Part shown: piece after piece, positions 1 through 64,000 of the stretch | Layout of the letters: each line of letters begins with the position of its first letter | Position numbering within the stretch: position 1 is the first letter of the stretch | From: Tetrahymena elliotti 4EA | Taxonomy: Eukaryota > Ciliophora > Oligohymenophorea > Hymenostomatida > Tetrahymenidae | DNA: 64,000 nt | Reading direction: 5' to 3' | NCBI GenBank assembly: GCA_000231825.2 | Contig: JH720340.1 | Span: 517,354 to 581,353, forward strand | Notes under the pieces: generated by a model | What the model saw: the letters and a program-made list of their open reading frames with translations, nothing else | What the model was told of the DNA's origin: nothing | Database searches by the model: none | Made by a program: the position numbers and the translations under genes

Positions 1-2231
1 ATCTAGTCTATCTCTAAAAATAACTGAAAGATCATCTATCTTTTCTTGTCTTCTTTATTCGAAAACCATATAAACATTCTATGGTGTAATTCTCTCTTCA
101 ACTGTTTATCTCTACTTGATAAGATCTTCTTCGTCTGAATCAAAAACATCATATTCTAACCCAAACTTACTGAGACGATTCTATTTAAACCTGAATAATA
201 TAATATTATTAATTATTTATCCTTTAAAGTGATTTATTTTTTAAAAATATTACTCCTAAACAATCATTTCATTAAGAATTCTATCTTTAGGAAATTTAGT
301 ATGCAACTCTAGCATAACTTATCCAGATTTGTACTTATCTTTAGGTTACTTGAGTTATTCTAGAGGAGTCTTTTTAGGTTCAAACTATTTATTGAAAACT
401 TTCTTTTGTAAATACTTTTTCATCCTTTGTTCTTCCTCCTACTGAGTCTTCTCCCTTTAAATTTCTTCTTATCTCCTTTCTTCATTCCATTAGGCATAGA
501 ATTCTCTGAGCTAAGTCTCAAAATTATCACGACTTTCAAAATCAACATCTAAAAACTCCCTTTGTCTTTTCTATAAAAAATAAGAAAAACTAAATAATGA
601 CAAACAATTTGTTGAGATTTACATCTAGCTTATCATAATATTTCATAAAGAGAATCATTGGATCTTTATTTTACTTATTTTTAAGATTTTTATAATAATT
701 GGAATATTTAGCTGATTTATCAAATTTAGCTGACTCATTTTTTGATGCTTAATCATCTTCCTACTTTTTTTATTCTTCTGGAAGATATCCACAACTCTAA
801 TCATATTATTTAATAAATCCAAAAAAGACATCTCTGAAGTATTTGTCGATATCATCAAATATAACTTTTTCTTTGAACTTAGATTCTTTTATCTATGATA
901 AAGCTTCATTAACCTTTTAATCATTAAATTTAGCAGGATAACTTTCATCTATTGCTGATTAGATAAGAACTTTCTAATCTTTTACTCTTGGCCAATATTC
1001 TTTCATTTTTTTTGGATGTCTAAAAGTTTTTTCAGGATCCCTGTTGATTTAAATTAATTAATTCAATAATGCTAAACTCTTTTCTTTGAATAAATATAAT
1101 TACTCTTTGGAATTTTCCCTTTTTTCATCCTAATCTAAACCATTTATTAAGTAATCATCCATTATCTTATGAGCTAACTTCTTTCTAAAATTCTATTCAC
1201 ATTTCTAGAAATCTAACTAAGTATTAGTTCCTACTTGACTTGAATAGTATAATCTATTAACAGCCTCCTAAACATTAACTTTTTAATTCTTCTTTTTTTA
1301 CTATTCTTCATGGAACTTATCTAAATCCTTTTCAAAAAACTAACTAATTCTTTAATCCTATTTCTCAGATTTCTCTTTATCATGAGAGTGAATGTATAGA
1401 GTATACCTCACATTCTCAACATCTAAATCTAAGAAATCCTTTAATCTTTTTTACTTTTTTTCTTTTGCAATATAAAACTTCTAAGTATTTATAAAGAATA
1501 TAATTATTTTATTTTAATGAATTGTTTGTTATAAATTTATTCAATACTTCTTTTTCATTTAACTCACTTGGGTCTTTATCCATCAACTCTTCAATCATAT
1601 ATTATTTTTATTGCATCTCTTCTCTGTCTTTTGCAGTTCTTAATCTATTTTACTCATTCAGCTAATTTTATTTTTGCTATTATTACATTCAGTGAAATTA
1701 ATACTTTATCAAACTATTTATATTTTTGACATTACTTGATTGCGCACCAAAATAAAAAAGTCAAACAAAACCTAAGGATTCCTTGTCATTTTTACTTTAT
1801 TCTTTTCATAATAATAATCCTTTTTTAATTTTAAATAAAGTTAGCTGCTTTGTTAATATGGTAATTCAATTATTATGTTCAAATTGTCATTTAAATTTGA
1901 AAAAGCAAACTAATAAATCACTAATTCTATTTTAATAAAATGCTTACGACTATAAAATTATATAAATCCACTCCAAGATCATCATAATTATTAGCTTCAT
2001 TTTCAATACTATAATTTCCTTGATGAGATTAATCTAAATTTTAGGTATCATAGAGATCATCTCTATTCATCTATGATGCTTCTAAATGATAACTTTTAAA
2101 ATAAAAAATGATAAAGCATACTATCAACAATAATTAAATAAATCTCTCTTAGCATCTTTAAAAATATGAATCATATACCTTTATGTTACATCGGTGTTAG
2201 CGAAATTGTAAATTCTTTCTTTATTTGACAT
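1..2231 (-). CDS. Hypothetical charged coiled protein, 3' end beyond the window
   Basis: Read with TAA/TAG as Gln, seven exons join in one frame: 2231-2179, 2092-1948, 1771-1736, 1676-1548, 1480-623, 570-254 and 190-<1. All introns are GT...AG and phases match at every junction. The 576 visible residues begin MSNKERIYNFANTD and are rich in Lys, Glu, Asp and Gln. A short hydrophobic stretch (VLFDFFILVRNQ, about residues 67-78) is encoded by its own 36-nt exon. The large fifth exon (286 codons) looks mostly helical, with motifs such as VQEAVNRLYYSSQ and LAHKIMDDYLINGLDQDE. The frame is still open at base 1, so the C-terminus is missing. No family was recognised; a cytoskeletal or ciliary structural role is possible but has no direct support. 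The start was chosen because it is the first ATG giving a consistent splice chain. Confidence 0.75.
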
Positions 2232-4036
2232 TTTAAGGACTGCTAATAATCTACAATATCTTATTTTTCACTAATTAATATTTAATAACTGATGTTTTTT
2301 AAATACTCTTTGTATGAATACTATTTAAAAATCAATTAATAAACAAATGAAACCTAAAATGATTAAATATTATTTCTATGATAAATAAATGATTTAATTA
2401 ATTAATTGATTGAAAGATTGATAAATAAATACATTGATATATTCACTAATTTTTAAAAAAATTTAATTCAAATTTTTTAAAATAACAAATTTATTTTGGA
2501 ATTATCATCCATTAAAATAAAAGACTAAAATTCTTATTTTAATTTAAAAAAACATTTTTCAAAAATTAAATTACATCAACAATATCAAAAAATTTATCAG
2601 TCAGTATATTATTTGTCTTGTAATAAATAAAATTATTTGTCAATTTAAAAAAAAATATCTTTTTTTTCATCTATGATAATCCTTTGATGTCATATGTTTC
2701 TAATTTGTAAAATCTAAGTGTTGTAAGTTTTTAATTTAGATTAGGAAAATCGATTATAAATAAATTTAAAATGGAAATTTCTTAATTAGCTGTCATATTA
2801 TGAAACTAAGCATACTTATTATTTTTCCAAAAAGAAAACTGAAAAGTAATGATTTCAAATTTAAAAAAATCTTTAATAAAAAATACTGACTAATTTTTTA
2901 TAATTATTATAATTGAATGAAGTTTATTTAATATCTGAAAATTATTTTGAATGAAAATTAAAAGAAATAATTAAATCAAAAACAAATTAATTATTTAATA
3001 AATTAAAAGCCATTTTTCAAAACTTAATTTAAAAGCCTAATAATACTTTATTTTTAGTCAAATAAATTTAATGGATTAAAATTAAGAATAAAGAATTAGT
3101 TGAACCGATATTTTTATTAATTTTTAAATTATTTTTTAATAAATTAAGTTAGTTAAGACTCATGTAAACTAATGTTTTCAGTTATTTTAAGCTAAAATCA
3201 TATCTAATTAAATAGCTCTTCTTTTAATTTTATCATCTAATTAAGTGTAACAAAAGGGAATCACTTTTTAATTAAAAAATTACCACCCAAATTCAAAAAA
3301 TAAGTGTAAATAAAAATACAAATTAATAATTCTTTTAACATCTTAACTTTCGATAATTAATTAATTTGTTAATAGAATTCGAATTTAATAGGTTTTTTTC
3401 TTTTTTGCACATGTAAATAATATTTAGTAATCTGAATATTTTATTAATTAAATTTATCAATCACTATTTAGATCGAAATATATTTTCTGAATTCTACTCA
3501 AATAATATTACATATTTAATATTTATTAATAAATCAATATATTTTATAAAATTTTTCTTATTTTACTTCTTAAAAATTTTATGATTTGTGATATTTCTAG
3601 ACCTTAGTAAGAATATTTTAAATTCATTAAATTTGAGTCCAGCTAGCTTTTAGTTAATATTTAAATAAATATTGCTTTCAGTATAAATGTTACTTTAGTT
3701 TCGATATTTACCAAATTTTTTATCACTTCAGTAAATTTACATAAGCTTTTGTATACTTTCCAAATTAAGAAAGAAAGATCTGCTCATTTAATATAATTAT
3801 AATAACATAATTTAAATTTGCATAATTTGTACTTATCAAGTTGTTTCAAAAAACCTTTGTGGAAATAGAAAAAATAACAAGATTTGCCTGAAAATTGGAC
3901 ATAAAAAATTAATACTTACTACTTTATTTAATAAGTCAATAAAAACTAATAGTGGAATTTACTATTAATAATAAATTAATAAACAACAAACATAATTTGA
4001 TTTAATCAAAAATTAACGAAACACACACTAGTTGTC
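2232..4036. other. AT-rich intergenic spacer between divergent genes
   Basis: About 1.8 kb of A/T-dominated sequence with TGA, TAA and TAG in all frames and no long ciliate-code frame. It lies between two divergently transcribed genes, so both promoters should be in it, but no recognisable element stands out. Confidence 0.7.
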
Positions 4037-6313
4037 ATGAATAACTAAAAAAGTGATTTTCAAATGAAAATGAGGGGACTCCAAATGATTGACCCTACTC
4101 CAGCAGTTATTGATAGAAAAGTTTTTCTGCCTCTACACAAAAGCTAACCATTTTTGGAAAAGTTATCCTACAAAAAGAGAAGATAGCTATCAAAGGCCAT
4201 TTTAAAGTAAAAAGAAAGTTACTGGTCTACAGATAACCATATTGAATATGTTCCTTTTTCAAATGAATTGTCATTAAAATAAAATGCTAATAATATGGGA
4301 GGCCATATGAAGAATAAAAGCTCTATAGAACTTGATGGCTCTAACATTATTAAAAGCCACCACAAAATCCAGTCTGCTAAACCTGGTAAAAAGACCCATA
4401 CTTCTCATAATGAGTTATAGTCTTAAAAAAGTAAAAATCGTATAATTATTAATTTAGATGATCGCTTTAAAAGCAAAGCTGCATTAGAGGTAGTATCTTA
4501 CCCTCATCTTTCTACAGCAAATACATCAGATTCAGCTAAACTAGAAAATGCTAAATAATCTCACACTGAAGAAAAGCATTAGTATGATAACCCACAGTAA
4601 TAAAATTTATAAGTATAAAACTTCGATAGGTAGCGCGTTAGTATAGATGATGGTAAACACAAACACTTTTATATTTAAAGTAGTGGCAGATCTGAAAATA
4701 TTTTAGATAATAAATTTAGGGCAAACACTATTCATTAAAATAATTAGCAGGAAAATTCTAAGTAGGATAGTAAAAATAGAGCTATCAGCTCAATAGGTAA
4801 CTACTAATAAGGAGAACAAATAATGAAATAGAGCTAAAAGAAAATAAAAAGTCAAAACCAAAACAAAAGTGGATAATAAGATTCATCATCTTACATTGAA
4901 AATTCAAGAGTAGTCTTCTTAAACACATTGGAAAATCAATAAGGTTAATTTTTTGATAACAAACCAAAATCATCTAAATCAAGTCGTAGAGATATTTTGG
5001 AAATAAGTTAAATGTATTTGAAGGACCCTAAAGACATCTAGGATATAGCAAATCGTATAAACATGTTTGATTAGATTCGTAAGGGTAATGCAAAGCGTGA
5101 AAAGACTAAAGAATAAATACGTTAGGAGAACTTAAAAAAAGTAATGAATTCCAAACCTATTTATTATGGACGCGATTACTATTTCTAATAAATTTAAAAT
5201 GCTAAGAAAATTGATAGAGAACTAACTGAAGAGGATCCAAATAATTTCAATTCAGTGGATTAAAATAAAAATGAACGGTAAGTTTTTGATAAAGCATCTG
5301 CAATGAAGAGACCAGTAAATAAAAAAAAGCTTAAACGATTTTATGTAGCAGTGAGAAGATATAAAATGGTTACACTTTTTTGGAAGGCTATTGACCAAGC
5401 AATTAAAAAGAAGCGTCAAATTAAAGGAGAAACATTTTCAGTTAATCTTAAAGATTCTATCTAAGCTTGCATGAAAGTAACTTTGTAATATGCTTAACAG
5501 TCCCTCTTAAAATTATTCAAAGAAGCTGAAAATTTAGCATACTATTCTCAAGCAGCAGGAAAGCAATCCTATAATGATAAAAAAGCTAAAATTCGTCAAC
5601 ACTGTATTAATATTATGCAAGATTTAGCTACCAAGTCAGTAAATATTGAGAAGGATTAATAATTTGTTAAACTAATTGCAAAGAACTCAAATAACTATGA
5701 ATTTCCTCCCTAAAATTTTTGGCCTAAATTTATTATAAATCGTGTTTAGCTGACTAAGGTTGGTTCTCTTAAAAATGTGACACCAATCTAAAAGGAAATG
5801 ATAACCCTTTAATTCTTTATCATTTATGGTCTCTTTAATCGTCTTGTACGTCCTTGGTCCACATTAAAATTAGAAGAATCAGAAATACTAGCAAAGAATT
5901 CTTAAATTGCTTTGAGTCTTATTTTTTATGTAATGCATGACTATTTGAAATAGAAGAATCCTATGGTCCATAATCAGTCTTAGCAAGTAAATGGAAAATA
6001 TTATATCTAGGAAAGATAATCTCCATTAAATGCTTATCCAGATCTTCTATCACAAGAATCTGAAATTAATTTAAATCAAAAACCAATTGACTAAGTTAAA
6101 TTGAAAATCAAGTTAGAATAACAAGCAAAAGACAATGATAATATAATTATAGGTATTTGCTCACGTAGAAAAGTAGCTGATTTAGTAGAAAAAGATGCTG
6201 AATTTAAGAATCTAATTATAGAATCATTATAAAAAATATCTGCAAACATACAACAAAAAGCAGATGAGGTATATCCTGAATTAAAAGATAAGCTCCTCGA
6301 TCTTATTTAATGA
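4037..6313 (+). CDS. Hypothetical protein, tandem paralogue A (single exon)
   Basis: One uninterrupted ciliate-code frame of 758 codons plus TGA; start ATGAATAACTAAAAAAGT. The N-terminal ~400 residues are polar, with many Gln, Asn, Ser and Lys, and look disordered. From about residue 425 the chain becomes helical and conserved. It contains NFWPKFIINR near residue 560, TKVGSLKNVT, QKEM and NRLVRPWSTLK near residue 600, then a C-terminal block NIIIGICSRRKVADLV. The next plus-strand gene (7373-9643) has the same motifs in the same order and almost the same length, so the two are tandem duplicates. No TM segment, signal peptide or known catalytic motif is visible, and I do not recognise the family. 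The coding assignment is secure from length and conservation. Confidence 0.9.
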
Positions 6314-7372
6314 TAAAGATATATTTTTATGAATAATTTATTGTATAATCCATTTTATATTTAATTATATAATTTGTATTGACTTATCCTTCTCAAAAAT
6401 TAAGGTAAGTAAATAGCCGAATTTTATTGATAATTTAAAGGAACATTTTAATTATTTAATAATTGATTACTACCTTCACTTTTTAAGCATTAGATTCAAA
6501 TTAGAAATTTAATTTTTCTTGCTTTCTTTACTTTTTTTGAATCTGATTTTCTTTCCAAAAATAATATCTGAAAACACTAATTTAGAATAAATAGTACCAT
6601 GCATTTTTATAAATTAATTAAAAGGTTATCTTCAGTATTGTCCAGTAAATAAAAAGAAATATCAGGTGATTAATTATATTAGTCATAGACTAAATATCGA
6701 ATTTATGTTTAATTTGTCTTGGCTCATAGCTATAGATTCTGATTAGTCATATTTTTGAATAAAACTAGTTATGTGTTTAAAATTTAATTAATTTTAGAAA
6801 GAATATTCTGCTTTTATTACTATCTTATATTACAATTGCAAAAGTAAAAAAACAAACAAATCAGTGAGTATAACATTCAAGAATAGTCAAAATATTTACT
6901 TATTTAGTTAGAACTAAGGGAGGAAAAATCGGTTAAATAAGAAATTTATGCTAAAGGATTAATATTTATTTCAAATTCTTTGATAAATTGTTTGCAAGCA
7001 TCGCTTCATTACATAAATTTGGTCAAAAAAAGAACTCATTTGATTTCTCAACTCATAGATTATGCGTTAGGCATTAAAATAATAGGTTCAGTAAATAATA
7101 AATCGAAAAGTGTTCCCTTAATAAAAACTAGAAACATCTGTTTAAATAATAAATATTATCAGCCACTCTATAATTTAATCATCTGCTTATATAATATTTT
7201 TACATTAATAATTCGTGGATATTTTGATATAAATAATTTGGTATGACTGGCTGGCCTACCTTGTAATTTCATCAAATATATAAATATTATTAAAAAAATA
7301 ATTAAAACAAAAATAATAAAAAAAGGAATTTAGTAAGAATTAGAGGTGATTACACTACACACATACATACAT
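6314..7372. other. AT-rich spacer between tandem paralogues
   Basis: About 1.06 kb. It must hold the 3' end of the upstream gene and the promoter of the downstream one. An 88-codon open stretch at 6980-7246 has no coding character that I trust. Nothing else was seen. Confidence 0.6.
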
Positions 7373-9643
7373 ATGGAGGATCCTAAATAGCAAATAAGTA
7401 AAATTTTAGAGTCAAAAAATCTTAGTACTAACAAAAAAAGAAAAGTACGCAAACCTAAAAGAATAACTTACTTCAATGCTGAGCTAGTTAACTAAGTTTA
7501 TATTAAGGACATACCCTAGCTTAGTACATCTTATTACAAAAATGTTTCTTTCCAATCAATTAACAAATCTCGTAAAGATGTAGAACAACTCTCTAATATA
7601 AACACAGAGGCTTCCAATAGAGACATAATGTTGAATGGAATGCTTACCAAATCCCAAAACTTTAGTCTCACCTAATTGGATTCACCTATGAAACTAGCTG
7701 TAAAGAAATCAGAAAGATCATCTTCCCAAGCTCCTTCTTTGTCAAGACTTTCAAGCAAACATTCAACTGATTTTGCCTAAACTCCCTAGAGCCCTGAATA
7801 AAGTTAATAAATGAGAAAAAGTAAATTCAACTTACAATCTGAGTCATTTTTACCAAAAATCCAAAGTTAAAATGGGACTCTTAATGAATTCTCTTCATTT
7901 TAGGGAGAAAGTTTACCATCTTAATCAATGACATCCCTGAATCAGAACTTAAATAATGTACATACTTCTCCAATATCTGCTTAAAATATCATTTTTAATG
8001 AAGACAATCTATACCACACATAATAACCTTAATCATAAAAAAACTCTCCAATAACAAAAATATAGATTCAATCTCCTGCTAAGAAATTAAATCTCTCTTA
8101 ATCTTAGCCCTCTTTGACTAAGAGCTTCAACACTCTTCCTCATCTAGGTGATAAAATTAGTTTAACAAAAAGATAGATAACATTATAAAAATTATAAGGA
8201 AATTAATCTGAAACTAAAAAGATTGTAAGTTTTGCTTAAGACTAAATAATTTCTGTTGAAAGTGATAATAATCCTACAAAAACTAAATAAGATTCTCACA
8301 ATCCCATCCAAAAAACTAGTAGCATGACAAAAATTAGCAATGTAACCAAAGACTCAAAAAAATATAATAAATATGCAAGCTACCTTGACTTACCACCATA
8401 GAACGACCTCAAGACAGATCTATTTAAACTAATCTAAAACAAATCAATTCAGTCTACTCATTCTGCATAACCTGCTAAATAAATAGTAAGAAATGACTCC
8501 AATTAAATAAATTCTCCTCTTACTCCATAATAGGCTGCAGTCGTTGTTCCTCAGCCTGTTCGTTAACCAGTAAAACCTAAGGTTGATCCTTAATAAATTT
8601 AAATAAGAAAATAGGTCCAACTAAAATTCAAAAAGGTAAAGCTACGTTTGAGAATACTCTTAGGATTCTTCAATAAGTTAAGAAAGGCTGCTGCAAAAAG
8701 AAGAGAACATTTTTTGAAGGAATTATAAAGTGGAGTTTTATTGAGAGAAGCCATTAATGATATCATGAAGATTTCAATGAAAGTTTCAAGAGAGTCATTC
8801 TTGATGCTGTTTTAAGAATAGCATATATTAGATTTCTATAACTACGTAAAGGACAGAAAGAATTACATATTAAAAAGATAAAGAATCCGTCAATACACAT
8901 TTAACATTGTGAGTGACTATGTTGATAGCTCTAGTAAAATTTTAGAATTTAATACTTCATTTATTAAATTCTTGTCACTCCATATCAGAAATTTTAGTCA
9001 TATTGCTGATAATTTCTGGCCTTAATTTATTTTGGACAGACTTGAATTCACTAAATATGGATAAATCAAGAATATCACATAATAATAGAAAGAAATGGTA
9101 TCCATATACTTGTATTTTGTCTTTGGTATATGCAATAGACTAGTTCGTCCTTGGTAGACTCTTAAAATTTAAGAAGACTTTGTAAAAGAAAAAAATGCCC
9201 AATTAATCTTAAGTTTGACATTCTATTTTATGCTTGATTATATCAAAGAATTAAACCCTAAAGTAATAAATAACTCTTTCAGCTAGATACCTGAACAATA
9301 TCAACCAAAACCAAGAGAGTCACCACTCAATACCTATAATGATGTACTTCAAAAAGATAAGATGTTTTGGGTAATACCTTCAAAAGATTCAGTTGCAGAC
9401 AATAATACTAGTAGACCTGATTTTGATAAAATTAAACAGGAACTAGATTCTCAAAAGATAATAAATGAAAATGTTATGATAGGTTTGCATCCTAGAAGAG
9501 ATTTAGAAGACATATTAAAGAATGACATTTAACTTAGAACTAATGTCCAAAATTGTTTAAAGAAGGGAGCAGTTCTCTTATTAGCAAAAGTTTATTCATT
9601 CAACCTTAATCTAAATGAGAATTTATTTAAATATGTTGAATGA
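7373..9643 (+). CDS. Hypothetical protein, tandem paralogue B (single exon)
   Basis: An intronless frame of 756 codons plus TGA, starting ATGGAGGATCCTAAATAG. The first ~420 residues are low-complexity (Ser, Gln, Lys, Asn, Pro) and probably disordered. The C-terminal ~310 residues parallel the gene at 4037-6313: NFWPQFILDRLEFTK near residue 547, then KNITQQQKEM, NRLVRPWQTLKIQED, and NVMIGLHPRRDLEDILK near the end. A Lys/Arg-rich helical stretch precedes the conserved block in both (here VKLRLRILLGFFNKLRK). N-terminal halves are not obviously alignable, so the pair is old or the tails evolve fast. No function can be assigned. Equal length and shared motif order make this a real gene and a duplicate. 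Confidence 0.9.
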
Positions 9644-10132
9644 GTAAAAATTTATAAATTTTCCAAGTAAAAACTCATAAAAGATAGATCTTAATTACTT
9701 AACAAATTAAAAATTTTGTAAATAAAAAATATATTTTATACAATAACATTTATATTACAAATTTGTAATTATTTTTATATTTCTAGAAATATTTTTATTC
9801 ACTCGAAAAATTCCCCTTTTAATTTAAATAGAAAATCTTTTTTGTTTAAATTTTCAAGAGAGTTTCAAATATTTAAATAAAAAAATTATTTTTATAATTT
9901 GATAGCCTAAGCCCATTAAAAATAAATTAATTTTATAAATATTTTTCTATAATGATAAAAAAATAGATAAATATCAAATAATTATTTGTTATTTGAAAAA
10001 CAACTATATTGTTATTTTAAATACCTCTAATTATTATAATTGCTACATTAATCAAAGTAAAATATTATTAACAACTTTTTTATATTTAATCTTTTTTTTC
10101 TTTGCAGTTAAATAAATAATTAAGAATTTAAG
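9644..10132. other. AT-rich spacer
   Basis: About 490 bases of A/T sequence after the TGA at 9641-9643. No frame, repeat or structural RNA was recognised. Confidence 0.6.
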
Positions 10133-10480
10133 ATGGATGATTTAGTGGGATTTGAAAATATTTAAGCTTAAACTAATATGAAATAAAATAAAATTGTAAA
10201 CAATATATATATATAAAGGTAGTTACAAAGATAGGTTATAGCTAAAGCTAATCTAATTTTGTAATAATTAAAATAAATAAAACTTATTTAGGAAAATTTT
10301 AGTATAGAGTATATTTAGAGATTAATTAAAATTAAATAATATATTCATCCATCTAACTAATATATTTTTTAGGTTTTGAGTATAGTAAGTCACTAATATA
10401 GAGGTAGTTTTATCATGCTCTTTATTCATTTTAGCAAATAAATTTAGCAGGAGAATTTACTCTAGACAAAGAGTTTTTGA
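10133..10480 (+). CDS. Possible small Gln-rich protein (doubtful)
   Basis: A ciliate-code frame of 115 codons opens with ATGGATGATTTAGTGGGA (MDDLVGFENIQAQTN) and ends in TGA. It is rich in Gln, Ile, Lys and Asn with no recognised domain. In favour: an acidic, non-random N-terminus. Against: its last ~68 bases overlap, on the other strand, the 3' coding end of the leucine-rich-repeat gene, and AT-rich DNA opens such frames easily when only TGA stops. It could also be the first exon of a shorter spliced gene. Confidence 0.28.
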
Positions 10481-13400
10481 ATTAATTTGTTTTTGGCATT
10501 TCAATTTTAGTGCTAAATAATTTTTAAAAATATTAAATAAAAATGGAAAGTTAGTTATATTAATTTACTTGAAAGCTACTCTCAATTCTATTGAGTTATG
10601 GCATCTTTACATTTTTTTAGCCATTTTTTCATATTTTGGATCAGAAATATTACTTTAACTAATTTTAAAAAGTGATTAATTAAAATGATATCCTTTTTTT
10701 TTTTAATAAATCTTACAGTAAATTTAATGAGAGTTCTTTTATATTTATACATAATTGAATATCAAGGTTAAAAGAATCTAAAGCCTTTGTGGTCAAATTA
10801 CTAAATCTAATTCAAAAAAATAATTAAATATTAGCTTATAGTAATAATTCTTTTACTCGCAGTTTAATGATACAGTTTTCAATTTTTTGAGAGAAGTTAT
10901 TACTTCCCCGATCTTGACAAGTCCTTTATCACTAATTTGGTTTTTTCTAATTTTTAAAATAAATATGTTATTTTTAAGCAAAAAAAGCAAAAAAGCTGTT
11001 TTATTACTTGAGATTCAAATTAAGATATCTAAGCTTTTTACTAGCGCTGATATTTTCCATTAATTAAATAGCAGCTTTATCAGGTATATTATTGCACCTG
11101 TAAAATAAAATAATTCATGTTAAGAAAAATAAACAAAATTTAATTAAAAATTTTACGTTAAGTCAAGCTAAATTTTCACCATTTTCTCATTAAATTTGAA
11201 TTTATGCATTAATTCGCTTAAGTTATCTGCATTTAAATTATTCCAACTATTTTATTATTAAGATAGATATTGTTAATAAAGGGTCAGCTTAGGGTAACAA
11301 ACTGAAATGAAGCTGAATTGTATTTTTTTATTTAAGATTTGTTAGAAATAAATAAGAAATGCATTATTTTTGGTCTAATTTGAAAGGAAATTGATTTTTT
11401 TTATATTTGATTATGCATTCATAGATTTCTTCAAATAAATATAAATTTAAATCTTGAAAGTAATTCTAGTTAGTTACCCCAGACGCAGGTCAATTTAATC
11501 TAAGCTCTTGAAGTAAGATTGTTACTCTTTATCTAAAGTTTTGCCAGATTATTTGCAGTCTTTTTTAATACATCCTCTATTATTTATTTTTCATCGAGCA
11601 TTTTTATTAGTTTTGGAAAATAGAAATTAATTACTGTAAATCCAAAGAAAGATTGTGCATGAAAGCATTTTTGCTCAAGTAACATAATGCATTACTTGCG
11701 TCATTGAAGGTTATTTTATTACTTCTATTTTAAAATAAATTAGCATAAAATAAGAGGATTTACTTAACTTGAATTAAATTAAATTTTACCCAATATCTAA
11801 ATGTAAAATATTAAGCTAGCTCTATCCCAAAGCCTCACTTAAATCTAAGATAGAAAAGCAATCAAGATTGTTTTTTCTAAATTAAGTTAATAAAAAAATG
11901 GTTAGATAACTGAAAGCAGACATTTAAGCTAGGTAAGACCGAGTTTGTTAATTACCTTAGATTAAGATGAAAATCGATCAGACCCTTGCATGACTTGATA
12001 CTCTGTATTATATTGCTTATTCCTTTTGAAGTAATCTAATTGGACCTAAATTAATTATGATAGAAGAAAATTAATTCTAGATGGTTTCTAGAGGAATAAT
12101 TTTATTAGTTACTCTAAGTGAATTGAAAGTTTTATGAGATCAGGAGAAAACAATATTTCGTTTGTTTAGGAGGGAGAAGACATAAAGCAGCATTTAAGAA
12201 TTTTTGTATATGCTTCAATACCGAAAGAGTTTGAATTTAATGAACCAGAAATTTCATTGTAACTTATAAATTAAATAAAAAAAATAAATTTGGATGTCTA
12301 ACTAATTATGAAGATGAAAATTTCTAAATAAATATTTTTACCTTAAGTCGATTTCAAGATCTTTGAGATTACATAAATTGTTGATTGATTTCCATAAATA
12401 GCAAAGTCCTTCATCTGTAATATTATTGCTTCTAAATTTAAATAAAAAATACAGTCATTATTAAATATATAAAAATACTAGACTGATATCTAAAAATGAT
12501 TCATAGCGCACACACAGTATTAATCTAAATAACTTTTAATTTTATTTTAGGTGAAAAATTCGATTGGAAAATGAAATTATGAATAGAGTGTGATAAATTT
12601 ATTTAAAAATCTAATTTAAGAAAAAGACTAATGGATATCAAAAGATATTTTGAATAAAAAATTAATTTCAAATATTACTGTAGATAAATGTGGAGTTTCG
12701 ATATGTTTTTGAAAGCAGCAAGAGATTGACATAAATTTTTGAGGCCATGATCACCAATTTGAGTATTACTAAATTATATTTATTATTGTTAAATAGATAG
12801 AGAAAACTAATAAAATATTTTTAATAATTTACTTTAAATTGATTGTCGAACAAACTATTTGCTCACTGTATTCTTATAATTTGTCAGCAAGATGCTATAT
12901 TTCGGAATCCTTCAAAACCACATTTCTGATTTTAATAAAAAATACAAATTAAGGGTATGGAAAAGGATTGAAGTCAAATTTATAAAAATGGTTAATCCAA
13001 ATTAAAAGATGAAAAAAAATTATAAGTTTACTCTAGATTAATATTGAGACTCATAGATTTTTCCTTTTCTTTTAAGTCATTTATATCTTGGATAATGCTG
13101 AAAGTATTGTCACAAATATTGAATGAAAGATTGTGACTTGAAGAAATTCTACTCAAACTTAAACTATTTAGAATAATATCAAAAATATTATAATTGCAAA
13201 TGATTAATAAATAATTTAACAATGCAATGCGATCAGTTATTATGAAAAAATATAGATTGCTTCTATCTTATTAATTATCAAACTAATTAATTTTATCAAT
13301 AAGTAAATGAATGAGCATTATTTTTAAATTTCGAAAGAAGCCTTCCATAATTTCATCAATCGCATTTATTGGAATCTGAAATAAAACAAAACCTGAGCTT

Positions 13401-13532
13401 TTAGTTCACAGTCAAGTTGGTTTAATCTGCGTATAATGAATTTCTCTATGAATTTCCATTGATAAAAAACTCAGAATCTTAATCAGACTTAGAACTTAAT
13501 ATCTCAAAGTAGGGTTGTTTAGTTTGGATCAT
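10413..13532 (-). CDS. Leucine-rich-repeat (RNI-like) protein, many small exons
   Basis: The minus strand encodes a series of ~25-40-residue exons with the ribonuclease-inhibitor-type signature (N-x-I-x-D-x-G-L ... L-x-x-L-x-x-L). Examples are NQISDKGLVKIGEVITSLKK (~10870-10960), NIPDKAAIQLMENISASKK (~11000-11095), NNLNADNLSELMHKF (~11170-11250), SNQITSKGISNIIQSIKS (~11960-12050), NNITDEGLCYLWKSI (~12340-12430) and TQIGDHGLKNLCQSL (~12680-12760). Exon 1 is 13532-13393 (MIQTKQPYFEIL...), exon 2 13163-13032, and the last exon ends RVNSPAKFICQNEQRA then TGA at 10413. Every checked junction is phase 2, so exons are interchangeable repeat units. LRR domains mostly mediate protein binding; the partner is unknown. 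Some middle repeats (around 11470-11860 and 12540-12640) are weak, and exact splice sites there are uncertain. Confidence 0.72.
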
Positions 13533-16431
13533 TTTTATTTAGTATTTTTCAATTTTAAAAAAATGTTTTAAGATGAACTAAGGGTAGTATGTATTTTAAA
13601 GGTTAATTAGCAAGAATACTCAAGAAAATGAATAATTTTAAGAATATTTTAATATAAAATGGCTCTAAAACCAATCCAAATATGTATCTAGTTTGTTAAT
13701 TCTTTTGCAAATCTTTATTGATTTGTTTATTTAAAAGGTTAAGTTTTGCTTTTTTTTGTTTTTCTTTTACTTTTTTTTATTATTTGCCTTACAAAGACCC
13801 TTTTTCAATTCAAAGCTTATTGAAAAATTTAAGACAAAACAAAACAAATTATCAAACAATCAATTTTTCAATCAACCAAACAAACAAAAAAACAATCAAA
13901 AGCTTAATTGGATTTTTTCTACATAGAAAAATGAATGATAATTAAATTACTCTACATTTTTTAATATTTTGTTTATATAATAATTATTCTTCATTATTTT
14001 ATAATTTTTGCTTTTTCTTTTTTTGTTCCTATTTTTAGGTTTTATTTTCTTCTGATCACTCACTCTCACGCAACAAAATTTATTAATATGAAAAATAATC
14101 ATTCATTATTAACTATTTTTAGTATTATTCTTTTGAGCATTTAAATTAGCTAAATTGTATATAAAAATTTAATTAAATCCCATAACTTATACCTGAAATG
14201 ATCTTTCATTTATATTTGGTTCCAACTTTATACAATTTACATCTTCAGTCATTCTATTTTATTAGGATTTTTTCAAAAATACTCTCACTGCTAACTTATC
14301 TTAGATATTTGTTTAAATTAAGTTTTTAAATGTATCTAGCACTCTCTTTCTCAAAAAGTATGATATGATGGTATATTTTAAAATTATTATATATTATATT
14401 ATGCAAACTATAAATAGAATCAATTCTTTAGTACTTTATAAGTATTAATCTATTGTTCAACTGTTTTAAAATATGACAAGTCTGCCAAAAATAATAAAAA
14501 ATTATAAATTGATTGATTAGCCTCTTAGTCTTCACTCTGATTTAGTAATATTTAAACAAAAAAACCAAAAAACCTTCATCAAATTATAAAATTTAATTAA
14601 TAAATTATTATTAATTTTTCAGTCAAGCAGGCTCCTCTTTTTAAAATAAAATTTAGTTTACTTCCTTTCATGATTTTTCATTTTTTGGTAAAAAGAGAAA
14701 TGAGTAAAATTGAACAAATGTTTGTATCTAAAAGCAATCATTAACATATTTAAAAGCAATTAACTTATCAAAATAAAAAATTCAAATTTAGTTAATAAAA
14801 TGCTATCTTTTTTTAATAAAAGTAGTTATTTTTTATCGAATAAACATATTTGTCAAAAGACATTAAGAGATAAAAACACCATTAAAATAAAGTTTCAACC
14901 AAACAAAAAATTTACAAGTAATAAAAATTAAAATTTTGTAATAATTTGAGTCTAAGGCTAATTAAATAAAGGAAATCCAATTAAAATATAAAATTTAGAA
15001 AAAGTTGAATACTTCTCAATTTATCTACTTTATCAAAGGTTATTTTTTACTAGTTTAATTTTTTTTAATTTTGATTGTTTAGTTGTCTAGATAAAATTTT
15101 ATCACACATATCTTCTTTTGTGGTTTATTTAAGAAAAACTCTAAATAACAAAAAAAAGCTATGAGCAATAATTTTCTGCTAAAAATAGAAATGTTTCTTA
15201 CATTTGATAAAATCTTTAATCATTAATTTCTAATTTTTTACCTTTTATATAGGCTATATCACTTTTGATTAAAGATAGATTATTTTAATAAAATTAAAGA
15301 TTATTTAAAAAATATTTTGTTTTTTCAAGAAATAATTAGCTATCTCATTGTATCAATTAAAATTAAAGAAATATCAAAAAAATTTTATAAAATCTGTAAA
15401 AATACTGTTAAAAATTTCAATTAAATAATTGATTGAAAGAAAAATATTGATTTTATTGAAATATAAATACTGATTTTTATTCAATTCTTAAATATTTCTT
15501 TTTCAATGTTTAAATTCTAATTAATCTATCTAAAATAAATATCAATTAAATCACTCTATTGATTCTCAAAATAAATAAATTAACAATCTTTTATTAAATT
15601 TGAATATTTCATTCTTAACAATAATTTATTTTACTCAGCAATTTTAGATATTCGTCACGTTAAATTTTATTTGATCTAAAATTTTACTTTTCACAAAATT
15701 TAATTAAAAAATAATATATATTACTCAAACTTTATTTGATTTTAAAATATTTCATTTTTCATAAAAATAAAATCTCTAATTATATAAGTTAGATTTTATA
15801 ATTATTATTTATTTCGAAAATATTATTTAGAAATATATTTTTGACTAGTCATTTTTAATAAGCATGAAAAATGAAAATTTGTTATTGTAAAATTACTTCC
15901 TAATTTGATAAATATTATTTATTTTCTCATTTTTGACTAAAATTACTTTTTCATTTTTAATCTATCTATTTTTGTAACAACTTTAAGTGTGGTTTATGGT
16001 TGGTAATTATTCAGTCATATTATTTTCTTATTAGAAAATTAGGATTAAAAAATATATTTTCAAATTCCAGTTAAATTTTAGAAGAATATGCTTTAATATA
16101 CACATTTATCATAAAAAAGAATTAAAAATATTAAGAATAAATATTTTGTTGGTATTTTTATTCATAGTTCTAGATTAATTTTGAAAATATCATTTTAAGA
16201 TTTATTTAAATGCAAAATATTAACACAAATATTTGTGCAAATAACTAATTTTAATGGCTAAATATTAACCAATCTATAAAGTTATTAATGTTTATTGCAA
16301 ATAATTTAAGAAAAATATTGCTATAACCACAAAACAATTTATCTATTTTAATAAATTATACATTAATTAATCAATTTAATTATTTATTATATTATTCGAA
16401 AAAATAGTTATAGAAGTTTGTAAAGTTTAAA
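13533..16431. other. Long AT-rich intergenic region
   Basis: About 2.9 kb between divergently oriented genes. Every frame is broken by TGA or is pure low-complexity A/T. An open stretch near 13718-13945 is T-rich then A-rich and has no coding character. No RNA gene or mobile-element end was recognised. Confidence 0.65.
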
Positions 16432-19400
16432 ATGGCAGCAGCTCCAGAAAGTAATAATTATTAAAGTAGAGACATTTCAATATCCTAATTTAAACAAAAG
16501 GTATCCCTCATACTTAGCAGTCTGAAAGAACAGGAAAACTATTTAAGGAAGCAAAAGAATTAGTTTTGAATAAAAAATTTGCAAAAGCTGTAAATAGATT
16601 TGTTAGTTCAACTGTTTAATATCTATAAAAATATTTAGCTAAAATTATATGATAATATTAGATAATAGAATTTTTTATTTTAAATTAGACCAAAGTTTTA
16701 GAAGATTTAATATAATAAGATAAGAAAAATGTAGAAGCCCTTAATTTATTAGCATATTCCATTAAATAAATCTATTTGTAGAGATAAGAAGATTAAGATT
16801 TAAGCAATAATGAAGAATAAATTTAAGAATGTATCAATCTTTTGTAGCGTGCACTGACTGTAATAATTTAATTATATTTGGAACTATTAAATTTAATGTA
16901 GTAAAATGAAAATATAAAATATTTTAGCGTACTAATTCGAATTTCTTTATTTATCCAAGAAGATTATGTGATTTTTAATACTAAATGTTAATTATATATT
17001 AAAATATGTAACAGATTGATGACACAAACCACTTGACTCTTTTTAATTTAGCTACATTTTACTTTGAAATAGAATAATATGATAAGGCAATATAGTATTA
17101 TGAAATGCTTGATTAGTAAAGGTCAAATGATTGTCGTATTTACTTTAATTTAGCTATTTCTTATGAAAGAACCCATTAAAACGATATGGCAATGAATTAT
17201 TATGAAAAGGTAATATTGTAACCGATTGATTGATTTTTTTTCTCATCCAAACAAATGGAAATGTTTATGAAAATCCAATTTATCTTTGAATAAAAAAAGA
17301 AAAGAAAATTAAATTTAAGTATATAAAACCTTCAATTTCTTTTTACAATATTAAAATTACATTTTAATTAGATTAAATGATTTGATAACTTAACCTTATT
17401 TCATATTATATTATAAAAAATATTCAAATAGGCTCTTAAAATAAATCCTTACTTTTCTGGTGCTATCATAAATTATTCTAATTTATTAACAAGAAGTTAG
17501 AGAAGTGTTTAGGCAAAGACTTTACTGGAACAATATCTTAAAAATGCTCCTTTTGATGAAAAAGCAACAAATAATTTAAATATTATTTTAGCTGAAAAGA
17601 AATAGGAGAAGAAAGCTTAAGAGAATTTCTCGAAAATGTTGAGATAACCTAACCCTAATCCAGCTACAATTTATAATCATGGAATTTTCTTATACAAATA
17701 AAACAAGCTTTACTAAGCTTTGGAAGTTTTTAAGCATTTTACAGAAATGAAGTTAAGTCCATCTGAGCCTCTCCTTTTGCTTGCTTACATTGATATAGCT
17801 CTAATTTATGAAAGACTTAAAAAGTTTGAAAAAGCTATTGTTATCTACAATCAAGTAAATTAAAATGTTAAATATTTTTCAATTAATTAATGTTTTAAAA
17901 TAGATTTTGGAAAAATTTGAATCAGTTCTCACTAATAAAAAGGAATTTTAAGATAAAATTCTTGATCTTAAAGAAAAACTTTAAAACTCAAACCAATTTG
18001 CTGTGAATATGGATGCAGATAAATCTGGTGATGAAGAAAGTTATAGTATAAGAACATATAAAACAAACTAAATGGCTGTAGGTTTAAATGGAGATGGTAA
18101 AATGCAAACACTAAAAATGTCAAATGATAGTGATATAAAAAGTTATCAGTATAAAAATAATAAAATTCCTTCAGATTCTAAAAGCACAAATAAAAAAGGA
18201 GTTGTTGGGGTGAGCTTAGATAGAAATAAGCAAGCTCAACCAAATAATGTTGTTAATGATAATGATGGATTAGCTTCTCCTAAATTAAATGGATAAAGCA
18301 AAGAAGAAAAATCTTAAAAAATAATTAAAGTACCTCAATCAGTTATTAAAACTAGCAATAGCTCTAGGAAAAATAGTGATAGTGTTTAAGAACATAATAA
18401 TTAATAAGAATCAGGAAGATCTTCTAGGTCTAAAACAAGAGAGGATCAAAGTGGGATGAGTAACTCAAAGGTTATAAGAGATGAAAATGGATAAAAAATT
18501 ATTTAAATTTCTCGTCAGAGCAGCAATGGTGACTTAAAAAACAGCAGATTAAGAGCTAATTCACTGACTAATAGCAAAGAAAATGGATAAAGCTAAATTG
18601 ATTAAAATTAAGCTCTTAAATAGCAATAATAATATGACATTATGAATAAATAAATTTTAGAAAGATAAAACTCTTCTAAATTAAAAAAGCAGGGTTCTGG
18701 TATGATATAGCTTGCAAATTCTGATGTAGAGAAGTCTAAAGGAGCTTTGGGAAGTAATAATAACAGCAATAATAATACAAAAACAAACTAAGATGATAGT
18801 AGAATTTAGGCTATAGAGCAATTATTAAAAATGTAAGCATAGGAATTAAATGAATTAAAAAATAGAGTTAAGATGGAAGAAGAGAAAAAAAAGTAAGAGG
18901 AAGAATAAAAGAAAAAAGATTAAGAAGCTTAAAAAGAGAAACTATTGCTAGAAGAGTAAGAGAGGAAATTGAAATTAGAAAAAGAAATTAGAGAAAAGGT
19001 TGAGTAGGAGTAATAGTAAAAGCTAGAAATTGAAAAATAAAAATTAGTTCTTTAATTAGAGTAACAAAAAGCTTAGCTAGAACAAGAAAAATTTAAATAA
19101 CTCTAGTAAATTTAGGAGGAGGAAGAGAAAAAGAGAAAACTATTAGAATCTGATAAAAAAACTAAAAAATAAGAAAAAGAGTAAGAGAAAAATAAAGACG
19201 AGCTATTAAAAAAGTAAGCTGATGACATTAAAAGCTAAAAAGATATTGAAGAGCAAAAGAAGAAATTAGAAGAAGAACTTCAAAGATAAAAAAATGAAAC
19301 TGAAGAAATGAAAAAGAAATAGTAAATTTAAGATTAAAAAAACAAAGAATTTGAAGAGCTCAAAATGAAATTTTTAGAAGCAGAAGAAAAGAGAAAGTTA

Positions 19401-22400
19401 TTAGAAAAGAATCAAATTAAAATGTAGTAAGAACTTGATGAGAAGAAGAAAGCTGAAGAATAAAGATTGCTAATAGAAGCTGAAGATAAAAAAAAGTAAT
19501 AAGAAGCTGAGGAGAAAAGGAAGTAGTAGGAAGCTGAAGAGAAAAAAAAATAGTAAGATGCTGAAGAGAAGAGAAAGCTACAAGAAGCTGAAGAAAAGAA
19601 AAAATAACAGGAAGCTGAAGAAAAAAGAAAATAGTAAGAAGCTTTAGAAAAGAAAAAGTAATAAGAAGATGAGGAGAAGAGAAAAAAGTAGGAAGATGAA
19701 GAGAAGAAAAAACAATAAGAAGCTGAAGAAAAGAAAAAGTAATAGGAAGCTGAAGAGAAGAAAAAGTAATAGGAAGCTGAAGAGAAAAGAAAATAATAGG
19801 AGGCTGAAGAACTTAAGCTCAAGCAACAAGCTGAAGAAAAAAAGAAGCTATAGGAAGCAGAAGAGAGAAAAAAGTAATAAGAAGCTGAGGAGAAAAAGAA
19901 GTAGCTTGAGATGGAAGAGAAGAAAAAGAAATAAGATGAAGAAGATTTAATTATGAAATAACAAAATGAAGAATAACAAAAAATTTTGGATGCTTAGAAT
20001 AAAAAGAAACAGGAAGAAGAAATGAAAAAAAATTAAGATAACTAAGATGAAAAAAATAAGAAAAAGGAACAACAATAGTCTTCTGATTCACATGGTGAAA
20101 TTGTTGCTGTTGAATTAAATTAAAATGAAAAAGTTAATGGAGAGCATAGCTCAAATAATTAATAAAAAGCACCAACTAACACTCAATAAAATGACAGCTA
20201 AAAGTAACTAGAGATAAATAATTAAGATACTAATAATAAGTCTAATGATAATTAAGTTGTTTCCTCACAAAGTGCTTAATCAAAAGAAGGTTCAAAGAGT
20301 GTTTCTACTAACTAGACTCCTAAGTTTTAAGAAGTCAGCTAAAAGGGGGATAATTAAGAAAATCAAAAAAGTAAAGATGGTCTTACAATTAATAAAAACT
20401 AAATAAAAGAAGTAAATAGTGAAGAAGAAAAATCTCCTTAGAAATAAAAATAAGATAATAAAAATAATTCTAATTAAGAGCTAACTGAAAAAGATAATCA
20501 ATAAAATGATAATAATATCAATAAAAAGCAAGGAGCACATGCAGAGGCTTCATCAAATAAATAAAATAATGTAGCAGCAGTGGTAGATGATGTCAATAAG
20601 AGTGGGTAAATTGAAAATAAAAAATCTTCATCTGACAATAAAATCAGTAAAGAAAACCTACAACAATAAAAATCTGAAAAAAGTATCAAGTCAATAGATA
20701 AAAATATTTAGGACAATAAAACCAGTAAAGAAAGCCTACAGTAATAAAAATCTGAAAAAAGTATCAAATCGATTGATAAAAGTATTTAGGAGAGAAAATC
20801 TTCTAAATCAGAATTAAGTACCAAATAAGGTGCTTCTGCAACAGCAGTAGTAGGTGCTTAGCCAACTCTTTCTAATGCAGAAGTAGAGAGCTAGCAATCT
20901 TAGAAGTAAATTGAAATTTAAAAAATTGAATAAAGTAAAACCTCACCACCTCCTCCACCAATCGAAAATGAAAATGAAGAAGAAAATGATGTTGTTGATA
21001 AAAGTGAATCAAATAAAAATATAGAAAAAAAAAGGAAGTAAATACTTAGAAACCACATTAGTATTGATTCAAATTACAATAAATCTATGAATGATAAAAC
21101 TCCTAGAAGAAATTCTCACTCAGACTTAAACCGCTCAGGTTATTCTGAAAAATCTCAAAAAGAAATAATGAACTTACAAAAGTTAAAAGAGTCATTCATT
21201 TCAAAGGAGGAGAAATAAAAGAGCAATAACAAAATGTCTATGGAAGAAATAGAAAATAACAAAGAATATGATGAGAAAAATGAGGTCCATGAAGTGAAAG
21301 ACGGAGATGAAACTATTAATCCTAAAGATCAATCTAAGAACTCAGAATTTTTTGTTTTAAATAATGAAAAATAAGGAGATTCATTAGTTAAAAAATAATC
21401 TTTAAATGGTTCTTAAACTCCAACAAAAAAGAAAAAGAAAGGCAAAGATACTCTTTTGCCTGCTGATTTTGACTCATGGACTGAAGAGAAATGCACATAA
21501 ATGATCAAAGAAAATCCTAATAATTATTTAGCCCACTACAGACTTGCTCATATTTGTATGCTCAAAGAACCTGATGTTGATATTGAAGGAACAAAGTAAA
21601 ATCTCAAAAAAGTCTAAGAACTTAATCCTGAATTTAAGGTTGAAAAGGTATTTTAAAAAAACAGTTTTTTATGTTTTATTCATTTTTTAACAAAAAATTA
21701 TTAAAATAAATAGATTAACATAACACTTGGAGAAATCTTTGAAATGTAAAAGAACTACGAGTAAGCTCTTGAGCATTACAAACAATTATTACCTGTTGCT
21801 TAAGATAAGCAAACTTGCTTGTTAAAAATTGCACGTTGTCATTAAAAGCTAAAGTCATATGAGCAATCATAAAAGAAGTATTCTGAAGCAATTAAAGTTA
21901 ATACAAAGAATTATCTTCCATATTTGAAATTGGGATGGATGCAAGTGAAGCTATCAAATATCAAGCACTAAGAAGCCCTTGAAAAGAATAAATAATTAGA
22001 TAGTCCAACAAAAACTGATATATAAAATATCCTTAAACAGGGTATTGATAACTTGTAAAAAGCTCATTCTCTTGAACCAAATAATGTTGAAATTAATATT
22101 AAGCTAGGAGAGGTAAATAAATTTTTTTAAAAGTTATTAATAATATGTAAATATGATTAAATAGGCTTATTTAATGAATGAGGAAGACAATGAAGGAGTT
22201 GATGAAGCAATTAGCTATCTCACTAACGCTCTTAATTTAGATGATAAAAACTATGACTGCCTAATTGGATTAGGAAAAGCTTATGAAAGAAAGGGTGATT
22301 TACAAAAAGCAATACAATTTTCACAATTAGCTATTGATCTCCCAAATCCAAACCCAAATTTAAATTCGATATTCTTCTTGGGAATGCTTTATTTACAAAA

Positions 22401-23800
22401 CAAAGAAATTAAAAATGCAGAAAAATAATTTAAAAGTGTTTTATGTAATATTTTAACTTGATACAATCTTTCAGTTATTTTAATTTATTCTTTTAGCTAA
22501 AAATAGTGAGCATGTAGGAGCTCTTATAGAGTATGCAACTACTTTGAGTTTATAAAATAAATATGACAAAGCTAAAAAATACTTTAGGTAAAATATTAGA
22601 TTCATATTATTTATTCTTCTTTGATTATTAAACTTAAAAAATTACTAAAAATAGACATGCCTTGAAGTTAGATAAGAATAACATAATTGCTAATTTGAGG
22701 TTAGGTAAGATATATCAGACTAAGCTTAATGACATTGATGGAGCTATTTAGTGCTATAAAAAAATCATAGAAGTCTAGCCTAAATTTGCTAAAGCACACT
22801 ATTAACTTGGTTTAGCTTTACTTGAGAAAAAAGATTATAAAGGTGCAACGGAAGAATTCAAAGAAACAATTAGAATCAATGAAAGATTTACTGGAGCCTA
22901 CAAAGCTATAGGTCTAATTTATTATGAAAACAATAATCCATCAAATGCATGTAAATATTATCTAAGAGCTTTAGAATGTGATCCATTTGATATGGAGTCG
23001 AAGCTTGGATTGGCTAACTGCTATTATTTAATGGAAAACTTTGATGCTGCCATATAAAATTATGAAGAAATTTCTGGAATAGACTAAAATGATGAGATAG
23101 AATATAACTTGGCTAACTGCTACTACATGAAAGGAGAAATCAACGAAGCTATAAATCACTACAAAAATGCTTTGAGTTTAAAATAAGACAAGCCAGATTG
23201 TTTATACAATTTAGGTATTATTATTTATTTACTATTATTATTTTACAAGAGATTTATTTTTTAAATCATTTCTTTTATTTTATAAAGGTAATGCTTACTG
23301 TATTCAAGAGAACTTTAAAGAAGCTTTAAATTGTTTTGAAAAAGCAATTTAATACGACCCTTAGAATTCTGCTGCTATGTACAACCTTGCTAATACATAT
23401 TATGTCCTTGAAGATCATTAGAAAGCTTCAGAGTATTTCGAAAAAGCTATTTAATTAGAACCCAATAATATTGAATGGCATAACTACATAGGTGGAGTCT
23501 ATTTTGGAAGAAACTAGTTTAATGAAGCTAGAAGACATTTCGAATAATCATATAAATTAAGTTCTGATAATATAGACACAAATTTCCGTCTTGCATAGCT
23601 TAACCACTCTGAAGGAAATAACGAAGCTGCTTTGCATTACATCAATGTAAATTATTTATTATTAACACATGAAAATAAAAAATTTTATTTAAAAATAAAA
23701 GTTTGTAATCTAGAAACAACCTGAAAATGAAGAGGCTAACTAATTAAAAAAAGAAATAAATGATCTAATAAATGAAAGCTAAAGAGATTAAGAAGATTGA
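16432..23800 (+). CDS. TPR / Glu-Lys coiled-coil / TPR protein (2153 aa)
   Basis: Exons: 16432-16500, 16518-16601, 16689-16859, 17015-17209, 17432-17854, 17904-21647, 21714-22112, 22165-22444, 22497-22587, 22655-23214, 23288-23646 and 23714-23800. They sum to 6462 nt in one frame. N-terminal TPRs (about residues 100-300) include HLTLFNLATFYFEIEQYDKA and IYFNLAISYERTHQND. A Ser/Asn/Gln-rich linker follows, then a long Glu/Lys/Gln coiled coil (about 620-1030) with a 9-residue tandem repeat, then another disordered stretch with a PPPPP run. From about residue 1500 there is a second, longer TPR array (LAHYRLAHICML, YDCLIGLGKAYERKGDLQKA, AHYQLGLALLEKKDYKGA, IEYNLANCYYMKGEINEA, AMYNLANTYYVLEDH). 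TPRs are scaffolds for protein assembly. The bipartite TPR layout suggests a large adaptor, perhaps ciliary, but that is inference. The first intron in this model is only 17 nt, which is suspicious. Confidence 0.9.
19497..19935 (+). repeat. 27-bp tandem repeat encoding QEAEEKKKQ-type units
   Basis: Inside the large exon of the TPR gene the sequence repeats every 27 bases, giving nine-residue units close to Q-E-A-E-E-K-(K/R)-K-Q. About a dozen copies are nearly perfect and a few are degenerate. The translation is an uninterrupted charged helix. Because the repeat is purine-rich with few TGA trinucleotides, other frames and the antisense strand also stay open here and should not be called as genes. 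Confidence 0.9.
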
Positions 23801-24989
23801 AAATCCTTATCTAACAACTATCTCAAGGAATAACCAAAAAATATTATATATAAAAATTAAACTATTTATTCTAAAATATTAAACTATTCTTTAATAATGC
23901 TATTGTCAAGCAAATATATTTATCTATCTATCCATCCACATCAGAATTCTAATTATTTCTAGAATTTCTTTTTATATCATATCGACCCTAAAAATACAAA
24001 TCCTTCTACTGATTCAAATATGTGAAATGTCTAAAGTCGAGAAATTAAACTATCTTTTCTATGTTTTATTGAGTCAATTGGAAAACTAAACCTTCAATTT
24101 AACTTTAAATTAATCATTTTAATGTTATTCTAAAAAATTCTAAGAGATAAATGTTTTAAATAACATCATAAGTCATTTTTCATTAAAATAAAATTTTTAG
24201 GAAGTAATTTAATAATTCAGAAATTAAAAAAAGCTTAACATTGTTTAAATATTATTTTTTGCATTTTAATACACCTATTATATACTAAAACATCATAGTA
24301 GTTAATACAGAATATTCTTTTTATTTCTAATATCATTTTAAAATAATTAAATAAAAATTCAATTATGTAAACACAGATTTCCATAACTTATTTATCAACA
24401 CAATTTAATAAAATTTTACAATTGAACTCTTTAATTAAATTTTCGAATTTGCTATCTATTTTGCATTAGTATTTTTAATAACAAGTTATAAGTTAAGTGT
24501 TTATATAAATTCTATTTATTTTAAAATTATTTAGATTTAATATTATTCAACTATCTTTAAATTTTAAAGTATGAATAAATTAGACTAGTTTTTATTGAAA
24601 ACCATCCCAATAAGTTTTTTAATTCTGCTAGCTTGTTTACACCTATGCATGTATTTTGCTTGTCAGAAAAATATAAAAGAATAAATTAATAACATCAGCA
24701 AAGAATTTTTTTTTTTAGAGAGTAATTTATTGTCTTATGACTTGCTTCTTTTCCAATTTCGTTTATTTAATTGTTGTAAGATTAGTATAAATTAATCTTT
24801 TTTACTTTATTTCATCATTAATAAATAAAGCTAATTAAAGATTTCTAACAAATAAAACCCAAGAAGGAAAGAAAGAAAACAAGCAGTCTATCTATCTATC
24901 AAAATATCAGTAATAAGCAATATTTACTAAACCATAAATTTTATATGCTTTATTTTAAGTAACTTCATTTTATTTTATTATATAAGATC
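23801..24989. other. AT-rich spacer
   Basis: About 1.2 kb between two plus-strand genes. It contains short simple-sequence patches (tatctatctatccatcc near 23920, ctatctatctatc near 24888) and no open frame of note. Confidence 0.6.
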
Positions 24990-27900
24990 ATGTAAACTTC
25001 TAAGAGAACCTCCAATTCTATATGTCAACCTTAGTCCAAGGATAACGTTTTAAATTTCCTCTGGCTTGATAATACTTCTGATAATAGTATTGTAATTGAA
25101 AAAATATGTGAAAGAAATTTGTGCTCTACTGAAGAAGCTCAAGTCTAGCTTAAGGAATATCATAAATTCTTGTACTGCTTAGGTAAGGAATACAGACTTA
25201 ATGAGCTCCTTTAGGATTAAATGCTCTTATTCCCTTCAGCTATTGTAAGTATTATTTGGTTATTTTTGAATAAAAAAATTTAAAAGTTAGCATTGGTATA
25301 TATATAAATCATATATATTTACCACAAAATGATAATTTTAATATCATTATTTTACTAATAAGGGTAATTAAGAAAATCTAAATTTTTTGATTTTCATGCT
25401 CTTAAATATAGTACTAAAATAAATATAAATCATTCTTTGTTATTACTTATTTAGGTAAGCAGAATATGGAGAATGCATTAACTTTTCACTATTGAATATC
25501 CATCTTTGTGCAGAGATTTGGGATTCAACTTCATCAGCTTTAATCCAGAAAAGATTTGCTTCTGGTCTTAGACAGAAAATTAAATCAACAAATTGAAATC
25601 AAGTTATGAGAAAACTTTAGAGCTATTAAAAAAAGAATTCAAGGATGAATTGAATGAAGAAATTTGGCCAAGCAATTTCAATGATATGGTTAAATAACAT
25701 TTGCTCTCATTCCATATTAACTTAACAACTTACAAATCTATTGAAAATAAAATCAATGACTTGAATGGAGCCATCAATTTTTCTGAAATGTCTATTTCTG
25801 ATATTAAAAACAAAGTTATTCCTGAAATAAGAAAAGACCTCCACCAATTTAAGGAAAGCAAATTTGAACTCATTAATCCTGAAACTTAAGACAAGTCTAC
25901 CAAAGAAATTTATTCTAAAATGAATAGTTTAATTTTCCCCTAAGAAATGGTTTCTCACATTCAAAATGTAAAACAATTTATTTCAAAAATTATTTTATTT
26001 AAAAGTATTAAATAATTTTTACTTTTCATATAAAATCCTAAGAAGAAATGGTAAAGAATGTTAAAACAAATAAATTAATTATAATTTATATTTGATTTTC
26101 TATTTTAATTATTAGAATTCTTGTTGGAATTTATTTTTAAAATTGTAAAAATTAGGAATACCTTTTAACTCCTGAGACTACTGAATATCTTATTATGGAA
26201 TACAAGAAATTCTTCATGATTTTCTTAGTTAATAATTCATTCTCTTAAGTTCCTTCTGCTTTTGTAGACGAAGTATGGCACACTCACATCAACTTTGCTA
26301 AAATCTATGCTCACTCTTGCAAAGTTTTAGTTGGTGGTTTTATCAATCACATTCCTGCAACTAATCAGAAGGAAAATGAATAAGAAATCATGAAGGAGGA
26401 ATTCAATCAAACTATGAACCTCTATCAAAAATTATTTGGTGCTGTCAATGAAGAATATTGGTAATTAAAGGGAGAATTTAGAGATGACTAATAAAATTTC
26501 TTCTGGGTTGATTTATATTCCTTGAACAAAAAATCTTAGGCTGAAGCCTTAAGTATATTTTATTTTGAAAAAACTAATTTTAATTAATTTGTTTTAAAAA
26601 AAGACAACCTTAATGTTAAAGCATAAGAAAATACACAATTAGATGACTCTATTTCAACTCAAAATGCCTCTGTTAACTAAGATGGTAATTTATTTTATGA
26701 ATCAATTGAAAATCTGCTCTTTATTTATATTTCTAAAATTTTTAAATAAACAGTTGAAAACTCTTGCAACGGATGTGATGGTAGCTGCAATGCTGTTGAA
26801 AATTTATCCATTTTCGCTGATAGTAAATAATTTAAATATTTATTGAAATATAATATTTAATACTCTGTTTATTATTAGCCAAATAAAATTCTTGCACTGG
26901 TTGTGATGGTGACTGTTTTACTTAAAACATCTTAGTTGCCTCAAATAAAAGTAATTTTTTGGTTCTATTTTTCATTTATTTTATTTTTTTTCCTTTTAAA
27001 AAAGCTGAAAAGAAATCTTGCAATGGATGTGATGGAAGCTGCAATATGAAGAAGGCTTCTTGCAACGGTTGTGATGGTAGCTGCAATATGAAATCTGATA
27101 ACAAAGGTAATATATATTTTTTTTTAATTTTATTTTGATAAATATTTTATTAAGCTTAAACTAAATCTTGTAATGGTTGTGATGGTAGCTGCAACATGAA
27201 AACTGCTTAAACTAAATCATGCAATGGATGTGATGGTAGCTGTAACATGAAGCAAGCTGAAAACAAAAGTAACTTTATTTATTTTATAAAAATTTCTATT
27301 AATAATTTTACTTTAGAATCTTGTAATGGATGTGATGGAAGCTGTAATATGAAGTAAGCTAATAGTGATGGTAATTTATTTAATTTTAAGAATAATATGC
27401 TCATATACTTTCTTTTAGCCCAAACTAAATCATGTAATGGATGTGATGGCAGCTGCAATATGAAGAAGGCTGAAAATAAAAGTACTTTTTATGGTTTTTA
27501 AACAAAATGAAAAAAATTTTATTAATAAATTAAGCTAAATCTTGTAATGGTTGTGATGGTAGCTGCAATATGAAGTAAGCTTCTTGTAACGGTTGTGATG
27601 GTAGTTGCAATATGAAAAAATAAGCTGAAAACAAAAGTAACTTTTTTTATTTTATCTTAATTTGTATGAATAATTATAATTTAGAATCTTGTAATGGATG
27701 TGATGGAAGCTGTAATATGAAGAAAGCTGATAGTGATGGTAATTTCTTTAATTTTAAGAATAATATTCTCATGAATTTATTTTAGCCCAAACTAAATCTT
27801 GCAATGGTTGTGATGGTAACTGTAATATGAAAACTGCTCAAACAAAATCATGTAATGGATGTGATGGTAGTTGCAATATGAAAAAAGATTTAACAAAATC

Positions 27901-29773
27901 ATGCAAAGGATGTGATGGTAGCTGCAACATGATGAAACAAGCTGAAAGTAAAAGTAACCTTTTTTTATTTTATATTAATTTCTACTAATAATTTTTGATA
28001 GAATCTTGTAACGGTTGTGATGGTAGCTGCAATATGAAGGCAACTAAGGATGATGGTAATTTATTTAATTATAATTATAGTATTCTCATTTCCTTTCTTT
28101 TAGCCGCCATAACTAAATCTTGTAATGGTTGTGACGGTAACTGTAATATGAAAACTGCTCAAACAAAATCTTGCAATGGATGTGATGGTAGCTGCAACAT
28201 GAAATCAGCTGATAATAAAGGTAGATTTTTTTAATTTAAAAATATTTTTAAAAATAATTGTTAATCAAGCTTAAAAGAAATCTTGCAATGGATGTGATGG
28301 AAGTTGTAATATGAAGAAGGCTTAAAATAAGAGTAACTTTTTGAAATTTTAAGAAAATGTGGTAAACTAAATATTTTTATTTAGCTTAAACTAAATCTTG
28401 CAGTGGATGTGATGGAAACTGCAATATGAAGTAAGCCTCTTGCAATGGATGTGATGGAAGCTGTAACATGAAAAAAGAAAAAAGTAAATTACAACTTATT
28501 TTGAAGAAATAATTTAATAAACTACTAATTAAGCCTAAGCAAAATCATGCAATGGTTGTGATGGTAGCTGCAACATGAAGTAAGCTTCTTGCAATAGTTG
28601 TGATGGAAGCTGCAATATGAAGAAAGCTTAAAAGAAGAGTAAATTTTATAATATTTTAAGAAAAAATTTATAATTTAACTTTTTATTTCAGCTGAAACTA
28701 AATCTTGCAATGGATGTGATGGCAACTGCAACATGAAGTAAGTTTCTTGTAATGGATGTGATGGAAGTTGCAATATGAAGAAAGAAAAGAGTAAATTAAA
28801 ATTTATTTTGAAGAAATATCTTAATCAACTATTAATTAAGCTTAAGCAAAATCATGCAACGGTTGTGATGGCAGCTGCAACATGAAAAAATCTTCTTGTA
28901 ATGATTGTGATGGAAGCTGTAATATGAAGAAGGATTAAAAGAAGAGTAAATTTAACTATTATTAAGGAATTATTTATTAAATTTTATTGTTAAGCTGAAA
29001 CAAAATCTTGCAACGGATGCGATGGTAACTGTAACATGAAGTAGGCTTCTTGCAATGGATGTGATGGTAGCTGCAATATGAAAAAGGCTGCTAATAAAGG
29101 TAAATTTTATAATTAATTTCTATATATTCTTAAATTTTTTTCTATTAAAAGGAATTAAAAATTCTTGTGATGGTTGTGATGGAAGTTGCAATTCTAAATA
29201 AGCTGAAAAAAAGAATATGAGTAAAATAAATTTAGAATTAAAAAGTATCAAATTTTAATGATTTTTATCATAGAATCATGGTCTATTGATTGCTTAATCT
29301 AAGAAGGTAATAAGAAGAAGAACTAAATTCATTCAAACAAGATGAAAATCTAATAGAAATTAAAAATGATCTGTAAATTTTATAAAATTTGAATCTCAAA
29401 AATTTTTTAATTCTTTTAAAATAGAATTTTGTGGAGATTGCTTCTTAATCAGTGAAAAAGCCTTAAATAGTAGAAAAATAATATTGTTAATTTTATATTA
29501 AATATTTTTAATTTATAAAGTTTCTAAGTAGAATCTTGCAAAGATTGCCTAATGTGCTATCAAGCAAAGTAAAATATTTTTACCCTGATAAAATAATACT
29601 AAAATTTAATTAATTTTATTCTTAGATGTCCAAGAAGAACAAGAAGATTCTTAAAAGATGAGAAGTAAATTCAATAAAAAATAACAAATTGTGTATTTAT
29701 AGTTATTTTATTATAAAATAAAGCTGAAATCCTTGAAATGGTATCAGGAATGAACAAAGTTCTTGTCTGTTGA
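24990..29773 (+). CDS. GRDP/DUF1399-like protein with a CNGCDGSCNMK repeat tail
   Basis: Exon 1 (24990-25244) and exon 2 (25455-25967) join in phase 0; exon 3 starts at 26156. These encode a domain resembling plant and bacterial glycine-rich-domain proteins (GRDP, DUF1399). The hallmark PSAFVDEVWHTHINFAKIY lies at about 26255-26310, followed by C..LVGGFINHIP. An earlier related but degenerate copy, FPSAI-VSRIWRMHQLF, spans the exon 1/2 junction. From about 26755 the protein becomes a tail of about 29 units of SCNGCDGSCNMK (C-x2-C-x3-C), carried one to three per exon on many small exons with phase-1 introns. Three decayed Cys units follow, then a final exon ending MVSGMNKVLVC with TGA at 29771. 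GRDPs in other organisms also have low-complexity Gly/Cys tails. Biochemical function is unknown; a metal- or redox-related role of the Cys tail is inference. No signal peptide is visible, so it is probably cytosolic. Confidence 0.8.
26755..29215 (+). repeat. Exon-borne array of ~29 SCNGCDGSCNMK units
   Basis: The core (tcttgcaatggatgtgatgg and synonyms) recurs at about 26762, 26888, 27015, 27059, 27167, 27218, 27320, 27430, 27541, 27584, 27687, 27800, 27851, 27901, 28004, 28120, 28170, 28282, 28398, 28440, 28546, 28590, 28705, 28747, 28854, 28894, 29010, 29050 and 29163. Third positions vary freely (tgt/tgc, aat/aac) while the three cysteines and the second Asp-Gly are constant. That indicates selection on protein, not DNA. 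Substitutions occur mainly at the first Asn and Gly (CTGCDG, CKGCDG, CSGCDG, CNSCDG, CNDCDG, CDGCDG). Introns of about 45-60 nt interrupt the array, all in phase 1. Confidence 0.95.
29230..29600 (+). repeat. Degenerate terminal Cys units
   Basis: After the last good repeat, three further small exons keep the register but not the consensus. They are SWSIDCLIQEG (about 29277), NFCGDCFLISEKA (about 29430) and ESCKDCLMCYQAK (about 29533). Each follows an intron ending in AG with the same phase, so they look like decayed or diverged copies at the array's edge. Confidence 0.55.
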
Positions 29774-30484
29774 TTTGATAAGAATATTATGAAAAACTAT
29801 TCATCAAAATTAAATTAGCATTTATATTGAGATGGCTTTTATTTATAAACTTTACTTCTTACTTGGAAGTTGTTTGTTTGTTTTTGAATCCATTTTTATA
29901 GCAAGTTGAAATATTTAAAACATGAAATGATTTTTGATTTTAAACTCAAACTAACTCATATTTTACATATAATTTTATTTATTACATTTTAATTCAAAAT
30001 TGAACCAATTTTAATCCAAATTTACATATTTTTTATTGTTCAAACTTAAATTAAGAATTTTATTTATCCAATTTATTTTAATTCTTAATTTCTAATATTT
30101 AATTTATTTAAAAATTTTGTTTTAATTTTGCTTTTTCAGTTGTTTTGGGTATTCATTCCATTTTTGTTGCAATTTTAGAAGATATTTTTGTCAGATTAAA
30201 TTTTAATAACAAATTTTTTTATTTTTAGGATGAAATAATTATTTATTTTTATTTTTTTGGTGAATTTAAAATTGAAAAATAACTGAGTGAAGAATAATAT
30301 TTATTTATGTTTGTTATACAAAAGATAATAATAAAGAGTTTTATTTAATTAAATTTTTTACTTTAAAAGAAAAATTTATTCAAAATTGAAATAATTATTT
30401 TTTAGGTTTTAATGATTTTAAGATAAAATTTTGTTTCATAAACAATTGTAAAATAAGTTAATTATTTATTGATCATTTTTATAT
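29774..30484. other. AT-rich spacer between convergent genes
   Basis: About 710 bases after the TGA of the plus-strand gene and before the stop of the minus-strand channel gene. Only A/T-rich low-complexity sequence was seen; both transcripts must terminate here. Confidence 0.6.
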
Positions 30485-33400
30485 TCAGAATTCATCATCT
30501 GATTCTTCTTAGAAAATAGTGTTGGAGCGACCCTTAAATTAGTGCTATGATTAAAATATTTAGCTTTTCAAATAAGGCTATCTAGACTCATAAATAGAAA
30601 ATTTTTAACTATTTCTAGGGATATTTTAAGAAACTTAAGTGGTCTTTTTTTTATTTTTAACTTAGCTATTTAAAATCAAATTAGCTATTTTAGATATTTA
30701 ATTTGGGTGGGAAGATCTAGAGTTTGCTGGAGTAGTAACATGGAAAGAAGTAACATTTTCAAACCCTCTTTTTTTAGTATCTCTGTAATAAATATGGTAT
30801 CTTCTATCACGTTTAATGAAAGCATTTGGCTTATATTTGGCTAACCTTTCCAAGACAGCTTAACAATTAAAGTCCACAAAATAGGATTTGAAGTTCTTCA
30901 TTCTATCTGTATTCAATGAAGGGAATTCAAAAATCATTTCCTTCCTAGTAATAGATTTAAAAGTATTATTTACAGATGTCATTTTTTTATCCTTTGAATT
31001 AATTTATTGTAATTAGTCATAAGCTTCCATATTTTATTGATTTCCATCTTCAAAGTTTATCAATCCCCCTTGCTCTAAATTCTACAAAATTGTATTTTAA
31101 ATTTGTTGTAATAAAAGATTTTTTTAAAGGGAACGACTTTGCTGACGCTATATTCCTATATTTTAGTAAACTTCATTTATTTTTTTCAATATCTTTTAAT
31201 TTGAAGGTGTGTTTTCTGTTGTAAAACTCTTTTACTTACTTAACATTGGAAATTTTTTCTTTTATTTATGGATGTACTCTTAATTTAAAGATGATTAGTT
31301 GCTAATATTCTTTTCATCAGAAGATATTGATTTATCAAAACTATCTCCCATTGCAGCTGCAATATCTTAAATTAATACTTTATTTTACTAAGGTGGTTTG
31401 TCAATAAGTTTTGTTTGATTTGGTGAGTCTACTTCAGGTTGATTTTAATATGATATAGATGACTTGCTTTGTTATCTACGTCCTTACATTTATCTTTGCT
31501 ATTTAGAGAGTAGTTTTTAATCAACTTTTATGTTAAGTTGAGCATTATTTAATAGCGAGTTTGTTTTATTGTGTGAAGGTGAAATCATATTTTTTACTTC
31601 TAAATCTTACTTTTAAGTATTCTTATCATCAAAATCTTCTTACTAGCTTTAATCATAATCATAATTATACTCCTATAACCTTATTGGAATAAATTTATTT
31701 TTTTACAACTAAGTACTGTTTCCTAAAGGATTTTCATTATCATCTTCGAAAATGACATTCTCTCTGGTAAGGCTTCCTCTTATTTTAGATTAGAAAGATG
31801 AAAAGAAATTTTAAGCCTATTATAAATTAGGATCATTCTATTATTCCAAAAAACTCTACCTTTAATTACTACTTTATGTGTTATTCAATTAAAGATTTTG
31901 CTATGTTTGTTGCTTTTAAATTTAATTATTTCCTTGAATGATATTTTAAATGTTATAATTAAAAATATTTTGTTAAGGTGCACGAAGAGGAGATGGTGGT
32001 ATGTATGTATCTTAATCCACTATTTATGTCTGTAAAGTTTATAATTATCTAAGGGAAAGTTTCTTTAAATTGTTACGAATATCTTTAATGTGATTAGAAG
32101 AGGGATTAAATTACTTTTGCTAAGAAGGAGTATTATTATTAGAATTACTGTTATTATTGAAATGAAAATTTAAGTTAGTCTGTATTTATAAGTTATTTGT
32201 TTATCCAGCTATAGCTTAGCTTTGATTCTAAATTGCTGGTTCAATTTTCTGTTAAGCATAAATTATTTCTTTTATTTTGTTTAGGCACTTATATTTTTAG
32301 ACTCTTCTCCAAACATCTTTATTTCTTTCATACTAGAAACCTTCTTTAAAATTTTACCTCAAAATAACTACTTCTTTGTCAGGCTAATAGTGAATTTTGT
32401 TGCACTTCTAGGTTATGTGGCCATAACGATCACACGAGTAGCATTTTATTTATAGAGAATTTAAATTATCATTATTCACAATCTCGTCATGAATTTAGCA
32501 ATAAATTTCATAATCAGATGGAAATTCTTTTAAAAGTTTTATAAAATCTTTCTTTTTGATTGAAAGCACGGAGCAAGGGCCCAAAGACCTAGCAGAGGCA
32601 CACCTAGGCTTCTCTGTAAAAAATGAAAACTCTCCAAATAATTCACCTTTTTTAAGTTCTTTGATAGGTTTAATAGTTAATTCCTCCATAGCATATTTAA
32701 AACATTTTGTATAAAGCTAAATGCTTCCTTTTTCAACTATATAAAAGGCCGTCTCTGATTATGATTGCTACAAAGTCTAGACATAACAGTAGTCTTCTGG
32801 AGTATTCTAAAATTAAACATTTTATAACTGCTGATTCTATTATAAATTTTAGCCAATATTCTAATTGGTAAAAGATTGTTCACTGATGTAATTATTTAAG
32901 TAAGCTTATTAAGATTATTGATTATTTTGTCCGACCCCAGAAAATCTAAATTAATTGTTGCCATTATTTAAATTATTTTGATTTGGTGAACTTAAATTAT
33001 TCTAATAGTTAAAAGGTTACTATAAATATTGTTAGACCTGACTTCCACTTAACTTTTTATTATGGTAAGGTAATTAAAGTAAATTTTATTATGCTGTAAG
33101 GTTTTAGTTAATATTAATTAAAGGAAAATTTAATTAATTAGGACTATTATTGCATGCTAAACCAATACTGTTTATCTAGTTTTATGTGTTTTGCTGTTAT
33201 TAATTACCAAGGTTTTAGTTAAAAATGTAGGGTAATTGAGTAGATTAAGTACCTATAAAATTTTACTATTATTAAGGATATAATAGCTAATTAGATTAGT
33301 ACTAATTTTACTAAATATTTTGAAAAGGACCATTATTAGTATATGTATTTGAGTTATTAGACATTTATTAAGCTGGCTACTATTGCATAAGCATTTGTTA

Positions 33401-35998
33401 TTGATATTGAGCTTACAAGTATAATTAAGGCAAGATATTATTCTATTGATTTTAAATTAAATACTATCCATTAATAATTGGATTATTAGTTACATAGTAA
33501 TCGTTTTCTTCAAATATAATTTCATTGCTTAAATATGTTTCTTTTTACATTTAAAGAGCTAATTTACTCAAAAACTTTCTTGAAAAATTATTTATAAGGA
33601 ATGGCACCTACTTAATTAGTTATATATTAGCAGAAATAGTTATTTTATCTCTTATGTTAGGTCCTAATTTGTCAAGTACTTCTTTTTCCTCTTTTGTACT
33701 TAACTCAGCTTCTGCACGATGTTTGTACTCCATATATTTAATAACCTCAATTTACAAATTTTTTTTAATACTTAAATTATTCAAATATCTACTAATCAAA
33801 TTAATATCTTTTTAAAATTCTGTATTCTTTTTATTGATTTCTGAAACAATATAACCAATTTAGTTAAATGAATAAGCAAATACACCACCTGCTAAGATCA
33901 TTGTAAAGGCACAAAATGTGGCTTCATAATTATTAGAAGCAGCTATATCTCCATATCCTGTTGTAGTCATTGTTGTAACACTCCAATAAAAGGAGTATAT
34001 GTATTTTGAAAAAACTGTGCTATTTACCAAAATAAAATCTTCATTTTTCTAAGTTTACTATTCTGAACTGTAATGCTCTATCCATGTTACATGAGTTAGA
34101 TTATATACATCCTCTATATATGCTAATCCCAAAAATAAACAAGCAAAAAGATGCCCAACAAAAAGAACTAAAAAACTCAGTTAAAGTAATTTGATATATG
34201 GTATAAAAACTTGATTTTAAAGTTAGCATAACTCTAGATATTTGGCAAGAATAGACCGCAAAGTAATATATTTACAAACCACAAAAACATTAACTATTCT
34301 CCAAGCACTTTAGAACTATGCCATAGAATCAATTACAGGTAGCAAGGCTAGCGAATCCCAAATAAATCCTTTCATAAAGTAATTTACCATAACCTGCCTT
34401 CTATCCATAATACAAATACCTCTATCATAGAATCCAATATTAAAATTTAAAATTATGTGTATAATAAAAATAGCAAAGCAAAGGGTGGGAAATATTTTCC
34501 AAAAAAAATCATCATATTCCATTTCCATATGAGTGTATGTAGCAAACTCAATTGGTTAAATGAGTAAATTAAGAATAATTATCGTAGAGTGGATAATATC
34601 CCAAACATATAAAATTGAAGAGGAGGGATTGATGATTGGTACATAAATCAAGGTTTAAAGCAACCATCTCATCAAGAAAGATTCTTCTTACTTTTTTCTT
34701 GATTGAAGACTATATGAAGATTTGTAAAGAGTGTCTCTAGAAGCAGAAATAGATGTGCCAAATAACTTTCTTTTTCTATTATGATATAAATTTAGATCAA
34801 AATGAGTTGAGTCATCTATCATTTCAATTTAGCGAGATGTAACTAAGTTTGCCTTCCAAACTGTAGAAATTCTCTTTAAGTTTGAAATAAACCTCCATGA
34901 ATTTAAAACTAAATTAAAAATTATATTATCACTTTCTTCAGTTAAGGTTCTAGTAAAAAAATTTTTAATTTTAGCTGTTCCTGCCCTTAAATTTAAAAAT
35001 GTTTTTCTCTTTTATTAACGTGAAGTCTAAGCATTAGCTTATTCACTACCACCTCTTCTTTCTCCATCATTCACATTGCTTTGTTATGTTTATTCTTTAT
35101 TTTATTAAACTAGACTTTTTTAATATTCATTTATTGAAGTAGTCATTTTATTAGATACATTAAAATTCTTTTGAGTAGTATGCTCTATTGTAGTTTTTAT
35201 TTCCCTTAACAATTTCTTCCCCTTTGAGCTAGCTTTGTTACTCAGCTCAAAATTATTATGTGGTTATTAATCTATTACCGTCAAAGATTTATTATTTTAT
35301 CTCTAACCTTTATTTATTTTAAAAGGGCTGTTTAAGTTAATATTCTTAAAAGAATTAGTAGAATATTCTTAATTTGGAATATTATTACTCAACCCAATAT
35401 CAACCATTTCTATAGTCATTGGTTAATCAGATTTTTTCGTATTTGATTTAGTTTTGGAATTTTTTTATTATTTCTATTCCATTTCAATTCTTTCCAAGCT
35501 CTCTAAATTGCTATGAAACTCTATATTATTGTCTGATTATTACTAAAAACTACTATTCTATTCAGAAATCCTCTTCTATTTATTATCATTTTTTTTATCT
35601 TAGCTTCTAAAAACTTCTTATTTATTTTCCAAGTTAAGTTCCTTTACAGGTATCTTAGGTTATTGTTAATAGGCTAACATTTCGGAATTTATTTGTATAA
35701 TTTAACTCATTTCATCATCTTAATTATGATTTTCTTACTCATCTAAAACTATATCCTTTCTTTATAATTTATTTAATTTTTTTGAAGGAGAAAGCCTATC
35801 ATCATTTTTTGTTTCTAATACATCACTTTCCTCTGACTTAAAATTTAAAATATTTAAATTGCTATCAATAAGCTCTTTATCTTCTCTTCTTTCATTCTCT
35901 TCTGTAATTAAATTGCCCCATCCACGATCTGAGTTTGTCCCCTCACCTTTTTATGGTATATCATAATGCTATTGAAGATAATTATCTTTACGATTCAT
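30485..35998 (-). CDS. Cyclic-nucleotide-binding-domain K+ channel with CCHC zinc knuckle (1837 aa)
   Basis: A single uninterrupted ciliate-code frame of 1838 codons including TGA. Residues 1-~440 are polar and Gln/Asn-rich (cytosolic). Six hydrophobic segments follow from about residue 450 (YVPIINPSSSILYVWDII, then FWKIFPTLCFAIFIIHIIL, and others). S4 (around AWRIVNVFVVCKYITLRSIL, ~560-585) has few positive charges, so voltage sensing may be weak. The selectivity filter TTTGYGDI lies at about 678-685, typical of K+ channels. A CNBD starts near residue 825 (NEIIFEENDYY), is broken by ~240 Gln/Asn-rich residues, and resumes at ~1080 (ETAFYIVEKGSIQLY). It includes the phosphate-binding cassette GELFGEFSFFTEKPRCASA (~1118-1140). 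A CCHC knuckle, CYSCDRYGHITQKC, is at 1186-1199, followed by a ~640-residue Gln/Asn/Ser-rich tail. Family: EAG/CNG-type plasma- or ciliary-membrane channels. Being intronless at 5.5 kb is notable beside its intron-rich neighbours. Confidence 0.93.
32775..33500 (-). other. Gln/Asn-rich insertion inside the CNBD
   Basis: This part of the channel gene encodes roughly residues 832-1075. It is dominated by Gln (mostly TAA/TAG), Asn, Tyr, Ser and Leu, with no TGA and no intron boundary consistent with removal. It separates the first CNBD beta-strand motif (NEIIFEENDYY) from the remainder (ETAFYIVEKG onward). It reads as an in-frame low-complexity expansion in a surface loop. Confidence 0.8.
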
Positions 35999-38765
35999 AT
36001 CCTATTATTTGAAAATAAAATTTAGATGTTTCAACCTTTATATATTTATGGCAATTAAGTCTTTCTTTCCAAATGATAACTAAACTTTTCTTATTATGTT
36101 GTTGTTTTTTAATTATTTGTTTACTTCGAAAAAAATACAGTAATAACTAATTTAATCATGCAAAAATTAATTTTTGATTATTTTTAATTAACCATTGCAT
36201 ATTTTACAATAAGTACTATTCAATTATAAAAATTTACTTTACATATTTAGTATTGATTATATTATAATTGTTTTTTAAAGTCATAATTAACTAGTGCAGT
36301 GCTATATACAGTTTTTTTTACAACAATATATTACAGAATACTTTGTAAAATTTAATAATAAAAATCATATTTGATTTTATTTTGATAAATTTAGAGACTT
36401 CTCCTTTCTCTTAATTTTTAAAAACTTCTTTGTAGCTCTTTCTTTATTAAATCTTTCATGTTATGATAAAATTTAATGAAAATATTCAATTAATAAATTA
36501 TCTAACCTAATTTTTATAATGTAAATCGCGTTATTTTAGTAATAAGACTCTATACTTTGTTTGTTCTTTTTTTATTTATGAATAGTCATATTTATTTATT
36601 AGTCAATTTAGAAAAAATCTTTAATCATAAATTTTCGTTGGTCATTACTGAATGATTTTTATTTGATAGTCTTTACTTTTAACACAAATTTTAGCATAAT
36701 TAAAATATAAATTGTATAGATTTAGAAATTAATATTTTTTGTTACTTTAAATTTTTTATGGATGAAATTATATTATTCTTTTTAAACTCAAATTAGAAAT
36801 AAAAAGTATTAAAATTAAATTTAACTTTAAATTTACAATTTAATTTTCTTTGGATTTATTGTTTTATTTTTGAAATTAATTTTGAAATATTAATTTAAAA
36901 TTAATTAACATTTAATGAATAATGATGTAAAATATTTTAAAAACATTTTCATGTTAATAATCTACCATAAAGTCAGTTGGTTTTTTTATTATTTTTGGAA
37001 TTTAAAAATTCATCCTTAGAAAAGAATTAAACAAATTTTCTTTTATTTATTAAATACTTTTATTTGAATGAAATAGTTTTCTAATTTTATCAAGAAAGTC
37101 AATCTATTTATTTACATTAGAATATCTCAAACATTAAAAATACCCTCAAAAAATTTATGATCAAAAAGACTAAGAATCATTAGTAATTAGTTCCTTTTTT
37201 GTAAATCAAACTAAATCAAAGCCTTTTATTTATTTAATAAAAATCAAAATAAATTTTATAAAACATATTTAGAAGTCTTTAAAACATACAGAATGGATTT
37301 CACAAGATATTTTTAATTTAAAGTAAATAATTCTTTAAATAAAGAGATCAATCACTAATCATTTTATAAGAGTTATATAAAATATTTTTATTCAAAACAT
37401 TATTTTAGAAAGCTTTAATAAATAATTTAAATCTTATTGTAATCATTTTATGATTTAGTTTAATTATCATTTTTCTTTTTTTAGATTAAATCTATGAATT
37501 ATAAAAGAAGATTCTGATTATAATTTCAATTTTTTATTATCAAGAATGATAAGTTTAATTAGGTAATTCAACTAAAAATATATATTCTATTATTTCTAAA
37601 AATTAATTTTTTTTTAAATAATTGATTTAATAATTTAATTTTTTTTTGTTTATGAATATGAATAGCTCATAACTTTTGATTTTTTAATATCAAATTAAAA
37701 CTAAAAGCAATAATTTGTATTTTGCTGATGATTTATCTATTCAAAAAAATTTTATGAGTTGGTAAAATCTCTGCATAAAAATAAAAAAAATTTAACAACA
37801 AAAAAGCTTAGTTAAATTAAATACATTAGAAACTTGTAACCAACTTCTTTGTTTTAAAAATATTAGATATCAAAATTGATTACAGAGCATTAAAACTTTA
37901 CTGTTTTTTTTTATTTATCTTTAACTGGTATTGTGGTTTTTCTAAAAAATGTTTTACTTTTTTAAATTATTAAGTTATTTCTTAATATAACAACAGAATT
38001 CAATCATGAGCTTGCTTGTAAAAATTGCCTGAATATCATTATAGTTTTTTTGAATTACCTACTTATTAGTTATTTTTGAAAATTTGAAGTTAGATATTTT
38101 TATTTGGTTGAAATTTTTTAATAATTATAAAGATTTTTAATGAAAGGCATTTAAATATGCGATTGTTGATAATAGAATAAAATTTGAGCTTAATAGCTTA
38201 TAATGGGTTAGATTTAAGGATATGATGACATAGAACTAGTAATTATAGGTATATATGATTGTCTTTTAATTTTTTGTTGCTAAACTTTAATAATGCTCCG
38301 CGTTATTTATATTCAAAACTTGATCAGATATACATAAATTTAATTATGAAGTAATATATTAATGTAAGAAAGATATTCATTAAGAATTTAACTTAAATGA
38401 CGATGTTTTGCAACAGTGATTCAATCTAGAAATAGTATAGGATTTAAAATTTTTATTCAAAGAACGATTTGCACGTCTTTAGAGATTCTAAATTTTGTAA
38501 TCCTTATATTGTAAAAAACAATATTTATTTCTTATTGATTTTATATTACGTAATCTTTTTCATGTGAGGTATTTTAAATCCATTCTATATACAGATTCAT
38601 CTTACAGTCATCAAATCAATGATTAAGATTTTATCAAAAGATTTGCGTGATATTAAATACATTTTTGCTCTATCAGTCATAAAGTTTTTTAGAATAATTA
38701 AAAATAAGTAAAAATAACTACAACAACTTTTAACTTAAAAAAACTTTCAAATCTAGTTAATAAAA
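35999..38765. other. Long AT-rich intergenic region between divergent genes
   Basis: About 2.8 kb. It holds the upstream regions of the minus-strand channel gene and the plus-strand acyl-CoA oxidase gene. I looked for tRNA- and snRNA-like folds around 38150-38520, where the sequence is slightly less A/T-rich, and could not support any. No frame of note. Confidence 0.6.
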
Positions 38766-41121
38766 ATGGCTGAAATTTTTGAATAAGAAAAGAAGAAGAT
38801 TAATTTCAACCCAAAAGAGCTTCAACGCTTTTTCTACTTTAACTCTGAATAGATGGTCAAAGATATTTCTTAAGGTTTTTAAGATTTTTCAGCTAATCCC
38901 AAATTAACCATTTAGCCCAACTTCCATTCATTGAGTCGTATTGACTAGATTAAAATCTCAGGTGAAACTTTGAAAGAAATAAATACATACAAAGATTAAA
39001 AGTATAACTACAACACTTAGTTAAGCAAATTGATTGGCGAATTTTAATTTCCCTTTGTGATTCCATCTGGTGTCCATCAAATGATGTTTATTCCTACTAT
39101 TAAGTATTTAGGAACAGAAGAACAATGTAATTAGTCTTTGTCTAAATAATTATATCTAATCAATATGTATTTAGTAACATTCTAATTTTATTAATAGAAA
39201 AAAAATGGCTTCCTCGTGTTTATTCATATGAAATCATTGGTTGTTATTGCTAGACTGAATTAGGTCATGGTTCTGATGTTTAAAGCTTAGAAACAACAGC
39301 TGAATATGACGTCAGCACTTAAGAATTTGTTATTAATTCTCCAAGCTTGACTTCAACCAAGTGGTGGGTTGGTGAATTAGGTGTTTGGGCTAATCACGCT
39401 TTAGTTTTTGCATAACTTCACATCAAAGGTAAATAAAATTTCTCATATTTTTATTTTATATAAGCTATTGAACATTAGTAAATTAAGCTAAACTTAACTT
39501 ATTCAAAAAGGTAAAAAGCATGGAGTTCACCCTATTTTGGTTTAGATTAGAGATTTAAAAACTCACTAACCTCTCCCTGGTATTATAGTTGGTGATATTG
39601 GTCCTAAAGTTGGCTATAATGTCAAAGATAATGGATTTATTAGATTCAACAATGTCGTAAGCTATTATTTTAATATTTTTAAAACAGGCAAATTAAAAAT
39701 TAATTTAAATAATTAAAGAGAGTCCCAAGAGAAAATATGCTCATGAAATACTCTAAAGTTTCCAAAGATGGATTATTTACTCAAAGAGGAAATCCCAAAA
39801 TTGCCTATGCTGGTATGTTAGAAACTCGTTTAGGAATTAGTTGTCTTTTCCATCGTTCTTTAGGAAGAGTAATTTTTTGATAATTTTATTTTCGATTTAA
39901 CTAGTGAGTTATTCCTTAGCATCAAACTTATTTAAAATAAATATTTAAAGGCCTTAGCTATTGGTGTAAGATACAGTTTATTCAGAAAATAATTCAAGAC
40001 CAGTGATGGCGTTGAAAGATAAGTTCTTGATTATCAAACATAATAAGAAAAATTATTTATTCCCCTTGCTGACTCTTATGCTTTCTGTGCTTCTTCTAGT
40101 CAAATTATGAACCGTTTTGGAGAATTCTAAAAAGAAATAGAATCTGGAGATTTTACTAATTTAAATGAAATGCATATCATCTGCTCTGGAGCCAAAGCCT
40201 ACCATACCGAATATCCTTTAATTCATATGGAAAACATTAGACTCTCTTGTGGTGGACACGGTTTCTCTCATTACTCTGGTCTTCCCAGTATTGTTGAAGG
40301 TTTTAAACCTTTAGTTACCTTAGAAGGTGAAAACACTATCATGTACTTATAGGTAATTTTTTATCAGTAAAATAAACAGATTTTATAATTTAAATTTAAT
40401 TAAATAGGTTGCTAGATTTTTAATTAAAGGATTAACTTCTACTCTTAAAGGTGCAGAAAGAGTTCCTTCTTCCATATAATACCTTAAAGCTGGTTTAGAT
40501 TTAGTAGAAACTTAATTAGAAGCCAATACAATCTCTTAGATTTTGGATTTAGATATCCTTAAAAAAATTTTAGTAGTTAATGCAACTTACCAAATTAAAA
40601 ATGTTGGTTTGAAGATGCAAAAGCTCTCACTTGAAGGTAAGACTAACCAATAAATATGGGATACTTTGATTGGAATATAGCTTGTAGATGCTGCCAAAGC
40701 TCATATGCTTTATTATACTTTCATTAACTTCTACCAATAAATTGCTACTAATGACTATCTTAGTGAAAACTCTAAGGCCATTCTTAAATAATTGTGCCGT
40801 CTCTTTGCAATTGCTAAGATTAATGAAAAACCCCACGGATTAATTGAATCTGGATTTATTAATCCTTCATAAATTTCTTTACTCAAGCAAGCCTAACACT
40901 CATTATATCCTTCTATTAGAGAGCAAGCTTTAGGTTTAGTTGATGCCTTTGGCTTCAAGGATGAGTAATTAAGAAGTGCTCTTTCCATTTCAAACAGCAA
41001 AGTCTATGAAACTCTCTTAGACTGGGCCAAAAACCAAAACCCTTTAAATGAAAGCTACTTTGCTCCTGGATATGAAAATATCTAAAAAATGGGCTCTTTA
41101 ACCCCTAAGCCTCTTCTTTGA
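38766..41121 (+). CDS. Acyl-CoA oxidase (peroxisomal beta-oxidation)
   Basis: Six exons (38766-39126, 39198-39428, 39511-39656, 39719-39868, 39951-40352, 40408-41121) total 2004 nt, giving 667 residues, the usual size of acyl-CoA oxidases. The enzyme oxidises acyl-CoA to trans-2-enoyl-CoA with FAD and passes electrons to O2, making H2O2. Family motifs: [19 protein letters not shown] (FAD/substrate region, ~135-155), [39 protein letters not shown], and [15 protein letters not shown] near ~395. [16 protein letters not shown] contains Glu421, at the position of the catalytic base in the family. The start ATG follows an A-rich leader (taaaaATGGCT). The C-terminus ends TPKPLL, which is not a canonical SKL-type PTS1, so import may use another signal or a partner. 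Otherwise complete, with no missing core motif seen. Confidence 0.96.
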
Positions 41122-41603
41122 GAAAAATAAAAAATAATTAAAATAAATCAATAACATTTTAAATTTTCATGAAATTAAATATGTATTTCTTTCATACTTT
41201 ATTTATTTTTTACCTTAAACTTTTATTTTATCTTTTTATGTTTTAAGTTTTGGACAAGATCTTTTTATTAATAAAATTTTGCTAAACTTCAATTATATTT
41301 TATATAATACACAATGAAAAAAGATTAGCAAACTAGAACAAGATTTTTAACAAAAGTTTAAATTTTTTTAAAAAATTTCAAATCATAAAATTTTTTAAGT
41401 ACAAGAGAGTTTTTTCAATCAAATCATGAATTACAATAATTGGAAAACAGAAGGTTAAACATTTTTAATTGTAATTTAACTTAAAAATAATTAAGAAATA
41501 TATTTTGCTTATTCTCTTTGTAAATAGTTTTTTAAATTGAAAAAGCTTGAGAAAAGCTCTTTTTATTTACTTAAACAATAATGATATCTAATTTATAATA
41601 ATT
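41122..41603. other. AT-rich spacer between convergent genes
   Basis: About 480 bases downstream of both the acyl-CoA oxidase stop and the minus-strand membrane-protein stop. Nothing beyond A/T-rich sequence was seen. Confidence 0.6.
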
Positions 41604-44600
41604 TCAGTTTATCTAAGGTTGTTTTCGATTTAATGTCCTATTAATTCCTTCTAGTGTGTATTCCTTAGAACCTTTTTCTATTTCATTAATTTAATCTCTA
41701 AATACATTAGATTTCTAAGAAATTTCTGAGTCATCCAATAATGAATTCTCTTTAATACTGTCAGATTAAAGATTGAAATCAATAATTCTAGTTTAACTTG
41801 TTTAACTTGCTTGCTATTTTTTTTCTACATTTTAATGATTTAACTCTTGAATTTAGTCTTAATTTTGAATTTCTAAAGGCATTTTATTTCCTTTCAAGAC
41901 ATTTTTACTCGAAAAAGTATGTGATAAAAGAAAGTTATTCTTTTTATTATTATTCATAAAATTACTTGAGCCTAAACTTATTTGAATTTATGATTAATCC
42001 TTAGATTAGATCTAATCTTCTGTTTGATAAACATTAAATAGATTAGAATTTTATCTTTTATCTTTTTTTAGAGGAGAGTTTAAAATTGACTTTTATCTCA
42101 TTAAGGTAATTTTCTTTTTGTATTCCTTTATAAGATCTAAGTTTGTCATTGAAAAATTATCTGTTTACTAGAGTTTTTAGTTTGTAAAAAATGAAGGGTG
42201 ATTATATGAAAAAATATCTTATTAATCATTTGAGGAGAATTCATGAGTTTATTATGGGTTTATTGAAAAAGATTGTTGTCCCTCATGTACTAATGTACTT
42301 CTGTTTTTATTTATAGGTGAAGCCTTTTGAATAGTTAAACCTAGTTTGGTAATAAAAGAAATTTATTTAGCAACTCATATTGTTTTTATTTTAAATAAGA
42401 AATAAAAATTAATTTTTTATTTTGTATAAACCATGAAAAAAGAAATAAATTTTTGTTTAGGAAAGTAAGAATTACTTTGGACATTTTAATTACTCAATAG
42501 TTTATTTTGAAGTTAAATAAAACTTAGATTTTTATGAAGTAAATTTTATTTAACTTTTCTCCAATTTTTTTGAACTCTTTAAGTATTTATCTTTGTTTGA
42601 TAATAACTTTTAAATTCTTATGGTATAATAATAGTAATTTTTTTGAAGATTAAGTAAAAAGACTTTCCAAGATATGTTTTTGTTAATGAGATTTCTATTA
42701 TTATCAGAAATACTATTTTAGAGCAAAAAAAAGTGTGGGTTAATTAGCTTAGCAAGATCAGGAAATATTGTTCTGAAATATTTGCTTTGAAAATTCCAGA
42801 ATTAGAAAATTCATTGACTTGGCTTGTCGAATTAGATAAATTTAATATAAGTACCTCTAAAAAGAGTTATATTAAAATAATTAAACTACTCTCAATGCTT
42901 AGGCTTTAGAGTTTCTTTACCTTAAATGGGATGCATTTCATTAGTAAGAATAAATACATCAGATTGAAAAGAGTATAAATCAAAACTTTCAAATAGAAGT
43001 TTCCTTCTATTATATTTAATGTCAAACTAACACCTACACTAAATGCAAATTAGACTATGGCCCAGTAATAATATTTATCTTTAAATTCCACATATATTAT
43101 CCCTAAATAATTTTGATTGCATATCAGATTCAATTTGTGTCTAATTTGATAAAGTCTATATCCAACAAATACCATAAAGAGTATCACTATTAGGCACATA
43201 GGAAAAATCAAAAATAGAGCATATTGAATAAATTTAGGAGTATAGCATTCAAATTGAGTATCAAAAGATACTCTCTTAGTATTTCCTATCAGTTAACACT
43301 AGAGAGGCATTAAAATTATTTCAAAAAAACTTGAATGATACATTATAACAACTATCAGTAAGATATTGAAATAGAAGTGCTTTTTTCTCTCAGCCTGCTT
43401 TAAATATATCAAGATTTCATAGACAAAATAAATCATTGCCATAGGTAGTATAGGGTAAATAAATGCTCTGATAATCTTCTAAAAGATTATTGGTATATAT
43501 ATTGTTTTATTTGGGTAATCATAAAAGTAGAAGGTAGGTATTTAAGCAGAGTTTGTCAGCATTGAATTGAGCTCATCAAAATCAGATATGCTAACAAGAC
43601 TTATTTGATTGATACGGAAGTGCATTAAATAATAGATAAAACATTATTTAATATAAAATATGCTCTGATAATCAATCACGGATTTATTCAGCATCATGAT
43701 ACCAGCCTCTTTTAAAATTAATTTCATTCTCTAGCATCTGATACTTCTCAAAGAAAAATAAGTAAAAAGACCTATCAGGAGAGAAAAAGCTAGACTATAG
43801 AATACTCCTTTTATCGTAATAACCTTAATATTTTTTAAAACAAATTTTAATCAATGAGTCATCATAAATAATAATAATAATTACGAAATGTTCATCTTAA
43901 GAAGCACACTCAGTTTTGGATATTTTATAGTATTTTTTTTGCCATACAGTTCCTAATTCATCACAGCTCATGCATAGAGGACCTTTAATTAATAATTAAA
44001 TTTGTATTTAATACGATTATTATAGAAATTACCAACATATCCAGGTAGACAGTAATTAACTTTATTTTTTTGTTAAGGTATTGGTAAATTTTAATTATTA
44101 ACACAATGTCCTGGAGATTTTTCACAATAATAGATATCATCTGAGTAATAGCTGTCCCTCCAGTACCCATTCTTCAAAAGTATATAATCTTTTTCACAAT
44201 ACTCTGCTGTCTAAGGACAGAGCAAGCATGCATGTATTTTGATCTCTGTTGCTTAATGTTTCTGAAGACAATACATTCCTGTTTATTAAAAAAAATAATT
44301 AAAAAATATATTAATATTTTCATATAAAAATTTTTTTTGTTCATTCTTCAATTTATCAATTTGAATACAAAAATTATTTTTTTTAGAAAACAAAACATTC
44401 AAATTTTAAGTTTTTTTAAATGAGAAATTATAAAGAAAATTGCTTTTATTACCTTGTTAGCACTGCATACATTCTAAATATTAGCTATTTTAGGTAGGCT
44501 AAAAGGGGACTTCTCCTATTTAGCAGTCTCTAAAATTTAAAATGATTGATTATTTAATTTACCCTATTCTAAATTATTTTAATTTTAGATCAAGCAAGGT

Positions 44601-47600
44601 AATCTAAGATGTTTATACATCAAACATAGATTTTTTAAGAGGATATCCTGAAAAAGAGACATTAAATTAGAAACCTTAAACAGTTGTATTGTATTGATCT
44701 AAATCTTTAATGGATTTTCCATTTATAAGCAAAGGAGTATATTCTGGATATAAATCTTTTTGTTATTAAATTTAGTTATTTTAATCCACTAACTGTATTG
44801 TAAAGGATATCTCTTAAAATCTTGTTAATATTTACAAATTTTATTTAGAAATTTTAAAACGGTTTCCTTCTTCATCAAGTAAAAATATGGTTAAATTCTT
44901 TTTGAGATAAGAACCACTTTGAAAATTTGAAAATTCTTCATCATCATATTCTATAGAAATATCATAAATAACAGACCCAATATTAGTCCCATATATGAAA
45001 GCAGTGTTATTGGAAATATGACTTAATGGGACTATAGATCTTTAATTTTATTTCTCATGCTCAACTAGCTATTTACCTCCAATAAACACATCTTAGTCAT
45101 AAATAAAATCTGGGACTTTGTTTGTATATCTTATTCCCCCACCTATTAGTGAAATATTATCAGTAATAGTAGTATTAACTAACCTTAAATCAGATGTGTG
45201 AAGATATATAGCTCCTCCTTCTCCATATTTTACCAAATTTTATGTTAGCTTAGAATTAATTATCAAGTTAATTTCTTCAATTTACTAATTATAAAACATG
45301 TAAATATATAGACAGCCTCCACTGGAGATATTATTTACATTTTGTTTGCAAATTAAATCCTTAATAACAAAATGAGAAGAGAAAATGTAAGCCATTGAAC
45401 CTAGTACTTGATTTGACTCTAATTAACAATTAATCATATTAAAATCCTTCGAATCAGATATAAACATAAGATATTACTAATAAATTGATAAAATTTAACC
45501 CAAATTGTTTATGTTTTTGATATTTTTGATATTTGCTTAGTCAATTTGTGTGATGTTGAAAAATGATTTATTTAATTAGAAATTCAAATTTTCTAAATTA
45601 ATTTGACTAATTTAAGTGATTTGAATTATTCCTTTTACTATTTTGTTGTCTATAAAGTCTCCATTAGATAGATTTAAAATTAAGTTTTCATAAATACTGT
45701 CATTTCCTAAAATACTGAATATGTTTATCATTTACAAAAATTAAATCTAAGAATTCTAAGTAAACAAAACTTTGTTGATCGTTACTTTTTTTGTAGCATT
45801 AAACTAGAGAGCTATAGGAGATAAATAACTTGATGAATAAATTTGATTAGTATTATTACCATTTACAATTGTGTTATTCTAAATTAATACATTTTAAATT
45901 GAGGTTTATTCAACATTTATAAATTAAATTATACTATTTAAATCATAAATTGAGTTATTAGCAAAAGTGAATCCGTTAATAGTAACATTTTAACATTTAA
46001 TGAATATTATCAATGGATTTTTACTTTTTATTTTTTGGTAATTCTAAATTGTAATATTATTAAATTATACATTTTATATGTTATACATGCCAATCATAAA
46101 TTGATTATTACCTGTCAGCTCTTTACCATCATATTCAGCTAACTAACCATCTATCAAAATATTATATTTGAAAAGCCCATCAAATGTAAGTTAATCATAA
46201 ATTACAGTTTGAACATTTGATATAAGGAGAGATACCTAATCTAATTCCCAGGAAAGCACATCATTTATAATTACCTCATTTAGCCAATTATTTTAAGAAT
46301 TAATTATAACTCCAGACTTACGTAAAAATATGAAAAAGCAGTGTTATAACATGAGTTTAGCCATTACAGGGGTAGTAAAAGAGTATGATTAAGTGACATA
46401 AAGATTCAACCGTTCTGACGGAGTAAAATAATAGTTTTCTTATTAAGAAGAATGAATATTTTTTATTAGAATAGTAGTGTAGATGTTCTTTTCTTCTATG
46501 ATGAATGAAAAAGTATCTAATGTTTCGAATTCATAAACTACTTTTTAAAAAATCCACATTTATTCAATGTTTAAAGATTATAATTATGATATTTATGATA
46601 CTATGTACTTACTATCAGAGACTTAATTAGATTATTAAATAGCAAAATTACAAGCATTTAAGATATAACCATCTTAGTAATGAAAATTTTCTTCTATCTA
46701 GTTTTCTAATAAAATATTGAGAGTTCCTTGATAAAAATTTTCTAATGAGCTTGCCATAAGCAATATTTAAAAACTAGATGCATCATATTAACTTGGGATC
46801 TACTAAATTGAGTTTACTTATGCAAAGGTACCTTTTATTTAGTAATGAACAATAACTGGAAGCTACTTGATAGTTTTATTTAAATCTTCATAATAATTAA
46901 AAGCAAATTCAAGCGTTTTTTATTAAATAAAATTTGTATCAATAGAAAAAATTTATAATATATTGTGTTGTTCCACTAAAAATAAAGTTTCTTAAAGAAC
47001 AAAAAATTCATTTATTTATTAGAATGAAGCCTAGAAAAAGTTCATCATTGTAAAATCACTTATCTTTAACAATAAAAACTGAACTTTATTAAACACAATA
47101 AAAGCGTCTCGACCATAGCTTATCTTATAATCTCTCTAACTTGGAGGAATAATTTTCTAAAGGCATTAAAAATAGATAGACTAAAATATTTCTATTTTTC
47201 CTAATTGCAAAACCTTAATAAAGTATATTTCTGGTAGGACAAGAATTTATAAAATAGATTTAAATGAAGCTATCCTTTAATCTTTGTATTTTAAAAATTA
47301 TTTCTAAGGATCACCTGCTACTGGAATACTTTGGCTTTAAAAAATACTTAAATCTACAGCAAAAATAGTCCCATCACTTTAGTAGATACAAGTAATTCCT
47401 AAGGGATAATTAGTGGCTGAAGGATAAGTAAATTAAGAATGTCTGCTTAGTTTCATAAATATGAATTATGAAGCATCTTATCTCTATTTAAATTATTCAT
47501 AATTATAGCTTATTTTAACATATGAAATATTTGATTGGCTATCTTATTGAAGTATTTATTATGATAAATTATTTTTCAAATCAAATACAATCAGTTTTTG

Positions 47601-50600
47601 TTTTTCTAGAATTACCATCCAAAAGTATCCATCACTATCTTGGTTAGTTTTTGATTCATAAAATAAAACATCTAAAAAATCTTGCTAATTTTTGTATAAA
47701 ATGGATGATGAATTTTTATAGATATCTAATCTTATTAGCTCATATTAATCATTTAAGTATATGATAGATTATTCATAAATAGGATAGTAAACCATTTTGC
47801 AGCAATTTTGTAATTATATTTCAATCTTTTATTCATATAATTTATCTTTCAAATTCCCATTAAAATTGATTGGATCAACTTTTATATTAGCATATATAAG
47901 TAATGTAGACCCAACCAAAAAATATAGATTATTTCCAGCAGTATGCATATTCATTTATCTTCCACTTTTAACGAAGTCTTCAATATTATCTTATAATTCA
48001 TAAATAGGCCTAAAACTGCAAATTTTTGAATTAAGATAATTGAAGTAAAAGAACTAACTTTAATTAAGAAGACTTTCTTAGTTTATTTGAGTCAAAGCAG
48101 CTGTTGGTAATTTATGAAAGTATGGAAATAAGGTATCATTTTATTGCAAATATCTACTTACTAAAATTTAGTCTAAATCAATAACTTATATAACTTTATT
48201 TTATAAACAAAAATAACCTTTCCCACTATTTGGAAATAACTAAAATTATGAAATTGGTTAATAAACCTTGATAACTTAAATTGTATTGAGGGTTTCCAAA
48301 TCTAGTATATTCACAGAATAATCATCAAATTAGACTTAAATAAAACTTAGTTTAAACTCTACATCAATGGTTTTGATATCTTCGTTAAAACTCTTTTAGC
48401 TGACTAATTACTTAGTTATTAGATCTATTACTTTTATGCCTAATGAAAATTTAATAGGTTTAATACATTTTTTACTTTTAAATAATAAAGTACCTTAGTA
48501 GCTAGATATTATATATGGATTTCTTCTATCAAAAGATAGTGATAGATCACCTTAACTTATCCCTTTAATTTCTTTTACTAAATTAAACTATGGAAGCTAA
48601 TAGAACACTATATCTCCTTTTCCTAATAATAGAATAATCTAGTTTAATTCTTTGATTTGATGTATGAATACATAGTAAATAGGTGTCACAAGTGAATATA
48701 AATCCAAAAATTAATAAGAGAACAAACTTACTGAATAATTTATTTGATAAACTCTATGTTTTTTTAAATTATAAATAAATGAATTAAATAGTAAGTTAAT
48801 TGTTAAAAAAATAAAACTAATTAATTTTTAATTTTAAATTTTTTAATAATAAATTTACAAAAAATAGTCTGTAGTTGCTTAGCTTATTTTAAATTGATCA
48901 AAACTTTTTTAAGCAATTTGTTTCTTATTTGTTATATTTCTGCTAATTAGATCATATTGAAGTAGCTTTAATTTATTATCAGCAACTATAATGAAATTAT
49001 AGTTTTCACTAATAATAAATTCATAATCATTAAAATCAGAAACTTCAATTACCCAATTAGATTTCCAATCCAAGCAATTAATTAGATAAATAGCAGATGG
49101 ATTTTAAAAAGAAAGAGAAAAGATAGTTGAATTTAACAATTTTTAATCCTTTAAGCTCTTATCAGGAAATATAGGACTCACTTCATTAGAGAAAGTAAAA
49201 GTATTTAAACTAATTAAAAAAATTAATTTGATTGATTAATACATTATTTATTTTTGATAAATATTTACTTAAAAATCCTCAAAGAAGTATCTGAACAAAC
49301 TAAAATTGCTTAATTCAATAATTTATTTAATATTATATTCAGCAAATAAGAATCTTTGCATTCTGCATACATGTAAACTTAACTTAAATCATTTTCATCT
49401 AATATTAAAAAATAAGATTTTTCTTAGATTTGAATATTTTCTTTTTCATTTTGAACTCTTAAAATTATCATCTATTCTTAAGCTAACACAAACATTTAAA
49501 TAATATTGCCATTCTCTAAAGTATATTCTTATATTATTTTATTTGGTGGGTATAAATAGAATCTAGGGCTTCTATTACTGCCTATAGATAAAACTAAATT
49601 ATTTTCCAAATCGGTAAATATTTTGTTTATCTAAAACGGTGTTGTATTGTATTCAATTATTGATTATCCTAACTTATCATACATTTAAACTTAGCCATTC
49701 TTTCTTCCAACAATCAAAATTAGATTTTTCTAATTAATTTAAATGAATTTTGTTTTAAAAATAATTTTATTTTCTCACAAATTAATTAAAATAAACTGGT
49801 TTTTTAAAAAATTACATTATCATACTAATAAGAAGTTATAGGACTGGCAGAGTTATTCTCAAAATTTTAAATTTAAATTGGATTAATAGAACTTAATTTG
49901 ATTATTTTTCCTTATCTCATAATAATAATTATTTATTGATTTTCAGTTGATATTATCCATCTAATTTCATCTTCAAGAGCTATTGGATTTTCAATGAGAA
50001 CATTTTTGTCAAACTAATATATAACTATTGTTTTTAATAATGTTTACATAATTATTGAATTAAGACTTGGACAATAACCATAAAACAGGAGCTATGATGG
50101 TAAATTTAAATTGAGAGTCTAAATATCTTTATTTAAAATATCATTTATTTGGATTATTTAAAGAGTATTTTACTCAAGAAATATTTTGTTATCATAAATA
50201 CTAGATGAGCTTATCAAACCAGCTTCATAAGAAAAAATAAAATCCCCTTTTGAGCTAAAGAACTGTATATTTTCTTAATTTACTGATAAAACAATGAAGC
50301 TACTATTAAAGATGTATAAAAAGTTGAATTTTTCAAATTTGATAGATACTTAGTTGACTACTGTAAAATCGGAAGTTCGCATTACTTGAAAATATTCATT
50401 GTTTATCATATAAATTAGACCCTCTTAAATGTTTTATTAAAAATATTTACAAGCTTGTAAACCGAATGAAATCAAAAAGTCAAATGATGGAAAAGAGTAT
50501 AAATAATTATCTAAATTTCCTATTAAAGCTATACTTTGATTGTATACTAAAGAAGGGCTATATATCACATAAAAGCTAAGGATATATTCTTTAAATACTT

Positions 50601-52335
50601 ATGTTCTCTTTACAAAGCTTAAGTCTTTAATTAGCCAAAGAGAAATAATAGTTTATGTTTCAAGAATGGCTAAATAATTGTTAATAACAATAAGCGAGCT
50701 TTAAAGATAAGATTACGATTATGGAAATATATCACTATGGCTCATAATATCAGGCTAAATATTAAAATATTCTAGGCCTTAAAATGTGTATACTTCAAGA
50801 TAATCTCCATAAACATATATTTTGTCATCATTGATTTGTACTTAATAAATATTTTACTCAGAAATCATAAATTTTGTTATTAAATTTTGCATATCATCAG
50901 TGTATAAATTCAATGTATTATTGCTTATAATACAAATATACTTTGACTCTACTTGTTGCATTTGATTTTTTAAAGAAAAGGTATATATATTTTTAGAGAT
51001 TTCATAATCATTGACTATTTGTAATATTTGATATTCTAAGTCAATAGGATGAATTAATAATCTCAATATTTAATTTTGAATATTTTAACATATAAAATTT
51101 AAGTAGACTTCATCTTAAATCATTATCTATTTTATATAATAAATCGAATAGAATTATATTTAATTAAATAAAGTTTTATGTGCTAAAATATTATTTGTTT
51201 TGTCTGTTAATATGATTTCTATTCCTTAGTTAAAACCATAAACAAAAAATTTATTATCAAAAGTAATCAAACGAACTCTAAGAGGTTGAGTTACATTTTA
51301 AAACTTCAATGAAATAAATGGTCCTATTATTAAATTAGATGTATTTTATACTGTACCAAACGAAGGCTTATAAATATTAACAATACCTACCTAGTCAAAC
51401 AGAATAGGAAATATATCAAGAGTAGAAACACTTAATCTATTTTGATTTAATTAGCTAGTATCTAACTGTTAGCTAATATCATTAAATAAGTCATAGAAAA
51501 AATATTGGTTGTCATAGGTTTTTAAAATTAGAATTTGCCAATCAAGACAAGCACTTTAACCAATAATTAATTTATTTTAAGTAGAAATAACTTTCACTAT
51601 AGTTCCAGTGTAATAGTACCATATTACTGCTCGAAGAGAATCATAACTAATTAAAAGCACCTATCCCTTATAGTTAATTAAGAATGCTTCTAATATACCA
51701 TTAATATGAAAATTTAAACTTTTTATTAAGAGTTTTGTTTGTTAATTCCAAATTAAAAGTCCTCCTTTAGAATCGTAGGTAATGAACTATCGATTTTAAT
51801 TAATGAAAACAACTCCTTAAATTGAATTATTTAAAAAGGTCATTAAACTGTAGGATTAAATCTAATAGCAATCAATAATCTTTTAACAATAATTTGAAAT
51901 TTTATTTTCTATTTCATTATTTCTACAAATAAATGTGCATTTATTTGTATTTTAATCTAAAACTTTTCCATCTGAGCATTTGCTTTTACACATTTATAAA
52001 GTTTCATCATAAATAAAATTGTTACTGCACCGTTTACATGTAAATTCATCAACACATTCATCACAGTTATCAATGCATCGTTTGCAAGCAAGAGTATTTT
52101 GATTGCCAAAGTACTAGGCTGGGCAATTTTAAACACATCCTTTATCTAAAAGATAATAATTCTACTTACATCCATAGCATTAATTTCCTGGCCCAAAACA
52201 GTAGAGACAATGATCATCGCAAGATTAACATTAAATATTCTAAATGTTTGGATATTATCCAAACCCACAAATCTAAGAATTAGCATAATACAAGAATGTA
52301 AGTATAAAAAACAAATTTCTAGATGATCTAATCAT
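41604..52335 (-). CDS. Giant Cys-rich / propeller / beta-helix / multi-TM surface protein
   Basis: The start at 52335 gives a signal peptide (SSRNLFFILTFLYYANSQ) and then a furin-like Cys-rich region (CQSCDDHCLYCFGPGNQCYG, CKRCIDNCDECVDEFTCKRC). From about 51900 to 47000 there is a long region of WD/quinoprotein-like beta strands (for example FITYDSKGGLLIWNQQTK). From about 46700 to 44600 Asn/Ile-rich repeats resemble a right-handed beta-helix. A second Cys-rich part (DCQIGEVPFQP...CMQCQQ, then GMYCLQKH, CLLCPQTAEYC, NYCLPGYVG) spans ~44530-43990. About seven or eight hydrophobic TM segments lie at ~43820-42690, followed by a Gln/Asn-rich cytosolic tail ending LNRKQPQIN, TGA at 41604. This plan recurs in large ciliate transmembrane families of unknown function. 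Several introns are inferred (for example around 48780-48850 and 44020); the full splice chain was not resolved, and it could be two genes. Confidence 0.65.
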
Positions 52336-54585
52336 TTTTAATTGCAATAGTTATTTAAGTTACTCCAACCTAAAATAAAACTCTTTTTAAATTTACAATC
52401 TATTAGTATCTAAAACCGAATTAATAAATATTACATAGAGAATAGCAAACAAATGTACTTTAAAAATCCCTCAATAATATAAATAATACAAATTAAAATG
52501 CAGTTAGTTGGAAGATAAAAATTCAAGCTTTGCTTCATAAAAGTAAAATTCATCTAACACTATTACTTTTATTGCAAATGTAAAAATCACAAATTTATCA
52601 ATTAAAAAAGAAGATAAAAATTTATTTGTTAACTAAAATAAAAATAACAAAATTTTTCATTCTTTTTTTTTTGATTCTCAAAAGTAAAATATGTTTTAAA
52701 TTTGAAAAATAAATTAAATTAATTATTCTAATATTCTTTATATTTTTTATTTGCAAATTTTAGTCTTATTTTGATAAAATCAAATCTAATATTTCTATAA
52801 AAAAAATCAAAAAAGATTTTTGAAAAGCTAAAATAAGAATAAAAAAAGCTTTTATTAATATTTGATAGGTATTTAAATTAATTGTTGATTGAAACTATGA
52901 ATATTTTTTTAATTTTTAATTAAAATACTTATCTTAAAATGAAATTAGTATTTTGTGTCAGGTAATTTTTAGATTTTTTTTTTTACCTTTGTATCATTTT
53001 CAATATTGTGATTTATTTTTTTCATAATTTTCCAAATTTAGATTTTAATTTACTTTTTGGGTAATTTAATGTACATTATACCCATCTACCTCCATCTAGA
53101 AAATTAATTTTTTGTTTTCTAAAATATGTATAATAATAAAATTAAAAAATAGTAATCATACATTAAATTATTAAAATAAAATTTTTTTTCAAAAATAAAA
53201 TGTAAAATGTTAATAGAGAGAGAAGCTTTGAACATTAATTAAATTAAAAAAAGTTTAAAATAATATTGAATTTATTTTTAGATAATAGTCATTTTAATTT
53301 ATCATTTTTCAAAAAAATATCACAAAACAATCTAAAAGTAAAAATACAAATTTAAATAATTTTTTNNNNNNNNNNNNNNNNNNNNNNNNNNNNNNNNNNN
53401 NNNNNNNNNNNNNNNNNNNNNNNNNNNNNNNNNNNNNNNNNNNNNNNNNNNNNNNNNNNNNNNNNCTTTTTTTTTTCACCTGGTTTTTGGTGTTTATTTA
53501 TTTTTTTTCAAATTTAAATATAAGTGAAATGCAAAATGATCCTTAAAAAACTTGTAAGGCAAACAAAACAAATAAATTTGTTTGTTAAACTTTATAAGGA
53601 TGAATGATAAGACTATTTCTTTTTTGGTAAACAATTTATAGAAAAATCTTTTGTATTAAAATAATTTCCTTATATTTTTAATCTATTGAAAATTATAAAC
53701 ATCAGATAAAAAGTGAAGAAAAAGCTTAACAGAGTTAAGATTGTGTCAATTAAAATTTCTTGAATATTTTATTTATCCTTAAAAGATTGCGATCACTTTC
53801 TTCAAATTTAAAACATTATAACAAAATATATTATTTATTTTTTTAAATAAATAATTAATTTTTGATGAAAAAATTAATAAAAAATAATTTGTAAACAATA
53901 AAATAGGTTTTTTTATTTTTTTCATATTTTTAGTTTATCTGCCTCTCTTTTGATAGTAATAGCAAAATAAAATAAAAGAAATGTGTAAAGAAAAATAATA
54001 AAAGAATATAAAATATTGATTATTAACCAAACAAGTTTTGGAAATCAATCGCTTATTTGAAACAAATGGATTTAATTGAAAACAAAATTAATAAAAAATA
54101 ATTAATTAGATTTCCCCATTAATTTAGATTGGTGAGCAATTGAGATTTATACGAGAGAAACAAAAATTCAGAATAGGCAACACCTGTTGTTAAGTAAGTC
54201 TGTAATTTAAAAAAATAATTATGTTTTGCAATTCTATTATATCAAAGTTTGATATCTTTTTGATACTTTTTTATTCTTTTTGTGGAAAATATTTTAGACA
54301 AAGAATAATTCAAATGGTAAAAGATGTTTAAAATTTATATTTTAAAGGATTTGTGAAAAATGGAAAGGAAGAGAAAATATTGATGAGATTATAAAGGATT
54401 TTTTATCTTAAAAATGATAAAATAAACAAAGAATGGAAAATATATCAATTATTGAATTTGAAAAGAGTTGATTTTACCTATTTGCACATAAATTAATCAA
54501 AATCAAAAAAAATCAAATTATCATTATTTCAAAAGAAAACAATAATCTCGTATTAAAAATGTAATAAAACCATTATTAAAATCAA
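52336..54585. other. AT-rich intergenic region with an assembly gap
   Basis: About 2.25 kb between divergent genes, very A/T-rich with long homopolymer runs either side of the N block. No frame or RNA was recognised in the sequenced part. Confidence 0.6.
53366..53465. other. Run of 100 N (scaffold gap)
   Basis: Exactly 100 ambiguous bases, a conventional placeholder for a gap of unknown size. True distance and any sequence in the gap are unknown. Poly-T flanks suggest why assembly failed here. Confidence 0.99.
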
Positions 54586-55752
54586 ATGTAAGAGAACTAT
54601 ACTTACTATCCTCAGTTTTAAAACTATCCTTATGCTGAATAAGGAAACTTACCACCTAATTATTATGATCTAGAAGATGGAATCAATCCCACCACTACTT
54701 ATACACCTCCTCAAGATTATGAAATTCATAATCCTCCTTTATATTAATAACCAATTAATTAATATTAAAATATCACTCAAACTCATATATTTAATTTAGA
54801 TTTTCATCCTCCCTAAAATAATATACCAGGTAATTATTAGGATTAAAATTTATACAATGGTCATGGATATGAGCATTTCGAATAATAATATGAATCCAGA
54901 AGTCCTGAGTACGAAGAAATAAATTAATAATAGGTGATACAAGATAATTTTAATAATCAATAAAATTTAACTATCCCCAATAAATACTTTTGTTAATAGC
55001 AATCATAAGATAACACTCTTCAAACATAATAAAGAAATCCAAATGCAGTTGAAAACTACCAAAAATAAATTGAAACAACAACTTATTGCTAAAATTTAAC
55101 AACCTAAGATGCTTACTAACTTTAATAAGGTAAAATCTAAAAAGAAAATACATAACAAATAAATGAAGTAATAGTGGTAGAAAAAGAGAGTAGTGTCAAA
55201 AATTAAAAAAAAAATGAAAGAAAACCATCTAATTAGATTTATGCATAGCTTAAAGATGAAAAAGATGAAACTAAAAATTTGCTGAGAAATTATGGTGACT
55301 AGTTAAGGAGTTAATTTAAATAAATGGTTCTCAAAAAAGAAAAATCTTTTTGGATAGAAACAATCTTAGATAATTATATTGAAGATAAGAAATTAGAAAA
55401 TCAATAGGAATTCAGAGATAGCTTTATTAAAAGATACTAAAACTTCGGTTTTTCTAACTTCCAAAAAGTCAGAGAGGAGTGGACAGTCTCTCGTAATGAT
55501 GAAAATTATCATTTGAAAAATGCTTACAGATTAGTCTGCTTCCACTACTTTACTAAATAACCTTTGAGATACATTTACAAAAGCACTAACAAAATAAACA
55601 AGAGAAATTAAAGATTTACCCACTTATACTATTTAAAAGTTTTCATTCAAGGAATAATAGATCCTACAAAATTTTAAAAATTCAAAGACAGCAATATCAG
55701 TAACAACAAAAGCAATTAAAATCTAGAGAGAACAAACAATAATTAAGAATGA
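54586..55752 (+). CDS. Hypothetical Gln/Asn/Tyr-rich protein with a basic C-terminal domain
   Basis: A single-exon ciliate-code frame of 388 codons plus TGA, starting ATGTAAGAGAACTATACT (MQENYTYYPQFQNYPYAEQG). The first ~240 residues are low-complexity: Gln, Asn, Tyr, Pro and Thr, with many TAA/TAG codons. The last ~150 residues look folded and basic: SFIKRYQNFGFSNFQKVREE, then YRLVCFHYFTKQPLRYIYK, then RFTHLYYLKVFIQGIIDP. A disordered tail joined to a small basic domain suggests nucleic-acid or protein binding, but no named family was recognised. The other strand has a minor open stretch near 54971 that is a shadow. Confidence 0.82.
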
Positions 55753-56288
55753 TTAAAAATATTAACAAATTTAGTAACAAATACCATATAGACAAATTAT
55801 AATAAAAAAATTAAAATTTATTTATTAATCCTTTTGTAAGAATTTTTTTACGTATTTTATTATTTTCATTATTTTAAAAATGCTATTATTACTATTATTT
55901 TAATGTACTTTTATTAATTATTATTATTATTATCATGCTTTTATTACTGTTTAAATATCAATGCTATTATTATTTTTATTCCTGATATAATCTTCTTTTG
56001 TTTTTATCATCATTTTATGTTTTTTTATCTCATTTTATCATTGAAAGTATCGTATCTTACTTCTTCTTTTTATATTATCATTTTTTAAAGTATTTGTATT
56101 ATTTTTTGCAATTTATTTTTTTTATCAGTTTATCAAATTATTGATTTTAGCTCATTTTATCAAATTAAATTATAAGGACCTATTCTTTTTTTAATTATTT
56201 TTGTTTTTATTTTCACAAACAATATTTGATATTTGAAGTAAAATCCTTTATATTGTTGTTTTCAGATCATTAATTAATCTTACTTTTT
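55753..56288. other. AT-rich spacer between convergent genes
   Basis: About 540 bases with ATTATT-type low complexity near 55855-55990. It serves as the 3' region for both flanking genes; nothing else was seen. Confidence 0.6.
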
Positions 56289-58139
56289 TCAATAGTAAGT
56301 TATTCTTTTTTCTTTATTTACCCACTCAACCTAAACATTAGATATATCATTGTATTTTTAAGTATTTTCTTTTTGCTTTAATACAGGCTTCAGTCTTTTA
56401 CTTATTGAATATTTATTTATGACGTATACATTATATTTATTAGGGTCAGGATACTCAGGAATCATAGAATTGTTTGAATAACTTGTATAACCTTAAGGAT
56501 TACTTATTGCTGTTGGAGTAAAGCTTTAGGATTTAGGAGATCCTGTACCATTAAAATTTGTTGAATTTTATAAGTAATCATAAAGCATTTTATTACTTTT
56601 TAAATTATCTTACACATACTATTTGTACTTTTAATTTTATATTTTTTATATTTATTTTATTATCTCTTCTTTTTCAAAATTCTCGATTCTCCTGCTTTGT
56701 GAAGATTTTGCCCTTTTAGGTTTAAATTACATGTGCTATAGAGCCATTTAAGTTAGGTTTTGCTAATTTTGTTGAAATTCTTATTAGATAGCCTCTCTTT
56801 AGGGTGATATTGGTTGAAGATTTAATCTCTATTTATAATCTGTTTCATACCTAATATTTTAATTTGTGGGTGGTTTTTAGTTACTAGTATCTGTAACACA
56901 TCTTTTTTAAAATTTATTTGTATTGACCATAAAGTTTTAATTTAATGCAACTGACTATTCAGTAGATTATCTTACTGAATCATCAATCAAATCTCTTTTT
57001 TAATAAGGACTATTTCTAGCCTGCTAAGGTGTACCTTCAAAAGAGTTACTTAAAGTACCTTAAATTTAATAATTATTTTAATTAGGAGTTGGTTATCTTA
57101 ATGAGGAATAAACTAATCTTTTTTCTTGCTGATTTTCTTAATTAGGGATTTTTGTTTAATGAGTCATTTAAGAAACAAAATCTTCATACTATTTTAAGCT
57201 TATCTGCTACTAACCTTTTAAAAAGAAAAAGAATAAGTCAAATTAGTTAAATTTTAGATAATAAATTTTATCATACATTATTCTTACAAGCCAAACTGAT
57301 TTTTTTAATTTTGTTTTCCTGTGCTTTGATTATTTTCTGTGCAATTATTATTATGATCAAATTAGTTACTTGCATAAAATGTTTGGCTATTTGGACATGT
57401 GCTTTATCTAGTACTTTATCTACTTTTACACTTTCTTGTATCTTTGTTTTTTAAGTAAAATTATATTTTTTCCCTTTCTAACTAAATAGGAACCTTTCTT
57501 GATAAAATACCAATCACATCATTATGGACACCTAAATAAATTATATAATATAATTAATTAAGAATTTATTAGATTATATTAAATACCAATATATTTTATA
57601 GAAACACTTTTTTAATTATTATCATCTATTTCTGTAAGAGCTGTTCTTCTTCCTTGTAAACTTGTGTCTTTACTTTATTGATTTTTATAGAATGTTTGTA
57701 AAATGTTATGTCTTTCTTATTGCTTTCTTTCAGGAGAATTCTAAGCTTGAGTCATCACAGCAGAAGTCCAGTTTGAAACTGAATTCTTTTTTGTTTAAGA
57801 CAAATTGAAAAAGTCATTAGTCTTCATACCTGAAACTTTATCATCAATAAATGGATTATCACCTCTTTATGTGGAAAGCATGCTGTTATTGCAAGAATTA
57901 TTCCTTGAACGGAATATATTTTTAGGGTCATTCTTTAAATTTAAATTAGTGTCTCTAATAGCATGAGGTATAGAACCTTACCATCTATATTTTCTCTAAA
58001 TGTATGATGTATCTATAATCTCTTTTTTGCATCTGGTAAATATTTTGCAATTATTCAACATTTTTTGAGTATCTGGCTCTTAAATTTAAAGTGTTTAATA
58101 ATCAGGCAGCTCTTCCTTTTACTTTATAAATGTAATCAT
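56289..58139 (-). CDS. Hypothetical basic, Gln/Asn/Ser-rich protein (577 aa)
   Basis: Three exons (58139-57587, 57531-57277, 57214-56289) with GT...AG introns of 55 and 62 nt give 1734 nt in one frame. The N-terminus, MITFIKQKEELPDYQTLQIQ, leads to DTSYIQRKYRWQGSIPHAIR. The middle and C-terminal parts are disordered (poly-Gln/Asn/Ser, many SP and TP sites). The C-terminal block IPEYPDPNKYNVYVINKYSI then SKRLKPVLKQKENTQKY is the most structured-looking. No TM segment, signal peptide or catalytic motif is visible and no family was recognised. SP/TP-rich composition suggests phosphoregulation, which is inference only. Confidence 0.85.
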
Positions 58140-58995
58140 TTGAGTTGCTGCTAATATTTTTAATATTGTTATAAATCTAAGACTTCAACTTGTGTGTATT
58201 TATTAACTTCTATTATTAAAAAAAGATGTTTAAAATTAGTTAATTAAAAGCTGATATATTTTAATGCTAAATAATATCAAACAATAATAATAATTAGATA
58301 GTTAACTTTGAACAATCGCTTTTTACAAAATCTTATTAATAACAAATTGTTACCAATAATTTAAAGAAATAAAATTTATCTCTAACCATGAATTTTAACA
58401 ATTAATTTAATTTTCAGTATCAACAAAATAATAATTTTTTTGTTGAAAACTAAATAGTATGTTATGTTAACAAACAAATTCTTCATCATACATTTTTGCT
58501 TATTTTTTTTCTTTAAATCAATTATTTATTTGAATGATGATAATTCATCTAATAATATACAGAGGTTTGATAGTATTTTTTTTAAAGCTAAAATCCTATT
58601 TCACATTAAAAAAGTAACCTAGTGATGATATTTAAAACAAACAACCTATCATCTAAATATAAAATGCTGTAACAGTTATTTATCTTTATATATTTGTTTT
58701 AATATTATAATAAATAAATAATTCAGTGCTTGTTTATCAAAAAAAAAATTAGATTTTAAAAGTCTAAATAGTTCTTAAATATCTTAAAAACAATTCAAAT
58801 AAATAATCTGAGATAAAATAATTATACTATCCTAAATGAATGCTTCAAAATATCTTTATTTAATAAGTTACTCAATAACGAGTAAGATGAGTATTTAAGT
58901 TTACAATAAGCAAAAATATTTTAAGAGATATTTTTTTAATTTCTTTAAATAAAGCCAATTTTTCTAATTTTGGTTTATTTTTCTGAATGATATTA
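58140..58995. other. AT-rich spacer between two minus-strand genes
   Basis: About 860 bases. It holds the promoter of the downstream hypothetical gene and the 3' region of the Schlafen-like gene. No ORF, repeat or RNA was recognised. Confidence 0.6.
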
Positions 58996-60646
58996 TCATT
59001 TGCTGATTATTTCTAGATTGATATAAATCTTTTAATTTTTCCCAAATTATCTAAAAGTATGGTCTTGATACATTAAAAATTATAGCCTCTCAGATGCTAG
59101 GACATAATCTATAAAGGTACTAAAATATAATGTGATTTAATCATTATTATCTTCTCCTTTACATGAGATGCCTACACTAATATCTTCAAAATACTTTTAG
59201 AAATTTAATAAAGAATCTTTATTTTCTACTAAGTTACTAATAATTATTTTCAAGCTATCACTTATTCCATATCTTACTTCTACATTTTTAAAGCTGTATT
59301 TTGTTAAGATTTTTCTTTTTTTATTTAAAACATTCCAAGCCTCTTTAAGATCATCTACTTAAATCATAAAATTATATTCTAAAGGAAGAATATATATGTC
59401 TCCCATCTCATTTAACAAAAACTGCTTTAAACTCTATATCTTAGATCTATCAATGTTTTAAAATATAATCACTTTTGATGTAGGTATATCTACTTAAAAT
59501 ATTTTTTATTATTAAAATGATATTCTTATTAGACTCTCATGATGCTAATTATATAGATCCTATTAATTTTACAGTATCTACTGAGCTTCCTTACATTGTT
59601 TTCTTTTTTTTATGTTAAAAATAATTTACTTATGCTGAGATATTTTTTAAAACTCTATTGAATTTTAAGTCAAGATATTAGAGATAGCCCTTGTTAATAA
59701 ATTGATAGAATCATTGCTATTTTGCAAGAACTAAACAAATATCTTCTATGTATTTTCATGGTATGCTTATTCATTTTCATTATTTATATTATTTTATATG
59801 CTTTCCTTATGGTTTTTTTCTAATTCACTGATATAACAAGATTCCTTGATCCCCTCTATATTTTCCTAATTTTATTATTTAATATGGCGATTCTTGTAAA
59901 ATTTTTTAATTTTCTTTACTTGCTTACAAAGGTGTGGGGGAATTTTAATTATGGGGAATTTCATCCTACTTTATATTTCATTCTTTATATGCTCTTATTT
60001 TAAAATAAAACAAGAGGACTGTCTTCTTACTGAAGCAAGCAATTCAAAATTTTCTGAGCTAAATGTATATATTTCATCCGTTTTTCCTTACTAAATTAAC
60101 ACTCTTATCACATATAAATTTTTTTTCCAAACGTTTCCTTGCTTTATAGGGATAAAGTTTATTTAGACTTCATTTTTTACTAGAGGATGTATAAAGCAGA
60201 GTATTTTATCGTCTATCTTATAGTTAAATTTTATATTGCATTTTTATCAACTAAAATGAAATTAACATTACATATTTTTAAAACTCTTCCCTCTACTTAG
60301 TATTGAGCTGAACCCCTTTCACCTTATAATCTTAGTCATTTATTCCAATTAGCAAAGCTCCTCCACTGCAATTCAAAAAGCTTAAAATTTCTATTGCAAT
60401 TTTTTTTGTAATTTGTGGAGAAATAATTGGCCAATTGTAGTGCTTATAATCAATATACAAAGACTCTGGAAATATCATTTACTCATCAAGCTCATACTCA
60501 GATCTACAACAAGCTCTTTATTCGTTGTTATTGTTCAATACTAATTGACTGTATAAACCATCTCTTTAAAAGTCCTAGCATATTTCCTCACCTTCTTCTA
60601 TTTCTATTTCTCCTTCACTTTGATCTACCATATCATTTTAATTCAT
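58996..60646 (-). CDS. Schlafen AlbA_2-domain protein
   Basis: Two exons (60646-60272 and 60216-58996; 55-nt intron, phase 0) encode 531 residues. The start MNQNDMVDQSEGEIEIEEGE gives an acidic N-terminus. Residues ~85-190 match the Schlafen AlbA_2 fold (PF04326 type): ILSFLNCSGGALLIGINDQD followed by YKVKGVQLNTK. Across the intron come ILCFIHPLVKNEVQINFIPI, LYVIRVLIQQGKTDEIYTF and the closing ELLASVRRQSS. These correspond to the family's FLN-GG-LLIGV, I-P, I-V and R-x-x-S elements. The family binds nucleic acid; some members cleave tRNA/rRNA and others act in regulation. The C-terminal ~330 residues are Lys/Asn-rich with no helicase or ATPase motif. Acidic catalytic residues of the nuclease-active animal proteins could not be confirmed by eye. 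Confidence 0.8.
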
Positions 60647-61428
60647 ACCTTAATTAAATAGTTAATTTATTCTTCAATAAATATATATTTATTTTTTTAA
60701 TAGATATGTATGGTTGGTTACTATGATATATCAAATACTAAAACTATAATTCTACTGCTAAATTTCTAATTATTTTAAATAAATTTCTTTGTTTTTAAAC
60801 AAAATATTTAATTTTTTCATCCTAAACAAATTGATTATTCAAATATTTGTACAGATTGAGCTAAAAAGATTTTTTAAAAATTATAAAATAAATTATTAAA
60901 ATAATTATTGGGCATAAGCAATACAAATTAGGAATCTATATAAAGATCAACCAAATTAATTTTTAGTAGTTAAAGCTTGTTATTATTTAAAAATATCTTT
61001 AAAAACAAAAAATATGCTTTTTAAAGACAACCAAAATCACGTTTATTCTTTTAAATTATTTATTTCTTTTATTTTTTTTAAGGAAATTCATTATGTTAAT
61101 AATACTTCTTAAATTTAAAAACTTTTCTATTTTAATAAAAATATATTTTAAATTTTTAAAGCAAGAAAGCAAACAACACACTGATAACAAGGAAGAATTT
61201 ATAAACTGAGTTCTATCAGGTACAATTAACATCCCTTTTAATATAAAAATATATAATATAGTAATTACCAATATTTGAAAATAAATAATATTTTTTTTAT
61301 ACTGTTTCTAAAATTATTCCAAAAGCTTTATTATTTATACAAACTCAATTTTTTAAAATAAAAATATTTTAATTCAATTTTAAATTTGAAAAGTAAAATT
61401 TTGATTTTTAAATTAAATTGATGGTCAA
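60647..61428. other. AT-rich spacer
   Basis: About 780 bases between two minus-strand genes. The antisense open stretch around 61056-61271 is hydrophobic low-complexity sequence and is not credible as a gene. Confidence 0.6.
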
Positions 61429-63567
61429 TCATTTTTGGTTTTTATATAAACACTCCTTTGGAAGATATCCCATAAACTTTTTTTCTCCTTCGAGAGATTC
61501 ATCATAGATTTTGATATAGCTGCTGTCTTTTCTTATTTGAGATTCGAATTCTGGCTCTAAGAAGTTTTTATTGGCTTAATCAAACTTGATTTTGTAAGCT
61601 TTTTAGTCAAATGTATTATTTTCAATTTCTTCTGCCATCTATCTAGCTAGTTAGTTTAATCTTTTAGCACGACTACGAAGATATGCAAATTGGATTTGGA
61701 ATAAATCTCCAAACATGACATAATGTCTCATAGTTCTTTTAACAGAACTTCTTAAAACTTGAGGGTTAGGATTATTTTCCAAAAACCATACTTTAGAATC
61801 TTCATCGATCAAGAAATCTAGAGCGAAATTTTCATTAACACGAGAGTCAACTAAAAAATCATGAGAACCTGATCTTACTAAATGTGTAACTGCTCTGTAA
61901 ATTTATGGATAGATTTCTTCGTCTAACCACTTAGGATTAATTATTTTCTTGTTTTCTAATAGGTATTACTCTAAGCCTTCTAAAGCAAATTCTACAACAA
62001 AAGAATCTGTTATTTATTTACTAATTGAAGTATTACAAACATGCTTTGAAAAATCGTAATCAAACTTGTCATAATCATTAGCACATTTTTTAAGTAAAGC
62101 CAATTTCTAAACATAAATAATTAAGGGATCAGTACTTGCTATGAAAAAGTAAATTCTAACTTCTAACTTCTTATTATCGTGCAAAATGGGATTATTAATA
62201 TATCTTTTGTTAATATTAACAAATTTTTGTTAAGAATTAAATTGAAATTATGTTTTACCTTTGAACTTAATAAACTTCTTAAATAGAATTACAATTATTT
62301 CCATTGTTGTATTTCTTGAGCAAATCTTAGTACAATTTAGGTGAAATTAAGTTTATTCCTTGCCCACGATGAATATCTCTTCCTTATTTCATAATAAATG
62401 CTACACCTTCTTTTTTAATGAGCTCCTTGTATTCAGCTGACTAGAGATATTTGAAGAAATCTCTGCATTCTTATGGGTCATATAAACGATAAGATTCAGG
62501 CATAAATGTAACGTGTGTCCAGCATTTTTCTTTATCAACAAAAGGCTATTATTGATAAAGTCTGTAATTATCAATAACTAAATCTTTTCCTGTTATGGCC
62601 CATTTACCTGGAATATGATTAGCAGATTAATATGTACAAATAATGTTCTTGTTAAACTCAAAAAAGTGATGTATTCTAGATATTCTAGAATGAATTAAAG
62701 ATGTCTCAACTGGTAAATTATAAATCCTTTCTTATTATTTCCTTTCACCCATCTACTATGAAACCTAAGGGAGTAAATCTATACCAAATTACTAAGCAAC
62801 TTCTCTAGGTAATTCATTATAGCCGAAATCTGTAGTAAAAAATTTATTTTAGTTGAATAATTCTCCAAAAAATAAAATCATATTTGCTAAATTATTTATT
62901 ATTGCTTAAATTCTTCTCATTTTATAGCATAAAATAAGAAAATATTTATCAAATTATTTATTAATATTTAGAAAAGCCTTTCTATTTTTCTAAAAATCAG
63001 AAAAAGTAGAAATTTTCTCTAAGAAGATTGATTTTAAAGTTGTATTAAATTACCTGTGAATATTAAATAGTTATCTTAAATAGACTCTGGATGTAATATA
63101 TGATGCAAATTACTTTTTTTACAGTATTCGGGATCCTGAATCATACCTAAAGAAGGTCTTTCATAACTTTTGTTATTTTCAAAATGAATTTATAAATCCA
63201 TTTCTTTCTGATTGTAAAAATTAAATAGCTATGCTATCTTTTCAGCAATATTTTCTTTTCCCTTCCAATAAGAATCTGCAGAAAGGGACACTCTCTTTTT
63301 ATGTTTGCCTACATCTGGGTGTGCTTATTTTTTGAGATTATCTTTTATCATATAATTTGATTCACCACGAATATTTTCTACATAGTAATCATCTTTTGTA
63401 AACTCTAATTAATCCTACTATTATGAACTAGACTAATCACTTACATAATAATATCTGGCTACTAACAACAAAGTTACACCAAATAAAATTCTCCAAAATT
63501 CAACTGATTTTAATTTATTAGTAAAAGTTGGATTTTACTGTACTTTTTTTTAAGTCTTTTTTGTCAT
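61429..63567 (-). CDS. Tubulin-tyrosine-ligase-like (TTLL) enzyme with N-terminal anchor
   Basis: Three exons (63567-63114, 63018-62259, 62203-61429; introns 95 and 55 nt) total 1989 nt, giving 662 residues. TTLL enzymes are ATP-grasp ligases adding Tyr, Glu or Gly to protein carboxylates, classically tubulin tails. Visible motifs: VAFIMKQGRDIHRGQGINLI (~355-372, ATP-binding K and G-x-GI), RYINNPILHDNKKLEVRIYF spanning the second intron (~405), and ALDFLIDEDSKVWFLENNP (~530-545, with the Mg-binding Asp, Glu and Asn). This last segment is followed by the typical arginine-rich helix LRSSVKRTMRHYVMFGDLF. Near the N-terminus, SVEFWRILFGVTLLLVARYYY (~22-42) is a single hydrophobic segment preceded by lysines, as in a signal anchor. 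That is unusual for TTLLs, which are normally cytosolic. Which amino acid it adds cannot be told from the sequence. Confidence 0.9.
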
Positions 63568-64000
63568 AGTTTAATTTGTAAATTTTATTTTGATTAAAAA
63601 TTATATCTTTTTTGATCAAATCAGGTATAATAAATAGATATTTATTGATTGATATGACTTTTTATGGCAAAATGAATAATTATTTTTTTAAATTCACATA
63701 AAATATCTTTTAAAAATATGAATTCAAAAGTATTCAACATAAAAGTAAAAAATTCAATATTGAATAAATAGATTTTGTAAAGATAATTTTTAATTCATAA
63801 TAAAAAGTAAAAATTTATTTTAATTTGGGTATTGTTTTTAATTTTATTTTTCTTCATATATTTTAGTTTATCTCTTAAAGTATTTATTTTATGTTGTTAT
63901 CTATAAAAAATATAAATTTTAATATCACTAAAAATTTGTTAGCTTTTTCAGCACATTTTTTTTCAAAAATAAATATTTAAGTCTATCAATAAATTTATGA
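63568..64000. other. AT-rich upstream region of the TTLL gene, to the window edge
   Basis: About 430 bases of A/T-rich sequence 5' of the TTLL start. It should contain the promoter; no element or frame was recognised. Confidence 0.55.

Follow-up and report, generated by a model that had tools for sequence, protein, structure and literature searches.

The 64,000-nucleotide stretch of Tetrahymena elliotti DNA that we analyzed (the window) contains a predicted gene whose product joins GRDP-like domains to a long array of cysteine-rich repeats. By sequence comparison, GRDP domains and Cys-rich C-termini are linked across kingdoms, and this partnership is widespread, which the original prediction overlooked. 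Because many distant relatives pair a GRDP domain with Cys-rich peptides, the domain and the tail probably work together, perhaps in metal binding or in making modified peptides. GRDP/DUF1399 is a widespread domain without an assigned function, and its frequent Cys-rich company hints at its target. The association, which is in cis and sometimes in trans, leads to a testable idea, and the ciliate gene would be a handy large substrate for such a test.

We modeled one gene at 24990-29773, with 26 exons and 1,063 amino acids in the ciliate code. Its splice sites are predictions that draw on splice signals and on a homologue from Tetrahymena utriculariae (P0002) rather than on cDNA. The feature had been placed at 26755..29215; this holds for the repeat region, but the gene extends beyond it on both sides. 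The proposed fusion of the repeat to a GRDP/DUF1399-like domain agrees with the splice model and with P0002, whose architecture is equal. The repeat units fit 18 phase-1 exons of 54-168 bp, each with a length divisible by 3; the GT-AG introns between them are 47-56 nt long and also in phase 1. The C-terminal exons were placed by alignment to P0002, and our initial C-terminal models were discarded after comparison with that protein. In the list below, repeat exons 4 to 21 come from the motif and the splice model.

24990..25244, + strand: exon 1, start ATG at 24990 (an in-frame ATG also lies at 24945), beginning of degenerate GRDP copy 1; aligns with P0002
25455..25967, + strand: exon 2, remainder of degenerate GRDP copy 1, with W-R-M-H replacing W-H-x-H (copy 1 compared with copy 2)
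26156..26684, + strand: exon 3, GRDP copy 2, with P289, D294, W297, H298, H300, Y307, C311, H321, and P323 (homology to P0003)
26765..29189, + strand: array of 29 C-x2-C-D-G-x-C units, introns included (pattern matches and splice model)
26754..26822, + strand: repeat exon 4, unit 1, diverged flank
26879..26950, + strand: repeat exon 5, unit 2, diverged, C-T-G-C-D-G-D-C
27005..27106, + strand: repeat exon 6, units 3-4
27155..27268, + strand: repeat exon 7, units 5-6
27317..27370, + strand: repeat exon 8, unit 7
27419..27481, + strand: repeat exon 9, unit 8
27535..27636, + strand: repeat exon 10, units 9-10
27685..27738, + strand: repeat exon 11, unit 11
27786..27953, + strand: repeat exon 12, units 12-14
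28002..28055, + strand: repeat exon 13, unit 15
28104..28220, + strand: repeat exon 14, units 16-17
28270..28332, + strand: repeat exon 15, unit 18
28385..28483, + strand: repeat exon 16, units 19-20
28534..28638, + strand: repeat exon 17, units 21-22; possible second in-phase acceptor at 28540
28692..28790, + strand: repeat exon 18, units 23-24
28841..28945, + strand: repeat exon 19, units 25-26; possible second in-phase acceptor at 28847
28995..29099, + strand: repeat exon 20, units 27-28
29152..29220, + strand: repeat exon 21, unit 29, C-D-G-C-D-G-S-C, diverged flank
29274..29372, + strand: exon 22, conserved C-terminal region (alignment to P0002)
29425..29469, + strand: exon 23, conserved C-terminal region, FCGDCF (alignment to P0002)
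29521..29568, + strand: exon 24, acceptor picked by match to P0002
29626..29664, + strand: exon 25 (gene model and P0002)
29724..29773, + strand: exon 26, TGA stop (gene model and P0002)

Scanning the window for C..CD.[SNDG]C gave 29 matches on the + strand (starts 26765-29166) and none on the - strand. Cys1, Cys4, Asp5, Gly6, and Cys8 are invariant in all 29 units, as had been claimed for the DG. The expected totals of about 29 units and about 87 tail thiols also match our counts (87 repeat thiols over 29 near-identical sites), but a fixed 12-residue unit does not: each unit is an 8-residue core plus a variable linker of 6-16 residues. Codon third positions were said to vary while the cysteines stay fixed, as for a selected peptide, and the codons bear this out. 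There are 26 distinct 24-nt cores among the 29 units, with variable synonymous positions, and the core pN/pS is 0.06 across 29 units, falling to 0.048 when restricted to the 26 internal units (0.017-0.085 in 200 bootstraps). Thus, at the sequence level, both the array and purifying selection on its core are evident. The 90-Mb genome has 25 occurrences of the motif in its DNA form, with all listed sites within this gene, and 0 of a reversed control pattern. Similarly, when a 68-residue piece of the tail was compared to the genome in a protein search, all 12 matches lay in this gene. A 141-aa tail piece had no match among PDB sequences, and the sole match to four core strings in the open-access texts searched was a paper on control theory, by chance.

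The two GRDP-like domains of the ciliate protein are 28% identical (E = 1e-10). Copy 2 has every signature residue (D-x2-W-H-x-H, Y, C, and H-x-P), while copy 1 is degenerate and lacks the signature D, the first H, and the last H. Across 45 aligned GRDP domains, the conserved residue is present in 44 (D), 45 (W), 44 (H298), 37 (H300), 45 (Y), 41 (C), 44 (H321), and 44 (P). The bacterial protein P0003 (PF27765) matches at 40% identity over 15% of the 624-aa query (E = 4e-8), and P0002 is also labelled PF27765. Pfam, including PF07173, gave 0 families at E ≤ 5 for either the N-terminal part or the full protein, and scanning the organism's own genome with PF07173 gave 0 matches, but no control genome matched either. 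The only NCBIfam match to the full protein was by chance (13.7 bits against a cut-off of 1200) and was not TIGR04222. Since the protein has no PF07173 score but is homologous to labelled members, the name GRDP-like reflects its homology and does not make it a PF07173 member by score. The AlphaFold model of exon 3 was poor (pLDDT of 48.7). A putative relative from the same genome, L010 (26% identity, E = 0.83), was taken as chance; viral scans with query A4 and with the phage protein L059 found no relative; and a defence function was set aside, as there was no PADLOC match in 5 proteins.

The homologue P0002 is hypothetical protein ABPG72_013264 (1,037 aa), which resembles the ciliate protein from end to end, with 82% identity in the GRDP part (356/436) and 64% at the C-terminus (61/96). 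It differs in carrying 21 units, of which 18 are C-x-G-C-[DN]-G-x-C, and position 7 of the core is Thr in 18 of the 21. The core is retained, but the linkers are dissimilar (NANGTG..TQNKKLKN in P0002 versus NMKKAENK..). The TIGR04222 profile did not match P0002. When 5.8 billion proteins were searched with the tail alone, 7,981 candidates were scored, and proteins outside about 180-580 aa (including P0002) could not appear. There was one match at E ≤ 1e-5, and this protein, P0125, also has a GRDP domain. P0125 is a 290-aa metagenome protein from a 944-bp contig. It resembles the ciliate protein in combining a GRDP-like domain (PF07173 score of 23.1 bits, cut-off 22.7) with 7 intact C-N-G-C-N-G-[TS]-C units, but it has a single GRDP copy and has Asn in the core where the ciliate protein has Asp. 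Its best alignment to P0002 is at 29% identity. With a structural model of P0125, the best viral match was named GRDP-like (E = 4e-7); VIA matches concerned its repeat part and were set aside as probable repeat-stacking.

More broadly, a Cys-rich C-terminal tail (at least 3 Cys in the last 70 residues) was found in 32 of 42 diverse GRDP proteins, or in 31 of 41 once P0125, itself a find of the tail search, is set aside. (The tally originally had 43 rows; the T. utriculariae row, whose sequence had been shortened by the analyst, was dropped.) Full-length queries, tail included, had retrieved the P0003 group and the genome loci; only 22 plasmid or phage rows came from domain-only queries, so we give those separately. 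By the same threshold, 13 of these 22, which were our pick across genera from 60 listed of 79 plasmid plus 3 phage records, have the tail, versus 27 of 263 neighbouring ORFs, some of which are spurious frames (Fisher P = 2e-7). Conversely, there is no Cys-rich tail in cis in 10 of the 42 proteins (9 of 22 in the domain-only set). For L044, five Cys were counted, but two are inside the domain and three remain; L050, L051, L058, and L070 each have one counted Cys outside the tail proper and keep three. L046, where no GRDP ORF was found, was left out. The tail is present in two of four further viral loci (a fifth, L075, is on the same contig as L047 and was left out). Among 120 listed bacterial homologs, of 793, 116 have three or more Cys among their final 50 residues, and at least 2 of the 4 without Cys (P0031 and P0032) are incomplete sequences.

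The P0003 group shares the D-W-H-x-H-Y-C-H-P residues with the ciliate GRDP and ends in a Cys tail whose spacings are x2/x3. However, these bacterial proteins have about 250 central residues (of membrane character, per source names) that the ciliate protein lacks, and their tails are about 20 residues long and Gly/Ser-rich, unlike the ciliate tail. The combination had been thought unprecedented, but besides being common in bacteria, it has a published counterpart in Arabidopsis GRDP2, which comprises DUF1399, an RNP motif, and, at the C-terminus, a Gly-rich domain with Cys scattered through it (PMC4299439). GRDP2 has developmental and stress roles in the plant, and the available text of that report describes no array of the ciliate unit. 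Plant members of the family have development and stress phenotypes (PMC4299439, PMC8585784).

Our leading reading, which we hold tentatively and at somewhat under an even chance, is that the tail binds a soft metal through many thiolate sites and that the GRDP domain serves it. As the working part, the tail would act as a multivalent ligand, and its C-x-x-C-x-G knuckles may bind Zn, Cu(I), or Cd. Loading, sensing, or preparing the tail would be the task of its dedicated partner, the GRDP domain, in which D-x2-W-H-x-H..Y..C..H is conserved. The 527-aa tail is 16.5% Cys and Lys-rich, with 2 aromatics and no His or Arg, and we count this composition as a probable metal-like sign. His and Cys occur together in the tails of L059, L066, L067, and L076, which was also counted as metal-like; in contrast, the absence of His from the ciliate tail speaks against metal, as do the 10 of 42 GRDP proteins without a Cys-rich tail in cis and the lack of a Pfam family or, for the 141-aa tail piece, a PDB sequence match. 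The DnaJ-type zinc finger has the motif C-x2-C-x-G-x-G. The ciliate protein has 29 C-x2-C-x-G stretches but no CxxCxGxG and no Pfam match, and by these marks it is not of that type. Tetrahymena metallothioneins also have modular Cys-rich repeats, but by the family rules these are CC/CCC clusters (7a) or CKCXXCKC (7b) (PMC1808422). With 0 CC and 0 CxC in its tail, the ciliate protein is by motif not one of them, as the original prediction had it.

It is less likely that GRDP is a peptide-handling or -modifying domain and that the Cys repeats are its substrate cores, with many cores in cis in the ciliate protein and, in some bacteria, cores supplied in trans. Such an arrangement would follow a RiPP-like logic. 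The wider form of this idea is a shade more doubtful: GRDP-like domains of bacteria, phages, plants, and ciliates would be central to a peptide system not yet described, binding and modifying Cys core peptides. These would be either tandem C-terminal repeats of the same protein or free-standing small peptides that a nearby transporter exports, and the ciliate protein would be its own substrate, with 29 cores of three Cys each. Several bacterial loci are consistent with this. Plasmids from Halomonas and Pseudomonas encode 42- and 44-aa peptides, then GRDP, then a membrane protein; the peptides have a ribosome-site-like start, leaders that differ from each other, and the common end GGGHCQGGG[SG]W. 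A small E. coli plasmid encodes a GRDP ending CGCSGKGCGAGCSCNSR, an ABC exporter, and a JmjC_2 protein; Azospirillum ramasamyi has GRDP, a methyltransferase, and TauD; and in L044 about 21 bp lie between a GRDP ORF and a second ORF that encodes a Cys tail. Tandem single-Cys repeats are found in two Cupriavidus (YCAR four times and one YCAL) and in Variovorax (AWCSL three times). The YCAR and AWCSL repeats, with one Cys and no His each, and single-Cys peptides such as GGGHCQGGGSW speak against a simple metal store. The exporter label for GRDP neighbours comes from one weak MatE match (Halomonas, E = 5e-4, below the curated cut-off), one ABC match, and inspection by eye; the Pseudomonas membrane protein had no Pfam match.

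TIGR04222 proteins with Cys tails are proposed to be MNIO substrates (PMC12452194). However, MNIO (PF05114) had 0 matches in the ciliate genome (controls were positive in 2 of 14), and 12 of 17 GRDP-bearing genomes searched (G250 left out) lack it; in the other five, it is on another contig or 0.4 Mb from GRDP. It is also absent from the best 25 of 97 families found in 87 neighbour ORFs (of 126 listed). We therefore rejected MNIO modification in the ciliate. Furthermore, a convincing small Cys peptide adjoins only 3 of the 10 tail-less GRDPs, nine of which (all except L043) were inspected. There was none near those of Macrococcoides, Maritalea, Azospirillum argentinense, and Deinococcus, and the small ORF beside GRDP in a Streptomyces plasmid and in phage Kromp has no Cys. 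We saw no common cleavage site in the linkers, and an enzyme activity of GRDP is putative.

It seems quite unlikely that the thiols act as a redox buffer or are paired as disulfides in a solenoid-like structural tail. By eye, the N-terminus has no signal peptide, so a reducing cytosol is the likely location. Also, Foldseek found no match in the PDB at E ≤ 0.001; AF2 tends to stack tandem repeats, and we set this outcome aside as probable repeat-stacking.

Finally, large-scale tandem-exon expansion in Tetrahymena LRR genes (PMC6564038) would fit a tail that is a neutral by-product with functionless Cys, but this was already disfavoured and is highly improbable, given the core pN/pS of about 0.05 over 26 distinct cores, the core retained between two Tetrahymena species while linkers differ, and a core of like kind, also on GRDP, in P0125.

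The array itself may have been grown and re-made by duplication of phase-symmetric exon-plus-intron blocks, which would change the copy number (capacity) without damage to the frame. DNA repeats of 307-368 bp cover exons plus introns and match at 84-85%. The LRR genes likewise have duplication-grown arrays of phase-symmetric exons, but, as described (PMC6564038), those exons are exactly 90 bp with phase 2 introns, versus 54-168 bp and phase 1 here, and the ciliate array is of Cys units in one gene. Also counting against the metal reading, the MTCM1 promoter motif of metallothionein 7a was not found in the window at up to 3 mismatches; two TGANTCA sites are present, at 24010 and 24070.

A motif scan of both strands of the window for C-x2-C-D-x-[SNDG]-C found 29 Cys-rich units, all on the + strand. 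Across this 90-Mb ciliate genome (134 contigs, translated with code 6), the DNA form of the unit has 25 exact matches, all of them in the window's GRDP gene (a reversed control pattern had none), and 12 of 12 matches from a protein search with the peptide form of the tail also fall in this gene. Cys1, Cys4, Asp5, Gly6, and Cys8 are invariant across the 29 units, which are encoded by 26 distinct DNA cores. Using uncorrected differences between units that are not mutually independent, the pN/pS of the core was 0.06 across all units and 0.048 for the 26 internal units (bootstrap, 0.017 to 0.085). Tandem Repeats Finder reported repeat blocks of 307 to 368 bp with an 84 to 85% match; because these blocks include introns, the array probably grew by duplication of exon-plus-intron blocks.

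With splice sites picked from the sequence, the 29 units fit 18 exons, each with a length divisible by three, and GT-AG introns of 47 to 56 nt in phase 1; a second in-phase acceptor is possible in two repeat exons. The predicted gene (24990-29773) has three more exons upstream and five downstream of the repeat exons, and its product would have 1063 residues and 99 Cys, 87 of them within units. A database search identified a T. utriculariae protein (ABPG72_013264) that matches in order: the GRDP part (identical at 356 of 436 aligned positions), the Cys array, and the conserved C-terminus (61 of 96), and the last splice sites were set by alignment to it. Because this is an annotated hypothetical protein, it supports the gene model but does not prove it. 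It has 21 units by a loose pattern, 18 of which are C-x-G-C-[DN]-G-x-C. The linkers are dissimilar between the two proteins, and the edge units have diverged in both species, a pattern best explained by independent expansion or homogenisation in the two Tetrahymena species with the core retained.

No Pfam family scored for the window protein (with a profile set without PF27765), and in a sequence search exon 3 proved homologous to PF27765 proteins from bacteria. P289, S290, D294, V296, W297, H298, H300, Y307, C311, H321, P323, and T325 are each present in at least 118 of the 120 listed bacterial homologs. Two relatives pass the PF07173 cutoff of 22.7: a 290-aa metagenome protein, P0125 (23.1 bits), and the Halomonas GRDP (25.0). 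Of the signature residues, W and Y are conserved in all 45 aligned domains, D and the first and last H in 44 each, C in 41, and the second H in 37. The three residues found in 44 domains are each missing only from copy 1 of the window protein, a degenerate second GRDP in its N-terminal half (24990-25967; 28% identity to copy 2). Two protein searches found one GRDP gene in the ciliate genome.

The domain and Cys tails go together well beyond Tetrahymena. A profile built from both ciliate tails, free of GRDP sequence, was compared to a database of 5.8 billion proteins; 7981 candidates (sizes near 180 to 580 aa) were scored, and the one match at E <= 1e-5, P0125, bears a GRDP domain and seven intact C-N-G-C-N-G-[TS]-C units. 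The predicted structure of P0125 has a helical GRDP domain (mean pLDDT of 75 to 96 per ten residues up to residue 120), and its best viral structural match bears the name GRDP-like. In the AlphaFold model, the Cys units are stacked as paired strands with moderate confidence, which may be a repeat-stacking artefact. Among the 120 listed homologs of a bacterial PF27765 protein (793 were found), 116 have at least three Cys in the last 50 residues; matches occur in 16 of 296 genomes of Bacteroidota, the phylum of Rufibacter. In tallies whose records are not phylogenetically independent, at least three Cys lie in the last 70 residues of 32 of 42 diverse GRDP proteins versus 27 of 263 neighboring ORFs (Fisher 1e-18), of 22 of 31 GRDP proteins after thinning (Fisher 5e-13), and of 13 of 22 in a stricter set of plasmid and phage proteins found by domain alone (2e-7; 12 of 20 after thinning, 5e-7). 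These tails vary (CGSSCGGCGG, HSCGGHSC, CKKASCTRTQCKPQKC, and repeats of YCAR, AWCSL, or SMCDG); their common feature is Cys.

At loci in other genomes and plasmids, the Cys is arranged around GRDP as follows:

L053:2465-3103, L055:2465-3073, and L070:2890-3535 (Cupriavidus and Variovorax), tandem single-Cys repeats on GRDP (YCAR x4 plus YCAL; AWCSL x3)
L044:5614-7169, split fusion of a GRDP ORF and an adjacent Cys-tail ORF
L062:6815-8796 (Halomonas plasmid) and L061:5790-7882 (Pseudomonas plasmid), peptide, then stand-alone GRDP, then membrane-protein gene
L064:4339-7540 (small E. coli plasmid, - strand), a single row of GRDP (Cys-rich at its end), an ABC exporter, and a JmjC_2/cupin gene

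In the split fusion, a 143-aa GRDP ORF and a gap of about 21 bp precede a 367-aa ORF that ends with GSSCSSCSSCSSD. The Halomonas and Pseudomonas plasmids encode annotated peptides (42 and 44 aa) that have a ribosome-site-like start and share a GGGHCQGGG[SG]W end but differ in their N-termini; the Halomonas membrane protein is weakly MatE-like. This row looks like an undescribed peptide operon. The Pseudomonas GRDP copy may be damaged, because its match fell in two pieces. In Stanieria, a 43-aa peptide bearing two FCFL motifs is located after GRDP, and the GRDP query hits at least 24 plasmid records from Escherichia (E <= 1e-3). Nine of ten tail-less GRDPs were inspected: three of the ten have a small Cys peptide beside them, two adjoin a small ORF without Cys, and a search of the neighborhood of four found no convincing small Cys peptide. 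On a Maritalea plasmid (L063:5773-12201), a multi-pass membrane protein directly follows a tail-less GRDP, and an annotated SagB/ThcOx-type dehydrogenase gene lies about 4.4 kb beyond it.

We tentatively favor the possibility that the window tail binds a soft metal: its Cys would be thiolate ligands, with GRDP as their partner. The high density of Cys, the few aromatics, and the mixed His and Cys tails of some relatives are consistent with this, as is the C-x-x-C-x-G core of the units, which we take by analogy to be knuckle-like. It seems unlikely that GRDP instead acts chemically on the Cys cores of the window protein, and the full cross-kingdom form of this proposal is slightly more doubtful. 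Chemical action is suggested by the separate Cys peptides beside GRDP in bacterial plasmids and genomes, by nearby putative exporter genes, and by the single-Cys tandem repeats on bacterial GRDPs. Also, TIGR04222 proteins with Cys tails have been proposed to be substrates of MNIO (PF05114) enzymes (PMC12452194). MNIO had no match in the ciliate genome or in 12 of the 17 GRDP-bearing bacterial genomes searched, and it is far from GRDP in the other 5; therefore, any such modification would have to be made by GRDP or by some unknown enzyme. A structural or redox role for the tail is improbable, less likely than either metal binding or modification by GRDP.

Searches of a collection of open-access papers by names and motif strings found no description of the window repeat or of a GRDP-peptide system. 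Arabidopsis AtGRDP2 is described as having a Gly-rich C-terminus with interspersed Cys (PMC4299439), the motifs of Tetrahymena metallothioneins differ from the window units (PMC1808422), and Tetrahymena LRR genes also contain exon arrays but with another phase and exon length than the repeat exons (PMC6564038).

Upstream of the GRDP gene, TGANTCA sites lie at 24010 and 24070, and there are 25 in the whole 64-kb window; two sites are too few to be read as a metal-response cluster. An upstream + strand gene contains a 27-bp tandem repeat (19471-19936, 17 copies) that encodes a charged EEKKKQQEA-type stretch, and further along it is, judged by eye, presumably TPR-like. On the - strand, convergent with the GRDP gene, is a 1919-aa open frame (30485-36244, code 6) with a TTGYGD stretch, which we take to be a K+ channel filter.
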